From assembly GCF_900187355.1 (NCBI RefSeq), contig NZ_LT906451.1:2768001-2832000 (forward strand): a DNA stretch of 64,000 bases, in the 5' to 3' direction. Each line of letters begins with the position of its first letter. Position 1 is the first letter of the stretch. The position numbers and the translations under genes were made by a program. Positions 1 through 64,000 of this stretch are shown here, one piece after another. The notes under the pieces are model-generated. The model made no database searches and was not told the DNA's origin. It was given only the letters and a program-made list of their open reading frames with translations. Source of the DNA: Legionella lansingensis. GTDB lineage: Bacteria > Pseudomonadota > Gammaproteobacteria > Legionellales > Legionellaceae.

Positions 1-2
1 CT

Positions 3-3000
3 CATGGCGAGATTTTAAAGCGCTTGGATGGGCAAAAAACAACACAGGCATTGCAAGTTGCTTATCAAAAGGGCTATCGAGCTATCGCCATTGTTCTTAT
101 GCATGGATATCGCTATCACCATCATGAAAAGCAGCTAAGAAAAATAGCTAAGCAAATCGGTTTCCAGCAAATTTCTGTCAGTCATGAAGTAGCTCCCGTG
201 ATGAAACTCGTTGGCCGTGGTGATACCACTGTTGTTGATGCCTATCTCTCGCCGGTCTTGCAACGTTATATCCAATCATTGCAAAAAACGCTAAAACATC
301 TCCCCTTATTATTCATGCAATCAAACGGGGGTCTTGCTGAAGCCCGATTTTTTAGAGGGAAAGAAAGTATTTTCTCAGGACCAGCTGCTGGCGTGATCGG
401 CATGGTTAAAACAAGCCAACTTGCCGGATTTAAGAAGGTCATTGGCTTTGATATGGGAGGCACATCGACAGATGTTTCTCATTTTGCTGGAGAGTATGAG
501 CGCAGTTACATTAGCGAATTTGCTGGCGTTCGGCTACAAACCCCTATGATGTTGATACATACTATTGCTGCAGGTGGCGGTTCCATCCTCCATTTTGATG
601 GTAGTCGCTATATTGTTGGTCCAGACTCAGCGGGTGCAAATCCTGGTCCCAGCTGCTATGGTCGAGACGGCCCACTGACCATTACTGACTGTAATGTAAT
701 AGTCGGTAAAATCCAAGCGGATTTTTTCCCCCAGGTGTTCGGCCCTCAAGGCGGTAAAGCCATCGATGTAGCCATCGTTCGTAAGAAATTTGCACAATTA
801 ACCGCCGAAATCAACCAGGCAACTGGAGGACAGCAAACACCAGAGCAAGTAGCTGAAGGTTACCTCCATATTGCTGTTGAAAACATGGCAAACGCTATCA
901 GACGAATTTCCGTGCAGCGTGGTTATGATGTCAGCCAATATTTGTTAAATTGTTTTGGGGCTGCCGCAGGTCAACATGCTTGCCTGGTTGCTGACAGGTT
1001 AGGGATAAAACGTATTTTGATTCATCCTCTAGCCGGTGTTCTATCCGCCTATGGTGTAGGTTTAGCTGAGCTCAGAATCCTAAAAGAATGCCCTATTGAA
1101 CAACCACTCAAACAAGCCATGGAAGCAGTGCTAAAGCTTAAATTAACAGAGCTAGAAGAGCAAAATCAAAACGCATTGCAAGCACAAGGGATGCAAACCG
1201 ACACAATGATCCACACCCGACGCATTCATCTTCGCTATGATGGCTCTGATACGATGCTAACGGTGGAATTTAGTGCGATTGCTTCGATGCGCAAAGCCTT
1301 TGCTTTAGAGCACCGCAGGCAATTTGGTTTTGCTTCTGCACAAAAAAGCTTAATCATTGAAGCTGTTTCAGTGGAGACAGTCCTTGCAACGCAAATGATT
1401 GTAGAAAAGGATTGTGATCTGGTTCACCGCCCTCAAAAAGAAATACCAGTCAGTAAGGTAGTATCACTGTTCAGCCATAGTCGCACCCATCAAGCACCCA
1501 TCTACCATCGTCAGGATTTACAACCAGGCGATTGTATTCAGGGCTGTGCTATCATCTGTGAAAACAATGCCACAACGATCATTGAACCCGGATGGCAAGC
1601 TCATGTCACGGAAAAAAATCACCTTCTATTAACGCGTTATCAACCTCTACCCAAACAAAAGATAACAAGAACCAGCGTTGATCCTGTCTTGCTCGAGGTT
1701 TTTAATAATCGTTTTATGAATATTGCCGAGCAAATGGGTGAAGTCTTACGGAATACAGCAAGTTCCGTCAATATTAAGGAGCGTCTGGATTTTTCCTGTG
1801 CGATTTTTGACAGCCAGGGAGAGCTGGTGGCCAACGCACCTCATATTCCGGTCCATCTTGGCTCCATGAGTGAGAGTGTTAAAAGTATCCTTAACGCAAC
1901 TACTCGCTTATTGCCGACTTCCCGCGGCTTGACCACGGGATCCAGCGAACTTGCCAGATCCATTGATCCCGCGGTCAAGCCGCGGGAAGTCGGCGATATA
2001 GATAGGGACAAGCAGTGTTTTACTACAATACGTCCAGGAGATGTCTATCTTTTGAATTCACCTTATGATGGCGGAACGCATTTGCCTGATCTCACCGTCA
2101 TCACCCCTGTTTTTTCCGAGAACAAACAGCAATTGCTATTCTTCCTGGGTTCTCGCGGCCATCATGCTGACATTGGCGGAATCACCCCAGGATCTTTACC
2201 TGCAAAGAGCAAAGTCATTGAGGAAGAAGGTGTGCTTATCAATCATTTTAAGGTCGTCGACCAGGGGCGATTTTTAGAAGCAGAGACGCTCAAGCTATTC
2301 ACCAAAGCCCGTTACCCGGCTCGCAATCCCAAACAAAATTTAGAGGATTTAAAAGCACAAATTGCGGCAAATGCCCGCGGAGTGCATGCACTATGGGATT
2401 TAATTGCGCAATTTGATTTGAAGGTGGTTCAAGCTTATATGAAGCATGTGCGCGATAATGCCACTTTGGCAGTTAGAAAATTATTAACCCGCCTTAAAGA
2501 TGGACATTTCTGTTACCATCTGGATGATGGTAGTGCAATTAAAGCTAGCATTACTATTGATAAAGCAAAGAAAGAAGCTTGTATCGACTTTACAGGCAGT
2601 GCTCCACAGCATGATGGAAATTTTAATGCACCGTTAGCTATCTCCAAAGCTGCTACGCTATATGTGCTACGTTGTTTAATTTATGAAAATATTCCTTTAA
2701 ACGGTGGTTGCTTTGTTCCTATCAAGATCATTGTGCCTCCTAGCAGTTTGTTAAACCCAGTTTATCCTGCCGCCGTTGTTGCCGGAAATGTTGAGACCTC
2801 CCAGTGCATTGTCGACACGTTGTTAGGAGCATTAGGTGCTGTTTCTGCATCACAAGGAACGTGCAATAATTTTACTTTCGGCAATGCTGAATACCAGTAT
2901 TATGAAACCATCTGTGGTGGTGCAGGAGCCGGACCGGGTTTTGCTGGCGCTTCCGCTGTTCATACGCATATGACCAATACTCACCTCACTGATCCTGAGG

Positions 3001-3323
3001 TATTGGAGTGGCGTTTCCCGGTTTTGCTAGAAGAATTCTCAGTACGTTCCAACAGTGGGGGTAAAGGCAAGTGGTGCGGAGGAGATGGCATTATTCGCCG
3101 TATTCGTTTTCTACAACCGATGACAGCCAATATCATCTCTAGTCACCGTAAAATCCCTCCTTATGGTTTACAAGGAGGAGCTCCTGGTAAGGTAGGACGT
3201 AATTGGGTAGAAAGAGCGAATGGCACTATTGAGGAGCTTGATAGTTGTGCTAGTGTCCAAATGAATGCGCAGGACATTTTTGTCATTGAAACTCCTGGAG
3301 GGGGTGGTTATGGCAAACCATAA
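3..3323 (+). CDS. 5-oxoprolinase / hydantoinase A-B fusion (5' end outside window)
   Basis: An ATP-dependent 5-oxoprolinase-type enzyme, which would open 5-oxo-L-proline to glutamate, or a related hydantoinase. The frame is open through the left edge ([10 protein letters not shown] precedes the first in-window start-like TTG at 24), so the gene is 5' truncated. The first ~530 residues are HyuA-like, with an ASKHA-type [12 protein letters not shown] phosphate loop and an AAGGGSI segment. From about residue 560 a HyuB domain follows ([39 protein letters not shown], and the glycine-rich C-terminus TPGGGGYG). The family is usually about 1200-1280 aa, so roughly 100-170 residues are missing. Between LGSMSESV and RPGDVYLLN lies an insert encoded by a palindromic repeat (1911-1996). 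The exact substrate cannot be read from the sequence. Confidence 0.9.
1911..1996. repeat. Palindromic repeat inserted in frame in the oxoprolinase gene
   Basis: Two 32-bp arms (1911-1942 and 1965-1996) are inverted copies with two mismatches, separated by 22 bp. The core CCGCGGCTTGACC is shared with the intergenic elements at 20744, 22880 and 50603. The element keeps the reading frame open and adds about 29 residues to the HyuB domain. Confidence 0.85.
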
Positions 3324-3330
3324 GGGCTTG

Positions 3331-3477
3331 TTAATTAATTAAATTTTACACACTTATTGTCACCCTCCGCGAAAGCGGAGGGTCCAAGGGCCTTGCCAAT
3401 ACTGGATCCCCCGCTTTCGCGGAGGATGACGTAACTACAAAGAAGGTGTATTTCAGTCATTTCGCGACAGCGACTAT
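3331..3477. repeat. MITE-like dispersed element, copy 1
   Basis: About 147 bp, nearly identical to 27021-27180. It contains a nested hairpin (CCCTCCGCGAAAGCGGAGGG), then CCGCTTTCGCGGAGGATGACG, and ends in TTTCGCGACAGCGACTA. The left terminal repeat is eroded compared with copy 2. It lies between the oxoprolinase and the convergent aminopeptidase and abuts the latter's stop codon, so it may also work as a terminator. Confidence 0.8.
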
Positions 3478-4671
3478 TTACTCACTAGCAAGTTCAATAG
3501 CAAATGCCAAACCTAATTTTGCGAAATTGGTCATGTGCTCTGGATACAACAGATCGATGGTATCCCTCGATGAATGGATATAGGGATTATGATCTTCGAA
3601 GCTGGTTTCACAAGGAAATGCTGCTGGAACCCCAACTTCTGTCCAAGAGGCGTGATCACTGCAGCCGTAACCGCATTTAGAATAGCTAACAGGCACTTTC
3701 ACATAGGTTTGAATGAGCTCGGCAATAAAATTGCTAAGTGCTTTATCCGTATAGTCACGGAAAACCCACATGGTTTGATCATTACCATCATTGCGATACC
3801 CTGTCATATCAAATTGGATAGCCGCTTTTACAGGAATCGAGTCATCCTGGAAATGCTCAACAACGTATTGCGAACCCACTAAACCGCGCTCTTCAGCAGC
3901 GTACCAAATGATATAAATTGGACGTTTGAATGTTAATTTTGAGGCTAACAGTACCCGGGCTATTTCCATGACACTAGAAGAGCCACTACCATCATCACCT
4001 GCACCTGGCATGCGACCATCAAGCGTATCCATATGAGCACCAATAACAATACCAGGGGTTTGCAGATCTTTACCAATGACAGTCACCACTGATGGTTGTT
4101 TATACCAACCCGTGTCTACAAGGTAGGATGTTGTATCATTGCGACCATAGTCCTTAGCCATGCTTTCAAACTGGCCCTTTAACCATTCAGCCACCTCTGC
4201 TCCTCGTTTCGTCGTCGCTGAACGATTATGATAAGACGTCAAATGAGTTAAAGTCTCCATGATATGATTTGTGTCCACCTGCGTCAGAGCAGCATTGACT
4301 TCTTCTTCATGTTTAATGTCATAACTTGCCGCAGTTTTTTCTGCAAATTTGATTTCAGGCTTGCTTAGCAAATGTTGAGCTGCTTGTTGCTTTGAAACGA
4401 AACCATCGACACTCAGACGATGACTCACGTTGATAAAACGACCACAATGCACCTCATCAGCAAAAAGGGCCAACTTATCCATATCGACGGCTGGAACCTC
4501 AATAATCTTGAACTCGGCATTCTCAGCAAGCACGTTATATGCTGTTGATAGTTTTGCTGCTAAACATTGTGGGACCTGGACTTGCTCCATCGTTGGCGCT
4601 GTTGCCGCAGACAGAGGATTAATCGCTATAATAAAGCCTGAAAGGCCAATCATCCATTGAGAAAAACGCAT
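3478..4671 (-). CDS. lapA: Secreted M28 zinc aminopeptidase, LapA-like
   Basis: A 397-aa exported metallo-aminopeptidase that removes N-terminal residues from peptides outside the cell. An N-terminal signal peptide ends near the ALA-like site in NPLSAATA (about residue 24). The two-zinc M28 set is visible: H213 in GAHMDT, D226/D227 in GAGDDGSG, E260/E261 in AAEERG, D288 in QFDMTG and H366 in YIHSSRD. The Cys pair in KCGYGC is typical of secreted family members. In L. pneumophila the type II-secreted LapA gene lies next to mavN, as here, which favours LapA over the paralogue LapB. The start has a purine-rich AAGGAGTAATA upstream. The gene is divergent from mavN. Confidence 0.88.
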   Translation of the reverse strand: MRFSQWMIGLSGFIIAINPLSAATAPTMEQVQVPQCLAAKLSTAYNVLAENAEFKIIEVPAVDMDKLALFADEVHCGRFINVSHRLSVDGFVSKQQAAQHLLSKPEIKFAEKTAASYDIKHEEEVNAALTQVDTNHIMETLTHLTSYHNRSATTKRGAEVAEWLKGQFESMAKDYGRNDTTSYLVDTGWYKQPSVVTVIGKDLQTPGIVIGAHMDTLDGRMPGAGDDGSGSSSVMEIARVLLASKLTFKRPIYIIWYAAEERGLVGSQYVVEHFQDDSIPVKAAIQFDMTGYRNDGNDQTMWVFRDYTDKALSNFIAELIQTYVKVPVSYSKCGYGCSDHASWTEVGVPAAFPCETSFEDHNPYIHSSRDTIDLLYPEHMTNFAKLGLAFAIELASE

Positions 4672-4801
4672 TATTACTCCTTGTAAAACGTTAGAAATCG
4701 CTATTCATAGTACATGATGATTAAAAATATTGCGAGTATTATCAAGTCCTTATACCAAACGCTTTCTTAAGGAGTCCGGATGATGATTTTTTGCTCTCCA
4801 G

Positions 4802-4820
4802 GTTATTGATAATCATTTTC
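4802..4820. promoter_or_regulatory. Putative Fur box upstream of the MavN-like gene
   Basis: GTTATTGATAATCATTTTC matches the classical 19-bp Fur consensus GATAATGATAATCATTATC at 16 of 19 positions. It overlaps a TTGATA -35-like hexamer (4806-4811), which is followed after a short 15-bp spacer by TATAAA (4827-4832). This is the expected layout for iron repression of the gene starting at 4868. Confidence 0.7.
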
Positions 4821-4867
4821 ATTTGTTATAAAGTTCCAATTCCTTTGAGATGGCTGCTTGGTGAACA

Positions 4868-6832
4868 ATGAAAACAAAAAAAATTCCTTATTATCTTCTC
4901 CTTACCTTACTAACGATTGGAGCAAGTCTCATCCTTGGTTTCCTAAGTTTCGGAGGAATGTTTGCCCTATGGCCCACGCTAACTTTCGCCTTTGGCGCAT
5001 TTGTTCTGTCTGTTGCTTATGAAGGAGAAATTTATCTCCAAAATATCAAGGGAGCTCTCAATAAACTTTTTTTTAAACATGAATACCTGAAACACTACCT
5101 GGCTAATGAGTTTCTTTTAACAAGTTATTTAAATAACGAAGAGCTTTTATCCAATTCACCCACTGAAGATTGTCCACAATTTTTTCAAGATTATAAAAAA
5201 CAACTTAAATTACTAAACTTATTCAAACACCAGCGACTAGACGAAGTCAGTCTGGCAAAAAAAAGAAAGATAGAAAAAACGCTACGCAGTATGGAGAAAT
5301 GGTTTGCCATACAGCTTTTTTCTCCTAACTCTGAGAACCTCACTTCGTATGAAGAAAAATTACAGAAGTGGTTGCGTGAGCATGGTCAAAGCGAATGCCA
5401 AGCCAAGTTGGCAAAACGCCGCAGCACATTTAATCAAGTCAAGCTCTTTAGCCTCGTTGCTAGCATCTTTATGGCATTGGGGACAAGCTATTTATTAGTT
5501 GAAGCTTTTGAAGTCATACCTTTCCTGGCATCACTATCGCTTACAACATTACCTTTTCTTATCGTACCAATGGCTATCGTTGCAGGGGCTGCTTATGGTT
5601 TTCTGACCTACAATGCGGTCACGGATATGATAAACAATGACACTCTGAACAAGTGGTACAAAAAGATTCGTAATGATTTGTCTAAGGGTTTAACGGCTCG
5701 CTCTCTATTCATTGCAACAACTGCTGTACTGTTACTCGCTTTAACTGTTGCCCTTACAATTTGCACTGCTGGCACTTGGTGGACGGTCGTTAAAAATACT
5801 CGTCCACTTTTTACATGGATGGACAAAATGCCCCGTTTTGTTATGGGTGTTATTCATCCTTTGGTTACAGGAATGTCTTCGTTGGTTTTTAACTTACAAA
5901 ACACCAGTGAATCCTTAGAGATGATTGATGACGCCACGAAAGTAAAAAGCGGTTTATTGAAACGTATGGTCAAAGCCATAACAGACGGCTGGGCTAATCT
6001 AAGGGGGCAAGAAAACTGGTGGCAGATTGTTAACCCAGCGCGCATTTTATTAAAATTAACGTTCACCCCACTACGTATTATTTTATTCTTTGGTCACCTG
6101 CTTAGCATTGCCGTGACAGCTGATCGCGTACCTGGTATTCCTCAGATCGTCTCCGCCCTCCTTGGTTTCATCAGTGAAGGATTTGAGGATGCACATTACT
6201 TTTTTCCTCATAAAGAACATGATCATCACCATGATCATGAAGAAGGCTATGAAATGGAGTCTAAGGATCAAAGAGATAAGCGTGCTATCAAAGCCATGCT
6301 AAAGGAGCGATTAGGCTCAGAAGACACAGGCCACAACCCCAACACCGATGATATACCCACACGTTTACTTAAGGGTTTGTTTAAACCTCTTTTTGTTCTT
6401 GCAGCCGCTTATGATGCTTGGGCAAGTAAAAGTAATGCGGGTACTTCTCGTAAGGTACTTGATTATGATAAAGCTCGGGAAAAACAAATGGGCTATCAGG
6501 CCACAAACCGTCCTGTGAGTTTAAAAGGCAGAGAAACCCCATCGCAAAACTGGCAAACTCAGGATGCTATCCGCCGTATCGGGCGCTTCAAAGAAAAACA
6601 TTTGGCTGGTGTTATTTGGAATAAAGGCATCGCCCAGAAAAAAGCCTATGAACTCACTACACTACAAAATGATTTAAGGAAAGGGGTTGTAGATATTGGA
6701 AGTCGTCTCATAGAGGAAAAAAAGAAAGCCGTTTATCACAGCCACCGTTTCTTTAGTTATCAAGAAACACCCACTTGCACCGAGGATTTCCTAGAGAAAT
6801 TGCCAGAACAAATTGCTTCACCAGCTGCGTAA
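4868..6832 (+). CDS. mavN: MavN/IroT-like multi-pass membrane protein (Dot/Icm effector)
   Basis: 654 aa with several hydrophobic segments: about residues 8-52, 195-255, 282-310 and 400-435. These are followed by a histidine/aspartate-rich stretch (HKEHDHHHDHEE, about 447-458) and a charged C-terminal third. No enzyme motif is visible. The identification rests on context: in Legionella, mavN (iroT) lies beside lapA, is induced by iron limitation and encodes a multi-pass vacuole-membrane effector needed for intracellular iron acquisition. A strong Fur-box match lies 48 bp upstream. The His-rich loop fits a metal-binding role, which is inference. The start is ATG with GGTGA a few bases upstream. 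The gene is divergent from lapA and convergent with rep. Confidence 0.75.
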   Translation: MKTKKIPYYLLLTLLTIGASLILGFLSFGGMFALWPTLTFAFGAFVLSVAYEGEIYLQNIKGALNKLFFKHEYLKHYLANEFLLTSYLNNEELLSNSPTEDCPQFFQDYKKQLKLLNLFKHQRLDEVSLAKKRKIEKTLRSMEKWFAIQLFSPNSENLTSYEEKLQKWLREHGQSECQAKLAKRRSTFNQVKLFSLVASIFMALGTSYLLVEAFEVIPFLASLSLTTLPFLIVPMAIVAGAAYGFLTYNAVTDMINNDTLNKWYKKIRNDLSKGLTARSLFIATTAVLLLALTVALTICTAGTWWTVVKNTRPLFTWMDKMPRFVMGVIHPLVTGMSSLVFNLQNTSESLEMIDDATKVKSGLLKRMVKAITDGWANLRGQENWWQIVNPARILLKLTFTPLRIILFFGHLLSIAVTADRVPGIPQIVSALLGFISEGFEDAHYFFPHKEHDHHHDHEEGYEMESKDQRDKRAIKAMLKERLGSEDTGHNPNTDDIPTRLLKGLFKPLFVLAAAYDAWASKSNAGTSRKVLDYDKAREKQMGYQATNRPVSLKGRETPSQNWQTQDAIRRIGRFKEKHLAGVIWNKGIAQKKAYELTTLQNDLRKGVVDIGSRLIEEKKKAVYHSHRFFSYQETPTCTEDFLEKLPEQIASPAA

Positions 6833-6886
6833 TGCTCAATGTAAGCAATAATGTCATTCTTGCGCAAGCGCACCGCTGTCCGGCTT

Positions 6887-6959
6887 TCGTCATCCCCGCC
6901 ATTGCTGGCTTTACAACGTATGTAAATCCTTCATAATCCTTTAGCGGCGGGGATGACGA
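6887..6959. repeat. Inverted repeat between mavN and rep
   Basis: The perfect 14-bp arms TCGTCATCCCCGCC (6887-6900) and GGCGGGGATGACGA (6946-6959) are separated by 45 bp between two convergent genes. The GTCATCCCCGC core is a common theme of dispersed bacterial palindromes. It could end transcription from both sides, but there is no U-run. Confidence 0.6.
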
Positions 6960-6979
6960 TGACAACGATTGAGGAGAGG

Positions 6980-8986
6980 CTAAGAATTCGACTCCAATAA
7001 GCTTTTTAACCCAGCCAAATGCGATTTAGCCAACGCTTTTGACTTCGCTTCATCACGTTCGCCACCTTTACCAAACCACTCCAGACTATCCTGTGGTAAT
7101 TCATCAAGGAAGCGGCTAGGCAGACTTTCTTGCAGTTCACCAGCCTTACGGCGTTGCCTTGCTAAGGTTAGACACAGTCCTTTTTGCGCTCGGGTAATGC
7201 CCACATAGGCCAACCGGCGTTCTTCTTCAATTTGGTCAGCATCGATGCTCACACGGTGAGGGAGGAGTTCTTCTTCCATACCAATGAGATAAACATAAGG
7301 GAATTCCAGCCCCTTGGATGCATGTAATGTCATTAATTGCAGTGTCTCGCTATCGTTTTCCTCGACTTGTTCTAAAATATCAATGAGAATCAATTTATTA
7401 ACAACATCCGCTAACTGCTGACTAGCATCTTTATTAAGCAGACGAGCTATCCACTCCAATAATTCCCAAACATTATCCATACGTTTTTGCGCTTTTGCTG
7501 GAGAATCGCATTGCTCATAGATATAAGCTTCATAACCACTCTCTTCGATCATGTCCCGTAATACGTCAATAATCGCTTCTTGTTGCAGCCGTTCTCTAAT
7601 ACCCTCAAACCAATGCTTGAAATGTTGCAAAGCAGCTTGTGGTTTATCGGCAAGGTGAGCGCTCAATGCAAGATGATCGGCACAATGATAGAGGCTTTGC
7701 TCCTTCGTTTGTGCATAGTTACCTAACGCATCTAGACTTACCTCACCAATCCCACGCTTTGGTGTATTTATTACTCTGAGGAAAGCAGCATCATCGGCTT
7801 GATTACATAACAGTCTTAGATAGGCAAAAATATCTTTAACTTCCGCTCGCGCGAACCAGGATTGCCCCCCACTAATCCGATAGGTGATACCGTGATGCCG
7901 TAGAATTTTTTCAAATACACGTGATTGATGATTACCTCGATATAAAACGGCATAATCGCCATACTGTGTGCCATATCGCAATTTATGGCTAATTAAATCA
8001 GCAATAACTTGTTCAGCCTCGTCGTTCTCATCTCTACATACCAACACGCGCAATAATTCTCCATGGCCTAATTCGCTCCATAATTTTTTGTTAAACAGAT
8101 GCGAGTTGTTGGCAATCAGATGATTGGCAACATGTAAAATTCGCCTGGTCGAACGGTAGTTCTGTTCCAACTTGATGATTTTTAACTGAGGGTAATCCTT
8201 TTGTAGCTGCGCCAGATTCTCCGGCCTCGCTCCACGCCAGGCATAGATCGATTGATCATCATCTCCTACCACGGTGAATTGTGCCCGCACCCCGGTTAAC
8301 AATTTAACCAATAAGTATTGGCACGTATTGGAATCCTGATATTCATCAACGAGCAAGTGACGAATGTTATTCTGCCATCTATCCCGCACTTCCTCATTGT
8401 TCATCAAGAGAGTAACAGGTAAACGAATCAAATCATCAAAATCAACGGCATTATAGGCTTGCAAAGCCTGCTGATATTGCGGATAAATTCTTATGATTTC
8501 TTCATTTAGAGGCGCTTTTCCACGCAAAGCTGGCACATCGCCAGGGCTTAGCAATTCATTTTTCCAGCAAGAAATTTGCTGTTGAGCCTGTGCTAGATAT
8601 TCTCGATCATTCGCCTTGTTGGCAGGAAAATAATTTCGCAAAAGTTGTAAACAATCCTCATTATCAAAGATGGAAAAACCCGCTTTCAATCCACAAAACG
8701 TCGCATGCTGTTTAAGAATACTGAGACCCAGGGTATGAAACGTTGAAACTTTCAGCCCGCGTCGAGCAGAACTGGGCAAAGCTTGTGCAATACGCCCTTG
8801 CATTTCATTTGCTGCTTTGTTGGTGAATGTAACCGCATAAACTGTGGATGCTGCGTAGCCACATGTTTCAATAAGATAAGCTATCTTTTGTGTAATGACC
8901 CGTGTCTTACCACTCCCAGCGCCTGCCAACACCAACAAAGGTCCATCAATATATTTTACTGCTGCCATTTGCTGTGGGTTCAACAT
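6980..8986 (-). CDS. rep: ATP-dependent DNA helicase Rep (UvrD/PcrA superfamily 1A)
   Basis: A 3'-5' helicase that restarts stalled replication forks. From the ATG at 8986 (MLNPQQMAAV) it is 668 aa, the usual Rep length. The alternative TTG six codons upstream has no better ribosome site. SF1 motifs are all visible: Q-motif NPQQ, Walker A GAGSGKT (22-28), motif II VDEYQDSN, motif III GDDDQSIYAWRGA, motif IV LEQNYRST, motif V LMTLHASKGLEFPYV and motif VI AYVGITRAQ. The opening MLNPQQ matches Rep better than UvrD. It stands alone, divergent from hslO. Confidence 0.95.
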   Translation of the reverse strand: MLNPQQMAAVKYIDGPLLVLAGAGSGKTRVITQKIAYLIETCGYAASTVYAVTFTNKAANEMQGRIAQALPSSARRGLKVSTFHTLGLSILKQHATFCGLKAGFSIFDNEDCLQLLRNYFPANKANDREYLAQAQQQISCWKNELLSPGDVPALRGKAPLNEEIIRIYPQYQQALQAYNAVDFDDLIRLPVTLLMNNEEVRDRWQNNIRHLLVDEYQDSNTCQYLLVKLLTGVRAQFTVVGDDDQSIYAWRGARPENLAQLQKDYPQLKIIKLEQNYRSTRRILHVANHLIANNSHLFNKKLWSELGHGELLRVLVCRDENDEAEQVIADLISHKLRYGTQYGDYAVLYRGNHQSRVFEKILRHHGITYRISGGQSWFARAEVKDIFAYLRLLCNQADDAAFLRVINTPKRGIGEVSLDALGNYAQTKEQSLYHCADHLALSAHLADKPQAALQHFKHWFEGIRERLQQEAIIDVLRDMIEESGYEAYIYEQCDSPAKAQKRMDNVWELLEWIARLLNKDASQQLADVVNKLILIDILEQVEENDSETLQLMTLHASKGLEFPYVYLIGMEEELLPHRVSIDADQIEEERRLAYVGITRAQKGLCLTLARQRRKAGELQESLPSRFLDELPQDSLEWFGKGGERDEAKSKALAKSHLAGLKSLLESNS

Positions 8987-9091
8987 GTTCGCATTCTCGC
9001 ACAAAAAAGGCGCATTATCGCGTGGGAAAGGAAGGCGTGCAATTGTCTTTATGCTAGAATGAAGTCATTTAGATGGATGTAAAGGTTATAA

Positions 9092-9943
9092 ATGAACGAG
9101 CCCGATTCCCTACAGCGTTTTATATTTGAACATGCCAATATTCGCGGAGAAATAGCGCATTTACAAGACACTTATAAAACAATCATGGAGCAGAGACCCT
9201 ATCCTGCCATGGTAAAAAATTTATTAGGTGAAGCACTGATCTCTTGCTTGCTTTTGGCTGGGAGCATCAAATTTGAAGGGGATTTAAGTTTACAATTCCA
9301 AGGTGATAAACGCTTGCCATTATTAATTGTACAATGTGATCACCAGTTGCGCTTAAGAGCATTTGCCAAATATGAGGACGATTTGCAAGTGATCGAGTAT
9401 GCTGAAGCCTTCTTAAAAGGTCAGATGGTTTTAACCATTAATCAGTATAGTCAAACCAATGCCTACCAAAGTATTGTTCCTATCCAATCCACTTCAATGA
9501 GTGAAAATTTAATGAATTATTTTGCTCAGTCAGAGCAAATTGCTAGTCGTGTCTGGTTAGCCGTTAACGAAGACAGGGCTGCAGGTATGCTCCTGCAACT
9601 CATGCCTGGTCAAGATACGCTGCAGCGCGAGCAATTTTGGGAGTATGCGGTACAACTCGGACAAACCGTTAGTGAACAAGAATTACTGAATCTGGATAAC
9701 CACACCTTACTGTATCGTCTTTATCATGAAGCTGAACTCCGTCTTTTCGATAGCCGTAGCGCGCATTTTCAGTGCCGCTGTAGTGAAGAAAAAATGAAAC
9801 AGGTTATAGGCATTTTAGGCGAAGAAGAGGCGCAAAAATTGTTGCAAGAAAGAGGACAAATTGAAGTAACTTGTGATTTTTGCAATAAGAAATATACTTT
9901 CGATCCCATTGATGTCACTATGCTTTTTCACAAACCACATTAG
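9092..9943 (+). CDS. hslO: Redox-regulated chaperone Hsp33
   Basis: A cytosolic holdase activated by oxidative stress. It is 283 aa, the normal family length. The C-terminal zinc/redox switch is intact: C228 and C230 (QCRCSEEKM) and C261 and C264 (CDFC). The N-terminal domain carries the conserved EALISCLLLAGSIKFEG segment. In oxidising conditions the four cysteines form disulfides, release zinc and expose the substrate-binding surface. ATG start with AAAGG upstream. Confidence 0.96.
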   Translation: MNEPDSLQRFIFEHANIRGEIAHLQDTYKTIMEQRPYPAMVKNLLGEALISCLLLAGSIKFEGDLSLQFQGDKRLPLLIVQCDHQLRLRAFAKYEDDLQVIEYAEAFLKGQMVLTINQYSQTNAYQSIVPIQSTSMSENLMNYFAQSEQIASRVWLAVNEDRAAGMLLQLMPGQDTLQREQFWEYAVQLGQTVSEQELLNLDNHTLLYRLYHEAELRLFDSRSAHFQCRCSEEKMKQVIGILGEEEAQKLLQERGQIEVTCDFCNKKYTFDPIDVTMLFHKPH

Positions 9944-9990
9944 GGCCTCTTTCGAAAAAGGTCTATTAAAATAACCGTTTGGAGTGAGCT

Positions 9991-10533
9991 ATGAAGTTCC
10001 TTCTTACTCAGTGGTATTTTACAAATACTAGCGTCTCAAGCCTTTGCTGTGAGTGAAACTGTTCTTAAAAATGTTTTGCTTGATGAGGAAATTAACGCCG
10101 TAATCACTTCTCATCCAAAGCTAAACCCCGATTTTTTTAAAAATCAAAAACTTGACCCTGTTTTGCGTGAAAAACTAAAAAAGCTCGGTATTATCTATTT
10201 TAACACCCACTCAAGAAACAATACCTTTTACAAAAGATGAACTACACCGCAACATTAAAATGTATCAGGATCGCTTTCAACGCTTGCAAGTAGACTATTA
10301 TAAGAACCCGCAAAATTTCGACTGTCAGCAATTTGAAATACTGTCTCATGAGCTCAGGAACTGGATAACCAAAGGGTTAGAAGCAAAAAAAGAAGGAGTG
10401 GGTGTCTATAGGGAATCTAGGTTATCGCGTGATGCGCAAGTTAGGGTACCTAGAAGCGATTCATTCATTACAGAAGGAATGCGAAATGGAGCATGGTGCT
10501 GTTATCTTGCGAAGCGATCACACGGGAATATAA
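9991..10533 (+). pseudogene. Frameshifted remnant of a small secreted protein gene
   Basis: The ATG at 9991 follows a good ribosome site (GGAG, 6-nt spacer), but its frame soon stops. A signal-peptide-like continuation (LLSGILQILASQAFA) runs in the next frame into SETVLKNVLLDEEIN and stops at 10240. The sequence continues in a third frame (TPTQETIPFTKDELHRNIK, then the QDRFQRLQVDYYKNPQNF region). After about 10410 it shifts again to a coherent end (YRVMRKLGYLEAIHSL, then EHGAVILRSDHTGI and a stop at 10531). At least three frameshifts are needed to join these parts into one exported protein of about 180 aa. The family is not recognised. Neighbouring genes are intact. Confidence 0.65.
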
Positions 10534-10630
10534 AGCCAGGTTCTCTACATTGATTTCATCAATCATCCATTATGCAACTGGCATAATATTTGGATTAAAA
10601 AACACTCCCGAACGGGTCTTCAGGATACTT

Positions 10631-11707
10631 ATGCCTAGACTAATTGTCTTATTTGGTTTTTGGCTTTTTTCTACAGTTTTTGCCGCTAATGTGCACATTA
10701 TTGCCGTAGGAGATATCTTATTGCATGGCAAACTACAGCAGAAGGGCTTGGAAAAGGGTTTCAGTACGGTATGGCTAGCCGTCATGCCACAATTATCTAA
10801 GGCAGATATTACTTATGGTAATTTGGAAGGCCCTGTTGCTGAAATGCTGAACAGACGCGGTAATGAGACCAGTGAACCCAAACAGGCCTACACTTCCTAT
10901 CCAATGTTTAATTATCCACCTTCTTTGCTTAGCGCGCTAAAACTATCCGGTTTTGATGTACTTTCTACAGCAAACAATCACACACTTGACCGCTATGGCA
11001 AGGGCGTGGATAAAACGATCGCGGCGCTTCATGCTAATCAGATTGCGTTTACAGGCACTCGCCGCCAAAACAGCCAGGATGTCTGGTTTGCCGAAACAAC
11101 CGTCAACAATGTGTCAATTGCCTGGCTAGCCTGCACTCAGGATACCAATGGTATCGCTGATACCCATCGACAAGTTCTGCTATGCTATCGTGATAAACAG
11201 CAAGTACTTAATCTCATTAGTGAACTCTCGCAGAAATACGATGCCGTGATTGTCACACCACATTGGGGTGTTGAGTACCAAGGGAAGCCGAATCGAGGTC
11301 AACAACAATTAGCTAAAGAATTTGCGGAAGCTGGTGCTCTGGCTATCTTAGGCTCGCATCCACATTGCATTCAGCCTTTTGCATGGCTAACGACCAAAAC
11401 AGGCAAAAAAGTATTTGTGGCCTATTCTTTGGGGAATTTTATTTCAAACCAAGGTAGCCTAAAGAATCGCGCTAGTGGTCTACTGTCCTTATATTTACAA
11501 AAGCAAGATGGGGTCACGGTGATTCATAAGGTAAACTATCAACCCACCTATATGGAAAATCGCAATAGTAAAATGCATTTGCATCTCGTAACATCGAAAA
11601 AACATCCAGCTTATCAATGGGTAAAAACAATCGTCGGTGAGGATTATCTCTTCTTGGCAGAGGAAGAGACTAACCTTAAGCCAGTCTCTGCCTTATTGCA
11701 AAGATAA
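10631..11707 (+). CDS. CapA-family metallophosphoesterase-like protein, exported
   Basis: 358 aa from the ATG at 10631, which is preceded by CAGGA and opens a clear signal peptide (cleavage near STVFA-AN). An open frame extends upstream to 10493 but runs through the pseudogene tail. The PGA_cap/CapA fold motifs are in order: AVGDILLHG, GNLEGP, STANNHTLDRYG, VVTPHWGVEY, GSHPHCIQPF and YSLGNFIS. These are the metal-binding Asp, Asn and His positions of the family. CapA proteins are linked to poly-gamma-glutamate capsules, but no other cap gene is nearby, so the substrate is unknown. The last 15 bases overlap the convergent gene. Confidence 0.85.
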   Translation: MPRLIVLFGFWLFSTVFAANVHIIAVGDILLHGKLQQKGLEKGFSTVWLAVMPQLSKADITYGNLEGPVAEMLNRRGNETSEPKQAYTSYPMFNYPPSLLSALKLSGFDVLSTANNHTLDRYGKGVDKTIAALHANQIAFTGTRRQNSQDVWFAETTVNNVSIAWLACTQDTNGIADTHRQVLLCYRDKQQVLNLISELSQKYDAVIVTPHWGVEYQGKPNRGQQQLAKEFAEAGALAILGSHPHCIQPFAWLTTKTGKKVFVAYSLGNFISNQGSLKNRASGLLSLYLQKQDGVTVIHKVNYQPTYMENRNSKMHLHLVTSKKHPAYQWVKTIVGEDYLFLAEEETNLKPVSALLQR

Positions 11708-12187
11708 ATTCCCATCGGAAATTAATAAACTATCAAGAGATGAAGTCTGTAAGAACTCACCCCGCATAGCCTGTAGAATTTGCTGCAAGGAGATAAATTG
11801 CTCGCTCAACTGAAAATATAAATCCGCAGTCTGATTTTCGTGCAACTCCCCGACAGTAAGATAGGCAGCCTGGCCTATATCAATAAAATAATCGAGGCTG
11901 ACATGCCTTTTTTTTGCAATTCCGGGAAAAAGACCGCAAAAGAGTAAACTTTTATCACCCACATCTTTTAACAATTCAAGCCTTCGTCTTGAGTTACTCA
12001 TGGATTCAAGGAAATCCAGGGCAATCACCGATTCAATTAATCTTGGTCCCTGCGAAAATCGCATCAATAAAAAGACAAGGTAACTTTCAGTGCTTTCATT
12101 GAGTAGTAAACGAGTAGATGCTTGAGCTTCATTAACAAGTGCGTGCCATTGGCTGATTTCGGTGGGATGTAAAATCAACTGCCTCAT
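11693..12187 (-). CDS. Hypothetical protein, 164 aa
   Basis: Family not recognised. The ATG at 12187 (MRQLILHPTEIS) has GGGGG about 7 bases upstream and is preferred to a TTG four codons earlier. The protein is soluble, mostly helical in appearance, and has no signal peptide or membrane segment. It overlaps the CapA-like gene's 3' end by 15 bp in convergent orientation. It lies 63 bp downstream of the tubulin-tyrosine-ligase-like gene on the same strand, so they may be co-transcribed. Confidence 0.7.
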   Translation of the reverse strand: MRQLILHPTEISQWHALVNEAQASTRLLLNESTESYLVFLLMRFSQGPRLIESVIALDFLESMSNSRRRLELLKDVGDKSLLFCGLFPGIAKKRHVSLDYFIDIGQAAYLTVGELHENQTADLYFQLSEQFISLQQILQAMRGEFLQTSSLDSLLISDGNLSLQ

Positions 12188-12221
12188 ATTATCCCCCAAC
12201 TTCCTTTTTTCCCCTCGTAAC

Positions 12222-12240
12222 TGTAGTTTAGCAAACTACA
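12222..12240 (-). terminator. Short hairpin between two minus-strand genes
   Basis: The perfect 8-bp stem TGTAGTTT / AAACTACA with a 3-nt loop lies in the 75-bp gap between the TTL-like gene and the 164-aa gene. No U-run follows on either strand, so it is at best a weak or processing hairpin. Confidence 0.3.
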
Positions 12241-12262
12241 TACCAAAATGGGTTTGCATCAG

Positions 12263-13300
12263 TTACGCTGTTGAAATTTTCTCAAACAATCCGTAATCAA
12301 TCTCTTCTTGTCTATCTTGGTTGGCAATCGGTAAAACAAAGCTTTTGATAAGGGCTTGCCAAAAGTCATAATATAAATGCTTTTGTAAGGGATGGTCGTC
12401 ATCTACAGGGAAACAGGGGCCATGATTAGCTTCCAACAGCCATAATCGTTGATTTTTATCCACAATAAAATCAAAACCAAATAGGGCTATAGCGCGTTGT
12501 GCATCACAGATAAACGCCTGTGAGTATTGTTGTTGTAAAGCCTTTAATACTGATGTAAGAATCGTCTTGATTTGTGGATAAAATAAATGAAAAAAATCAA
12601 ACCGATCTGTTGGTATTTGCACCACATTCGCTTCCTCTTCATGCAAATGCTCATTGGTTAAATGAGGACGAAGATCCGAAAATTCCCATGGCATATAAGA
12701 ATGCAAAGCCACATTGAAGTAACCGAGAGGATAAAGATAGCAACCGCCATAGTTGGTCAGGATGACAAACATACGAATGCTGTATTTATGACCATTCGGA
12801 GGCTTTAACAAATGGGGTTCGGTAATATATTGTTGCAATACATGCTCCCCTCCCAGCCTCTGCGAGCTAAGAAAATGAGCCTCCAAATCACTGAGACGTT
12901 CAAAAATCTTTATTTCTCGACCATTGTTAAGCAAAGCAGGTTTTAGGATCCAAACTAAATTATCGATTTTATCGAAATATTGCTCCGTCTGCAGATAATA
13001 GCTATCAGCCATATGACCTAATACCTCCGGCCAATTCGAGTCATTAATCCCATAAGTAACTGGCATGACAGAGGGACAATATTGTTCAATCAATTGCGCC
13101 AACAGGTGCTTAAACTCCAAACATTGCGCTGCAGGTAAATGGAATTGAAGGTTTTTATCACTAAAATCCGCTCGCCAGTTAAAAGCAGAAGAACGCCATC
13201 CCTGCTCTTGTAAATAGCGATGCAAATTATAATGGGTTGGTGATTCTCCGGATTTTAGGGCATAACATTTACTGCGGTGCTTTAGTAGGGATTTCAGCAT
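12263..13300 (-). CDS. Tubulin-tyrosine-ligase-like ATP-grasp protein
   Basis: 345 aa. The TTL arrangement is visible: WILKPALLNNGREI (117-130, ATP-binding Lys120), LQQYITEPHLL (155-165), KYSIRMFV (172-179, the place of the TTL KFDLR segment), FGFDFIVD (274-281) and LLEANHGP (288-295) with the metal-binding E290 and N292. TTL enzymes ligate an amino acid to a protein or peptide carboxylate, classically Tyr or Glu on tubulin. The substrate here is unknown. No signal peptide. The start overlaps the end of benE by 32 bp, so translation may be coupled. It could be a translocated effector acting on host protein or a bacterial peptide ligase; nothing in the sequence decides. Confidence 0.75.
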   Translation of the reverse strand: MLKSLLKHRSKCYALKSGESPTHYNLHRYLQEQGWRSSAFNWRADFSDKNLQFHLPAAQCLEFKHLLAQLIEQYCPSVMPVTYGINDSNWPEVLGHMADSYYLQTEQYFDKIDNLVWILKPALLNNGREIKIFERLSDLEAHFLSSQRLGGEHVLQQYITEPHLLKPPNGHKYSIRMFVILTNYGGCYLYPLGYFNVALHSYMPWEFSDLRPHLTNEHLHEEEANVVQIPTDRFDFFHLFYPQIKTILTSVLKALQQQYSQAFICDAQRAIALFGFDFIVDKNQRLWLLEANHGPCFPVDDDHPLQKHLYYDFWQALIKSFVLPIANQDRQEEIDYGLFEKISTA

Positions 13301-14483
13301 TTTCCAGACGATATTTACGATAGTTCAATAAAGTTAATGATAGTACACCGGATACTAAACCCCAAAATGCCGCACCAATGCCAAAAAGAGAAATGCCAGA
13401 AGCCGAGACAAGAAAAGCAATTAACGCCCCCTCTCGTTGATTCTCGTCATCGATCGCAGCCTTTAAGCTACTCGCTATTGGGCTTAACAATGCCAAGCCC
13501 GCCAGAGCCAAAATCAATTCTTTAGGAAAAGCAGCGAATAAGGCTACCACTGTTGCACCACAAAGACCTGTAAAAAGATAAAAAATACCAGCAAAAATCA
13601 CTGCACGATAGCGATTACCGGGCTCAGGATCAGCTTCAGGTCCTGTACAAATTGCTGCAGAGATCGCCGCTAAATTAAGCGTATAAGCACCCCAGGGAGC
13701 AAGGATAAAGTTAACAAAACCTGTCCAACTGATTAACGAGGAAATAGGTGGTCTGTAACCTGCGGCATGGAGTACTGCCACACCAGGAATGTTCTGCGAG
13801 GTCATGGTTACAATAAATAGAGGAATGCCAATGCTTGCCAATACAGACCAAGAGAATACCGGCATAGTAAAAACAGGTTGTGATAGTGCGAAATGAAAAT
13901 GTTCAAAATGAAATAAACCCTGAACTTCCGCGACCAAACCTCCCAGTAACAATATAACAAGAATAACATAACGAGGGAAAAACCGCTTGCCAAATAAATA
14001 GGCAACAAACATCAGACAAACAAGAAAGAATTGATCTTGCATGGCGACAAACACGTTCATCCCAAAATGCAACAGAATGCCCGCCAGGATCCCTGAAGTG
14101 AGAGAGCGAGGAATTCGATTCATCACTTTTTCAAACCAACCTGTCAGGCCAGATAAAAGAATTAACAAAGCAGAGAAAATAAAAGCGCCAATGGCTTCTG
14201 CTAATGTAATACCTGAGTGACTAGTAGTAGCCAATAGAGCAGCCCCAGGAGTCGACCAAGCGGTTAAGATGGGCATGCGATAATACCAAGAGAGCCCAAT
14301 ACAAGTCACTGCCGTACCAATCCCGAGAGCCAATAACCAGGAGCTAACCTCGGCAGAATTAGCTCCTGTAGCTGCTGCTGCTTGAAAGACTATGACTGCT
14401 GTACTGGTAAAACCTACCATAACAGCCACAAACCCTGCTGTCACATTCGAAAAAGAGACGTTTTTAAACATAGAAATAGCCAT
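13269..14483 (-). CDS. benE: BenE-family benzoate/H+ symporter
   Basis: 404 aa from the ATG at 14483 (MAISMFKNVSFSN). A longer open frame continues upstream through the operator region and is unlikely to be translated. There are about 11-12 hydrophobic segments. Characteristic stretches are GFTSTAVIVFQAA near the N-terminus, WYYRMPILTAWSTPGAALL and FIVTMTSQNIPGVAVL. The gene is divergent from an XRE-cupin regulator and shares its promoter region. In E. coli the homologues ydcO and ydcN (sutR) are also adjacent, so the pairing is conserved. Members are assumed to import benzoate or related aromatic acids. Confidence 0.88.
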   Translation of the reverse strand: MAISMFKNVSFSNVTAGFVAVMVGFTSTAVIVFQAAAATGANSAEVSSWLLALGIGTAVTCIGLSWYYRMPILTAWSTPGAALLATTSHSGITLAEAIGAFIFSALLILLSGLTGWFEKVMNRIPRSLTSGILAGILLHFGMNVFVAMQDQFFLVCLMFVAYLFGKRFFPRYVILVILLLGGLVAEVQGLFHFEHFHFALSQPVFTMPVFSWSVLASIGIPLFIVTMTSQNIPGVAVLHAAGYRPPISSLISWTGFVNFILAPWGAYTLNLAAISAAICTGPEADPEPGNRYRAVIFAGIFYLFTGLCGATVVALFAAFPKELILALAGLALLSPIASSLKAAIDDENQREGALIAFLVSASGISLFGIGAAFWGLVSGVLSLTLLNYRKYRLENAEIPTKAPQ

Positions 14484-14529
14484 TATTTTATCAATCAAAA
14501 GAATCTTGCTAAGCTTAATACAACTAATA

Positions 14530-14571
14530 TGCGTTATAACGCACACTATACCATCGTGCGCTATAACGCAC
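14530..14571. promoter_or_regulatory. Pair of palindromic operators between benE and the XRE-cupin gene
   Basis: TGCGTTATAACGCA (14530-14543) is a perfect 14-bp palindrome. GTGCGCTATAACGCAC (14556-14571) is a 16-bp palindrome with one mismatched pair. Their centres are 27 bp apart. A TATACC -10-like hexamer (14547-14552) sits between them. The position suggests that the XRE-cupin protein binds here and controls both divergent genes. Confidence 0.7.
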
Positions 14572-14591
14572 AACCTTATTTTGGAGTTCCA

Positions 14592-15155
14592 ATGGATACT
14601 ATGTCCACACATATTGCAAATACTTTAAAAAGTTTACGCCAACAGCGAGGTTGGAGTCTTGATAAAACGGCCCAAGAAACTGGGGTCAGCAAAGCGATGC
14701 TTGGTCAAATTGAAAGACAGGAATCTAGTCCTACAGTAGCTACGTTGTGGAAAATTGCCACTGGATTTCATGTTTCATTTTCCTCGCTCTTGGAAGAATC
14801 CAAAGTCATCTCTCAAGGTCTTATTTATCGTTCTCTCCCTCCCCAAGAACTATTCACTCAGGAAAAAATTCGTATTAGGACCTTATTTCCCTTTGATGAA
14901 GAGTTACAGTGTGAACTATTTGTGATTGAATTACTCCCTGGTTGCGAGCAATTATCTACACCGCATGAGACAGGAGTGGTTGAACATGTGATTGTCACTG
15001 AGGGCAAAATGGAGGTTCTCGCTAATCAGCGTTGGCAACCTCTAAGTCAGGGGGAGGGTCTACGATTTGGTGCTGATCAAATGCATGGTTATCGTAATAA
15101 AAGCGACCATAGTGCCTGCTTTCATAACATTATTCATTATCCTCTTAAAACATAG
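14592..15155 (+). CDS. XRE-cupin transcriptional regulator (SutR/YdcN-like)
   Basis: 187 aa from the ATG at 14592, which has TTGGAG 7 bases upstream. An in-frame extension to 14382 would run inside benE and is rejected. An N-terminal Xre/Cro helix-turn-helix is visible (residues about 8-65: LRQQRGWSLDKTAQETGVSK, then MLGQIERQ and TLWKIA). A C-terminal cupin barrel follows (about 105-185: HETGVVEHVIVTEGKMEVL, EGLRFGADQMHGYRN). The cupin pocket usually senses a small molecule. It is divergent from benE with two palindromes between, so autoregulation and control of benE are likely. Confidence 0.88.
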   Translation: MDTMSTHIANTLKSLRQQRGWSLDKTAQETGVSKAMLGQIERQESSPTVATLWKIATGFHVSFSSLLEESKVISQGLIYRSLPPQELFTQEKIRIRTLFPFDEELQCELFVIELLPGCEQLSTPHETGVVEHVIVTEGKMEVLANQRWQPLSQGEGLRFGADQMHGYRNKSDHSACFHNIIHYPLKT

Positions 15156-15165
15156 ATCGCCTGTT

Positions 15166-15585
15166 TTACGATGTGGTAAGACCATACTTATTTGCTTCAT
15201 GGTGTTGCAACGCACAATCTGGTCGACAGTGTTCTTTATAAAGCGTGTATGCCCGATAAAAAACCGGGTTATTTAAGTGCTTATGAAAATAAGCAATTGC
15301 ATCCTCGTCCTTATAACTAACCGACAAATCCAACCAATCAAAACCTGCAAACCAATCCATCTTTAATGTTACCCCAGTAAAATCAACGTCCAGATCGGGA
15401 TCCATTTCTTTTTTTAATTGTTCCATGTCGGTAAAGGAGATAAGCGCGAGCTCAAATTGTGCCCCACTATATCGTTGACGTCCTGGTGAAATCTCACGTA
15501 TGCGCCTGGCATCTGCTAAAACATCTTCCATGTAATCCACAAAAGAAATACGACGCTTAGCCTTTTTAAAAATTGATCGTTTCAT
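15166..15585 (-). CDS. Hypothetical protein, 139 aa
   Basis: Not recognised. The N-terminus is basic (MKRSIFKKAKRR) and the rest acidic and aromatic, with the stretch MDWFAGFDWLDLSVSYKDEDA. No signal peptide or membrane segment. Convergent with the XRE-cupin gene with an 11-bp gap. The start has AAGAGGATTAAC upstream. Confidence 0.65.
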   Translation of the reverse strand: MKRSIFKKAKRRISFVDYMEDVLADARRIREISPGRQRYSGAQFELALISFTDMEQLKKEMDPDLDVDFTGVTLKMDWFAGFDWLDLSVSYKDEDAIAYFHKHLNNPVFYRAYTLYKEHCRPDCALQHHEANKYGLTTS

Positions 15586-15785
15586 GTTAATCCTCTTTTT
15601 GAGTAATTATCTCCCAATTTCGCAAGCAGATACAAATTTTTATCAACGCTTATAACGGGACTTCACATCCTCACAGACTACTTTCCTTCAGTGTTTCATC
15701 GTTATATCCTGTATTACGTCTAACGAAGTAATCAAAATTCATTGAGGACCATCTCAAGGATTGCAAACCAAGAAGGTATGAATGC

Positions 15786-17543
15786 ATGACGGGTTTCCAC
15801 ACGACGGACGACTTCACTAAGGATGCTACTCCCGCTTTTGCTAATACGAAGATGTTGGCTTTGGCCGCTATTGGTGGATTGGGGATGGGTGCCGCTGTAG
15901 CTGGCATTCGTCTAAGTGTAGGCTTTATGCAAACCTTGCTTTTTGGCAGAGATGTTAATTTGTATAGCCCAGCAGGTGTCCCTACTTGGCGTATCATGTT
16001 GGTTACACTTATTGGCGGGTTAATTCTCGGTTTATTTTTAAAATTAGCTGGCAGACTTGGTCATCTGACCATCGTGGACCCTGTGGAGGCGAACGCTTTA
16101 GAAGGCGGTAAAATGTCTCTCGTGGATAGTTTGATTTTGGTAGGATTATCCATTGTTTCTATTACGATTGGAGGTTCTGTTGGTTTTGAAGCAGCGATGA
16201 CCCAACTTGGCGCAGGTATCTTGAGCTTTATAGGACAGCGTTTGCAACTTGAACGTCGTGAACTGAGGATCCTCGTTGCCTGTGGAACAGGAGCTGGTCT
16301 TACCGCTATTTTTGGTGCTCCTCTTGGTGGTACCTTTTATGCCCTTGAGTTGGTGGTTGGGGGGTATGCTATGCGAGCACTATTACCAACATTATTAGCA
16401 AGTGCAATGAGTAGCCATGTCATTTATATGGTCATCGGTTATCAACCTATTTTTCTTGCCTCTGACATAGGTCCTCCTGCCCTCTGGCATTTCCCTTTGG
16501 CCATTGTCACCGGCATAACTGCTGCTTTAATTGGCATAATGGTAATGCGTGGTACCACTCGATTTGAACGATCTTTAAACTATGCACATGTCTCCGTCAT
16601 GGCTAAGCCTATCGTTGGTGGTCTTATTCTTGGTTTAATTTCCTTGAAAGTACCAGAGGTTATGGGGCCTGGGCATAATAGTATTAATGAAATTCTAGCT
16701 GGCCACAATTCATTTGTAATTATCGCCATCATCCTCTTCGCTAAAATAGCCGCCTCAATCGCCTGCGTTGGTTCGGGATTTAGGGGAGGTCTATTCTCTG
16801 CTTCCTTACTCCTTGGAGCGGCTTTAGGTTATCTTGTTCATGGGCTTTTCATTGTCCCACTTTTAGGCCCAGGCATTCCATTTGACCTCGCCGTGGTAGC
16901 AGGCATGGCAGGTGTTGCGACATCCATCATTGGCACGCCCATTGCGATTGTTTTGCTTGTCATTGAGACCGCTGGCTTACAAACGGGAGTGGTTACCACA
17001 GCAATTACTGTCATTATTGCTAGTCATTTGACACGTTATTGGTTTGGCTATTCTTTCTCAACCTGGCGATTTCATATTCGCGGCAATGATCTCTTTGGCC
17101 CGAGAGACATCGGCCGATTAAGGGAACTCACTTTCAATGATTTACCTCTAAATAATCCACCACGTGTCCTGATCGACACCTCAATCTCTAGCGCTGTAAA
17201 GAAAACCAGTGAAACCGATTTAAACATGATCGCAGTGGAAGAGAAGAACGGCCGTTTTGTTGGTTTAGTAACGGATCATGAGCTTTTAGACGTCTTGGCA
17301 ACACCCACAATGCCCTTAGCCTTATGCAACTTAGCTAAAAAGCCCGCATTTTGCGTTTATGTTACTGAACCATTAATGAAATATATTGAAAAAATTGGCG
17401 AAAGTTCTGCCGGGGAAATAGCTGTCCTGGATGCAAATGATCGTTTAATTGGATTAGCCTCTGAAGCCGCAGTATTGCACCGTTATTTAACAGAGATCCT
17501 CGCAGCCGATCGCGATGACGCCATTCAAATTATCAACATATAA
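15786..17543 (+). CDS. ClC-family chloride channel/antiporter with C-terminal CBS-like domains
   Basis: 585 aa. About 10-12 membrane segments fill residues 20-430, with the ClC landmarks GGSVGFEAAMTQLGAG (about 127-143), ACGTGAGLTAIFGAPLGGTFYALE, and VGSGFRGGLFSASLLLGAALG. A cytosolic C-terminal region (about 450-585) contains two CBS-like repeats (IAVEEKNGRFVGLVTDHELL; IAVLDANDRLIGLASEAAV). The usual selectivity motif GREGP reads GSVGF, so the gating glutamate is not at its normal place. Substrate and mechanism (channel or H+ antiport) cannot be assigned. It stands alone. Confidence 0.88.
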   Translation: MTGFHTTDDFTKDATPAFANTKMLALAAIGGLGMGAAVAGIRLSVGFMQTLLFGRDVNLYSPAGVPTWRIMLVTLIGGLILGLFLKLAGRLGHLTIVDPVEANALEGGKMSLVDSLILVGLSIVSITIGGSVGFEAAMTQLGAGILSFIGQRLQLERRELRILVACGTGAGLTAIFGAPLGGTFYALELVVGGYAMRALLPTLLASAMSSHVIYMVIGYQPIFLASDIGPPALWHFPLAIVTGITAALIGIMVMRGTTRFERSLNYAHVSVMAKPIVGGLILGLISLKVPEVMGPGHNSINEILAGHNSFVIIAIILFAKIAASIACVGSGFRGGLFSASLLLGAALGYLVHGLFIVPLLGPGIPFDLAVVAGMAGVATSIIGTPIAIVLLVIETAGLQTGVVTTAITVIIASHLTRYWFGYSFSTWRFHIRGNDLFGPRDIGRLRELTFNDLPLNNPPRVLIDTSISSAVKKTSETDLNMIAVEEKNGRFVGLVTDHELLDVLATPTMPLALCNLAKKPAFCVYVTEPLMKYIEKIGESSAGEIAVLDANDRLIGLASEAAVLHRYLTEILAADRDDAIQIINI

Positions 17544-17597
17544 AGATAGAACTCTTTCACCGGAAAACCTACACCTTCAATCGCCGCCGGAGCTCAT

Positions 17598-18563
17598 TTA
17601 ATCATACATCGGCCTAGCCCAAGGATCATCATAGCAAGTAATCGGTTCAGGTTTAGGACTTATGAAGGTCATGTTTTTTGTATAATAATGCATGTTAAAT
17701 ACATCTTCTGCTATGGAAATTGCCAGATCTCTCATAGTACTAGATTTTCCAAAAAATTGATTCATGGTTGATATATCACGCAATCCCCGTTGTTGCGCGA
17801 CAAAATAGGTCATAAATTCAGGGTGAGTTTGCGCTAGTTCCTCTGGGGTTTTATTAAACGGATTGTTATCACCTCCATGCCGATCATAAAATTGCAAATA
17901 GGCATTAACATGATTGCGTAAAGCAGTCTTCTCTTCCTGTTCATTTATTGCGTTATTGTATTTTCTTCGTAAAAGAGAAATATATTGCAGAAAGATTTCT
18001 CTAAATTCTTCCTTTGCTTCCAGATTATCAGCCTTCAAAGGAAGATAGAAGGGATTATTTATTTCCTTACCAGCTACAGTGATGCTTCTAATGCAACAAT
18101 GTAAAATTGCCAAGGCAGCATGCTCTACTTCACGCTGCATTCGTGCTGGAAAAGTTAACTGATTACTCTCATAAGTTTTATGTACATCAATAATGAAATC
18201 TCTAAATAAGGCAACATCAACGGTGATGAAACTTTCTTTGCTGCTCATTCCTTGCGCCACTTTTTGATTTTCTGACATACCAACCAGATGATAATCATTG
18301 GAATAATTCGTTGTTTTATGCAGTCTTACATCTTCCATTGTAATCGTTTCAGGGAAACATCTTCCAAAAATCCCTACAATAATGGTTGGGAAATCAAATA
18401 GAATGTCAGAAACTTCATCAAAGCCACGATAAAGCTCGGTAATATTTTCAGGGGTTGTGACAATATTTCTAAACATAATTACTGGGGACTCGGAAAAGGC
18501 ACTGTTACCTGATACTCGTTTTTCTGAAGGAGCAAATAAAGGACGAAACATGATATAACCCAA
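17598..18563 (-). CDS. Hypothetical protein, 321 aa
   Basis: Not recognised. Start could be ATG at 18563 or at 18551 (MFRPLFAPSEKR). Predominantly soluble with no signal peptide; one moderately hydrophobic stretch near LFDFPTIIVGIFGRC. The C-terminus carries the charged/proline tail FISPKPEPITCYDDPWARPMYD. Flanked by a ClC gene and by an AT-rich spacer. Size, isolation and lack of recognisable domains are compatible with a Legionella effector, but no secretion signal is demonstrable by eye. Confidence 0.7.
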   Translation of the reverse strand: MGYIMFRPLFAPSEKRVSGNSAFSESPVIMFRNIVTTPENITELYRGFDEVSDILFDFPTIIVGIFGRCFPETITMEDVRLHKTTNYSNDYHLVGMSENQKVAQGMSSKESFITVDVALFRDFIIDVHKTYESNQLTFPARMQREVEHAALAILHCCIRSITVAGKEINNPFYLPLKADNLEAKEEFREIFLQYISLLRRKYNNAINEQEEKTALRNHVNAYLQFYDRHGGDNNPFNKTPEELAQTHPEFMTYFVAQQRGLRDISTMNQFFGKSSTMRDLAISIAEDVFNMHYYTKNMTFISPKPEPITCYDDPWARPMYD

Positions 18564-18662
18564 TATGATTTTTTAAAGTCAAATTTAACATAAATGTGTC
18601 ATTTTTTTCAAATATTTTTCACTTACCTCCAATTTTCATAACGGCACTTGTCAACTAAACAG

Positions 18663-18691
18663 TTGCAAATTGAAGTCAGACTGTGTATAAA
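18663..18691 (+). promoter_or_regulatory. Sigma70 promoter for the leader peptide and brnQ
   Basis: TTGCAA (18663-18668), a 17-bp spacer and TATAAA (18686-18691) match the consensus in sequence and spacing. Transcription would start near 18698, giving an untranslated leader of about 208 nt before brnQ that contains the short frame at 18728. Confidence 0.65.
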
Positions 18692-18727
18692 GGATCTTGT
18701 TTGTAATATAAGAACTCAAAAAGATTA

Positions 18728-18853
18728 ATGAAAGCAGCCGCTAGTAATAAACATTCATCTTCCTTATTTCTAGGCTTTGACCGTCTAGCTTCAGGTCTCA
18801 TTCTTATTGTTGTCAGCGTCTTCGTGGTCAATGTGGCCTTCGTGGCCATCTAA
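18728..18853 (+). CDS. 41-codon leader peptide rich in Leu, Ile and Val upstream of brnQ
   Basis: ATG at 18728, stop TAA at 18851. The last 18 residues read LILIVVSVFVVNVAFVAI, and 12 of them are Leu, Ile or Val, encoded by consecutive codons shortly before the stop. It lies between a strong promoter and the gene for a branched-chain amino acid carrier, the usual position of an attenuation leader such as ilvB or ilvGMEDA. A small hairpin TGGCC-TTCGT-GGCCA (18834-18848) overlaps the last codons. No terminator with a U-run is obvious downstream. The hydrophobic tail could alternatively make this a small membrane protein. Confidence 0.6.
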   Translation: MKAAASNKHSSSLFLGFDRLASGLILIVVSVFVVNVAFVAI

Positions 18854-18905
18854 CTCTTACCTCACAATTTTTCCAAATCCACCATTACAGACCCAGGAAT
18901 AGACC

Positions 18906-20048
18906 ATGCAACAATACAAATCCATTTTTATTTACGGCTTCGCTATTTTTGCGATGTTTTTTGGTTCAGGAAATTTAGTTTTCCCTTTGCAGATTGGAAA
19001 AGCAGCTGGCGATAGCTGGTTGATCGGATTTATCGGTCTTTTACTTACAGGTATATTCTTGCCTTTGACCGGTTTGTTCGTTATCAAACTGTATCAGGGC
19101 AATTATCGCGCTTTCTTTGGAGAGGCTGGCAAGGTTGCATCGTTTTTATTGCCCCTTTTTATGCTTTCTCTATTAGGCTCCTTTGGTGTTGTTCCTCGTT
19201 GTATTACTGTAGCTTATGGTAGCTTTGCTTATTTGTTACCCCAAATCAAGCTCATTCACTTTAGCACTCTTTTCTGCGCCATCACGTTTTTCTTTTGCCT
19301 GAATGATAGAGTCATGATCAAGCTTTTAGGTAAGTGGATGAGTCCTATTTTGCTTGTAACGCTTATCATTTTGATTGTCATTGCAGCGATTAAAGCACCA
19401 CATACGCTTGTACATACCCATACTGATAAGGCTTTTACCTATGGCTTTATCACAGGTTATCAAACCATGGATCTCTTTGCCGCCTTCTTCTTTTCCGCTC
19501 TCATTTTTACGCAAATACAACAGTCTTTACCCAATTCCAATCCGCGCGAAGTTCTGGTTTTTGCGCTAAAATCCAGTGTTCTTGGGGCTTCTTTGTTAGC
19601 TCTCATCTATCTAGGATTTGTTTTTCTTGGCTCTCATTATTCATCGTTAATTAGTGTGCGTGCACCGGAGCTCATGCTACCTGCCATTGCCAAAGTGGCC
19701 ATGGGTCATTCAGCCACACTCTTTATAGGTATCGCGATGTTTCTCTCTTGCTTGACCACGGCTGTTGCCTTGAACAATCTTTATGCACGCTATCTTTGTT
19801 CGACCTTAAAAATAAAAGATGACAAATTTTATTTAGTTTTATTGTTTACAACTTGCTTATCTTTTATCATTTCTTTATTGGATTTTAAGGGCATCGCCGC
19901 TTTCATTGCCCCAATCCTTGAGTTGACCTATCCAGGGATCATTGCGTTAACGATAATGGCAATCGTCATTAAGGGACGACAACCATTTAAAAAGGCAGTG
20001 TTTTATGTTATGACAGTACTCATGTGCCTACCTCTCGCAATGCATTAG
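18906..20048 (+). CDS. brnQ: Branched-chain amino acid carrier BrnQ (LIVCS family)
   Basis: 380 aa, inner-membrane cation-coupled symporter for Leu, Ile and Val. The family signature is near the N-terminus: IYGFAIFAMFFGSGNLVFPLQIG (in two stretches, about 10-32). There are about 11-12 hydrophobic segments. Usual family members are 430-440 aa; this one is shorter but has both ends. AGGAA lies 7 bases before the ATG. The upstream leader region suggests control by branched-chain amino acid supply. Confidence 0.9.
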   Translation: MQQYKSIFIYGFAIFAMFFGSGNLVFPLQIGKAAGDSWLIGFIGLLLTGIFLPLTGLFVIKLYQGNYRAFFGEAGKVASFLLPLFMLSLLGSFGVVPRCITVAYGSFAYLLPQIKLIHFSTLFCAITFFFCLNDRVMIKLLGKWMSPILLVTLIILIVIAAIKAPHTLVHTHTDKAFTYGFITGYQTMDLFAAFFFSALIFTQIQQSLPNSNPREVLVFALKSSVLGASLLALIYLGFVFLGSHYSSLISVRAPELMLPAIAKVAMGHSATLFIGIAMFLSCLTTAVALNNLYARYLCSTLKIKDDKFYLVLLFTTCLSFIISLLDFKGIAAFIAPILELTYPGIIALTIMAIVIKGRQPFKKAVFYVMTVLMCLPLAMH

Positions 20049-20072
20049 GTTTATTACAATAAGGAGATTGCT

Positions 20073-20720
20073 ATGGCTTTGTTTTTTGCAAGAGATTTTG
20101 CTAAAGAATTCGACTCTCTGACCCCTCAATTGGCCGCATTAAAGGAACGCTTCAATGTGGCAGCACAAACCCAACGAGAACAAGAGCACGAGCAACAAGC
20201 AAAGGCTTTCAGTGATGCAGCAAACGATATTGATACCATTATTAGTAATTATCGGAGGTATTTAATTAATAGTGGTAGCTCCTTCCGCAAAGAAAGCCTG
20301 CTTAAAGAATACGAAGAACTTATCCAGTGTCTGCAAAATGTCGCTGACAATCCTCGAGAGTATAATGCTTCTGATCTTATTGAAAGAATAACCCTAGATA
20401 ACCAATACTTGCCCTGTGATGAAATTGCCACTCGTATTTTTAATGCTCTTACTGCTTTATTTTGGCTGGGGGTGGCCGTGGTAGGCTCTATAGCAGGGAT
20501 TCTCTCACTGTCAACAGTTCCAGCAGATACAATAGGGGGGGTAGTTGCTACCGGAATTTGTGTAGGTCTCGTGACGTACGCTTCTATTGAAATGATTGAT
20601 AATCTTTGCCAAGTATTCGAACCTCATCATACGTTTACCAATACGAGAGAAATAAACGACAATGAATTAACTTTATTGGGGCATGTACATGAGGCCTATG
20701 GTATTGCACCAACGATGTGA
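20073..20720 (+). CDS. Hypothetical membrane-hairpin protein, 215 aa
   Basis: Not recognised. Residues about 8-60 are charged and likely coiled coil (ALKERFNVAAQTQREQEHEQ). Two closely spaced hydrophobic stretches (about 127-148 and 152-172: LFWLGVAVVGSIAGILSL and GGVVATGICVGLVTYAS) form a probable membrane hairpin. This layout recalls membrane-inserting effectors of intracellular bacteria, which is inference only. It has AAGGAG before the ATG and begins 24 bp after brnQ, so co-transcription is possible. Confidence 0.7.
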   Translation: MALFFARDFAKEFDSLTPQLAALKERFNVAAQTQREQEHEQQAKAFSDAANDIDTIISNYRRYLINSGSSFRKESLLKEYEELIQCLQNVADNPREYNASDLIERITLDNQYLPCDEIATRIFNALTALFWLGVAVVGSIAGILSLSTVPADTIGGVVATGICVGLVTYASIEMIDNLCQVFEPHHTFTNTREINDNELTLLGHVHEAYGIAPTM

Positions 20721-20743
20721 TCAGTTGAGAGCACGCTGCCGCG

Positions 20744-20826
20744 ATTCCGAATCCCCGCGGCATCGACCGCGAGGTCCATCATGTCAGTCTGGACATGGAT
20801 ACCGCGGTCAAGCCGCGGTAATTCGA
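20744..20826 (-). repeat. Palindromic element flanking typA, left copy
   Basis: About 83 bp with CCGCGG-based arms (ATCCCCGCGGCATCGACCGCG ending in TACCGCGGTCAAGCCGCGGT). The sequence is the reverse complement of the copy at 22880-22960 with few differences, including the central CATCATGTCAGTCTGGA. It belongs to the same family as the elements at 1911 and 50603. Confidence 0.85.
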
Positions 20827-20996
20827 GCAGAAAAAATCCTTACCATAATGGCAGTAACCCCCGAGGCCCCCGTTCTGCTTAGCTCTGAATAGGAATTCAT
20901 CACCAATCAAGGTATAATGGTGCATCCATAACATAGATTTAACTTCACTCTCTGAAGCGATATAGCTCCTGCTTCACGCCCAAGATAGGTCCTTTT

Positions 20997-22817
20997 ATGA
21001 TTGAAAAAATTCGTAATATTGCCATTATCGCTCATGTCGATCATGGTAAAACCACTTTAGTTGATAAGTTATTGCAGCAAACTGGCACGTTAAGTGAACG
21101 TGCGCCAAAAGTAGAACGCGTGATGGATTCTAACGCGCTAGAGAAAGAACGAGGAATCACCATTCTTGCCAAAAACACTTGTGTACATTGGCATGGGTAT
21201 CAAATCAATATCGTTGATACCCCAGGGCATGCTGATTTTGGTGGCGAAGTTGAGCGTATCTTATCCATGGTCGATAGCGTACTACTCTTGGTAGATGCTG
21301 TTGATGGCCCCATGCCGCAGACCCGTTTTGTTACACAAAAAGCCTTTGCCCGCGGCCTAAACCCTATCGTTGTTATCAATAAAATTGATAGACCTGGTGC
21401 TAGAGCGCATTGGGTAATGGATCAAGTCTTTGATTTATTTGATAATTTAGGAGCAACAGACGAGCAGCTTGATTTTCCTGTTGTGTATACATCTGCTTTA
21501 CAGGGTTATGCCAAGCTTGATTTGGACGATGAAGCACATGACATGGCTCCTTTATTACAAACCATTGTTGACAGAGTGGCACCACCTCCTGTCGATGAGG
21601 AAGGTCCGTTTCAAATGCAAATCAGTTCTTTGGATTATTCTTCCTATGTTGGGACGATTGGCATTGGTCGTGTCACCAGAGGACATATTAAAGCTAAATC
21701 TGCGGTCAAGATTATTGACAAAGAAGGCAATGTTCGCAGTGGTCGTTTATTGCAATTACTTGGCTTTAGAGGTTTAGAGCGGGTAGAGGTTGAAGAAGCC
21801 AGAGCCGGTGACATTATTGCCATCACTGGCATTGAGCAACTTAATATTTCCGATACCTTATGTGACCCTAATCATGTGGAAGGCTTACCACCATTAATGG
21901 TGGATGAACCGACCATCAGCATGATTTTCCAAGTCAATGACTCCCCTTTTGCAGGTCAAGAGGGAAAATTTGTGACTAGCCGAAAAGTTCGCGAACGTTT
22001 ACAAACTGAATTATTGCATAATGTGGCGCTGCGCGTAGAAGACACTGAGGATCCTGATAAGTTTAGAGTGTCTGGTCGCGGAGAATTACACTTATCCATT
22101 TTAATCGAAAATATGCGCCGAGAAGGCTATGAACTTGCTATCTGCAAGCCAGAAGTCATCTTAAAAGAAGAGAGTGGTGAACAACAGGAACCCTATGAAC
22201 GGTTAACTGTCGATGTTGAGGAGAATCATCAGGGCACGATTATGGAAAAATTAGGTGAGCGGCGTGGTGAGTTACAAAACATGTTGCCTGATGGTAAAGG
22301 CCGGGTCCGCCTCGACTACGTTATTCCTACCCGTGGTTTGATAGGTTTTCACACTGAATTTTTATCCAGCACATCTGGTACTGGCTTGATGTATCATGTC
22401 TATGACCATTATGGTCCTGCAATTCGTGGTCGCATTGGCAAGAGAAACAATGGGGTTCTGATAGCCAATTGTCAGGGTGCAGCACGAGCTTTTGCCTTAT
22501 TTAACTTACAGGAACGTGGTCGTTTATTTATTGAACCACAAACCGTTTGTTATGAAGGAATGATTGTTGGTATTCATGCTCGTGACAATGACCTGGTGGT
22601 CAATGTCACCAAGGAAAAGCAATTAACCAATATTCGTGCAGCCGGCAGCGACGAAAATATTTTGCTAACACCACCGATTAAATTATCTTTGGAGCAAGCA
22701 TTGGAGTTCATTGACGATGATGAGCTTGTTGAGGTCACGCCACAATCCATTCGTTTACGCAAGAAAGCGTTAAAAGAGCATGAGCGGAAGCGCGCCTCGA
22801 AGATTAGCGATGATTGA
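20997..22817 (+). CDS. typA: Ribosome-associated GTPase TypA/BipA
   Basis: 606 aa translational GTPase of the EF-G class, used for ribosome assembly and stress or low-temperature growth. G1 is AHVDHGKTT (12-20), G3 [11 protein letters not shown]4 NKIDRPGAR. BipA-specific domains follow: [45 protein letters not shown] and the C-terminal domain with [16 protein letters not shown]. Normal length. It is a single gene between two inverted copies of a palindromic repeat. Confidence 0.97.
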
Positions 22818-22879
22818 CATATGAGAATGTTATAGAATAGGTTCGGGTAGGGCACACTATCACTAAGTTAAGGATTTTT

Positions 22880-22960
22880 TCGAATTACCGCGGCTTGACC
22901 GCGGTATCCATTCCAGACTGACATGATGGACCCCCGCGGTCGATACCGCGGAGATTCGAA
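22880..22960 (+). repeat. Palindromic element flanking typA, right copy
   Basis: TTCGAATTACCGCGGCTTGA at the left and ATACCGCGGAGATTCGAA at the right, with internal CCAGACTGACATGATGGA. It is inverted relative to 20744-20826, so the typA gene is bracketed by inverted repeats about 2 kb apart. Confidence 0.85.
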
Positions 22961-23019
22961 ATCGCTTAACTTAATGGTGGTGAGAGCAGAGCACGAAGTT
23001 AACTCACTAATCACACATC

Positions 23020-23907
23020 ATGAAGCAAAAATTTAAACGAGTTATTTTGTATGCACGACAACATCGAGCTAATCAGGGTGTAAGCGAAAGCTTGCACCGC
23101 TTGGTTGATTTTCTGCAGCATGAACAAGTAGATACCTATTTAGACATAGACACAGCAACCTATTTCGACGTAAAACTACCCATATTAGAACGAAATCTCA
23201 TGGGTAAAAAGCAGGATTTGATTGTCGTGGTAGGCGGCGATGGCAGTTTGCTTTCGGCGGCACGCATGGCTATCAAGGTGAATGTTCCTGTCATTGGTAT
23301 CAATAGAGGCCGGCTTGGCTTTTTAACGGATATTTCGCCGAATAATATTGAGCATCATCTCGGTGCTGTTTTAGCCGGTAAATATGAAGAAGAGCACCGC
23401 TTCTTACTACACACTTGCATCCATGATGGGGAAACCATTTATTTTCAAGGCGATGCCCTTAACGATGTCGTGTTAAGTCGTGGCAATGAAACCCATTTGA
23501 TTGAATTTGATGTTTTCATCAATCAGCGCTTCGTCAGTCGTTACCGCTCCGATGGCATGATCTTATCAACACCAACCGGATCGACAGCTTATGCATTGTC
23601 TGCGGGGGGCCCAATCATGCACCCGCAGTTAAATGCCATTGTTTTAGTGCCTATGTTCTCCCATAGTTTGAGTTCGCGCCCTTTCGTGGTTGACGGTGAG
23701 GTAAAAATTGATCTGAAAATCAGTGAACGTAATGAAAATGATCTAAATATCAGTTGTGATGGGCATGAGTCACGGCTAGTTAAACCAGGACAACTGGTTT
23801 CTATTGAAAAAAACACGCAACAACTGCGTCTATTACATCCTATTGATTACCATTATTATGATACATTACGGATTAAACTTGGCTGGGAATCCAAACATCA
23901 AGGATAA
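23020..23907 (+). CDS. nadK: NAD kinase
   Basis: 295 aa, phosphorylates NAD to NADP. The family motifs are intact: [14 protein letters not shown] (GGDG ATP/NAD site, about 70-82), [21 protein letters not shown] and [17 protein letters not shown]. The C-terminal ISCDGH is present. The stop lies 2 bases before the recN ATG, so the two form an operon, an arrangement found in many Gammaproteobacteria. Confidence 0.96.
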
Positions 23908-23909
23908 AC

Positions 23910-25574
23910 ATGCTCACTACCTTGCGCATTGAAAATTTTGCCATCGTCAAGCATTTAGAACTTGATTTTTCCGGGGGAATGACTGCTTTCACAGGAGAAA
24001 CCGGGGCGGGCAAATCAATTATGATCGATGCCCTTATGCTAGCTCTAGGTGAACGAGCCGATGCTTCAGTCATTCGCGCAGGTGAAGAAAAATGCGATAT
24101 TAGTGCTGGCTTCCAAGTTGAGAAAGATTCTGAACCAGCACAATGGCTTCTTGACAACGACTTGCACGTCGAGGATGGCAATGTCATCTTACGCCGTGTC
24201 CTTTACATTGAGGGACGCTCTAAATCTTATATCAACGGCCACCCTTTTCCACTGCAGAAGGTTAAGGAATTAAGTGAGATGCTCGTCCATATTCATGGTC
24301 AGCATCAACACCAAACGTTAATGCAACATGCCACACATAGAGAGCAACTCGACCGCTACGCAGGCCATTTTGAATTTCGTCATGAGATTCAACAACAGTA
24401 TAGGAAATGCCAGCAGATAAAACAGGAACTTGAACTGTTCCATGTTCAAGAGAACCACTCCGATAAGGTTGATCTATTACAATTCCAAATCGATGAATTA
24501 CTAGCAGTGAATCTTCAAGATGGTGAAGTGGAAACACTACACGATGAGCACCAATTACTGCATCATGCCCAGGATTATTTGCAACATGCGCAACAAATTA
24601 CTCATCTGTTAAATGACGATGATGAATTTAACATCTGTTACGGTCTCAATCAGATTCTGCAACGCTTACAAGCACTCCCCCAGGATCATGCAAGCATCAA
24701 AAATAGCAAGGAATTGATTAACAATGCGCTTATCCAGTGCGAAGAGGCCATGGATGAAGTAAAACAATTTTCAGAACAAGTGCAATTAGACCCCGAGCGC
24801 TTGCAAGAAGTTGAAGCACGAATGAGCATGCTACATCAACTGGCGCGCAAATATCATGTTGATGCCAAACTTTTGCCAGCCTACCTGGAAAAGCTGCAAG
24901 CAGAATTGGAACAATTAAAACATTCTGAAGATCGCATCGAGGAACTTAAGAAAGAATATCAAATTCAGGTCAAACACTTTGGAGTACTCGCTGAAAAACT
25001 ACGAGCTTCTCGGCAATTACACGCTACAAAATTAGCCGCGGAAATCACAGCCATTATTCAACAACTCGGGATGCCGAAGGGGCGTGTAGAAATTGAGATC
25101 ACCGCTCTTGAAAAAATGCATCCCCATGGTCTAGACAAGATAGAATACAAAGTTTGCACCAACCCTGGACTAGAACCAGACAGTTTGATAAAAATTGTCT
25201 CTGGCGGTGAACTCTCAAGAATAAGTCTTGCTATTCAAATGATCACCGCACAGCAGGGCACCACTCCTACACTCCTTTTTGATGAAGTGGATGTAGGGAT
25301 AGGAGGAGCGACAGCTGCGCTTGTTGGACAGCTACTTCGTAAGTTAGGTAATCGCCTGCAGGTTTTCTGCGTTACGCATCAACCACAGGTTGCGTCCTGC
25401 GCTCATCATCATTTTGTTGTCGAGAAACACAGTGATAATTACCAAACTTACTCGCGTATCATTGGCTTGAGAGCTGAGGAAAAAATCACTGAAATAGCGC
25501 GCATGTTAGGGGGTTTAACAATCACCGAACAAACGCGCTCACATGCAAAAGAGTTGTTGGAACAAAGCAACTAG
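23910..25574 (+). CDS. recN: DNA repair protein RecN
   Basis: 554 aa, SMC-like ATPase acting in double-strand-break repair. Head domain: Walker A GETGAGKSIM (about 29-38) and the signature/Walker B region VSGGELSRISLA and LLFDEVDVGIGG near the C-terminus. The middle (about 150-390) is a coiled coil rich in Gln, Glu and Leu. The motif VIHGQHQHQTL-like segment (VHIHGQHQHQTL) is typical for RecN. It is translated after nadK with a 2-bp gap. No LexA box is obvious between them. Confidence 0.96.
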   Translation: MLTTLRIENFAIVKHLELDFSGGMTAFTGETGAGKSIMIDALMLALGERADASVIRAGEEKCDISAGFQVEKDSEPAQWLLDNDLHVEDGNVILRRVLYIEGRSKSYINGHPFPLQKVKELSEMLVHIHGQHQHQTLMQHATHREQLDRYAGHFEFRHEIQQQYRKCQQIKQELELFHVQENHSDKVDLLQFQIDELLAVNLQDGEVETLHDEHQLLHHAQDYLQHAQQITHLLNDDDEFNICYGLNQILQRLQALPQDHASIKNSKELINNALIQCEEAMDEVKQFSEQVQLDPERLQEVEARMSMLHQLARKYHVDAKLLPAYLEKLQAELEQLKHSEDRIEELKKEYQIQVKHFGVLAEKLRASRQLHATKLAAEITAIIQQLGMPKGRVEIEITALEKMHPHGLDKIEYKVCTNPGLEPDSLIKIVSGGELSRISLAIQMITAQQGTTPTLLFDEVDVGIGGATAALVGQLLRKLGNRLQVFCVTHQPQVASCAHHHFVVEKHSDNYQTYSRIIGLRAEEKITEIARMLGGLTITEQTRSHAKELLEQSN

Positions 25575-25579
25575 GGCCC

Positions 25580-26905
25580 CTAGACAACGTCATTATTCTC
25601 AAAAGGGCCCCTATAATAAATTCTTAAAGCCAGGACAACCATCACGGCATTATAAACAATGTTAATGCCAACATAGCAAATGATTGCCCCCACTAAGTTT
25701 AGCCAGGGAATGAGGATAAGACAGGCAACAATTTGGAATAGCAAAAGTGATATCGCTAACTTGGCGCCTACCTCACTGCCCCGTTGCGAATATTGGATCA
25801 TCTTGGATAAAGGCATGGACATAGCAAACGTTAGAACATTGATTAGACAGATATAGGTATACGGAAGAGCATCAATAAAATTTGACTTGTACAATAATAG
25901 AATTTGTTTAGCAAAAATACCTATAATCAATACAATGAAACAAGCAACACCTACGCAAATCAATAAGTATTTTTTCATGGTTTGTAATAATTTTTCCCTA
26001 CCTTGAGCAAAAGCAGCAGAGATGTCTGGTCCGATTAAAATACCAATGGGGCTAATCGCAATGAAGGCCAAAGAAATAATAGATACCACAGCTGAAAATA
26101 AGCCTACCACATGATCACCATGCCCTAACAATTCAATGACCATTAGAGGGATAGCAGTAAAGATATATTTATTTAAATTTTGCAAAGTATAGCCATAGAT
26201 TTTTTCCTTCCACAGGTCCACAGTGCTTCCTGGCATCGCAGTGGCGCTTAGGTTTAAATATACCTGAAGTTTTGTTTTTTGTTGGATAACCAGCATTATG
26301 AGCAACAAAATGATGTAGCTTAAGATGAAGGCAATTAACATAATATGAGGAAAATAGACGGGATCGTCATGAAACAACACAGCATAGAGGTAAAAATAAG
26401 CAAACAAACTCAATAGAAAATAAAAAATGGTCTGCATTAAGCTTAAGAGGACAGCGGTTCGCATGTAATCTACAGCACGCAAAAACTGTAGGTAGATATA
26501 ATAAAGAGAAATGGCTATAGCCCCCCAAAGAAACAATGCTAAAGGGTGACTGATCTCAAAAAGCCGCAAATCTTCCAGAGCAAAACTTAAGGCGATGATG
26601 GCCAGACTCAACAATATACCACTCAAAAGCAGAGTAAGATAAATGGGTTTCAGAAAATCTTTGACGGATACGGTTAGAGCAACAATTTCATCGTATTGTT
26701 TCTTAACATAAAATTTGGGGACGTAATAAGCTAAAATCGAATCAATACCAAACGTCATCACTGTGGCGATTAAGAACAAAGCATTGGTTGCAACAGTAAA
26801 ATCACCAAATAATGTCTCACCCGCATTCCTTGCCACGAGCATATTAATGAAAAAAAGCATAAGTTGATCAGCGATGATGATCAGCAGATTAAATGCAAAA
26901 TCCAT
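25580..26905 (-). CDS. Polysaccharide flippase-like membrane protein (Wzx/MATE fold)
   Basis: 441 aa with about 12-14 hydrophobic segments, starting with ADQLMLFFINMLVARNAGETLFGDF, the usual first-helix pattern of Wzx/PST exporters (AGNxL-type). Such proteins move lipid-linked sugars across the inner membrane. No glycosyltransferases are adjacent, so the cargo is unknown. Convergent with recN with 5 bp between stops. Confidence 0.8.
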   Translation of the reverse strand: MDFAFNLLIIIADQLMLFFINMLVARNAGETLFGDFTVATNALFLIATVMTFGIDSILAYYVPKFYVKKQYDEIVALTVSVKDFLKPIYLTLLLSGILLSLAIIALSFALEDLRLFEISHPLALFLWGAIAISLYYIYLQFLRAVDYMRTAVLLSLMQTIFYFLLSLFAYFYLYAVLFHDDPVYFPHIMLIAFILSYIILLLIMLVIQQKTKLQVYLNLSATAMPGSTVDLWKEKIYGYTLQNLNKYIFTAIPLMVIELLGHGDHVVGLFSAVVSIISLAFIAISPIGILIGPDISAAFAQGREKLLQTMKKYLLICVGVACFIVLIIGIFAKQILLLYKSNFIDALPYTYICLINVLTFAMSMPLSKMIQYSQRGSEVGAKLAISLLLFQIVACLILIPWLNLVGAIICYVGINIVYNAVMVVLALRIYYRGPFENNDVV

Positions 26906-27020
26906 ATGAAGCAGATACTGATTAAGTTAAGAATATAACTATACCTAATCAAAGGTTTCTCTACTAGAGAAGTAAAGAATATCTCCTGTACTTTACCACT
27001 TCATCTATTATGTGCTCATC

Positions 27021-27180
27021 TAATTAGTCGTGTCGCAAAATTAAATTTGACACACTTATCGTCACCCTCCGCGAAAGCGGAGGGTCCAGAAGAGCCTTGC
27101 CAATGCTCCCCAGCTTTCGCGGAGGATGACGTAATTACAAAGAAGGTGTATTTCAGTCATTTCGCGACAGCGACTAATTA
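27021..27180. mobile_element. MITE-like element with terminal inverted repeats, copy 2
   Basis: 160 bp bounded by TAATTAGTCG-TGTCGC at the left and GCGACAGCGACTAATTA at the right, an inverted pair differing by a 1-base insertion over about 16-17 positions. Inside is the hairpin CCCTCCGCGAAAGCGGAGGG and a second CTTTCGCGGAGG copy. It matches 3331-3477 almost throughout. No coding capacity, so mobilisation would need a transposase supplied elsewhere. The right end lies 50 bp before the H-NOX start. Confidence 0.75.
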
Positions 27181-27230
27181 TTGCAAATAGACTTATACTT
27201 AAAAGACTAGCGATTTAAAAAGGAATAATA

Positions 27231-27806
27231 ATGGTAGGACTTATACAAAAAATTTTATTTGCCATGATCAAGGACATAAAAGGAGAAGAAGGTGTAAAAA
27301 AATTAAAACAGTTAGCCCGTATTCCTTTAGATAAATCCTTCCAGATGAATCTCGTATATTCGGATGAAGAATGGCAGCGATTGTATGCAGCAGCCCATGA
27401 ATTATTACAATTGAACGAAGAAGAGGTAGTAACAGCTTATGCTGATTATTTTGGCAAGGATGCAATCCAAAGGTTCCCAACCTGGTTCCAGATGTCCAAT
27501 AATTCTTATGAGTTTCTATCCATACAACCCGTCATTCATAATTGCTTTGCAACCAGTAATGCCGACGCCAGCACACGGCAAGCGATCAATGACAAATTTA
27601 GAGTGGAAAAATCGCCTAAAAAACTAATCACCCATTATCGCTCACCCAACAAATTATGTAGTTTATACAAAGCATTAGCCAATTGGGTAATCAACTATTA
27701 TCACGATGAAGCCCAAATAGAAGAAAAAAAATGTCTAAAATTAGGAGATGATGAGTGTGAAATCCACGTGCAGTGGACCAAATTGAGGAACTGGCATGCC
27801 CTATAA
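27231..27806 (+). CDS. H-NOX (haem nitric oxide/oxygen binding) protein
   Basis: 191 aa, the usual length for stand-alone H-NOX sensors. The candidate proximal haem ligand is H103 (QPVIHNCF). The YxSxR haem-propionate motif appears as Y136-R-S138-P-N140, so its arginine is replaced by asparagine. The N-terminus GLIQKILFAMIKD matches the family. AAGGA lies 7 bases before the ATG. The gene overlaps the following histidine kinase gene by 11 bp. Legionella H-NOX genes are known to pair with kinases or diguanylate cyclases, as here. Confidence 0.85.
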   Translation: MVGLIQKILFAMIKDIKGEEGVKKLKQLARIPLDKSFQMNLVYSDEEWQRLYAAAHELLQLNEEEVVTAYADYFGKDAIQRFPTWFQMSNNSYEFLSIQPVIHNCFATSNADASTRQAINDKFRVEKSPKKLITHYRSPNKLCSLYKALANWVINYYHDEAQIEEKKCLKLGDDECEIHVQWTKLRNWHAL

Positions 27807-30117
27807 AACCCTATCTCAAATACAAAAAAGCATTGAAGCGATGGCTGATGAACTGTGCTTAGCTGTAAAGGGTGATTTCGATTTTACCATCAAGGTCGAT
27901 ACTCAAAATGAAAGCATGCAAAAGCTAACCATGCTGGTTAACTTTGTTCTTGATACAGCCCGCCGCTCTTTGCTAGAAGTACGCCAGAAAAATGCTCGTT
28001 TATTAGAACTTGATCAACTCAAGTCTGATTTTATATCCACGATCAGTCATGAGCTACGCACGCCTTTAACTCTTATACTGGGTCCACTAAAAACCATTTT
28101 AGCCAATAATGCTGATGAACTTCCTCAGCACGTCGAAGAAAATTTAGAACGCATGCAAAGAAATGCCGCGAGGCTTTACATACTGGTTAACAATATTCTT
28201 GATTTTTCTAAACTTGAAGCAGGCAAATTTACACGCCACGAAGAACCCTTGGATTTAAATGCTCTTGTTTCCCAATTAGTCAACGATACTCAAGATTTGG
28301 CGTGTGAACATAAAATCAAGCTGCAATTCAAACCTGCTAAGAAATTAAAAAATATCCTCCTTGATGGGGAAAAGCTGGAGAAAATTATCTTTAACTTACT
28401 ATCAAACGCTCTAAAATTTACCCCCGCCGAAGGGACGGTGACAGTGGAATTAACCGAGTTGCCTAATACAATTTCATTACGAGTCTCAGACACAGGTCCT
28501 GGTATTCCCGAAGAGCAACTCCCTCTCATCTTTCAACGCTTTCATCAAGTTGACTCGTCTACTACAAGGGCTTATGAGGGCACAGGCATCGGATTGACCG
28601 TGGTCAAACAATTCCTGGATTTAATGCAAGGAGAGATTTCTGTAAAAAGTGAGCTCAATAAAGGTACCTCATTTACTGTCAGCTTGCCTAAACGTTTTGC
28701 TTCGACGCCATTTGCAAAGAACAAGACGCCTAACACGCCAAGTTCGAGCCGAGAATACTTCAAGAAAGGATTGAGTCTTAATCATAGAAAAAAAATACCT
28801 CCAAAACAGCCGACCCAAGAAGTCTGTTTACCCAGGCTTGTTGTTGTTGATGACAATATTGACATGCAAGCCTATATCATTTCTCTACTTAAAGACAAAT
28901 TTGAAGTTATTACAGCCGAGAATGGAAAACTTGCTCTAGCGGCCATTGAACAATATAAGCCTCATGTCATCATATCTGACATTATGATGCCACTCATAGA
29001 TGGTTATGAGTTAACTAAAATCCTTAAAAACCGGGCTGAAACAGCTCATGTTCCGATTATTTTAATCACTGCTAAAGCAGGAGATGATGCTGTTGTGAGC
29101 AGTTTGGAGGTGGGGGCTGATGATTACTTGGCCAAGCCTTTTACACCTGAGGAACTCATCGCGCGTACTACCGCAGCCTACAAACACTACCAAGATTACT
29201 TACAAACCTGTGAGTTAAATTCCCAGTTGCTGAGCATCGCAAGACGTGCGGGGATGGCCGATCTAGCCACATCCATTCTTCATAATATTGGTAATGTACT
29301 CAACAGCGTTAATGTTTCTCTTGATATGATTAAAGAAAATACAAACCAACCCTACATCCATGATCTAACCACCGTCTCCACGATACTCAAAGATCATCAA
29401 GCGAACTTAGCTCACTTCCTAACTGAAGATATAAAAGGAAAAATGGTACCTGACTACCTTATGGCATTAATAAGAAAAATTAATCATCACTATGAGAACA
29501 TCACCAAGGAAGTACGTTGCTTGCGAGAGCAAATTAACCATATTGCAGATGTGGTCGCTATGCAGGAAACGATGAGTGGCATATCAGGTGTCGTAGAAAA
29601 AATACTTCTCTCCGAAGCAATTGAAACCGCAATTACCATGTGCAAAGCCTCCTTAGATAAAAAAGACATCAACGTTCGATTAGAGATTAAAGATCCTGTC
29701 TTTATCACTACAGATAAAGCCAAATTACTACAAATCTTGATTAATTTGATTCAGAATGCAAATGACGCTCTATCTGGTCAACAAGCAACCTCCAAAGATA
29801 AATGGATTCGCTTCATTGTTGAAGAACAACCTCTAAACCAAGGCGTAACCATTACCGTTCAGGACAACGGCATCGGCATAAAAGAAGAACATCGAGATCA
29901 AATTTTTAGTTTTGGTTTTACTACTAAACCTTTTGGGCATGGTTTTGGGTTGCACGCTAGTGCCCTTGCAGCAAAAGAGTTAGGCGGAAGTTTGCAAATG
30001 AAGAGCCAAGGTAGAGGTTATGGTGCAGAATTTATTTTGACGTTGCCTTTGAAGCAAGCTAAGCGGAGATATGTTAATGAGAGCAGCTACGAAAAACGTG
30101 AAAATCCTCATTATTGA
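27796..30117 (+). CDS. Hybrid histidine kinase with two kinase modules around a receiver
   Basis: 773 aa, cytosolic. The order is: short N-terminal region, HisKA with H85 (SHELRTP), HATPase (NLLSNALKFT, DTGPGIPEEQ, GTGIGLTVVKQF), receiver (VVVDDN, phosphoacceptor D395 in SDIMMP, Lys in AKPF), then a second histidine-containing helix with H496 (SILHNIGNVLNS) and a second HATPase (LINLIQNANDAL, DNGIGIKEEH, TTKPFGHGFGLH). No transmembrane segment, so input should come from a partner, most likely the overlapping H-NOX. The next gene starts inside its 3' end. Confidence 0.92.
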   Translation: MPYKTLSQIQKSIEAMADELCLAVKGDFDFTIKVDTQNESMQKLTMLVNFVLDTARRSLLEVRQKNARLLELDQLKSDFISTISHELRTPLTLILGPLKTILANNADELPQHVEENLERMQRNAARLYILVNNILDFSKLEAGKFTRHEEPLDLNALVSQLVNDTQDLACEHKIKLQFKPAKKLKNILLDGEKLEKIIFNLLSNALKFTPAEGTVTVELTELPNTISLRVSDTGPGIPEEQLPLIFQRFHQVDSSTTRAYEGTGIGLTVVKQFLDLMQGEISVKSELNKGTSFTVSLPKRFASTPFAKNKTPNTPSSSREYFKKGLSLNHRKKIPPKQPTQEVCLPRLVVVDDNIDMQAYIISLLKDKFEVITAENGKLALAAIEQYKPHVIISDIMMPLIDGYELTKILKNRAETAHVPIILITAKAGDDAVVSSLEVGADDYLAKPFTPEELIARTTAAYKHYQDYLQTCELNSQLLSIARRAGMADLATSILHNIGNVLNSVNVSLDMIKENTNQPYIHDLTTVSTILKDHQANLAHFLTEDIKGKMVPDYLMALIRKINHHYENITKEVRCLREQINHIADVVAMQETMSGISGVVEKILLSEAIETAITMCKASLDKKDINVRLEIKDPVFITTDKAKLLQILINLIQNANDALSGQQATSKDKWIRFIVEEQPLNQGVTITVQDNGIGIKEEHRDQIFSFGFTTKPFGHGFGLHASALAAKELGGSLQMKSQGRGYGAEFILTLPLKQAKRRYVNESSYEKRENPHY

Positions 30118-32305
30118 TGATAATCCTGCAATTCATTCGGATTTTATTAAAATATTGACGACCAAAAACTCGTCAGATGATCTAGAATTGGCCAATTTTG
30201 AACAGAAAGTGCTAGGAAAAAAAAACCAAGAACCTACTCTACCAGCTTTTAGGCTTGTTACAGCAACACAAGGGCAAGAAGGGGTAGAGAAAATCTCACA
30301 AGCCGTACAAGAAAACGATCCTTACGCTCTAGCTTTCGTGGATATCAGAATGCCGCCTGGTTGGGATGGTATTGAGACAGCCAAAAAAATTTGGGAAATC
30401 GACCCTAATATTCAAATCGTCATTTGCACCGCTTACTCTGATTACAGTTGGGAAGAAACCATTCAACATTTAGGGCAAAGAGAAAATTTGCTAATACTCA
30501 AGAAACCTTTCGATAGCATTGCTGTAAGGCAACTATCCTGTGCTCTGACCAAAAAATGGCAGTTGTTGCAACAAAATCGAGAATATACCCAGCTGCTAGA
30601 GCAACAAGTTAAAGAGCGAACGCAATCTTTACAAGAATCACTTTCAGTGACCCGTGGAACACTTGAATCCTCAGCAGATGGCATTTTAGTTATGAACAAT
30701 AATGAGGAAATCATTGATTTTAATGCAAATCTTGTGAATATGTTTAAGGTTCCAAATAGGCTTATGAATACACAAAAAGCCGGACTTGTTCTTGAATATA
30801 TTGCGGAAAGGTTAGAAAAATCAGAACATTTTTTAAAATTAACTGAAAAAATGACTCATCTAAAAAATACGACAAAAACGACGACACTAAAGTGCAAGGA
30901 CTCACGTATTCTTGATATTTACACACAACCTTACAAGCTTAACAAAAAAATTTGTGGCCGTATCTGGTGTTTCCGTGACATCACCAAGCGAGCATTATTA
31001 GAGGAGCAGCTGCAATATCAAGCAACCCATGATTCACTTACAGAATTACCCAATCGTGTTCTGTTAACCGACCGGTTAGCTCAATTAATCTCCCATGCAA
31101 AACGTAATAAGAGTAATTTTTGTGTTTTATTTTTAGATATCGATCGATTTAAATTAATTAACGACAGTTTTAGCCATACGGCTGGCGATAAACTATTAAA
31201 AGATGTTGTAGAACGCATTCGTCACGTTATGCGTGAAGAAGATACCTTAGCAAGGCTCGGGGGTGATGAATTTGTGGCCGTATTAAAGTCATTAAAAGAT
31301 GAAACCCACGCAGGGAAAATAGCAAAAAAATTGCTGGCAGTGTTTACAGAGCCATTCAATGTTAGCTCTCATCAGATACTCATTACCGCCAGTGCGGGCA
31401 TTGCCACGTTTCCTCATGATGGACAAACAATTAATGAGTTATTACGTAATGCTGATATTGCAATGTATCGTGCCAAAGAACAAGGAGGAAACCAATTTCA
31501 ATTTTATACTTATAGTCTTGGTAAAAAGAGTGCTGCGCGCATGGAGTTGGAATCCGAATTGTATAAAGCCTTTGAGAATCAAGAATTTTTCTTGTGCTAC
31601 CAACCTCAACTGGATGTCGCCACACAAAGGCTAATTTCAGTTGAAGCCCTAATTCGATGGCGTCACCCCACAAAAGGAATTATCCTTCCGATAAATTTTA
31701 TGCCATTGGTGGAAGAAACAGGCCTCATCATCCCCATTGGTGAATGGGTACTAAGAGAGGCTTGCTCACAGAATAAGAAGTGGCAGGAACTCGGTCTACC
31801 TAAAATTCGTGTTGCAGTTAACATTGCATCAAAACAATTGAAGCAGCCTAATTTTACTAAATTTGTTCGCAATATATTGAAAGAAACCCATCTAGATCCT
31901 GAGTATCTTGAATTAGAGGTTACCGAAAAAGTTATTCTGCATAATACAGAAGCTGCTGCAATTTTTTGCGATTTGAAACAAATGGGAATTCATCTTGCCC
32001 TGGATGATTTTGGTTCTGGTTATACTATCTTGAATCATCTTAAATCCTTCCCCATTGATAGGGTTAAAATTGATCAATCTTATATTGATCATATTCGTCT
32101 AAATCAAGCCGATGAGATCCTCGTCCAGGCTATTATTGCTTTAGCTAAAAATCTCAATTTAGAAGTCGTAGCAGAGGGTGTGGTATCGAAAGAACAGATT
32201 GATTTTTTAGAAAATCATCAGTGCACTGAAGCTCAAGGGTTTTATTTTTGCAAACCCCTCATCTCTAAAGAGTTTGAGAATTTTTTAAAAAAGACAAAAT
32301 ACTAG
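30077..32305 (+). CDS. Response regulator with REC, PAS, GGDEF and EAL domains
   Basis: 742 aa from the ATG at 30077. That start has GGAG at an 8-base spacing; the ATG two codons earlier is too close to it. Domains: receiver with D89 (FVDIRMPPGWDG) and a 30-residue insertion after the first helix, coiled coil, PAS (about 195-300), GGDEF (395-399, intact, with I-site RxxD as REED five residues before) and EAL (523-525, with LEVTEK, DDFGSGY, KIDQSYI). Both c-di-GMP synthase and phosphodiesterase signatures are intact. Overlaps the kinase gene and is its probable target. Confidence 0.93.
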   Translation: MRAATKNVKILIIDDNPAIHSDFIKILTTKNSSDDLELANFEQKVLGKKNQEPTLPAFRLVTATQGQEGVEKISQAVQENDPYALAFVDIRMPPGWDGIETAKKIWEIDPNIQIVICTAYSDYSWEETIQHLGQRENLLILKKPFDSIAVRQLSCALTKKWQLLQQNREYTQLLEQQVKERTQSLQESLSVTRGTLESSADGILVMNNNEEIIDFNANLVNMFKVPNRLMNTQKAGLVLEYIAERLEKSEHFLKLTEKMTHLKNTTKTTTLKCKDSRILDIYTQPYKLNKKICGRIWCFRDITKRALLEEQLQYQATHDSLTELPNRVLLTDRLAQLISHAKRNKSNFCVLFLDIDRFKLINDSFSHTAGDKLLKDVVERIRHVMREEDTLARLGGDEFVAVLKSLKDETHAGKIAKKLLAVFTEPFNVSSHQILITASAGIATFPHDGQTINELLRNADIAMYRAKEQGGNQFQFYTYSLGKKSAARMELESELYKAFENQEFFLCYQPQLDVATQRLISVEALIRWRHPTKGIILPINFMPLVEETGLIIPIGEWVLREACSQNKKWQELGLPKIRVAVNIASKQLKQPNFTKFVRNILKETHLDPEYLELEVTEKVILHNTEAAAIFCDLKQMGIHLALDDFGSGYTILNHLKSFPIDRVKIDQSYIDHIRLNQADEILVQAIIALAKNLNLEVVAEGVVSKEQIDFLENHQCTEAQGFYFCKPLISKEFENFLKKTKY

Positions 32306-32565
32306 GCCATTTCACGTTCGAGCTCATGATAGACTTTATCATAATCAATTGATGAAAAATCATGCTCATTAGGATAGAGAATGTAGGCTGCCGTATTATC
32401 CTTCTCATAAATAAGATAATCATACTTATGATTAGAATTGATTTGGATAATAATGCCTAATTTGTCAGCCTTTTCATTGGATTTAAACCATCCTACTTCT
32501 TTTGCATTGGATATATCCGGTATCAAAGCAAATGCTAAAAACTCCTTGCGACTAATTTTTATCAT
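32302..32565 (-). CDS. Hypothetical protein, 87 aa
   Basis: Not recognised. Small, soluble, acidic C-terminus (DFSSIDYDKVYHELEREMA). Convergent with the REC-GGDEF-EAL gene, overlapping its stop by 4 bp. Start is ATG with a weak ribosome site (GGGGATGAAAA). Confidence 0.55.
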   Translation of the reverse strand: MIKISRKEFLAFALIPDISNAKEVGWFKSNEKADKLGIIIQINSNHKYDYLIYEKDNTAAYILYPNEHDFSSIDYDKVYHELEREMA

Positions 32566-32811
32566 TTTTCATCCCCGAAAATAGAAATCATGGTTCTCTC
32601 TTTACGCATCCAATCGCTTATTCCTTTTATTTTTCGGACAAGTTTACAAAGAATAGGAAATAGTGGGCTTTTTTTCAAATCGGAGAAATGATTAAGGGCC
32701 TGTTGACATTCCTGCCCAGCGATTCTGCCAATATGAGCTATAGTAATTAAAAAAGGACTTTTGTTTATTTATGATCCAAGGACAAATTTATAATTTAAAC
32801 AGGACGGTCAC

Positions 32812-33060
32812 ATGACTCAATATGTCTATAAAGGCTTTAAAGTTACTTATAACGTTATATCCTCGAGTGAGGATCCTAAATTATATAAAGCGGATGGTTA
32901 CGTAGTACGATCTACAGCAAGAGGAGGCAGTCCACCACAAAAATTTCATACGGAATATCCGACAAAAAAAGGGGCACAAAACGAAATCAAAAAACTACTT
33001 GAAGATTACATTGATTTCGAGTGGGAAGAATTTTATGAAATGCACCAAGAAACGGAATAA
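32812..33060 (+). CDS. Hypothetical protein, 82 aa
   Basis: Not recognised. Short basic/acidic protein with an aromatic N-terminus (YVYKGFKVTYNV) and a helical acidic C-terminus (EDYIDFEWEEFYEMHQ). CAGGAC lies 7 bases before the ATG, which supports translation. Isolated between accessory genes. Confidence 0.6.
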   Translation: MTQYVYKGFKVTYNVISSSEDPKLYKADGYVVRSTARGGSPPQKFHTEYPTKKGAQNEIKKLLEDYIDFEWEEFYEMHQETE

Positions 33061-33103
33061 TCCCAGGGCCAGAGCACAGCGATTATTCTCTGTCATGCCT
33101 CTA

Positions 33104-33949
33104 TTATCCAAGCGGACGCAATTGGAGATTCCATCCTCTATCAACCAACAATAGATGGTTGGCAGGCACATCTTCCCAATCGGTGCTGGGATTAGTCAGT
33201 TTTTCAGAAGCGATTAAAACACATTCATGCACACCCTCTGGCGTAGCGGTCTCATGACAAGGGGTCATGAAACAGCTCCCCCTATAGTAATGCAGAGATT
33301 CAGGCTTAGCCTTTTTATGATTTGTGTAGCGGCTAGCAACCAATCGCTCACCATCCGTTAAGCAAACATTAAAGAAAGAGGCATCATGCGCACCAAAATA
33401 TTTCACTAATTCTAGAATTTGCGCAAAAGTCTCTTCTAGGATATCAGCAACAACCGTTAATTGGCTTAAATCTTTACCTTTAGCTAATTGTAAAAACAAG
33501 GCGAACAAATGCTCAGAATCCGTTTCCCCCTTAATCCAATAGTAAATATCATCATCTAGTAAATGCCTTAAATGACGTTTGACGAGAACAAAATCGGCTA
33601 TATCACCATTATGCATTAACATCCAAGAACCATGGATGAAAGGATGGCAGTTATAACTGGTGACACCCCCAGCGCCTGCAGCTCTTACATGCGCAAAAAA
33701 ACAAGGAGACTTGATTTTAGCCGTTAGATGCAACAAATTTCTGTCATTCCACGCCGGTGAAATAGAAGTGAAGAGTGCTGGCTCAGGACTAATGGATGGC
33801 GTGTACCACCCTAAACCAAAACCATCACCATTCGTTGGCATGGAAGATTCACGTGCATGCAAGCTTTGCATAACAATTGAATTTGCTGGTTTCACCAAAA
33901 CATCAGCCAATATGGCCTCATGACCAAGATAAGCAACAAAGCGACACAT
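33104..33949 (-). CDS. Class II glutamine amidotransferase (EgtC/YafJ-like)
   Basis: 281 aa Ntn-hydrolase. The catalytic Cys2 follows the initiator Met (MCRFVAYLG). Other family features are NGDGFGLGWY, FFAHVRAA, NCHPF and LMHNGDIADF, then GETDSEHLFALF. The enzyme would hydrolyse a gamma-glutamyl amide. In EgtC this is a step in ergothioneine synthesis, but no egtB or egtD lies in the window, so YafJ-like unknown function is equally possible. The gap to the divergent Stealth gene holds a large palindrome. Confidence 0.88.
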   Translation of the reverse strand: MCRFVAYLGHEAILADVLVKPANSIVMQSLHARESSMPTNGDGFGLGWYTPSISPEPALFTSISPAWNDRNLLHLTAKIKSPCFFAHVRAAGAGGVTSYNCHPFIHGSWMLMHNGDIADFVLVKRHLRHLLDDDIYYWIKGETDSEHLFALFLQLAKGKDLSQLTVVADILEETFAQILELVKYFGAHDASFFNVCLTDGERLVASRYTNHKKAKPESLHYYRGSCFMTPCHETATPEGVHECVLIASEKLTNPSTDWEDVPANHLLLVDRGWNLQLRPLG

Positions 33950-34070
33950 AGAAGAAGCTCCTGTTATTTTTTTAAACTATAGCAGGAAAATCTTCCTCGT
34001 ATTAAGCTACTACAGAGGCTGGCAAGTATCATATACTACTGGCTAGATGATGTTTTTCGAGATCGAGACC

Positions 34071-34183
34071 AGGCTCAGAGGGGAAGAAGACTTTTTTAAA
34101 AGCGGCCAAACCATCCATGCGCCTCGATGGTGGGCATCCATGCCCACCAACGTTTTAAAAAAGTCTTCTTCCCCTCTGAGCCT
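34071..34183. repeat. 113-bp perfect-armed palindrome in a divergent promoter region
   Basis: Outer arms of 31 bp (34071-34101 and 34153-34183) are exact inverted copies (AGGCTCAGAGGGGAAGAAGA and so on, ending in TTTTTTAAAA). Inside, TGGTGGGCAT-CC-ATGCCCACCA (34128-34149) makes a second perfect hairpin. It sits between the divergent amidotransferase and Stealth genes. It does not resemble the CCGCGG family. Confidence 0.85.
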
Positions 34184-34259
34184 CAAGTTCAGGTAGTTAA
34201 CGACTAAAAACTCTGGCAATATCCTCTTTTTTTTGAGAGCAAGAGGAAAGGTCATTAAT

Positions 34260-35246
34260 ATGCATGAGCCGGTGGATGCTGTTATTACATGGGTTGATGG
34301 CTATGATCCTGTTCATCGACATAAACTTGAAAGTTACTTAGGGGGAATAGATAACACAAACATCGCCTCCACCCGTTTTAATCAACATGGAGAAATACAT
34401 TACTGCGTGCGCTCTCTGCTTTATTTTGCGCCATGGATTAGAACAATATACATTGTTACTGATAACCAAATTCCTCTCATAGTCAATGACTTAGGGGGGT
34501 CTCCCTATGCTGAAAAAATCCAAGTGATTGATCATAAGACAATATTTTTGCACTTTGAAGAGGCTTTGCCCACATTTAACAGTTTAACTATTGAGTCACT
34601 TATCTGGCGAATTCCAAATCTTTCCGATCATTTTATTTATTTAAATGATGATTGTTTTCTTGTCTCACCTGTTAGAAAAGAAGACTTTATTCATAATAAT
34701 AAAATCGTTCTACGAGGGGAATGGAAGATTCATACTGAAAGAAAATGGCGAAACAGATTAAAGAATTTATTTTCTCAACATGGGCACAGCCCCATAGTGA
34801 ATGAACACCGGCATATACAGGAAAAAAGTGCTAAATTAGTTGGTTATAATAAACGTTTCTTTCATTTACCCCATTGTCCATTCTTCCTTAGGAAAAAAAC
34901 GTTAGAAAATTTCTTCGCTAAGTATCCTAACTTACTGTCAAAGAATGTAACTTACCGACTACGGGATCTAGAGCAATTTTGGACCATATCTCTAGCAATG
35001 CATTTAGAAATCCACAGCAACAACGTTCTTCTTGACAATAATCTGCAGGCTATTACAGTAAATCCTGCTTGTCATTCTTTGAATAAAATTCAAAGCAGGC
35101 TCTCGCAAGTGACTAAAAAGAGAAATATTGCATTTGTATGCATGCAAAGCATCGATGTTGGTTCTGAATCAACCCAACACTGGATGCTGAATTGGTTGAG
35201 TAAGCACATACCCTCCATTAACGATTTATCTCTTAAGCACAAATAG
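34260..35246 (+). CDS. Stealth-family sugar phosphotransferase
   Basis: 328 aa from the ATG at 34260, preceded by AGGAAAGG at 8 bases; a TTG 27 bases upstream is less likely. Stealth conserved region 1 is VDAVITWVDGYDP (residues 5-17). Region 2 runs through HYCVRSLLYFAPWIRTIYIV, VTDNQIP, VIDHKTIF, LPTFNS and YLNDDCFL. Later regions (LPHCPFFLRK, and a YxLRDLEQFW stretch) are also present. Family members transfer sugar-1-phosphate when building capsule or similar polymers. No polysaccharide cluster is adjacent. Confidence 0.88.
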   Translation: MHEPVDAVITWVDGYDPVHRHKLESYLGGIDNTNIASTRFNQHGEIHYCVRSLLYFAPWIRTIYIVTDNQIPLIVNDLGGSPYAEKIQVIDHKTIFLHFEEALPTFNSLTIESLIWRIPNLSDHFIYLNDDCFLVSPVRKEDFIHNNKIVLRGEWKIHTERKWRNRLKNLFSQHGHSPIVNEHRHIQEKSAKLVGYNKRFFHLPHCPFFLRKKTLENFFAKYPNLLSKNVTYRLRDLEQFWTISLAMHLEIHSNNVLLDNNLQAITVNPACHSLNKIQSRLSQVTKKRNIAFVCMQSIDVGSESTQHWMLNWLSKHIPSINDLSLKHK

Positions 35247-35300
35247 CAATGACTGGAGGAAAAGTCAGATTTGGATGTCGATTGTGATCAAGAATCAATA

Positions 35301-36590
35301 TTAAAGATTCGTGTGTATATCTGTGGTTATCGCCTTGGTAACGGCAGCATCTTGTTTATGCCTAATCAGCCCTAATGACAGCGTTGCCAAGCAGGAAACC
35401 ATTATCAAATACAATGCTGGGCTTGTTAGCCACCCGCTGTAGTAAATCAGAGATAGCGATGTAAATGGCGTCAAACCACCGAAAATAGCAAAACCGATGT
35501 TATAGCTAACAGCAACACCTGAATAGCGAATTTTTGTTGGGAATACCTCACTCAACAAGCCGGGAATTGTGCCTGCCGACAGACCCATTAATAGTGAACT
35601 TGCAAAAAATGAAATCATATGGAGCTTTGGATAATAGACATAAATGATAAAAATAGGATAGGCAAGTACAGCAGTCGTTACTATCAAAGTGAGGACTAAT
35701 GTCTTATGGTTAATAACGTCCGTTATATAACCAAAAAAAATGCACATCACTGAACCTGCAGTAATCGCCAATGCACATTCCCAAATATAACTGTTGGCAG
35801 GTAAATGCAAGACCTCCGTGAAATAGGCTGGAGTAAATAAAAAGAGGGCCGTAATAATCACCGCACAAAGAGCCACCATCAAAGCGCTCCCTATAACCCC
35901 CCAAAATTCTTGCTTAAATACCTGGATAATTGGAAATTTCTCAGTGGAATTTTCAATAGCAAGGAATTGAGAGGACTCATGCAATCCTCTACGCAATAAA
36001 TAACTGAGTAAACCAAAAATACCACCAAGAAGAAAAGGTATTCTCCAACCAAACGATTGCATTGCACTATGCGAGAGCAGGCTTGAGATAGCAGCATTCG
36101 CGACGGAGCCTAACACAATACCGCAGGTGAGAGCACAAAAGATGATGCCACAAGCAAAGCCCTTATGCTGAGGAAACATTTCACTTACATAGGTGATTGC
36201 ACCTGGAATTTCTCCACCAACGGATAGGCCTTGAATGATGCGCAAAATAATAACCAAAATAGGGGCTGTGATGCCAATTACTGCATAGGTTGGCATAATC
36301 CCTATACCTAGAGTAGCAACGGCCATCATGAGAATTGAGATGGTAAAGGTAGCCTTACGACCCACACGATCACCAAAATGGCCAAAAATCACACCACCTA
36401 AAGGTCTGACCAAATAACCAATTGCAAACGTTGCAAAAGTAATAAATAAGCCAGAAAGTTCACTTGCTGCTGGGAAAAAAGCGTTAGAGATATAACCTGC
36501 AAAGATGGCAAAAATAATAAAATCATAGAACTCTAAAACGCCACCTAAGCTTGAGAGAATTAATAAACGACGTTGTTCCTTTTGCCACAT
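35301..36590 (-). CDS. MFS transporter, metabolite:H+ symporter (ProP-like) family
   Basis: 429 aa with 12 hydrophobic segments. MHS-family signatures are FYDFIIFAIFAGYISNAFFP, the loop GHFGDRVGRKATFTISILMM (GxxxDRxGRK) and RIIQGLSVGGEIPGA. The C-terminal half has GLLSEVFPTKIRYSGVAVSYN. Likely substrates are osmolytes, proline, or dicarboxylates/alpha-ketoglutarate; the sequence alone does not decide. Convergent with the Stealth gene. Confidence 0.88.
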   Translation of the reverse strand: MWQKEQRRLLILSSLGGVLEFYDFIIFAIFAGYISNAFFPAASELSGLFITFATFAIGYLVRPLGGVIFGHFGDRVGRKATFTISILMMAVATLGIGIMPTYAVIGITAPILVIILRIIQGLSVGGEIPGAITYVSEMFPQHKGFACGIIFCALTCGIVLGSVANAAISSLLSHSAMQSFGWRIPFLLGGIFGLLSYLLRRGLHESSQFLAIENSTEKFPIIQVFKQEFWGVIGSALMVALCAVIITALFLFTPAYFTEVLHLPANSYIWECALAITAGSVMCIFFGYITDVINHKTLVLTLIVTTAVLAYPIFIIYVYYPKLHMISFFASSLLMGLSAGTIPGLLSEVFPTKIRYSGVAVSYNIGFAIFGGLTPFTSLSLIYYSGWLTSPALYLIMVSCLATLSLGLIRHKQDAAVTKAITTDIHTNL

Positions 36591-36693
36591 AGTTTACCTT
36601 AAAAATATACCCCCTCCCGTTGCCTCATGCACCCGGAAATTGGCCATATAAAGTATATGAGGCAAGGAGTATATCTCTAAAAAAATTGCCTAG

Positions 36694-37404
36694 CTAGTCT
36701 GCTATAGTACTACTATCTCCAGCTGTTGCAGCATTTGCTCCAGCAACTTCCATTTTATCGTTTATTTTGCCAATGCCTTTAACTGATTTGACCACATTCA
36801 AGATCGCTTGTTTTTCTTCTGCAGAAGCGACTTGACCAGACAAGTATACTTGTCCATCTTTCGTCTCAACACCTAAGGACCAAGAAGGAAGATCTTTACC
36901 CATCAGATCGGCTTGGATAAGAGCACCTTTAATTTTTGCTGTTAGAAAGGTGTCATTCAAAGGACTTTGACTATCTTTTACAGTTAGTTTATCAACATTA
37001 ATATCTCCGACTCCCTGAATTGATTGTGCCAAAGTAACTACTTTTTCATAATCAGTATCAGAGTCTAATTGTCCTGAAAGATAAACAACGCCATTATTCA
37101 CAGTCACATTAATCTTATCCGCATAAGACCCTAAAGCAGATTGCACTGCCGAAAGAAGCGTAGCGTCACTTGATTGAGTGGTTTGACCTGTGGTTGTATT
37201 CATCTCGTCGGTCGAACCCGGTTGAGTTGCGCTTTGGTTTGCAGGCAATTGGGTTGTGTCTGCTGGGGCCTGATCCGCAGGAACAGTTGCCGTTGATTGG
37301 GTACTTGTTGTACTTGTATACCCATTCGTTTGGGCAAATGCACTAAAGGCGAGGCCGCTGCACACAAGAATTATTGTGGCTTTTAATCGCATGAATCTGT
37401 CCAT
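36694..37404 (-). CDS. Periplasmic BON-domain protein (OsmY-like)
   Basis: 236 aa. A signal peptide ends near SAFA-QT. A Thr/Gln/Ser-rich linker (about 26-75) precedes two BON domains (about 80-145, INVTVNNGVVYLSGQL; and 150-220, LGVETKDGQVYLSGQV). BON domains bind phospholipid and appear in osmotic-shock and outer-membrane maintenance proteins. The first ATG (37404) has GAGGA at 9 bases and is preferred to the second at 37392. Confidence 0.85.
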   Translation of the reverse strand: MDRFMRLKATIILVCSGLAFSAFAQTNGYTSTTSTQSTATVPADQAPADTTQLPANQSATQPGSTDEMNTTTGQTTQSSDATLLSAVQSALGSYADKINVTVNNGVVYLSGQLDSDTDYEKVVTLAQSIQGVGDINVDKLTVKDSQSPLNDTFLTAKIKGALIQADLMGKDLPSWSLGVETKDGQVYLSGQVASAEEKQAILNVVKSVKGIGKINDKMEVAGANAATAGDSSTIAD

Positions 37405-37507
37405 AACTTATATTCCTCACTCCATCGAGTGTAACAAACAATGAAACCCATTTGAGGCTCCATTTAGAACAGCTATTAAGGCTCATTTTCTAAATGGTCT
37501 TTTAGAC

Positions 37508-37643
37508 TGGTAAACACTAAATGTTTACCAAAACAGCAGCGTTATAGGAAGGATTAACAGGAGTCAATTTTTCTAGTGGTAAATATTTAAACCTCAAACC
37601 GAAACGGCCACTGCTGCGATAATAATAAAAGCAATATTTACCA
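37508..37643. promoter_or_regulatory. Two nested TGGTAAA inverted repeats between the BON and Ku genes
   Basis: In the 382-bp divergent gap, TGGTAAACA-ctaaa-TGTTTACCA (37508-37530) is a perfect 9-bp inverted repeat. TGGTAAATATT (37577-37587) and AATATTTACCA (37633-37643) form a perfect 11-bp repeat 45 bp apart. All four half-sites share TGGTAAA, which suggests binding sites for one dimeric regulator. The rest of the gap shows no gene. Confidence 0.5.
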
Positions 37644-37786
37644 GGCTCACATATTAAGTCCTTTAACATATGGCCTATGGCCTATTTTTAAGTATAGATG
37701 ATAAATGACAACCCCACCAAAAAAAGTCCGGCAGGTCCATTCATTTTCTATAATTAAATATGACGTTGGAGTAATAAGGAAATCTT

Positions 37787-38635
37787 ATGGCAAGACCAGT
37801 GTGGAAAGGATATATTTCGTTTGGCCTCGTAGCCATTCCCATCAATTTACACACCGTGGAAAAGAAAAATGAACTTCGTTTTCACTTACTTGATTCACGT
37901 GATAAATCCCGTATTCACTATGAGCGAATTAATACCGAAACAGGAAAAGAAGTTCCCTGGGAAGACGTGGTAAAAGCCTATGAGTTCAAAAAAGATAATT
38001 ACGTTATCCTAAAAGATGAAGATTTTGAACGCGCAGCCCCGGAAGCATACAAGACAATTGATATCGAAGAATTCGTCAATATCGAGGAAATTAGTCATCT
38101 CTATTTCGAACGGCCCTATTATGCCATCCCCAACAGCGCAAACCAAAAAGCCTATGTTCTATTACGTGAAGCCCTGAAAAAAACAAAGAAAGTAGGCGTG
38201 GCAAAAGTAGTCATTCGCACCAAGCAATATCTAGCCATTATCATGCCTTATGAAGACACTTTGGTGTTAAACTTAATTCGTTTTCAACAAGAAATACGCA
38301 AACCTGATGAATTTCAATTGCCTACAGGTAATCTAAAATCATATCGAATTACTGAACGCGAGCTGGACTTGGCCATTACCCTTGTGAATGACATGACAGG
38401 TAAATGGAACCCTGAAAAATATCACGATGAATATCGTGAGGCTTTAATGAAATGGATAAAAAGTAAAACCAGCGCAAAAGAACATACAACCAGCAAGAAA
38501 AGCAAGATCATTACCAAAAAATCTGATGATGTTATTGATTTTATGAGCTTACTCAAAGAAAGCATCAAGAACAAAGCTGTTAAAGCCTATGCGACTACAA
38601 AAGACAATAAAACCGCCAAAAAGAAAAAATCCTAA
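37787..38635 (+). CDS. ku: Ku-type DNA end-binding protein
   Basis: 282 aa, usual for bacterial Ku, which forms a homodimer ring on DNA double-strand ends and recruits ligase D for end joining. Family signature: ARPVWKGYISFGLVAIPI at residues 2-19, then YERINTETGKEVPWEDVVK and YAIPNSANQKAYVLLREAL. The C-terminus (about 235-282) is lysine-rich, as in many bacterial Ku proteins. AAGGAAA precedes the ATG. No ligD homologue is in the window. Confidence 0.95.
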   Translation: MARPVWKGYISFGLVAIPINLHTVEKKNELRFHLLDSRDKSRIHYERINTETGKEVPWEDVVKAYEFKKDNYVILKDEDFERAAPEAYKTIDIEEFVNIEEISHLYFERPYYAIPNSANQKAYVLLREALKKTKKVGVAKVVIRTKQYLAIIMPYEDTLVLNLIRFQQEIRKPDEFQLPTGNLKSYRITERELDLAITLVNDMTGKWNPEKYHDEYREALMKWIKSKTSAKEHTTSKKSKIITKKSDDVIDFMSLLKESIKNKAVKAYATTKDNKTAKKKKS

Positions 38636-38697
38636 GAATTCCAAGCTTAAACTTGACCACCCAGGGCAAACGCATAACAATAAAATTAAAACAATTC

Positions 38698-38731
38698 GCC
38701 GTCATTGCGAACGAAGTGAAGCAATGACGGC
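38698..38731. repeat. GTCATTGC hairpin downstream of ku
   Basis: GCCGTCATTGC (38698-38708) and GCAATGACGGC (38721-38731) are perfect 11-bp arms with a 12-nt loop GAACGAAGTGAA. GTCATTGCGA...GCGAAGCAATGAC-type hairpins are dispersed in several intracellular bacteria. No U-run follows, so it is listed as a repeat, not a terminator. Confidence 0.6.
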
Positions 38732-38843
38732 AGATAGATATAATTAACTATAATGGCGATTGCCCTCGACTCACCAGCTTGGCCTGGTTATAATTCAACT
38801 GTAGGATGAGAAAAGATAGGAATTAATTTGATTTGGGTAAGCA

Positions 38844-39317
38844 ATGGATTTTTTTGCAAATATTAATAATAATCAAGACATTATATATGTAATCATTCGT
38901 TCTTTTTTACTTTTCTCTCTTAGCATTATTCTCATTCGTTTTGGGAACCGTCGTTATCATTTACACACAGCTTTTGATTATTTATTGTTGGTGATCTTAG
39001 GGGGATTATTGAGTCGAGGTATTAATGGCAATGCCAGCTTTATCTCCACAGTGGTGGCAGCAGCAAGTTTAGTTATTTTTCATCGGTGGATTGCTATTAT
39101 CACCTTTCATTTTAGATCGTTGGATTATCTTTTAAAGGGGAAGGCCCGTTTAATTATTAAAGATGGGGAGATATTGACCTCGCAATTAAAAAAATATCAC
39201 CTCACTAAGGCAGATATCCTCACAGAAATGCGTACCAAGATGAATACAGATGATCCTAAAAAAATTGCAGCCGCTTATTTGGAAGCGACAGGAACAATCT
39301 CTTTTATTGCTAAATAA
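38844..39317 (+). CDS. DUF421 (YetF-like) membrane protein
   Basis: 157 aa. Three hydrophobic N-terminal segments (about 12-35, 48-62, 66-88) are followed by a small cytosolic domain with KGKARLIIKDGEILTSQLKKYHLTKADI (in two stretches), typical for YetF/YdfR-type proteins. Function is unknown in general; members affect envelope or spore properties. Isolated, 208 bp after ku. Confidence 0.75.
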   Translation: MDFFANINNNQDIIYVIIRSFLLFSLSIILIRFGNRRYHLHTAFDYLLLVILGGLLSRGINGNASFISTVVAAASLVIFHRWIAIITFHFRSLDYLLKGKARLIIKDGEILTSQLKKYHLTKADILTEMRTKMNTDDPKKIAAAYLEATGTISFIAK

Positions 39318-39386
39318 ACTGAGATCCCTTTATTAAAAATGAACAAACTTACCACAGGGAGTAGGGCTCGCTCATAGAATCTCATA

Positions 39387-39890
39387 TCATCGATGTTCCA
39401 TAGATTTTGCTGATCCTAGAAGAAGTTCCGGTAAAGCTTCAATTTTTTTCATGCTAACATCTTTTGTCCATGGAGATATAAGATATACAGCCCTACCTGC
39501 CTCCCCAGCAGCCCAATCTTTTTTATACAGCTTGAAGCCTGCTTTCTCTAATTTGTTACAGAGTTCTTTATTACTCGTATCAACAACGATAGCTATCCCG
39601 CCATTTTCAGACGGCTCTCGCAGGTCATGGATACCGTAATCTGAGGTAGAATCAAGCTCAGCTTCATAAATTCGAGATGATGAAGTAGAATGATATACCC
39701 AAAGCTCTCCGGATATTGCTCCATGCAGTTTCTTTACAACATCTATACAAGTACGGAAGTCCTCGTTTACCTGTTGTTGCATAAACCTTAAGTCAGAGAG
39801 AGATTGACTTTCTTTTTTTGCTTTCTCTTCTTTTTCCTTAATCATCTGTGTCGGCAATTTAAATCCGCCGCTAGACTTAGACCAAGACAT
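39387..39890 (-). CDS. Hypothetical protein, 167 aa
   Basis: Not recognised. The N-terminal 45 residues are basic and probably coiled coil (MIKEKEEKAKKES). The rest is a globular domain with LWVYHSTSSSRIYEAELDST and IAIVVDTSNKELCNKLEKAG. No signal peptide. Next to an AT-rich spacer; could be an effector, but there is no direct sign. Confidence 0.6.
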   Translation of the reverse strand: MSWSKSSGGFKLPTQMIKEKEEKAKKESQSLSDLRFMQQQVNEDFRTCIDVVKKLHGAISGELWVYHSTSSSRIYEAELDSTSDYGIHDLREPSENGGIAIVVDTSNKELCNKLEKAGFKLYKKDWAAGEAGRAVYLISPWTKDVSMKKIEALPELLLGSAKSMEHR

Positions 39891-40250
39891 ATTAATATCT
39901 CCAAATTGGATAGTATACTTATATTGTCATATTAAAGAGCATAGGGACTTTATAATATTTTAAATGCGTAAAATTATTTCAAATATAGAAAAGTACCCTG
40001 AATCGTCCTGTGGGGTATTTCTGAAGTTGATATGCTCCAAAATTTAATCTATTGACCTAAAAATGTGATTAATGTTTCTCAAAATGATTTAATCAAAGCA
40101 AAATTGACAACTACCCCTTCTGTGTTAAGTTTAAATTAAGTGTGTAATTTTTTTCAAATGTAAGCTCTGTTGGAAAGTACTATGAATTGATGGAGGCTAT
40201 TCCCTACTTTCCCACTCTCAAATTTAAACGGTACAAAACTGGAGTTAGAA
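39891..40250. other. 360-bp AT-rich intergenic region without recognised gene
   Basis: Divergent gap. Very AT-rich with several T-runs. A TTGACA hexamer near 40108 has only a weak -10 partner (TAAGTT, 16-bp spacer). I see no repeat, RNA gene or coding frame longer than a few dozen codons. Confidence 0.5.
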
Positions 40251-40547
40251 ATGGAAGTCTCAAAGGAAACGGTACAAGCAAGTTTTGAATTAAATCGCAT
40301 CGCCCAAGAGTTGGTAGAAATTAAAATCGCTCTATTGCAATTGATAGGTATGTTAAACCAGCAAACGCATTACAATGCGCAAGAGATTCCAACCCCACCT
40401 TTTGAAGAACCCCCGCTCCCTTCGCCTGATGAGCCTATGCCATCCGACCTTCCAGAGACTGAGCCCATAGAAGAACCTGAAATACAACCTGAGCAACCAC
40501 CAGATGTAGAGCCCATTAAGAAGCCCGAACCGTTACCTGATAAGTAA
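40251..40547 (+). CDS. Small Pro/Glu-rich hypothetical protein, 98 aa
   Basis: Not recognised. The first 40 residues have a heptad-like pattern (ELNRIAQELVEIKIALLQLI). The C-terminal 50 residues are almost only Pro, Glu, Asp and Ile in PEP-type repeats (EEPPLPSPDEP, EEPEIQPEQPPD). CTGGAG lies before the ATG. Convergent with the PAP2 gene (5 bp apart). Confidence 0.65.
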   Translation: MEVSKETVQASFELNRIAQELVEIKIALLQLIGMLNQQTHYNAQEIPTPPFEEPPLPSPDEPMPSDLPETEPIEEPEIQPEQPPDVEPIKKPEPLPDK

Positions 40548-40552
40548 CGCCC

Positions 40553-41311
40553 TCACTTCCACTTTTTACCAAGGCTGAGTTTTGCGATGCTAAAAGCCAG
40601 TATTATCCATTGTGATTGATATAGATAAGGGGGTAAATTGCTTAAGGTTTTTATTTGAAAAAGAAAATAAACAAGTAAGAATATGATAAAACATAGGATT
40701 GAACCTGCTAGTTTTTGATAGAAAGAAAGCGGCATATTCCCTCTATTAAATAGTTTATCTGCCAATATTAACCCCAGCAAAGAATAAAAAGCTCCCCAGG
40801 CATGAGTAGGAATCTTATGATAAGTAAGTTGGATGTAAATCATGAGGATAATAGCCAGACTGGCAAGAATGTAAGGCAGCGCTTTGGGCAACCGCGAATA
40901 TAGATATTGGTATAAGCCAATGATTAAAGCCGCAAAAAAAAGTGCCCCCAACACATCATAAATATTATGGTAGCCAAAATGGATCAAGCCGAAGCCAACT
41001 CCAATTAGAAGAATTACGATTAGACCTCTTAGTACAGAAATAGGAATTTTATAAGCAAACCAACCATACAAAACGGTAGTCGTTTGCATATGACCACTTG
41101 GAAAAGCATACCAATCCTTTCCAATAGAGGGAGATAAAGGGATTTTAAACGTCACTTTCAAAGCCACATTAATAATAATACTGATTAAAACTAATGTTGC
41201 AGCTTGATAAAAAAACTCACGATCGATCCAAAGCAAACCTATAGTCAGCAAAGGGACAACAATGAAAGGCTTACTAAAAAGAAGAAAAAAGGTAGCAATA
41301 TTATCTAACAT
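40553..41311 (-). CDS. PAP2-family membrane phosphatase
   Basis: 252 aa with about 7 hydrophobic segments. The PAP2 motifs are FPSGHMQTT (C2, about residue 70) and LIHFGYHNIYDVLGA (C3), with the acid-phosphatase His residues. The first motif (KxxxxxxRP) is weak: KVTFKIPLSP has lost the Arg-Pro pair. Such enzymes dephosphorylate lipid phosphates such as undecaprenyl pyrophosphate or lipid A. The substrate is unassigned. Confidence 0.78.
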   Translation of the reverse strand: MLDNIATFFLLFSKPFIVVPLLTIGLLWIDREFFYQAATLVLISIIINVALKVTFKIPLSPSIGKDWYAFPSGHMQTTTVLYGWFAYKIPISVLRGLIVILLIGVGFGLIHFGYHNIYDVLGALFFAALIIGLYQYLYSRLPKALPYILASLAIILMIYIQLTYHKIPTHAWGAFYSLLGLILADKLFNRGNMPLSFYQKLAGSILCFIIFLLVYFLFQIKTLSNLPPYLYQSQWIILAFSIAKLSLGKKWK

Positions 41312-41483
41312 GGTTATTCAGAGTCTAGCTTCGAGCAATATCAAAAGAAGGTTGTCATCATAAATAGCAACCAAGTGGAATGCAATCCTCTCGGCTGTAT
41401 TTTAAGCTCCTATTTTTTGGCATAAATAAGTACAGCCATATAAGCCTCAGTTTTTTCAGGAATTCATGCTAGAACCCACAATC

Positions 41484-41612
41484 TTATCCACAGATTTTGT
41501 GGATTAAATCAGCCATCCACTTTTTATGAATTTTTATTATTTATCAATAAATTACACGAAATTTTGCGCCCTTTTTTTGCAGATATAAATTTTGAGAGCA
41601 AAGTTATCCACA
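41484..41612. promoter_or_regulatory. Cluster of DnaA-box sequences in an AT-rich gap
   Basis: Two perfect TTATCCACA boxes (41484-41492 and 41604-41612) and one near-match in reverse (TGTGGATTA, 41498-41506) lie in a 312-bp gap. The stretch between them (41520-41590) is strongly AT-rich. It resembles part of a replication origin or a DnaA-binding regulatory/titration site. No dnaA gene is in the window. Confidence 0.5.
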
Positions 41613-41623
41613 AGTAAAAATTT

Positions 41624-43261
41624 TTATTCTTTATGCAAATATGTTCGTCGCTCATTCATTGTTTCAATACTATTGACCACGGTTTGATGACAGATTTCGT
41701 GCATGATGGGAATATCCACCAGAGGGAGTCCAGTATGGATGGCATAAGCGATGAAAAGACTATCTTGCCAGATTTTTTCATTTTTACGGGCTTTGGATTT
41801 TACCCATAAAGCGACCCATAAAAAATGAAACAACCATTTATCTCGTTGAGTTTCTAATTCCTGCGCAAAAACAAGCTTAGTGGCTTCCTCCATTGCGCAA
41901 ACCTTTATCCCTTCAACAATAGTACAACAACGATTCACCAATTTATCGATACGAGGATTCTCAACATACCAAGACTCGGTAAAGTGTTTGCTTTTCGGCC
42001 ATGATTTGGAGCGTTTAAACGACGATTGCATTGCTTCCGGAGTGAAGGGCGTAATTTGTACACTTAATTGTTCAAGCAGATAAGGAATATCAATAAGATG
42101 CGGTAAAAAGTGCCAACCTAGTAATTCTTGAATTTGTAGTAGGTGTAAATCCGGCATTTCCCCTCGTTCTATCATCAATGCTAAAAAATGCCCGGTCATC
42201 ATAAGCAAATAAGAAGGCTCCACGTCGCGTAAACTCACGCTGTCATCAAAGGCCTCATTGTAGTATTTTGGCACATCATTCGCCGGGATTGCTGGCGTAA
42301 TCCAAGCATCCTTTATTCCAAATTCATACTTGAATAACAAGCCACATAAATAATTTTTTCTGTCCTTTTTTACATGAATAAAGATGCCTTGCACTCCGCT
42401 CCCATCTACTTCGCTGGCCTTAATTTTTATTTTAGGGACCAACTCTTCTGTACTAAAAATCACCCCTTTCATACGTTGGATTTTAATCCAATGTTCAAAT
42501 TGCTCATGATAAGCCTCAGGATACCAATTTTTGATGACTTGCAAACGAGAAAGCGAAATCGGACTTAGCATGATGGTCTTGATTAGCCGTTCAAACGTTG
42601 CAACCACCACATCACGGACTTCTTTCTTCGGGTGTAACAGAGTCAATAAGGCGATATCTTGGCCTTCCTCTATACTGTATAAGTCAATAATTAAGTCAAC
42701 AAAGAAATCGGAAGGCATGGCATAACTTTGAGCAAAGAAATTCTCGGCAATATCAAAGACGGTAAGATCGGATAAATCTTTAATCATCTCGCGAATAGCA
42801 TTTAAATGATCGATTTCTTCCTCGGATGTTAACTCGCCTTCTTGCTCTGTTAAATTGAGGTAGGCGTCTTTAAGTTCGGGAGCCAGATCAACATGTACTT
42901 CATAAAATGCATTCAAAACAGGCAACCAAAAGCTCAAGGAATGCTGACCTTTATTGATAGCTTGAGCCATGCTGAGCATCAACTGGTTAAGTGTTTTTCC
43001 AGCTAACTTATTACCACTCTCTACAGCCGCTTGTAACTGTGCTACGCAAATATCTAAAGCAAGCACACATGCGGAATAATAAGCACGCTCAGTATCTACT
43101 TCACTGTCATCAAGCGCATCAATCAGATCAACAAGACGCAATGCAAGATCTGGCTCTTGCAGAAAAGGGGTGTAGTGCTGTGGATCTGGCTCTGCGCTCT
43201 GCGTGATTAAAATAGCCATATCCTCTAGCCACTGTTTTAAGTTTTCAAGATCAGCGGTCAT
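41624..43261 (-). CDS. Hypothetical protein, 545 aa, third gene of the tex operon
   Basis: Not recognised. Largely helical, acidic in the N-terminal third, no signal peptide or membrane segment. Contains a well-formed globular middle (KIKIKASEVDGSGVQGIFIH, then GLLFKYEFGIKDAWITPAIP). The ATG lies 2 bp after the yciA stop, so it is translated from the tex-yciA transcript, which argues for a housekeeping rather than effector role. Confidence 0.75.
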   Translation of the reverse strand: MTADLENLKQWLEDMAILITQSAEPDPQHYTPFLQEPDLALRLVDLIDALDDSEVDTERAYYSACVLALDICVAQLQAAVESGNKLAGKTLNQLMLSMAQAINKGQHSLSFWLPVLNAFYEVHVDLAPELKDAYLNLTEQEGELTSEEEIDHLNAIREMIKDLSDLTVFDIAENFFAQSYAMPSDFFVDLIIDLYSIEEGQDIALLTLLHPKKEVRDVVVATFERLIKTIMLSPISLSRLQVIKNWYPEAYHEQFEHWIKIQRMKGVIFSTEELVPKIKIKASEVDGSGVQGIFIHVKKDRKNYLCGLLFKYEFGIKDAWITPAIPANDVPKYYNEAFDDSVSLRDVEPSYLLMMTGHFLALMIERGEMPDLHLLQIQELLGWHFLPHLIDIPYLLEQLSVQITPFTPEAMQSSFKRSKSWPKSKHFTESWYVENPRIDKLVNRCCTIVEGIKVCAMEEATKLVFAQELETQRDKWLFHFLWVALWVKSKARKNEKIWQDSLFIAYAIHTGLPLVDIPIMHEICHQTVVNSIETMNERRTYLHKE

Positions 43262-43263
43262 GC

Positions 43264-43641
43264 TTATTCGGGTACCTTTCTTGGTCTGCCTTCTTTATCG
43301 AGGGCAACAAAAATGAAGGTACCCTCTGTAACTTTAAAACGGCCACCAGTGGTAGCAGGTTCTGCCCACACTTCGACAGCTATGGTCATTGACGTTGTAC
43401 CTCGTTTAATCAGCTCCACATGACAACTAACAATATCCCCTACGTGAACGGGTTTTAGAAAAGTCATGCTATGGATTGCAACGGTAGCCACTCTACCCAA
43501 GGCTATCTTTTTTGCTAAAACCCCGGCTGCTAAATCCATTTGCGAAACAAGCCATCCACCAAAAATATCACCGTTTGCATTGGTGTCTGCAGGCATGGCT
43601 AGTGTTTGGATGGTTATTTCCCCACGTGGTTTAGTCATCAT
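43264..43641 (-). CDS. yciA: Acyl-CoA thioesterase YciA (hot-dog fold)
   Basis: 125 aa, hydrolyses acyl-CoA to acid and CoA. Typical motifs are MPADTNANGDIFGGWLVSQMDLAAG (two stretches, about 16-40, with the catalytic Asn/Asp region) and TFLKPVHVGDIV. The length matches the family. Its ATG overlaps the tex stop (TAATG), so the genes are translationally coupled. Confidence 0.93.
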   Translation of the reverse strand: MMTKPRGEITIQTLAMPADTNANGDIFGGWLVSQMDLAAGVLAKKIALGRVATVAIHSMTFLKPVHVGDIVSCHVELIKRGTTSMTIAVEVWAEPATTGGRFKVTEGTFIFVALDKEGRPRKVPE

Positions 43642-45980
43642 TAAGAGCCACGCTTTAATTTTGCTAGGGCATCAGCCATGGCCGTATTGAAAACAGTTCT
43701 CTTCGGTTCAGGCGTTTTCTTCAGGTTAGCTTTGACGGATTCTTGCTTTTTCAATTGCTGTTGTGCCTTCTTTGCCATCTGCGGTTTAGCGGTTTTCTTT
43801 TGTATTGCTGGCGCTTTCTCTTCAGTCAATTTCATACTAAGACCAATACGACGTCGCTCTTTATCCACTTCGATTACTTTTACACGAACAATATCTCCTG
43901 CTTTAACAATAGCATGAGGATCGCTAATAAAACGATTGGTCATGGCCGAAATATGTACTAAACCGTCTTGATGCACACCAATATCAACAAAGGCACCAAA
44001 ATTGGTCACATTAGAAACTACCCCTTCCAGAATCATGCCTTCCTCTAAATGGCTGATATCTTCAACACCTTCTTTAAAATTGGCTGTTTTAAATTCTGGA
44101 CGAGGATCACGCCCTGGTTTCTCCAACTCTCGCAAAACATCACGGATAGTGGGCAACCCATATGTTGCGTCCAAATAACGTTCAGCGTTGACACTTTGTA
44201 ATAACTCGTGATTGCCAATGGCTTGACGAATATCCACATTTTGATCCGCTAACATTTTTTCCACGAGTGGATAAGCCTCAGGATGAACACAAGAAGCATC
44301 TAAGGGATTATCACCATTCATGATACGTAAAAAGCCAGCGGCTTGTTGAAAGGATTTTTCTCCCATACGGGCAACATTTTTCAGCTGTTCACGATTTCGG
44401 AAAGGTCCTTGCTCATCACGGTACTGCACTAAGTTACGAGCAAGCGTCTCATTTAAACCAGAGACGCGGGTCAATAGGGGGACTGAAGCCGTATTAACAT
44501 CCACACCAACAGCATTCACACAATCTTCAACCACACCCTCCAAGGAGCGAGCCAAACGTGCTTGATTGACATCATGCTGATATTGGCCGACACCAATTGA
44601 TTTTGGTTCAATTTTTACTAACTCAGCCAAAGGATCCTGTAACCGTCTCGCAATGGAAACTGCACCACGTAATGAAACATCAAGATCCGGGAATTCATGT
44701 GCTGCCAATTCAGAAGCAGAATAAACCGAAGCCCCAGCTTCATTCACAACGATTTTAATCAGTTTCAGATCGGGATACATCTTTATCATATCAGAAACCA
44801 AACGCTCTGTTTCTCGTGAACCAGTCCCATTGCCAATACTAATTAAACTAACGTTATACCTTGCCACAAGCTTGGCGAGTTCACCAATGGCCTGATGCCA
44901 TTCATTTTGCGGCGCAAAAGGAAAAATAGTTGTATAATCAAGTAGCTTACCAGTAGCATCAACAACAACGACTTTTACTCCGGTACGAATGCCTGGATCA
45001 AGACCAATAGTCACCTGATGTCCAGCTGGTGCCGCAAGCAATAAATCACGCAGATTACGCGCGAAAACATTGATCGCTTCTTCATCCGCTATTTCGCGCA
45101 AACGGGTAAATAATTCTAGTTCAAGTTTAGTAAATAATTTAACTTTCCAGGTCATCCGAACTGTATCCAACAGCCATTCATCGGCAGGAGCTTTTGCATC
45201 CGTGATATTAAAATAAGACGCGATTCGTTTCTCTCCATATTCAGCATCGGGAGGAACCAAGCTAAGTTGTAAAATATTTTCGCGACGTCCACGAAATAAT
45301 GCTAAGGCACGATGGGATGGAATTTTTTTAATGGGTTCTGCGTAGTCGAAATAATCAGCAAATTTGCTACCCGCTGCTTTCTTATCATTGCCCACAACAG
45401 ATTTCAACACGGCGTTTTGCCATAAATATTCACGCAACTCATTAATTAATTCAGCATCCTCAGCAAATTTTTCCATGAGGATTTGACGAGCACCTTCAAG
45501 AGCCGATTTGACATCCGCAACACCCGCTTCGGGATTTAAAAACTGGGTTGCATAGGATTCAGGGACTAAAGAATGATCCTGCCACAAGGCTAAAGCTAAA
45601 GGCTCCAAACCCGCTTCTTTGGCGAGTTGTGCTTTCGTACGACGCTTAGGTTTATAAGGAAGGTATAAATCCTCGAGACGGGTTTTTGTATCTGCAGCAA
45701 GAATAAGCTGTTCCAGTTCCGGGGTTAATTTTCCTTGTTCACGAATTGATTCTAAAACAACGACCCGGCGCTCATTCAGTTCACGAATATAGAGTAATCG
45801 CTCAGCCAATTGTCGCAATTGAGTATCGTCCAGCCCTTCAGTTGCTTCTTTGCGGTAACGTGCGATAAAGGGAACGGTTGCTCCTTCATCCAGCAAACGA
45901 ATAGCTGTTTCTACTTGCGAAACCTTAACCCTAAGCTCCTGAGCAATGATGGTCGCTGCCGCCAATATCTCTTGAGTCAT
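43641..45980 (-). CDS. tex: RNA-binding transcription accessory protein Tex
   Basis: 779 aa, normal size. The N-terminal Tex domain ([17 protein letters not shown] at about 35-51), the YqgF/RuvX-like RNase H fold ([17 protein letters not shown]), the helix-hairpin-helix region ([36 protein letters not shown]) and a C-terminal S1 domain ([20 protein letters not shown]) are all present. A Lys/Ala/Gln-rich tail follows. First gene of a three-gene operon with yciA and an orphan gene. Confidence 0.95.
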
Positions 45981-46090
45981 TCACATCCCCGTAAAACATG
46001 TAGAAAAAACCAAAACATTATATACTGATTGCCTTTCGTTTTGCGAACTTTAGGGTAATTTTATGGTGCTAACACCAATCATTTTATAAT

Positions 46091-46744
46091 TCAATATCTA
46101 ATCAACCACACCTTGTCCGTGCTTTGCTTTAACCCGCGAGCGTATAGAGGATCACTCTTGTCAACTTCACGACTAGTTTCCTTAATACATTGTAGCTCCT
46201 GGCAACTACTGTATAGTGCTTTTACTTCTGCATCGTCAACGCTGAAAGGAGGACCCTCCATCTGTTTCTCTTCATAAGTCAACGTTTTTAAGAGGATTTT
46301 TCCTTGCGGTGCCAGCCACTGAAGGCAAGTTTTTATGTAGCGCGGACGCAATTTTGCAGGTATTGCAATCAATGCCGCTCGATCGTAAATAGCATCGACC
46401 TGACCAATAAAGTCCCTATTTAAATTAAAGATGTCCTCTACCCAAATAGAAATCGATGGCGCTGAATAACAGATAAAACCTTGATCCAGTCTCTTTGTCA
46501 TAGGTAAGTTGTTTTCTGAGGCGAAACACTGAACGGCTAACTCGCTTAACTCAATGCCTATAATATGAAAACCTTGCTGCATCAGCCAAAGAAGATCCAA
46601 GCTCTTCCCACACAAGGGAACAAGTACTTTGGCCCCCGGAGAAAGGTTTAAAGAAGGCCAGTACTGTATGAGATCAGGATTGATTTTATCTTGATGAAAG
46701 GGAATGTTATCTGCCTGCCAAATTTTAAGCCAAAAATCTTTCAC
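46091..46744 (-). CDS. tpm: Thiopurine S-methyltransferase
   Basis: 217 aa SAM-dependent methyltransferase. Family features: FWLKIWQADNIPFHQDKIN at the N-terminus, VLVPLCGKSLDLLWL (SAM motif I, about 40-54), GIELSELAV, YDRAALIAIPAKLRPRY and KILLKTLTYEE. Bacterial Tpm detoxifies thiopurines and selenium or tellurium oxyanions. The start overlaps the glmS stop by 4 bp, so it is co-translated with glmS. Confidence 0.9.
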   Translation of the reverse strand: MKDFWLKIWQADNIPFHQDKINPDLIQYWPSLNLSPGAKVLVPLCGKSLDLLWLMQQGFHIIGIELSELAVQCFASENNLPMTKRLDQGFICYSAPSISIWVEDIFNLNRDFIGQVDAIYDRAALIAIPAKLRPRYIKTCLQWLAPQGKILLKTLTYEEKQMEGPPFSVDDAEVKALYSSCQELQCIKETSREVDKSDPLYARGLKQSTDKVWLIRY

Positions 46745-48555
46745 TCAACGGTCACCGATTTGGCTAAATTTCGCGGTTGATCGACATCTGTCCCTTTAGC
46801 AACAGCGACATGATAGGATAATAATTGCAAAGGAATGGTATAAATAATCGGTGCGATCCATTGACCACATGCAGGAACAGGAATTAAATGCGCACCATTT
46901 GGTTCCCAGGTTTGAGAGTCATCGACAAAAACGATCAACTGACCACCACGGGCACTCACTTCATGTAGATTGGATTTTAATTTGTCGAGCAATTCATCAT
47001 TGGGAGCGACAGCAATGACAGGCATATCTTCATCAACCAGAGCCAGAGGACCGTGCTTAAGTTCCCCTGCAGGGTACGCTTCAGCGTGGATATAGGATAT
47101 TTCCTTTAATTTTAAGGCACCTTCTAAAGCAACAGGGTATTGCACACCTCGACCCAAAAACAGAGTATGCGCCTTGTTTACGAATAACGTAGCCAAGCTC
47201 ATGATCTCACTGTTCATCTGTAAGGCACGGTCACAACAACTTGGCAACCCTCTTAATTCTGCCAACACGTTCTCTGCACGCTCATCTCTACAAAGCGCTG
47301 CTGCAAGCATTAAAAAAGCAGCAAGTTGCGTGGTAAAGGCTTTGGTCGATGCTACGCCTATTTCAACCCCGGCTCGTGTTAAAAAGACACAATCCGCTTC
47401 TCGCACCAGGGTGCTGGTCGCCACATTACAAATAGCTAAACTTCCCAAATAATTCATGCTCTTAGCTTTATACAGTGCAGCCAGCGTATCGGCCGTTTCT
47501 CCTGATTGTGATACGGTAATAAATAATGTATTGTCATTCACCACCACATCACGATAACGATACTCACTTGCGATCTCAACTTGGGTCGGTAAACCTGTCA
47601 GAGACTCCAACCAATAGCGAGCAACTAATCCAGCATGATAACTGGTTCCACAAGCAACAATATGTATTTGCTTTACTTGGTCAAAAATAGAAGAAGCCTT
47701 TTCTCCGAAACTCGCTTTTAAAACATCTTTGCTTGCTATACGGCCTTCCAAAGTATCGTTAAGCACCCTCGCTTGTTCAAAAATTTCCTTTAACATGAAG
47801 TGGCGATAAGGACCTTTGCTTACAGCCTGACTATCAGCATTAAGTGCATGTACTTCTCGCTCAACCGCTTCACCTTTTGTATTAAACAAAACCACCTTAT
47901 CAACACTTAACCGAGCACTATCCCCTTCCTCGAGATAGATAACCGATTGTGCAAAAGAACGTAAAGCTAAGGCATCTGAAGCGATAAACTGCTCTTTGAT
48001 TCCCAAACCAACAACCAAAGGACTACCTTTGCGTAGCGCCACGATCTCATCTGGGCGTTGTTGATGAATTACACCTATGGCGAAAGCACCATGCATATCG
48101 CGCGCCGCTTCCTGAACTGAACGCAGTAAATCCTCATGACGCTGATAATAAAAATGAATAAGATGTGCCGCCACTTCAGTATCCGTTTCCGAGGTAAACT
48201 GGTATCCAGCAGCAACCAATTTCTCTCGCAGTACGTCATGATTTTCGATGATGCCATTGTGCACAATAGCAATCTCATCATGAGACATATGAGGGTGAGC
48301 ATTTTCTTCACAAGGTTTACCATGAGTAGCCCAACGTGTGTGAGCAATGCCTGCGTTCCCTGTGATTGCTGAACCTTGCATCGCATCCGCTAAACTTTGT
48401 ACTTTACCTTGAATTCTTATACGTTTTAAATTTCCCGCGTCATCTATTAATGCAATCCCAGCCGAATCATAACCACGGTATTCGAGACGACGTAGCCCTT
48501 CTAATAAAACGTTACTGATATCACGTTGTGACGTAGCACCCATGATCCCACACAT
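46741..48555 (-). CDS. glmS: Glucosamine-6-phosphate synthase (isomerising)
   Basis: 604 aa, makes glucosamine-6-phosphate from fructose-6-phosphate and glutamine for peptidoglycan and LPS. The N-terminal glutaminase has Cys2 (MCGIMGA), RRLEYRGYDSAGIAL and HTRWATHGKP. Two SIS domains follow (HIVACGTSYHAG, SQSGETADTLAAL; LGRGVQYPVALEGALKLKEISY). The C-terminal KSVTVE is intact. AAGGAG lies 6 bases upstream. No glmS ribozyme is visible in the short leader. Confidence 0.97.
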   Translation of the reverse strand: MCGIMGATSQRDISNVLLEGLRRLEYRGYDSAGIALIDDAGNLKRIRIQGKVQSLADAMQGSAITGNAGIAHTRWATHGKPCEENAHPHMSHDEIAIVHNGIIENHDVLREKLVAAGYQFTSETDTEVAAHLIHFYYQRHEDLLRSVQEAARDMHGAFAIGVIHQQRPDEIVALRKGSPLVVGLGIKEQFIASDALALRSFAQSVIYLEEGDSARLSVDKVVLFNTKGEAVEREVHALNADSQAVSKGPYRHFMLKEIFEQARVLNDTLEGRIASKDVLKASFGEKASSIFDQVKQIHIVACGTSYHAGLVARYWLESLTGLPTQVEIASEYRYRDVVVNDNTLFITVSQSGETADTLAALYKAKSMNYLGSLAICNVATSTLVREADCVFLTRAGVEIGVASTKAFTTQLAAFLMLAAALCRDERAENVLAELRGLPSCCDRALQMNSEIMSLATLFVNKAHTLFLGRGVQYPVALEGALKLKEISYIHAEAYPAGELKHGPLALVDEDMPVIAVAPNDELLDKLKSNLHEVSARGGQLIVFVDDSQTWEPNGAHLIPVPACGQWIAPIIYTIPLQLLSYHVAVAKGTDVDQPRNLAKSVTVE

Positions 48556-48651
48556 AGAGACTCCTTAATATCATGTGATACCCACCCCTGTTTCAGAACA
48601 GAGGTGGTATCACTGCAAATTGTCGAAGTATGCCACATTCAGCTACAAAAT

Positions 48652-49953
48652 CTAAATATTTGCTGGTTGTTGACATGAAGCTTTATAGCCATGCGCTTTC
48701 ATGGCTTCACAAATTTCATATGCTAAATATTGGTGAGCACGCGTGGAAGGATGTATTTCATCCCAAAACAAATAATTTTCTGGTGTATCACAGACGTGAT
48801 AATTTTTTTCATTCGGACCAAATTGTCCATCCCGATATTGCAAGACTTGAGCATATTGCAACACATAGTTACGAGCAAAGGGGGAATTGGCAAAAGCATG
48901 AAACATTGGGAATTTCACATCAATACAGGCATCAGTAATGTTTGAGAACCCATATTTTTGCGGATCGAGTAGTGCTTTTTGTAAGTATTGTTGCATATCA
49001 ATATAGAGAAAATCCACCTCAGGTGAAGCCTGGCGCCATTCCTCAACACGTTTTTGTAGGCGTTCGTTATGTTGCTGTAACGCAGCAGTGAGAACAGGTT
49101 TATCTGTTGTATGTACGTATTTAGGGGTTTCGCCAATATTGGGCAAACCAAAGATAACGACATGGCGTGCTCCTGCCTTGATTAATTTGTGCACTCCAGA
49201 TGTCAATCCATCAAGCACATTATCGATATATGAGCTCATCACCGAAGGATTGTAATTGTCTTCAAAAAATAAAACATTTAAGTAGTCATTGGCACCAGTA
49301 AAGACAAAATAAATAGCATTCTCATCTAACGTTTCATTTACCAGCAAATAGGCTTGAACAGTTAATCCCAAACTGGGCGGTATTAATTTCCCTACAATCA
49401 ACGTCTTTAAGGTCGCTAACGGATGACGAATCAAGTTCCAGGTCGTTACCTGATAATCATAAGTTACTGCCCAGCTTCCGCCAAAAGCTTGATTGCTATA
49501 AAATTTGGCATCTTCTCTGTCTATATCAAGCATAGGCGCAAGATATTCATTCCAAACCCGGCCATTGGAAAAATGAGATTGCCAGTAAGGGTCACCTGGT
49601 AGAACAGGTACTTTTCGCACTTTCCCTACTAAATTAGCTAAAAATGGGCCAAATTCAGTATCAAAAAATTCAGTGACGATTTCAATACCGGCATCCAATA
49701 CCACTTGCGGCACATAGTATTCATTAGCAAATTCTTCCATCTTATTGATTACAAAAACCTTTAAAGGACGAACCAAATAAGCAGGGCTTTCATCCTGTCT
49801 AAGCGCTTTTAATAGGTGAGTTGTATTGCCATTATCTGACAAGCTGTCGCCGAAAACGACCATTGACTTTATTGGTTTAGCTGAGAGTGTCATAGGGAAA
49901 CAAAACACCACAAGACACAGCCAATAGCACATCCTAGTGCAATATGATGACAT
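48652..49953 (-). CDS. plaC: Secreted GDSL acyltransferase/lysophospholipase, PlaC-like
   Basis: 433 aa. A signal peptide ends near TLSA-KP. The SGNH motifs are block I VVFGDSLSDNGN (nucleophile Ser), block III FTGANDY and block V WDEIHPS (Asp and His). Two Cys (ITDACIDV and YHVCDTP) enclose a segment like the disulfide loop of Legionella PlaC, which is cleaved by the zinc protease ProA to activate cholesterol acyltransferase and lysophospholipase activity. That mechanism is from the literature, not visible here. A strong AAGGAGAG lies before the ATG. Confidence 0.82.
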   Translation of the reverse strand: MSSYCTRMCYWLCLVVFCFPMTLSAKPIKSMVVFGDSLSDNGNTTHLLKALRQDESPAYLVRPLKVFVINKMEEFANEYYVPQVVLDAGIEIVTEFFDTEFGPFLANLVGKVRKVPVLPGDPYWQSHFSNGRVWNEYLAPMLDIDREDAKFYSNQAFGGSWAVTYDYQVTTWNLIRHPLATLKTLIVGKLIPPSLGLTVQAYLLVNETLDENAIYFVFTGANDYLNVLFFEDNYNPSVMSSYIDNVLDGLTSGVHKLIKAGARHVVIFGLPNIGETPKYVHTTDKPVLTAALQQHNERLQKRVEEWRQASPEVDFLYIDMQQYLQKALLDPQKYGFSNITDACIDVKFPMFHAFANSPFARNYVLQYAQVLQYRDGQFGPNEKNYHVCDTPENYLFWDEIHPSTRAHQYLAYEICEAMKAHGYKASCQQPANI

Positions 49954-50167
49954 AAATCTCTCCTTAGATTTAAACTATTTTATAGACTCGCTTGCTGAGT
50001 TCCCCAAGAGGAAGATTACTTGAATCCAACTAATAGATTAGAGCCTGCATTAAATTTTTGTCAATATGAGCAGAAAGAAAGACCTTCTTCGTTAGCATTG
50101 GCTTTCGTATTACTTATGTTATACCATTTCTTTCTTCGATCTAGACCTAGGAATTTCAAAATTATCC

Positions 50168-50566
50168 ATGTCCAACAATCTGACAAACTCTCCAAATAAC
50201 CCCTTGAAGACACTTATTGCCGTAGAAGAAGATGCGCGTCATTTCGGCTTCGAATGGCCCAATGAGGAAATGATCATCGATCAGGCAATTAGTGAGTGTG
50301 ATGAAATCAGAGCAGCCCTTAAAGGCGAGGAGTCACGAGAGCGTTTGCAAGAAGAGATTGGTGATTTGCTACATACTGCCATCTCCTTATGCATTTTTGC
50401 CGGTTTTGAACCTGAGGAAACATTAGCAAAAATCACCAAGAAATTTAATAAGCGCATACTGGCTTTGAAAGAAATAGCAAATACTCAAGGCTTCTCAACG
50501 CTGAAACACCAACCCATTGAATTGCTGATGGAGTTGTGGCAACAAGCCAAGCAGAAAAGTAGATAA
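50168..50566 (+). CDS. Single-domain MazG-like nucleotide pyrophosphohydrolase
   Basis: 132 aa all-alpha NTP pyrophosphohydrolase. Metal-binding acidic residues form the MazG pattern: SECDEIRAAL (ExxE/D) and LQEEIGDLLHTAI (ExxD). It is half the size of two-domain E. coli MazG. Likely hydrolyses (deoxy)NTPs to NMP and pyrophosphate, a house-cleaning role. A palindromic repeat follows 37 bp downstream. Confidence 0.82.
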   Translation: MSNNLTNSPNNPLKTLIAVEEDARHFGFEWPNEEMIIDQAISECDEIRAALKGEESRERLQEEIGDLLHTAISLCIFAGFEPEETLAKITKKFNKRILALKEIANTQGFSTLKHQPIELLMELWQQAKQKSR

Positions 50567-50602
50567 TTTTAAGATGTAGTTTGTCATCTTGACTTTAAAA
50601 AT

Positions 50603-50695
50603 GCCTACGTGCCGCGGCTTGTCCGCGGTATCCATTTGGTAGGAGTAATGAGCTTCAAACTTATGGATGCCGCGGACAAGCCGCGGCACGTAGGC
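50603..50695. repeat. Palindromic CCGCGG-family element after the mazG-like gene
   Basis: 33-bp arms (50603-50635 and 50663-50695) are inverted copies with one mismatch and share GCCGCGGCTTGTCCGCGG with the elements at 1911, 20744 and 22880. It lies between convergent genes. Confidence 0.85.
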
Positions 50696-50757
50696 TTTGT
50701 AGAGCAATTGTCAACAGACCCTAATCAGGCACATAGATAAATATTCTGAGGGATTTG

Positions 50758-51228
50758 TTACTTATGTTTTTTAAGCAACCGCGCTCGATCACGTTCCCAA
50801 TCTCGATCTTTGATGGTTTCACGTTTATCGTGTGTTTTCTTTCCTTTTGCCAGAGCCAGCTTCATTTTAACAAGATTATTTTTCCAATAAAGAGATAAGG
50901 GAATCAACGTATAACCTTGACGCTCAACACTCCCTATAAGCTGATTAAGCTCTTTGCGATTAAGCAATAACTTACGCGTTCGGGTCGCATCCGGGAAGAG
51001 ATGGGTTGCTGCCGTGGGTAATGGTTGAATTTGTGCTCCTAATAAAAAAGCTTCTCCGTGCTTAATAATAATATGAGCATCAACCAGATTAATTTTCCCA
51101 GCACGCAGGCTTTTAACTTCCCAACCTTCAAGAACTAGACCAGCCTCGTATTCATCTTCTATGAAATACTCAAAGTGCGCTTTGCGATTAACAACGATAG
51201 TAGCACTTTGCTGTTTATGGGTACCCAT
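50758..51228 (-). CDS. smpB: SsrA-binding protein SmpB
   Basis: 156 aa, binds tmRNA for rescue of stalled ribosomes. Motifs: NRKAHFEYFIEDEYEAGLVL, GWEVKSLRAGKINLVDAH, and the basic C-terminal tail KKTHDKRETIKDRDWERD (in order). The tail that inserts into the mRNA channel is intact. The ssrA gene is not recognisable in the flanks. Confidence 0.96.
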   Translation of the reverse strand: MGTHKQQSATIVVNRKAHFEYFIEDEYEAGLVLEGWEVKSLRAGKINLVDAHIIIKHGEAFLLGAQIQPLPTAATHLFPDATRTRKLLLNRKELNQLIGSVERQGYTLIPLSLYWKNNLVKMKLALAKGKKTHDKRETIKDRDWERDRARLLKKHK

Positions 51229-51366
51229 GAAACACCTGAATTAAAATGAAAAAGTAAATAATTAAAACGCTAAAAATGCTTGATTATACACGCAAGAACA
51301 GGTATTGGTGAAATAATCCACGAAGATAATGATTCTTTTTTATTATAAAATTATAAAGAGGTAATG

Positions 51367-51828
51367 ATGAAAATTGGTGATAAAGTAAGCTCGTTGCAAT
51401 TCGCAGCTACAAATAACTTGGAAGCAAGTGTTGAAGACTATAGAGGTAAGTGGTTAATTCTTTATTTTTATCCCAAAGATTCCACTCCCGGTTGTACAAC
51501 AGAAGGTCAGGATTTTCGCGATGCCTATCCGCAATTGAAAGCGTTAAACGCAGAAGTGTTCGGCATCTCTCGTGACAGCCTGAAGTCTCATGATAACTTT
51601 AAATGCAAAGAGCAATTTCCATTTGAATTGATCAGCGATAAAGATGAAACCTTATGCCAACAATTCGATGTGATAAAAATGAAATCCATGTATGGCAAAC
51701 AAGTACGTGGCATTGAGCGCAGCACATTTCTCATTGATCCTCAAGGGGTGCTAAGACATGAATGGCGCAAAGTAGATGTTAGGAGTCATGTAGCAGAAGT
51801 CATAGAGAAACTAAAGTCTCTACAGTAG
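51367..51828 (+). CDS. bcp: Thioredoxin-dependent peroxiredoxin (Bcp/PrxQ)
   Basis: 153 aa, reduces hydroperoxides. The peroxidatic Cys sits in PKDSTPGCTTEGQDFRD (residue about 44). The resolving Cys normally five residues later is replaced (EGQ), and another Cys occurs in NFKCKEQ. The second of two adjacent ATGs is preferred: GAGG is 5 bases before it and only 2 before the first. Confidence 0.93.
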   Translation: MKIGDKVSSLQFAATNNLEASVEDYRGKWLILYFYPKDSTPGCTTEGQDFRDAYPQLKALNAEVFGISRDSLKSHDNFKCKEQFPFELISDKDETLCQQFDVIKMKSMYGKQVRGIERSTFLIDPQGVLRHEWRKVDVRSHVAEVIEKLKSLQ

Positions 51829-52061
51829 GGAACGTCTTCTTTCTATGCAAATTATTTGGGTGCTGTACAAAACGGTAAAAAGCAAGCTAAGTAATTGATT
51901 GTTTGAGAAAGATAAACCTTGACGGCGCTATTGCCCCTCAGCACAATGAATATATTTAGATAGGAGTTCCTGGATTCTTCGGTCAAGCCGGAGAAAGACA
52001 GTGACGGTGTTTAGTCTTAACTTAACGCTATTACTCCTGGCATAAGGTGATAGGTGAACTC

Positions 52062-53465
52062 ATGGAAAACGATAGTAAAGAGATAAAATTGTTTGTGCTT
52101 GATACGAATATCATGATGCATGATCCTACCGCCATTTATCGCTTTGAAGAACATGATATCTATCTGCCTATGGTGGTCTTGGAAGAATTGGATAGTCACA
52201 AAACAGGGTTGTCGGAAGTTGCCCGCAACGTTCGTCAAACAAATCGCATGTTGGTTGAATTAATGAGCAATGCCAGTCATCAAGAAATTGTCGCGGGATT
52301 ACCCCTTGGCAGATTCCCAACATCTGAAAAAGTCAAAAGTAACGGCCGGTTATTTTTTCAGACGGATGAATTCGAACAACTACGGCCCACGTCGTTACCC
52401 GGCCACAAAGCAGATAATACTCTTTTATCAACCGCCTTGGGTTTGCAGAAGAAATATCCCAACAGGCAAGTGATCATTATCTCCAAAGACATTAATTTAC
52501 GCATCAAGGCCGGGATCCTCGGTATCCCTGCTGAAGATTATTATAACGATAAGGTACTGGATGATGTGAATTTGCTTCACAGTGGTTTACATATCCTTGA
52601 GAATGACTTCTGGAACAGTCATGCCAAAAACATGGAAGCCTGGCAAGACAACGGTAAAACGTTTTATCGCATCAGCGGCCCACTTACCGCCCAATGGAAT
52701 TATAATGATTGCATCAGCACTCAGGATAATCAATTTCAGGCCATTGTGAAGGAGATTACTGAGATTGGCACCATCGTGCAACTTGCCCGTGATTATACTC
52801 AAGCCAAACATGCTGTTTGGGGCATTACGGCTCGTAATCGTGAGCAAAATTTTGCACTCAATCTGCTCCTGGATCCAGAAATCGATTTTGTGACCTTACA
52901 AGGTTCAGCAGGTACGGGAAAGACCTTATTAACGATTGCTGCAGGCTTAACACAAGTTTTAGATCAAAGCCGTTACAGTGAAATTTTAATGACGCGGGTC
53001 ACCATACCCGTAGGTGAAGACATCGGCTTTCTACCAGGAACAGAAGAAGAAAAAATGACTCCGTGGATGGGAGCCTTAATGGATAACCTTGAAGTACTGC
53101 ACAGCTCACAAGAGGGTGGCAGTTTTGGTCGCGGAGCTACTCAGGATCTGTTGCAAAATAAGATTAAAATTCGTTCACTTAACTTCATGCGTGGGCGCAC
53201 TTTTTTAAATCGCTTTATCATTATTGATGAAGCACAGAATCTGACCTCAAAGCAAATCAAAACCCTGGTTACTCGAGCCGGACCCGGTAGTAAAATTATT
53301 TGCTTAGGTGATATCAAGCAAATTGATACACCTTACCTGACCGAAACAACATCCGGCTTAACGTTTGCGGTTGATCGCTTTAAACATTGGCAACACAGCG
53401 CTCACATGACGCTAACGAGGGGTGAACGTTCAAGACTTGCATATTATGCTGCTGAACATCTATAG
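52062..53465 (+). CDS. PIN-PhoH fusion ATPase
   Basis: 467 aa from the ATG at 52062 (AGGTGA upstream); a GTG 15 bases earlier is less likely. N-terminal PIN nuclease (about 6-140: FVLDTNIMMHDP, PMVVLEELDSHKTG, KADNTLLSTALG, VIIISKDINLRIKA). C-terminal PhoH ATPase (about 270-460) with Walker A GSAGTGKT and Walker B FIIIDEAQNL, then GDIKQIDTPYL. Such fusions are coupled RNA helicase/RNase-type proteins. Followed 33 bp later by the GMP reductase gene. Confidence 0.92.
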   Translation: MENDSKEIKLFVLDTNIMMHDPTAIYRFEEHDIYLPMVVLEELDSHKTGLSEVARNVRQTNRMLVELMSNASHQEIVAGLPLGRFPTSEKVKSNGRLFFQTDEFEQLRPTSLPGHKADNTLLSTALGLQKKYPNRQVIIISKDINLRIKAGILGIPAEDYYNDKVLDDVNLLHSGLHILENDFWNSHAKNMEAWQDNGKTFYRISGPLTAQWNYNDCISTQDNQFQAIVKEITEIGTIVQLARDYTQAKHAVWGITARNREQNFALNLLLDPEIDFVTLQGSAGTGKTLLTIAAGLTQVLDQSRYSEILMTRVTIPVGEDIGFLPGTEEEKMTPWMGALMDNLEVLHSSQEGGSFGRGATQDLLQNKIKIRSLNFMRGRTFLNRFIIIDEAQNLTSKQIKTLVTRAGPGSKIICLGDIKQIDTPYLTETTSGLTFAVDRFKHWQHSAHMTLTRGERSRLAYYAAEHL

Positions 53466-53498
53466 TACATATTTTTTGCCTACCCAAGAGGATTAATC

Positions 53499-54512
53499 AT
53501 GAATGACCAAGCCATCACCTTTGATGATGTTTTGCTGGTTCCGGCTTACAACCACCATGAGTCAAGACGTGTGGTTAACATTAGTGTGACCGATAGGTTA
53601 GGAAAGCTAAACCTTCAATTACCGGTGATTAGCTCTAATATGGATACAATCACCGAAAGCAAAATGGCGAATTTCATGAATAGCAAAGGGGGGATTGGTG
53701 CCCTCCATCGTTTTTTGAGTATTGAGGATAACCTTCATCAATTCAAACAATGTCAAGGGCCTGTTTTCGTGTCTGTAGGATGTACAGCGGCTGAACTTGA
53801 GCGCGCAGAAGCCCTACGGGATGCAGGAGCAGATTTCTTCTGTGTGGACGTTGCCCATGCTCATGCAAAATATGTGGGCAAGACATTAAAAAGCTTAAGA
53901 CAATTACTGGGTAGTCGCTGTATTATGGCAGGGAATGTTGCCACCTACGCTGGTGCCGATTATCTGGCTTCTTGTGGTGCAGATATTATTAAAGCAGGTA
54001 TTGGCGGTGGCTCTGTTTGTAGCACACGCATTAAAACAGGTTTTGGGATCCCCATGCTTACCTGTATTCATGATTGTGCACGCGCGGATCGTTCAATTGT
54101 TGCCGACGGAGGTATCCGCACCTCAGGAGATATCGTCAAGGCACTTGCTTTTGGTGCTGATTTTGTGATGATCGGTGGTATGTTGGCAGGTACTGAGCCA
54201 ACACCTGGTGAAATCATTACCAAAGAGGATGGGAAACAAGTAAAGCGCTACCGTGGTATGGCTTCACGCGAAGCGCAAGAAGACTTCTTAGGCCAGATGC
54301 ATGAATGGAAGACCGCAGAAGGCATTACCACAGAAGTGCCTTATCGTGATGATCAGGATAATATTATCGCTGATATTGTTGGCGGTTTACGCTCAGGTTT
54401 GACGTATGCTGGCGCCGATACCATTAGTGAGTTGCAGCGCAAATTAAATTATGTGATGGTAACGCAAGCGGGTAGAGTTGAAAGCTTGCCACATAAGCTG
54501 TTAGGTAATTAA
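53499..54512 (+). CDS. guaC: GMP reductase-type enzyme of the IMPDH/GMPR family
   Basis: 337-aa TIM barrel without CBS domains. N-terminus [13 protein letters not shown], substrate loop [19 protein letters not shown] with the catalytic Cys, phosphate site [31 protein letters not shown], and the flap region [10 protein letters not shown]. The lack of CBS domains and length favour GMP reductase (GMP to IMP with NADPH) over IMP dehydrogenase. A clear terminator follows. Confidence 0.82.
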
Positions 54513-54539
54513 AAACCAGGTGAGCCCACCTGGTTTTTA
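54512..54539 (+). terminator. Rho-independent terminator after guaC
   Basis: Perfect 8-bp stem ACCAGGTG (54515-54522), loop AGCC, CACCTGGT (54527-54534), preceded by an A-run and followed by a T5 run. The A-run lets it act in both directions, and a minus-strand gene ends at 54561. Confidence 0.9.
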
Positions 54540-54560
54540 TATGTACGTGCTTAGTGACTA

Positions 54561-55154
54561 TCAGCCTGCAGCTATTGCTACTTCGGCTACTTCGGGATTA
54601 TCCGCAGCGACTTTAGCAACCTGGCTAGCGTCAGCAGAAGAACCGGCTCCTTGTCCCATATTTAGAGCCTGATTATTCCCCATGCTAGTAGGACTGGTAA
54701 CTGTATCCATAGGAGAGTCGTCTTCCTTGAAAAGATCTCTAAGGCCATAATCATCTTCATCCTCCATCCAGTCCCCAGTCTTGCCCTTAGACTCGCTTTT
54801 GGACTCGCTTTTTTGATCTTTATCATCAGTTTGCTTGGAGCTCTTTTCATCCTTTTCATCATCGTCTTTTTTGCCGCCCCCGAGACCTTTAAAGCCCTGC
54901 CCAATTTTGTTAAGCCCAGCCTCTGCGTAATCACCAATACTTTTAACTCCAAGTGCTTTATTTACTGCCTGATTTGTATCCTCAACAAGCTTTTTTAGAT
55001 CCTCAAGCATTTGCATTTGCGGATCGTCTTGTTTTGCTTTATCTTCTTTGGGTTGAGGTTTCGGTGCCTGTGGTTTATTTTCTTTCTTATCCTCACCTTG
55101 AGGCGCAGGCGAATCTTTTTGCACCATAGAGGTATCTACACCTTCCGCAGCCAT
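54561..55154 (-). CDS. Highly charged low-complexity hypothetical protein, 197 aa
   Basis: Not recognised. Rich in Lys, Asp, Glu, Ser and Gln (KDDDEKDEKSSKQTDDKDQK). Residues about 45-90 are helical with a small glycine-rich stretch (GQGFKGLGGGKK). The C-terminus is Ala/Val-rich (DNPEVAEVAIAAG). Mostly disordered, no signal peptide. Convergent with guaC. Confidence 0.65.
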   Translation of the reverse strand: MAAEGVDTSMVQKDSPAPQGEDKKENKPQAPKPQPKEDKAKQDDPQMQMLEDLKKLVEDTNQAVNKALGVKSIGDYAEAGLNKIGQGFKGLGGGKKDDDEKDEKSSKQTDDKDQKSESKSESKGKTGDWMEDEDDYGLRDLFKEDDSPMDTVTSPTSMGNNQALNMGQGAGSSADASQVAKVAADNPEVAEVAIAAG

Positions 55155-55353
55155 ATCACAATCCTCTAAAAAAACACTATTTAATTACTAAAAGATAGCA
55201 CAATTAACGATATTCTGCTTAGCTATCTTAAGCTAAGATAATTATTATTATGGTTGACTTGTATTGAATAATAACAGATCACAATTGACGGTGTTGGCTT
55301 TTTAATATTTATTTACACTTATTTTGCAAAATTTTAACCATAGGGAAAATTTC

Positions 55354-56226
55354 ATGCAAATTGACGATTTTCGTGGTATGCGTCGTGGCATCCCAGTCTT
55401 TACGCTGAACAAAGAGGATACTTCTATTCTAGCTCCCATCGACCGTAGAGGTAGGCAGAGGGAACATGCCCTGCTTTTATTGCACGGTTTCACTTCGACA
55501 CCTGCTGTTTTTCGCGCCATGTTACCTTCTTTTTCTTTTTACGATGCGATTATCTGTCCGATGCTTCCTGGTCATGGAGAGAGCATTGAGACCTTTGCTA
55601 AAACAAAAGCATCCGCCTGGTTTGCGGTCGCTGAGCAGTCTTGTGAACGTTTGCTGCGCGAATATAAGCATGTTGATGTTCTAGGGTTGTCGCTGGGAGG
55701 TATACTAGCCTGTCATTTAGGCAATCGCTTTGATTTAAATTATCTTTACTTGCTAGCGCCAGCTTTTGACTTAAATCTACCACTTCCTGAATTATCGAAT
55801 TTACTGAAATTAGTAAAATTTTTAAATTGGCTGGGCTTTAGAGAAATACGTGGTCTTGCTGGTGATTTATATACCAACCTGCACTGTGAAATCGCCTATC
55901 GAAAATTACCTTTAAGTTCTATTATGGAATTGTTGACCTTAATTCAGCAATTTCCCTTTGCCCTACCCAAGTGCCCAACAGATGTTTTCCTTGGCTGTCA
56001 TGATAAGGTTGTAGCAAGCTTGCGAGTGGCAGAACGTTTTGCTGATCAACCCAGCGTCACTATTCATTGGCTCAGCAATTCGGCGCATGTCATCCCTTTA
56101 GACGGAGACACAGAAAGTATCATCGGTCGTATGAAAAGGAATCTTATTTATTGTAGCGATCATAATCACGAGGATCCCAGGGATCCCAGTCACGCATGTC
56201 AAGAACCGAACCTTGATAAGCCATAA
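55354..56226 (+). CDS. Alpha/beta hydrolase (carboxylesterase/monoglyceride lipase-like)
   Basis: 290 aa from the ATG at 55354, preceded by AGGGA at 8 bases; an upstream TTG is unlikely. Oxyanion loop LLLHGFTSTPAVFR, nucleophile elbow GLSLGG, Asp in VFLGCHDKVV and His in SAHVIPLDGD complete the triad. Similar to Est30-type esterases. Its last 83 bp overlap the convergent GIN-domain gene, an unusually long overlap. Confidence 0.85.
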   Translation: MQIDDFRGMRRGIPVFTLNKEDTSILAPIDRRGRQREHALLLLHGFTSTPAVFRAMLPSFSFYDAIICPMLPGHGESIETFAKTKASAWFAVAEQSCERLLREYKHVDVLGLSLGGILACHLGNRFDLNYLYLLAPAFDLNLPLPELSNLLKLVKFLNWLGFREIRGLAGDLYTNLHCEIAYRKLPLSSIMELLTLIQQFPFALPKCPTDVFLGCHDKVVASLRVAERFADQPSVTIHWLSNSAHVIPLDGDTESIIGRMKRNLIYCSDHNHEDPRDPSHACQEPNLDKP

Positions 56227-57079
56227 AGTCCGTTTTCATGGTGGGAATATTATAAAAATAAATATCGCTAGCATCGGTCGCTAACGTATGTTGACGGTTG
56301 ACCGCTGCAATGTCCGCTACGGCTTTATCATGCGTCTTTACAAAAGCTCTTTTTGCTCGCAAATATCTACCATTAAAATGCGCACGATCACATAATTCCA
56401 CATCAAGTTTATCCACAATGCCAGCCAGCTGCACAAACGCTTGCCCGCGGCCACGTATTGTTAATGCATGACTCTTAACCCAATACATTGCCAACCAAGC
56501 CTTCTCATCAAGATCAAGGTGAGTAATATTCATGACACCAGCCAACTGAACCCTACTATTATCGACGATAGAAAGTTGCAAATGCTGACTGGAAATACCA
56601 GTAATCTGAGTCTGACCCCCACCAGCCACAGTTAACTTGCGCAGGGAAATTTGTCCGCCAAGCGTTGTTGGCCCGGGGTTAGTGATAGAGATATCCATAA
56701 GGCCTGAACGCAGTCTATTTCCTGTCACAAAGCCTGAACCACGATAAGTAAAAGCATTTAAATATTGCCCGCGGATGTCAACAGAAACAACCCCGTTGCG
56801 AGGATAGCCTTTTGCCAGATAAATCAGTAAATGATTGCCATGCACTCCTACTTTTACTTGTAATAAATCCGTAGTAGGACCACGCAAGATCACTTGTGGA
56901 CGAGAGTAGCCGGTATGTAAATTGACATTAATATTCCCGTCGACGGTAACTCGGTTAAAAGCAGTCAATTGGCGGTTTTGTAAGGCTTTCAATGTCGTAG
57001 GGTGAATCGCAGCGACACGCTTGTGGCAACTTGCAGTGGATAAGACGATGAAAATGAATAGAAAAAACCGCATGAACAT
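56144..57079 (-). CDS. GIN-domain (DUF2807) lipoprotein
   Basis: 311 aa from the ATG at 57079, which follows GGAAC at 7 bases. An N-terminal lipoprotein signal with lipobox STASC (Cys about residue 18). The body is a right-handed beta-solenoid-like repeat typical of the GIN/DUF2807 domain (FNRVTVDGNINVNL, VSVDIRGQYLNAFTYRGSG, LRKLTVAGGGQTQITG, HLQLSIVDNSRVQL). The Trp/Asp/Arg-rich C-terminus (DWDPWDPRDYDRY) is encoded within the overlap with the esterase gene. Role unknown. Confidence 0.78.
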   Translation of the reverse strand: MFMRFFLFIFIVLSTASCHKRVAAIHPTTLKALQNRQLTAFNRVTVDGNINVNLHTGYSRPQVILRGPTTDLLQVKVGVHGNHLLIYLAKGYPRNGVVSVDIRGQYLNAFTYRGSGFVTGNRLRSGLMDISITNPGPTTLGGQISLRKLTVAGGGQTQITGISSQHLQLSIVDNSRVQLAGVMNITHLDLDEKAWLAMYWVKSHALTIRGRGQAFVQLAGIVDKLDVELCDRAHFNGRYLRAKRAFVKTHDKAVADIAAVNRQHTLATDASDIYFYNIPTMKTDFMAYQGSVLDMRDWDPWDPRDYDRYNK

Positions 57080-57162
57080 AACCAACGTTCCATTTGCCTT
57101 AATTTCCCTACATTAGTGGAAGTTAAGGTAATGCGCAAGAGCATTATTAGGGTTTACAGGCT

Positions 57163-58146
57163 CTAAAACCAAGACTCGCGAGTAAAATCCGAGATGATAA
57201 TGGCCGTTGGGCAACTATCATAATGCATGAACTCAGGTGCTTTCTTCACTAGAGAAAGTAAAGGCTCATCTTGAGGAATCAAAGCAGGCAATTGAATATA
57301 AATGTCAACTAACATGCCATTTTTACATCCCAGATAAACCTTATATTTAGCATCTGGTCCAAAGGATTTTGCCATCATCTCTCGTAATTGTTCACGCACC
57401 ACTGTCTCTCCCACGTGCTCACTTAAAAACTGACCAAAGACTGTCTGATTTACCTCGCGATTTAAGCGTATTGCCAGGGAAAAATACGCGTCGCTAGAGC
57501 GTGCTTGGCAACTGCCATGTTTGTTCCATTCATGTCGCTCAAGGCAGCTACCAGCTGCGTAACTAGGCATAAATTGGCGTAATTCCTGTGCTACCGTCGT
57601 AGTTAAATTTACAGGTGAATAATCACAATGATTCTTTTTTTGTTCCGTGCCGCAAAAGCCATAATTTTGGCCACAAATGTCCTGGTTCGGCCATAAACCA
57701 TGTAACACCAGATGGTTGGCTTGATAAGAATCTGCTGACAATGTCTTACATTCTGGTTTACCTGCCTCAGAGCCATAAGTCTGGCAAAAACCAGGTTGCC
57801 AACTGAGTGCCAGAATATAAGAATCAGCAAGATCGGGTAATTGTTCGCAAGTTGTTTTCCCTTTAGCCTGATAGCTATATTCACCACACTCAGCACTTAC
57901 CCACCGCAATGGCTGTTTTATATTGGGAATCTCAATGCGCAACCAATCTGGGTTTTCTGGGCAGTTAATTTCTCTAATTTCATAACGTTCTGAAGGTTTG
58001 ACGAAGAGATTATCAGGGTTTGTTTTTTTATTCTTAGAAACATACACCGGACAAGATTTATTAGCCTCAAACTTGCCTGTCACCACGATTGAAGAGAACG
58101 AGAACAGAGGAAGAAAAGACAGGAAAATAGTAAACCATGTTACCAT
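57163..58146 (-). CDS. srnA: Secreted RNase T2, SrnA-like
   Basis: 327 aa from the ATG at 58146 (MVTWFTIFLSFLP), a signal peptide. Catalytic blocks: LHGLWPN (CAS1 His) and HEWNKHGSC (CAS2 Glu, Lys and His). Seven or more Cys in the mature part indicate disulfides and export. A roughly 75-residue N-terminal extension precedes the T2 domain. L. pneumophila SrnA is a type II-secreted RNase T2 used for growth in amoebae; the neighbourhood matches. Confidence 0.88.
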   Translation of the reverse strand: MVTWFTIFLSFLPLFSFSSIVVTGKFEANKSCPVYVSKNKKTNPDNLFVKPSERYEIREINCPENPDWLRIEIPNIKQPLRWVSAECGEYSYQAKGKTTCEQLPDLADSYILALSWQPGFCQTYGSEAGKPECKTLSADSYQANHLVLHGLWPNQDICGQNYGFCGTEQKKNHCDYSPVNLTTTVAQELRQFMPSYAAGSCLERHEWNKHGSCQARSSDAYFSLAIRLNREVNQTVFGQFLSEHVGETVVREQLREMMAKSFGPDAKYKVYLGCKNGMLVDIYIQLPALIPQDEPLLSLVKKAPEFMHYDSCPTAIIISDFTRESWF

Positions 58147-58328
58147 TATGCGTCCCAGCAAATGTAGATGCAGGGATTATACGATTAAGTTGATGACAAA
58201 AAGAATATTTTTAGCGGCAAATAGTAGACTTCTTTGGAAATATTGCAGACAAGCAACCAGGGAACCCTCATTTGAAGCGGTTGACTGGCCGCATTATTCA
58301 GAGAGCTAAATGAACTAGCTAAGATCAT

Positions 58329-58362
58329 CCCTCTTTATCATCATAGCGATCGACAAAGAGGG
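58329..58362 (-). terminator. Hairpin downstream of the cold-shock gene
   Basis: CCCTCTTT (58329-58336) and AAAGAGGG (58355-58362), extendable to a longer imperfect stem, lie 24 bp after the csp stop. There is no strong U-run, so function as a terminator is uncertain. Confidence 0.4.
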
Positions 58363-58385
58363 AGGATACAGAGAAACAGCAGAGA

Positions 58386-58601
58386 TTACACGGCAGTTAC
58401 ATCTTCCGCTTGTAAACCTTTAGGTCCTTTAGTTACTAAAAACTCTACGCGTTGACCTTCTTTCAAAGTTTTACGGTTAGCTGCGCTGTTAATCGAACGA
58501 AAATGTACAAACACATCGTCCTCACCATTATCACGACTGATGAAGCCGTAACCTTTATCATCATTAAACCACTTGACGTGGCCTGTTTCTTTATCAGACA
58601 T
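58386..58601 (-). CDS. Cold-shock-domain protein (CspA family)
   Basis: 71 aa from the ATG at 58601; nine upstream codons are rejected because family members start at MSDKxxGxVKWF. RNP1 KGYGFISRD and RNP2 VFVHFRSI are intact, with FNDDKG between. The protein binds single-stranded RNA/DNA as an RNA chaperone. The 180-bp upstream region could hold the long 5' leader typical for csp genes. Confidence 0.93.
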
Positions 58602-58812
58602 TTCGCTTTTCCAAATAAAATTAAACACACACTTGGGTTAAATCACCAACATGGAAACATGGAATAGATAATACCATTTGCGCTGATTCGTTACTTTGCA
58701 CTACAAAAGGAGGGATTTTCACGAAGAACACTGTTTCCAGCCAGGGAATTAAAAACCACAAGTAATATGATTATAACCCAGAGTAAATTAAATAGCGAGG
58801 ATTGGAGAGATA

Positions 58813-60483
58813 CTACGATAACTTATGCATTGGTGGTAAGGGCGACCTATCTTCTATTGTTGTCTTAGTATGGCTGTGTTTAAAAGAAAGCAGCGCCATC
58901 CATAAAGAAGCACCAGCCCATTGTTGTTGGCGATTACTATGATACAAAGCGTGAGATAACCCGCTAATTGCTTGCTGCAAAGTCTTATCACTTACCATGT
59001 TCTCAATTTGGGCAAGATTGAGAACATTGGATTGTGGCCACTGCCATTGCGCCCATTGAATCAATGCATCTCGAGCTGCATGGGGATTATTATCAAGACA
59101 AGCTCTTTGCAGATGTTTTAATATTTCTTTAGAGGTTTTATTTGCGCCGCGATGTCGTTTTTGCCAAAACCAAAGCCCTAATGTCAATAACCAAGCGCAG
59201 GCAAAACCACCAGCAAGCCACCAAGCTAAACTTGTGAATGCACTTGGCAGCAGAGTTGATTCCTTTACCGCATTCTGCACTCGTTTAGTTGTGGAAGCGG
59301 TTTCAACCTGTTTTGGTTCTTGAGAAGGAAGAGGCGTTGTTGATTGAGACGTAGTAGGGAGAGGTTTAACCTGAATGGTATGCTCTGGTAATGTCGCAAC
59401 GTCTTCTTTACCAGTAAGCGTATTAAACCAGGTTAATTTCAACGCAGGAATGGTCATTTGGCCTGATTTATTAAGCAGGTAGGTGACTTTTGTAATGCTG
59501 GTCCCAATCAAATTCCCTTGGCTAAACGTACTGCGCTCAGAGGGTTTTTCCGGGTAGACACTAAATTCATCGCTATTAGCGAAATCAAGTGCAGGCAATA
59601 ATTGTGCAGGGAGAGCCGTTGCTCGTAGAGTAACAGTACGCACCAACGTACTACCCTGTTCCAGGGTCGTGGCATTATTATCATAGCTCTCCGTTAGACT
59701 AACTTCTTTAGCTGGTAACCAGTGCTTGCCAGTGTATTGTGAAGCAATTGGTTTTACGTCAACAACAATCGGTTTAGTCTCTTCATTAATTTTTTTGGGC
59801 ACAATATCATCATAAATTAAAGCGTGAAAAGAAGCAGAATGAATGTTCAAACGACCACTTTTTTGTGGGAAAATCGCATATTGCTGCTCTTCGACCACAT
59901 ATATTCGCCCATTCTCACTCGTTTGATAGCGACGACCTGGCCCCAATGAAACGATAAGTGCGTCTTCCACCTTTGGCGGTTGATAAGCGGCATCAAGCAA
60001 ACGACTACTACTGTATAATTTCACTGTAAGAATCACTTGCTGATTAATATAAGGGTTTTGTTGGTCAACTTCCGCCAACAACATGACATCTTGTTGTGAG
60101 GAATGTTTTACCTTGTCAACATCCTGAATCCCTTCTTTTACTTCAACCTGACTAGCATTGGTCTTCTCTTGCCCTACCTGAATAGGAGGGATGGTTAATG
60201 TCCCTGTCTTCTTAGGCATCAACAACACTATCCACTGACTTACAGAGTGTGCTCGCCCATTAATGACCGTGTAGTTCACACTACGTTCAGTGCCAATAAT
60301 CTCAAAGTCATCCTGTAAAGGAGTTAAATCGGGAATACTATCCGTCTCATCACCATCCAAGCTTAAAACGAGCTTAAAGGGTTCACCTAGGGAAATTTGT
60401 GTGGTCTCAAGTTGCATGGTTACAGCCGCGATTGCTAAACCATAGCATCCCAGTAAAAATAAACTTAGTAGTATTTTTCTCAT
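58813..60483 (-). CDS. batD: BatD oxygen-tolerance protein
   Basis: 556 aa from the ATG at 60483, which overlaps the batC stop by 4 bp. Signal peptide (MRKILLSLFLLGCYGLAIAA), then Ig-like repeats of the BatD family (QISLGEPFKLVLSLDG, PYINQQVILTVKLYS), a linker, one transmembrane helix near 420-440 (WWLAGGFACAWLLTLGLWFW) and a cytosolic tail. Last gene of the Bat operon. The complex is linked to tolerance of oxygen or envelope stress in other bacteria. Confidence 0.88.
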   Translation of the reverse strand: MRKILLSLFLLGCYGLAIAAVTMQLETTQISLGEPFKLVLSLDGDETDSIPDLTPLQDDFEIIGTERSVNYTVINGRAHSVSQWIVLLMPKKTGTLTIPPIQVGQEKTNASQVEVKEGIQDVDKVKHSSQQDVMLLAEVDQQNPYINQQVILTVKLYSSSRLLDAAYQPPKVEDALIVSLGPGRRYQTSENGRIYVVEEQQYAIFPQKSGRLNIHSASFHALIYDDIVPKKINEETKPIVVDVKPIASQYTGKHWLPAKEVSLTESYDNNATTLEQGSTLVRTVTLRATALPAQLLPALDFANSDEFSVYPEKPSERSTFSQGNLIGTSITKVTYLLNKSGQMTIPALKLTWFNTLTGKEDVATLPEHTIQVKPLPTTSQSTTPLPSQEPKQVETASTTKRVQNAVKESTLLPSAFTSLAWWLAGGFACAWLLTLGLWFWQKRHRGANKTSKEILKHLQRACLDNNPHAARDALIQWAQWQWPQSNVLNLAQIENMVSDKTLQQAISGLSHALYHSNRQQQWAGASLWMALLSFKHSHTKTTIEDRSPLPPMHKLS

Positions 60484-61346
60484 TGATACCACCCGCGTTG
60501 TCTTCGTATATGATCTCGCAAAAACTTCTCTCGCAATAATCCCCCCGGATCGTCAGGGATTAATTTTAACCATTGTTCCTTTGCTTGCTGTTTTTCACGT
60601 TCCGCAGCAGATTCTGCACCTGCAGGGTTTGTTTTTTCACCTTTCTGAGCGTCTTCATGTTTACCTGTTTGTCCGGCTTTTTCTTGCTTTTGCTTATCTG
60701 ACTCTTTGTTAACATTACGTTCATCTTGCTGCTTTTTGTCCTGTTGTTCATCCTGGCGCGCTTGAGCTTTATCTTGCTGTTGTTTGCCAGACTGGTTTTG
60801 CTGTTCATCTTGCGTTTGTTGATTTTTCTTTTGACCCTGGGCTTCCTGGCTTTTACTTTGTTGCGAGTTATTTTTTTGATCGTTGTTCTGCTGGTCTTTA
60901 GCCTCTTGATCTTGTTTGTTCTCTTCCTCTTTGTTTTGCTGGTTATTAGGCTTCTGCTTTTGTTGTTCCTTTTTTAAGAGCTCCGCGACTATCTTGCGAT
61001 TGTGCTGAGCGTCTTTATTATTTGGATTCAAGGCTAATGCTTTGTCATAGGCTTGCATTGCTTGTTGATATTGTCCTAATTGAGCAAGAGCATTTCCCTC
61101 GTTGTAATAGCCTCGCTCATTTTGCATGGAGCGGTAATCATTCGCTGCCTGTTCATAATTTCCTGCACGATAGGCCGCGGCAGCACGCCATTCATGATGT
61201 TGAAAGGTTTCTTCTGCCTCTTTAAATTTTCCTTGAGTCATTAGCGTTTGTGCTTGCTGATCTTTAGTAGACCAAAGATCTTGCCAACTGAAGGAAAAAG
61301 CCTTCAAGGAGAGACTCATCAATAATAGCAGCCATCCGAGCTTCAT
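60480..61346 (-). CDS. batC: BatC-like TPR protein with Gln/Lys-rich linker
   Basis: 288 aa. Signal-like N-terminus (LGWLLLLMSLSLKAFS), then TPR units (about 35-115; YNEGNALAQLGQYQQAM, YDKALALNPNN). A 130-residue linker composed mainly of Gln, Lys, Asn and Glu follows. The end WLKLIPDDPGGLLREKFLRD is the conserved BatC/B C-terminus. It overlaps batB and batD by 4 bp on each side. Confidence 0.85.
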   Translation of the reverse strand: MKLGWLLLLMSLSLKAFSFSWQDLWSTKDQQAQTLMTQGKFKEAEETFQHHEWRAAAAYRAGNYEQAANDYRSMQNERGYYNEGNALAQLGQYQQAMQAYDKALALNPNNKDAQHNRKIVAELLKKEQQKQKPNNQQNKEEENKQDQEAKDQQNNDQKNNSQQSKSQEAQGQKKNQQTQDEQQNQSGKQQQDKAQARQDEQQDKKQQDERNVNKESDKQKQEKAGQTGKHEDAQKGEKTNPAGAESAAEREKQQAKEQWLKLIPDDPGGLLREKFLRDHIRRQRGWYQ

Positions 61347-62269
61347 GGCTTAAACCTCTGTAACCACCCACGCCTAAATGCCGGCAACAAAAGAATGAGT
61401 GCGGGTATTAAAAACCAACGACCTTCATCGCGCCAAGCAGGAAAATCATCTTGTTGATTACGAAGAAATTGATTCGCATTTATGTCTGACCTTAGCCATT
61501 GATCTAAATCCTTATCGTCATTCATGAATAAAAGTCGGCCTTGGCCTGCTTTGGCTAATTTTTGAAACAAGGGATGCATATCTTTATTGTCTTTTACAGG
61601 CATAACGGAGGTAAAAATTTGTTTCTTTGCGAGTTGTCCAGCTGTATTAATAGCAGCATTACTTGGTGTTTCAGCAGTCAAGACAAGGATTTTCCCATGA
61701 TTGAAGCCACCTTGTTTGAGGAGAAGGCCAGCCTCTTCAAGTGCCGCATCCAGTCGTTGTCCTTCCACGGGCATGATATCTGGAGTAAGAGCAGGGAGAA
61801 GGGCATCAATGGTTTGGGCATCATCTGTTAACGGAGAGACGACAAATGGTTCTCCACTGTAAACGACTAAAGCAAATTGCCCTGCATCACGACGTTTAAA
61901 GAGATCATGCAATTTAAATTTGGCACGGCTCAATCTATTCGGCAATAGATCTTTAGCCAGCATCGCATCTGACATGTCTAAAATGAGCACTCGCGGCTGG
62001 ATTTGTTTATAAGTCGGGACTGGCAAACGCGTCCAGCTAGGACCACTTAAGGCAATGACCATGAATAAAGCACTGCTTAATAAAATCAATAAAGCGCTAT
62101 GGCGCTTATTTTGACCTTTAAATTGTAGCAATCGTTCCAATAAATGTTTATCGCAAACGGCAGTCCATGCGTTAGCTTGCGGCTTTTGTCGCCATAAATA
62201 CCAGGCTAAGAACAGCAATGGCAAAAGACAAAGTAGCCACCAAGGACGGATAAAATGCAGGTCAGTCAT
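61343..62269 (-). CDS. batB: BatB von Willebrand A protein with altered metal site
   Basis: 308 aa from the ATG at 62269 (MTDLHFIRPWWLL); upstream codons overlap batA in another frame. Two N-terminal hydrophobic segments and one C-terminal helix frame a VWA domain. The MIDAS residues are changed: DMSDA instead of DxSxS, EGQRLDAAL where a Thr/Ser is expected, and TAETPSN instead of TDG. The ADLLPNRL-type sequence after motif 1 matches BatB. Overlaps batA by 8 bp. Confidence 0.85.
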   Translation of the reverse strand: MTDLHFIRPWWLLCLLPLLFLAWYLWRQKPQANAWTAVCDKHLLERLLQFKGQNKRHSALLILLSSALFMVIALSGPSWTRLPVPTYKQIQPRVLILDMSDAMLAKDLLPNRLSRAKFKLHDLFKRRDAGQFALVVYSGEPFVVSPLTDDAQTIDALLPALTPDIMPVEGQRLDAALEEAGLLLKQGGFNHGKILVLTAETPSNAAINTAGQLAKKQIFTSVMPVKDNKDMHPLFQKLAKAGQGRLLFMNDDKDLDQWLRSDINANQFLRNQQDDFPAWRDEGRWFLIPALILLLPAFRRGWLQRFKP

Positions 62270-63290
62270 GAACAGAAACCTCGCGTCGACTAGCTTTTTG
62301 TATCCAGGAAAACAAGCCTGCCCCATAAACCATCCAAAAGCAAAACAATAAAAAAGCCAACCCCAATGGCCAAAGATAGTAATCATGTTGAGGGCGAATC
62401 GTTGCTTGCTCCTGGGTAATCGTCTCTAGCTGATTGATTGTTTGATAAATAGCACTTAAAGACTGAGTGTCTGTGGCCCGAAAATACCGTCCTCCTGTTA
62501 TCTTGGCAATTTCTTGCAACGTTTCTTCATCCAAATCCGAAGAAACATTCATATTAAAAAACATATTGTTCAAAGCGCGTGGATCACCTTCCGAACCCAG
62601 ACCAATAGTATACACTTTAATATTGTCTTCTTTTGCTAATTCTGCTGCTTTTAATGGCGGTAGGACACCCGAATTATTAGCACCATCCGTAAGCAAAATA
62701 ATTACCCGTCCCTTAGCAGGAACATTTTGCAGACGCTTTACAGCCAAACCTAAGGCATCGCCAATGGAAGTGGTTTGTCCTGCAAGCCCTACGGTTGCAT
62801 CCTCAAGACGCAGCAGCACAGATTGTCGATCATAGGTTAGAGGCGTTTGCAAATAAGCACGTGTGCCAAATAAAATCAGACCAATACGATCACCAACACG
62901 CTCTCGGACAAATTGTTCAGCTGTATCTTTTACCACGGTTAAACGGCTAACCGGTCGATTGTGAAGCGTCATATCAGGAAGCTCCATGCTACCTGATAAA
63001 TCCAAAACAAGCATGATATTACGACCTTCTCTTGTTAAAGGCAGCGGGTCACCAACCCATCGTGGTCCCGCAACCGCAAACAGAAGCAAGCACCATATTA
63101 ACAATAGAACGCTTTTTGGTGTTTCAGCAGATAGACGACCCTTTCTATCACCAACCGTCGCTAATAGATCATCAAAAAAAGGTACCCTCAAGGCAGCGGG
63201 CAAATAGACGTGTGCGCGGGGCAGGAAATACCAAATTAAAAGTGGCAAGGGCAGAAAGATTAACGCCCAAGGTAAGGCTAGTTCGAACAT
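62262..63290 (-). CDS. batA: BatA von Willebrand A protein
   Basis: 342 aa from the ATG at 63290, which has GAGG 6 bases upstream; an in-frame ATG at 63314 lies further inside the previous gene. N-terminal BatA domain (FELALPWALIFLPLPLLIWY), VWA with intact MIDAS: DLSGSME, TTSIGDALG and LLTDGANNSG. C-terminal helix near WPLGLAFLLFCFWMVY. Inner-membrane protein of the Bat complex. Confidence 0.9.
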   Translation of the reverse strand: MFELALPWALIFLPLPLLIWYFLPRAHVYLPAALRVPFFDDLLATVGDRKGRLSAETPKSVLLLIWCLLLFAVAGPRWVGDPLPLTREGRNIMLVLDLSGSMELPDMTLHNRPVSRLTVVKDTAEQFVRERVGDRIGLILFGTRAYLQTPLTYDRQSVLLRLEDATVGLAGQTTSIGDALGLAVKRLQNVPAKGRVIILLTDGANNSGVLPPLKAAELAKEDNIKVYTIGLGSEGDPRALNNMFFNMNVSSDLDEETLQEIAKITGGRYFRATDTQSLSAIYQTINQLETITQEQATIRPQHDYYLWPLGLAFLLFCFWMVYGAGLFSWIQKASRREVSVHD

Positions 63291-63763
63291 GGGATACCTC
63301 GTTGCTTTATCCATGCTCTAGCCAAATCAAAAAGAGGCTTTAGATCGACCCTGCTTGCTGATTGATAAGGTAACTCTAGAAGTAAGTCGCTCACCTCATC
63401 AAAATTGACACCTTTTGCAGTTGCATTCAAGAAATCCAGCCATCGCCTCCCTTGTACCCCGGCAACTTGAGACCTAGGAAAATACACCAAAGCTACCCTA
63501 CGCAATAATTCCGATATTTTTATACTACTTAACTGACTATTTTTTTCTTGCATGTATTCTTTTTCATAGCTTGCAAGCAAGCGTAAGGCTTCCTTTTTTG
63601 GGCGTAAATTTGCATGACGTCGATAACCTAAATAGGTCAACATTGCTGCTACAAAGACAACTACAACGAGCAATACATACCAGCCAGGAGCCAAAGGCCA
63701 CCATCCCACAACATGAGGCAAGTGGATATCATGCAACTGTTTTAATAATTGCGAGTCAGCCAC
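63278..63763 (-). CDS. DUF4381 membrane protein of the Bat operon
   Basis: 161 aa with GTG start overlapping the upstream DUF58 stop by 8 bp. One membrane helix (about 24-46, WYVLLVVVVFVAAMLTYLGY) after a short periplasmic-type segment (LHDIHLPHVVGWWPLAPG), then a helical cytosolic domain with ELLRRVALVYFPRSQVAGVQGRRWLDFL, characteristic of DUF4381 between DUF58 and BatA genes. Function unknown. Confidence 0.85.
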   Translation of the reverse strand: MADSQLLKQLHDIHLPHVVGWWPLAPGWYVLLVVVVFVAAMLTYLGYRRHANLRPKKEALRLLASYEKEYMQEKNSQLSSIKISELLRRVALVYFPRSQVAGVQGRRWLDFLNATAKGVNFDEVSDLLLELPYQSASRVDLKPLFDLARAWIKQRGIPCSN

Positions 63764-63998
63764 TTAGCCTCCTGGGGAACGTCTGCCGTATCAACTGTGG
63801 GATATTAGCCTCTGCCGTTACCTGGGTATAAGGAATTTGCAAGCGCTTGCACAATGCTTTCAGCTTTTCAATACGCAACTCACAATAATTGCGGTAGTTG
63901 CTCACTACATCATGCCTTGTCGTATCAATAACCATCTCTTCTTTACCATTGGTAATGGGATATTGCTGAGGTTTCGGTGGTGTAAGTTCTATCGGATC
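63756..63998 (-). CDS. DUF58 protein, C-terminal part (continues past right edge)
   Basis: The frame is open through the right window edge. Visible residues include DPIELTPPKPQQYPITNGKE, VIDTTRHDVVSNYRNYC and QIPYTQVTAEANI, which match the end of DUF58 proteins. About 80 residues of an expected 300 or so are seen. It precedes DUF4381 and BatA, and a moxR gene would be expected further right. Confidence 0.8.
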   Translation of the reverse strand, partial: DPIELTPPKPQQYPITNGKEEMVIDTTRHDVVSNYRNYCELRIEKLKALCKRLQIPYTQVTAEANIPQLIRQTFPRRLSG

Positions 63999-64000
63999 GC

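What the first reader, a model, noticed from the sequence alone, without database searches (positions are those of the whole stretch)
18663..18905. Unannotated attenuator-like leader peptide ahead of brnQ
A consensus promoter is followed by a 41-codon frame whose last 18 codons include 12 for Leu, Ile or Val, then by a branched-chain amino acid carrier gene. Leader-peptide control is well known for ilv biosynthesis operons but less so for transporters. It could also be a small membrane protein.
Basis: partly seen in the sequence, partly recalled or inferred. Interest (0 to 1): 0.75.

Follow-up and report, generated by a model that had tools for sequence, protein, structure and literature searches.

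The report
Valine-sensing leader controlling brnQ importer
Ahead of an amino-acid importer gene in a Legionella relative lies a short, valine-rich leader gene ending in a conserved RNA hairpin, and its codons can base-pair with the importer's start site, so a ribosome stalled for lack of valine, leucine or isoleucine would be expected to switch the importer on.

Summary
In detail: extended -10 promoter (18663-18691), 41-codon ORF (18728-18853) with 12 Leu/Ile/Val among its last 18 codons, then brnQ (18906-20048). The peptide itself is not conserved. What is conserved is an architecture: a Val/Ile-rich codon run leading into a GC-rich hairpin that carries or abuts the leader's stop codon (GUGGCC-N5-GGCC, with compensated variants). 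It precedes brnQ in 17 of the 18 genus genomes that have the gene and recurs, with other stems, before brnQ relatives in alphaproteobacterial endosymbionts, Chlamydiae and one Babeliales MAG. The genus lacks ilvC (0 of 22), so uptake probably replaces synthesis. No intrinsic terminator was found here. Instead the control codons pair with brnQ's Shine-Dalgarno/start region. Stalling on the Leu/Ile/Val run lowers the predicted cost of opening the start site from 12.9 to 5.5-8.0 kcal/mol; a ribosome at the stop codon does not. I favour translational attenuation; Rho-dependent attenuation remains open. Closest precedent: the actinobacterial LEU element. The pairing is statistically supported over 56 loci, but not in every one, and only weakly within Legionellaceae as a group.

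The parts
18663..18691 (+). promoter: TTGCAA - 17 nt - TATAAA with extended TGTG
   Evidence: pattern found in 16 of 17 genus loci, TATAAG variant in the 17th by eye
18728..18853 (+). leader ORF, 41 codons, stop TAA 18851-18853
   Evidence: counterpart ORFs in relatives, N-terminus not conserved
18797..18835 (+). control codons 24-36 (LILIVVSVFVVNV)
   Evidence: 10 of these 13 codons are Leu/Ile/Val; in-frame bias across loci
18805..18829 (+). part of the control-codon run that pairs with the brnQ start region (18890-18916)
   Evidence: MFE pairs with probabilities 0.37-1.00 in the fold of 18758-18930; in the fold from 18698 bases 18805-18807 pair elsewhere and the start-region pairing begins at 18808; duplex -21.2 against mean -13.0 kcal/mol for synonymous randomisations, 0 of 100 as strong
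18833..18849 (+). stop-codon hairpin GUGGCC-UUCGU-GGCCAU; its 5' arm begins with the last control codon (Val36), the stop codon follows its 3' arm
18854..18887 (+). G-free linker (C 0.35, G 0.00)
   Evidence: the only one of 46 gene upstream regions (-52..-18) in the window with G <= 0.03, and the only one with C minus G >= 0.30
18895..18899 (+). brnQ Shine-Dalgarno-like AGGAA
   Evidence: partly paired with the leader in the predicted fold
18906..20048 (+). brnQ, branched-chain amino acid carrier (380 aa)
   Evidence: PF05525 E 2.3e-59; TIGR00796 203 bits, under its cut-off of 243

Best explanation
A cis-acting, ribosome-read leader that makes brnQ expression depend on charged Val/Leu/Ile tRNA, most likely at translation initiation. 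In the free transcript, or after a ribosome has finished the leader and left, leader codons 26-34 pair with the brnQ Shine-Dalgarno, start codon and codons 2-4, and the stop-codon hairpin sits inside that fold: brnQ is off. When Val, Leu or Ile is scarce a ribosome waits on the control codons, removes one strand of that pairing (and opens the hairpin), and brnQ is translated. SHOWN: the leader, codon bias, conserved hairpin over the stop, conserved promoter sequence, no terminator found, no ilvC found. SUPPORTED BY STATISTICS: pairing of control codons with the start region. INFERRED: transcription start, real translation of the leader, stalling, direction of the response, and the hairpin's role (re-forming element, or a pause signal that keeps RNA polymerase and ribosome in step).
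For: Architecture in 17 of the 18 genus genomes with brnQ, all 17 model hits lying just upstream of brnQ; in the 4 genomes without brnQ the best E is 0.25. 83 of 205 brnQ-like loci score above the 99% point of 1025 shuffles (near-duplicates included). Non-circular hairpin and codon tests on 144 loci. 18 different inner-stem sequences among 58 non-redundant loci; covariation score 0.183 against 0.143 shuffled, reached by 0 of 500 (40 of those 58). Native pairing of the control run (-30..+2 of the hairpin) with the start region (-22..+14) beats pairings between loci, p = 0.0001, while windows -60..-35, 15..40 and 40..65 of brnQ give p 0.68, 0.53 and 0.13 with that same run (56 loci). Against synonymous codon randomisation: duplex z -0.62 +/- 0.16, gain in start-site opening z 0.67 +/- 0.21. 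At this locus: opening cost 12.9 free; 5.5-8.0 with the A site on codons 24-37; 9.3-9.7 on codons 38-39; 12.9-14.1 on codons 40, 41 and the stop. ilvC absent in 22 of 22 genus genomes, the control found in 14 of 14.
Against: Pairing is not universal: the median gain is 0.6 kcal/mol, and L010, L014, L015, L043, L230 and others show none or the reverse. Within Legionellaceae (18 loci) the pairing is not significant at the best overall window (p = 0.07) and is so only for the stretch -60..-35 (p 0.0002-0.013 in three of 40 windows); the synonymous test there gives 0.47 +/- 0.28. Many windows were scanned (42, 40 per group) and a few cells meant as controls also reached low p: A(-75..-50) and A(-60..-35) with brnQ 30..50 (0.001, 0.009), A(-35..-10) with 40..65 (0.004). 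Two of the five covariation measures were reached by 23 and 28 of 500 shuffles. The conserved hairpin is not explained by the pairing alone. The leader has no strong Shine-Dalgarno of its own (by eye). The linker composition also suits Rho. No expression data.
Confidence: 0.55

Rival explanations
1. Rho-dependent attenuation: once the leader ribosome leaves, Rho loads on the C-rich, G-free linker and ends transcription in early brnQ; a stalled ribosome or a translated brnQ prevents it. This could also be layered on translational control, as for topAI of E. coli.
For: Linker C 0.35, G 0.00, unique among 46 gene upstream regions in the window; G 0-8% in the 18 non-redundant Legionellaceae linkers; the uORF-controlled topAI combines translational repression with Rho termination (PMC12121999, passages).
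Against: The linker is only 34 nt and a ribosome stalled upstream would not cover it; the composition may simply keep the loop unpaired; it does not predict the pairing of control codons with the start region.
Confidence: 0.22
2. Leader translation serves re-initiation or coupling only: ribosomes ending at the leader stop start again at brnQ.
For: Leader and brnQ are close (52 nt between stop and ATG); re-initiation at leader genes has been proposed (PMC4833913, abstract).
Against: That abstract puts the frequency peak at 10-11 bp in Actinobacteria, with a like peak in Proteobacteria; here the gap is about 50 nt, and over 100 nt in several loci. It explains neither the Val/Ile bias nor the hairpin.
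Confidence: 0.06
3. Classical transcription attenuation with an intrinsic terminator.
For: Three distant loci of the set (L086 and L099 in Chlamydiae, L095 in Opitutia) show by eye a leader with Ile-rich codons and a strong hairpin followed by a T run; L044 and L151 have a terminator by my rule.
Against: One search lists no terminator between the window's leader and brnQ; none in 56 of 58 selected non-redundant loci (L086, L099 and L095 were not in that selection).
Confidence: 0.04
4. A small membrane protein.
For: Hydrophobic C-terminal half of the window peptide.
Against: N-terminus and length differ between species (15 to about 60 aa); the hairpin loop codons change amino acid while the GGCC arms stay.
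Confidence: 0.03
5. The palindrome TGGCC-N5-GGCCA is a DNA-binding site for a regulator.
For: It is an inverted repeat on DNA.
Against: The arms change together (GGUC/GACC, GUCCC/GGGAC, UGGCAG/CUGCCA, GCGC/GCGC) and the site stays tied to the leader's stop codon.
Confidence: 0.04

Closest known systems
LEU element upstream of leuA in Actinobacteria (PMC1262725; passages read)
   Same: Leader ORF with a run of codons for the branched-chain amino acid; [quoted passage not shown] no classical attenuator.
   Different: There: leuA (biosynthesis), leucine, a conserved pseudoknot. Here: a transporter, mainly valine, a small stop-codon hairpin. That paper cites evidence that Leu-codon mutations do not influence regulation and prefers a protein-binding site.
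Classical ribosome-mediated attenuators of ilv operons (recalled; ilvB-II of Corynebacterium, PMC10272879, abstract and outline seen)
   Same: Val/Ile/Leu-rich leader peptide.
   Different: They control biosynthesis operons by transcription attenuation; no terminator or antiterminator was found here.
topAI/toiL uORF of E. coli (PMC12121999; passages read)
   Same: uORF whose stalled ribosomes relieve translational repression of the next gene; a Rho layer on top.
   Different: Senses ribosome-targeting antibiotics rather than one amino-acid group.
Translational attenuators of erm/cat genes and of rtpA (recalled, not looked up)
   Same: A stalled leader ribosome frees the next gene's ribosome-binding site.
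   Different: Drug-sensing or tryptophan-sensing; different RNA anatomy.

Membership tests
Ribosome-read leader-peptide regulation | short ORF upstream with codons of the amino acid that the gene handles | tested here: met
Ribosome-read leader-peptide regulation | codon bias conserved while the peptide is not | tested here: met
Ribosome-read leader-peptide regulation | leader is translated and ribosomes stall on starvation | not testable with these tools
   no ribosome profiling at hand
Classical transcription attenuator | intrinsic terminator before the gene | tested here: not met
   none between leader and brnQ; 2 of 58 selected non-redundant loci have one
Classical transcription attenuator | antiterminator competing with the terminator | tested here: not met
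   no terminator found to compete with
Translational attenuator (codon run / start-site pairing) | the next gene's start site is sequestered by a stretch that a stalled leader ribosome covers | tested here: inconclusive
   strong at this locus, significant over the 56-locus set, absent in several loci; prediction only
LEU element | control-codon run pairs with the downstream Shine-Dalgarno box | tested here: met
   as a prediction only:
LEU element | leuA of Actinobacteria | tested here: not met
   gene is brnQ, lineages differ
LEU element | conserved pseudoknot | not tested
   no pseudoknot search was made
Rho-dependent attenuator | C-rich, G-poor Rho loading region and Rho dependence | tested here: inconclusive
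   composition met; Rho dependence not testable
Any Rfam 15 family | match to a covariance model | tested here: not met
   0 matches in the window at gathering score; 0 with E <= 1 in 18600-18960; in 11 related loci only a tRNA at gathering score

The most novel reading that the evidence does not exclude
A broadly distributed, undescribed RNA element specific to brnQ-type importers of intracellular bacteria: control codons that sense valine/isoleucine double as the strand that masks the importer's start site, with a stop-codon hairpin as a conserved third part. It has moved with the importer between bacterial classes and replaces the ilv attenuator in organisms that lost synthesis.
Probability: 0.35. 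Interest if true: 0.75.

Novelty: new variant of a known kind. Interest (0 to 1): 0.62.

Why it matters
It suggests how auxotrophic intracellular bacteria could sense host supply of branched-chain amino acids without a dedicated regulator: the attenuator idea has moved from synthesis to import. It also offers dozens of natural variants in which codon run, start-site pairing and stop-codon hairpin can be taken apart, a direct test of the unresolved LEU-element idea that control codons mask the start site.

Tried and rejected
Classical attenuator: no terminator found. Folding 18698-18905 alone: not unusual (z -0.07). Rfam: nothing. C/U-rich linker as an anti-Shine-Dalgarno strand: pairing no better than between loci (mean z +0.28 +/- 0.13, 61 loci). 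The same element elsewhere in the genome: the GTGGCC-N5-GGCC pattern has 4 places in the own genome, all on one strand, against 1 and 2 for the reversed control (the other three places were not looked at further); the covariance model finds only brnQ below E = 0.2 in 22 genomes, but it scored only 150 of the 288-540 first-look candidates per genome, so absence elsewhere is not complete. Pairing of the hairpin's 3' arm with the linker: looked for by eye in the window locus only, none seen.

Numbers that weaken the case: 122 of 205 loci lie below the 99% shuffle point. Many are distant relatives without a visible leader, a few are partial matches whose 'upstream' is coding; some show a leader and hairpin by eye (L040, L042, L069, L072, L105-L107, L109-L111, L113, L114). 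The 205 include copies of one species from two collections. Relatives were sampled, not exhausted: one search kept 80 of 157, and searches give at most 30 new loci each (in one search, 118 of 147 genomes matched). One search used 40 of the 58 sequences; I left out 18 with divergent stems or near-duplicates, and some rows are misaligned in the loop. Hairpins were found by a rule that seeks pairing, so alone is not independent proof; one search is. In some searches I dropped by hand first duplicates and false hairpins (two lists of 5 and 9 ids) and then 13 near-duplicate ids. The output was cut.

Full report
Setting. The finding sits between a divergent gene on the minus strand (17598-18563, similar to Lart1) and brnQ (18906-20048, PF05525).

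Observation. All stated elements are present: a promoter with 17-nt spacing, a 41-codon ORF and 12 of 18 terminal codons for Leu, Ile or Val. The promoter pattern is found in 16 of 17 genus loci. The seventeenth, L017 (L. fairfieldensis), keeps a promoter variant but has lost the whole leader, so that brnQ follows the promoter closely (by eye).

What is conserved. brnQ occurs in 18 of 22 genomes of the genus and 32 of 143 of the family. Upstream of it the peptide N-termini are unrelated, but the codon run and its end are not: GTGGCC-N5-GGCC, with the stop right behind or in the loop. The five loop bases change amino acids freely while the arms stay, so selection is on the nucleic acid rather than on the peptide. 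The 5' arm begins with the last Val or Ile codon.

Beyond Legionella. A scan of named genomes (80 of 157 relatives kept) and searches of four orders (at most 30 loci each) gave brnQ relatives in Rickettsiales, Paracaedibacteraceae and other alphaproteobacterial endosymbionts, Chlamydiae and single MAGs of other groups. Many carry the same architecture with other stems: GUGGCU/AGCCAC, GGUC/GACC, GUCGG/CCGAC, GUCCC/GGGAC, GUGCGC/GCGCAC, and UGGCAG/CUGCCA after Ile codons in Chlamydiae. Of 205 loci scanned (6 further ones dropped for a broken frame at the match start), 108 exceed the 95% and 83 the 99% point of 1025 shuffled upstream regions; the other 122 are described under Tried and rejected. 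Two tests avoid circularity (144 loci sharing no upstream 25-mer). Choosing ORFs by Leu/Ile/Val content alone, 38 of 89 have a strong hairpin at the stop against 4 of 484 in shuffles. Choosing by hairpin alone (44 of 144 loci, 25 of 1440 shuffles), Leu/Ile/Val is 5.45 per 10 codons in the leader's frame, 3.32 and 0.93 in the others, 2.84 in the shuffled cases. The codons there are mainly Val (129), Ile (73) and, less, Leu (38). Among 58 non-redundant loci there are 18 different inner stems. On a 40-sequence alignment 90.9% of cells pair and the covariation score (0.183 against 0.143) exceeds all 500 shuffles; two weaker measures were reached by 23 and 28 of 500.

A protein tree places the 30 rows assigned to Legionellaceae in one supported clade (98) inside a group made mostly of alphaproteobacterial sequences (145 rows, quick method, midpoint root). 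Transfer of importer plus leader between classes is a likely reading, not a proof.

Specificity. A covariance model searched in 22 genus genomes hits just upstream of brnQ in 17 of the 18 genomes with the gene (E 5.8e-6 to 0.04). It lists nothing else below E = 0.2, and in the 4 genomes without brnQ the best E is 0.25. Most of these loci were in the model, so the informative part is the lack of other places, with the limit that only 150 candidates per genome were scored. ilvC is missing in 22 of 22 genus genomes while the control rang in 14 of 14: the genus very probably cannot make these amino acids by the usual route and must import them.

Mechanism. One search lists no intrinsic terminator between the window's leader and brnQ, and my rule finds none in 56 of 58 selected non-redundant loci; L044 and L151 may have one. 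I then asked what the leader could pair with. A first look gave mean z -0.47 +/- 0.15 for leader run against start region (61 loci). Across 56 loci the stretch -30..+2 relative to the hairpin pairs with -22..+14 of the same locus's brnQ better than with that of other loci (mean gain 1.98 kcal/mol after removing row and column means, p = 0.0001). With that same stretch the windows -60..-35, -40..-18, 15..40 and 40..65 of brnQ show nothing (p 0.13 to 0.68), though a few control cells with other stretches reach p 0.001-0.009. Synonymous randomisation of the leader, which keeps the peptide and draws on the gene's codon usage, gives z -0.62 +/- 0.16 for the duplex and 0.67 +/- 0.21 for the drop in start-site opening cost caused by a stalled ribosome. 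In the window locus the duplex is -21.2 against a mean of -13.0 kcal/mol (0 of 100 as strong) and the opening drop is 5.5 against 1.6 (1 of 100 as large). The predicted fold of 18758-18930 pairs leader bases 18805-18829 with 18890-18916, which contain AGGAA, ATG and codons 2-4. In the fold from 18698 the pairing runs from 18808, and leader bases 18809-18812 (codons 28-29) pair with 18909-18912 (codons 2-3) with probability 0.99. Walking a ribosome over the leader, the opening cost is 12.2-13.3 before the control run (10.6 at Gly23), 5.5-8.0 with the A site on codons 24 to 37, 9.3-9.7 on codons 38 and 39, and 12.9-14.1 on Ala40, Ile41 and the stop. The codons that free the start site thus coincide with the Leu/Ile/Val run, which is what a starvation switch needs.

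Limits. The pairing is not seen in every locus: several close relatives (L010, L014, L015) show none or the reverse, the median gain is 0.6 kcal/mol, and within the 18 Legionellaceae loci the group tests are weak (p = 0.07 at the main window; p 0.0002-0.013 only for the stretch -60..-35, three of 40 windows; synonymous z 0.47 +/- 0.28). Related species may use different strands, or the shared principle may be another. The G-free, C-rich linker, unique among 46 gene upstream regions in the window, is what Rho likes, but also what an unpaired loop needs. The hairpin's own role is inferred: it can only form when no ribosome stands at the leader's end, so it could be a re-forming element or a pause signal.

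Comparison with print. The nearest match found is the LEU element of actinobacterial leuA, where a Leu-codon run was predicted to pair with the Shine-Dalgarno box (PMC1262725, passages). That paper also notes leader peptides without terminators before mycobacterial cys operons and suggests Rho. topAI (PMC12121999, passages) joins uORF-controlled translation with Rho termination. ilvB-II (PMC10272879, abstract and outline) is a BCAA-rich uORF on a synthesis operon. An alphaproteobacterial ilvB leader peptide is mentioned in PMC1273637 (one passage). In S. aureus the attenuator is on ilv while brnQ1 is described as CodY-regulated (PMC5794164, passages). Searches of the held library for brnQ or BCAA leaders in Legionella, Rickettsia or Chlamydia (plus 44, 64, 65) listed no paper whose title or shown abstract describes this element; subscription papers are not held, so this is not proof of absence.

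Verdict. A real regulatory leader that I found described nowhere. Probability about 0.85 that it is ribosome-read amino-acid control of brnQ, about 0.55 that translation initiation is the main step controlled. New variant of a known kind.

Noticed in passing
window 17598-18563, minus strand: Gene similar to the Lart1 NAD(+)-arginine ADP-ribosyltransferase family (NCBIfam 356 bits, under the curated cut-off of 500), divergently oriented to brnQ.
   Followed up: no
window 20741-20855 and 22856-22965: Long inverted repeats (four arm pairs of 21-34 nt, 81-100% complementary, themselves rich in CCGCGG palindromes) about 2 kb apart, on either side of a large GTPase-like ORF (20997-22817; TypA/BipA is my recall).
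   Followed up: partly
window 20073-20720: Gene after brnQ with a weak SLATT_5-like match (21.1 bits, below the cut-off of 29.5).
   Followed up: no
L086, L099, L196, L197 (Chlamydiae): A second leader type before brnQ relatives, ending WRCGPM, TRCESM, TRCGPM or TRCGPVL; L086 and L099 show by eye a strong hairpin with a T run, like a classical attenuator.
   Followed up: partly
L095 (Opitutia): Ile/Thr-rich leader before a brnQ relative, followed by eye by a hairpin with a T run.
   Followed up: no
L017 (G006, L. fairfieldensis): Leader and hairpin lost, promoter variant retained close before brnQ: a natural leaderless case.
   Followed up: partly
L080 / G021:C280 (L. tunisiensis): brnQ is broken (in-frame stops and split matches) although its leader is present; could be decay or an assembly error.
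   Followed up: no
L076: A 14-bp hairpin (by eye) with the leader's stop codon in its loop and no T run behind it, far longer than the usual 4-8 bp stem.
   Followed up: no
L048, L050: A much longer linker (133 nt in L048, G 0.21) between the leader hairpin and brnQ, yet in L048 the strongest leader/start-site pairing of the set (-30.3 kcal/mol).
   Followed up: partly
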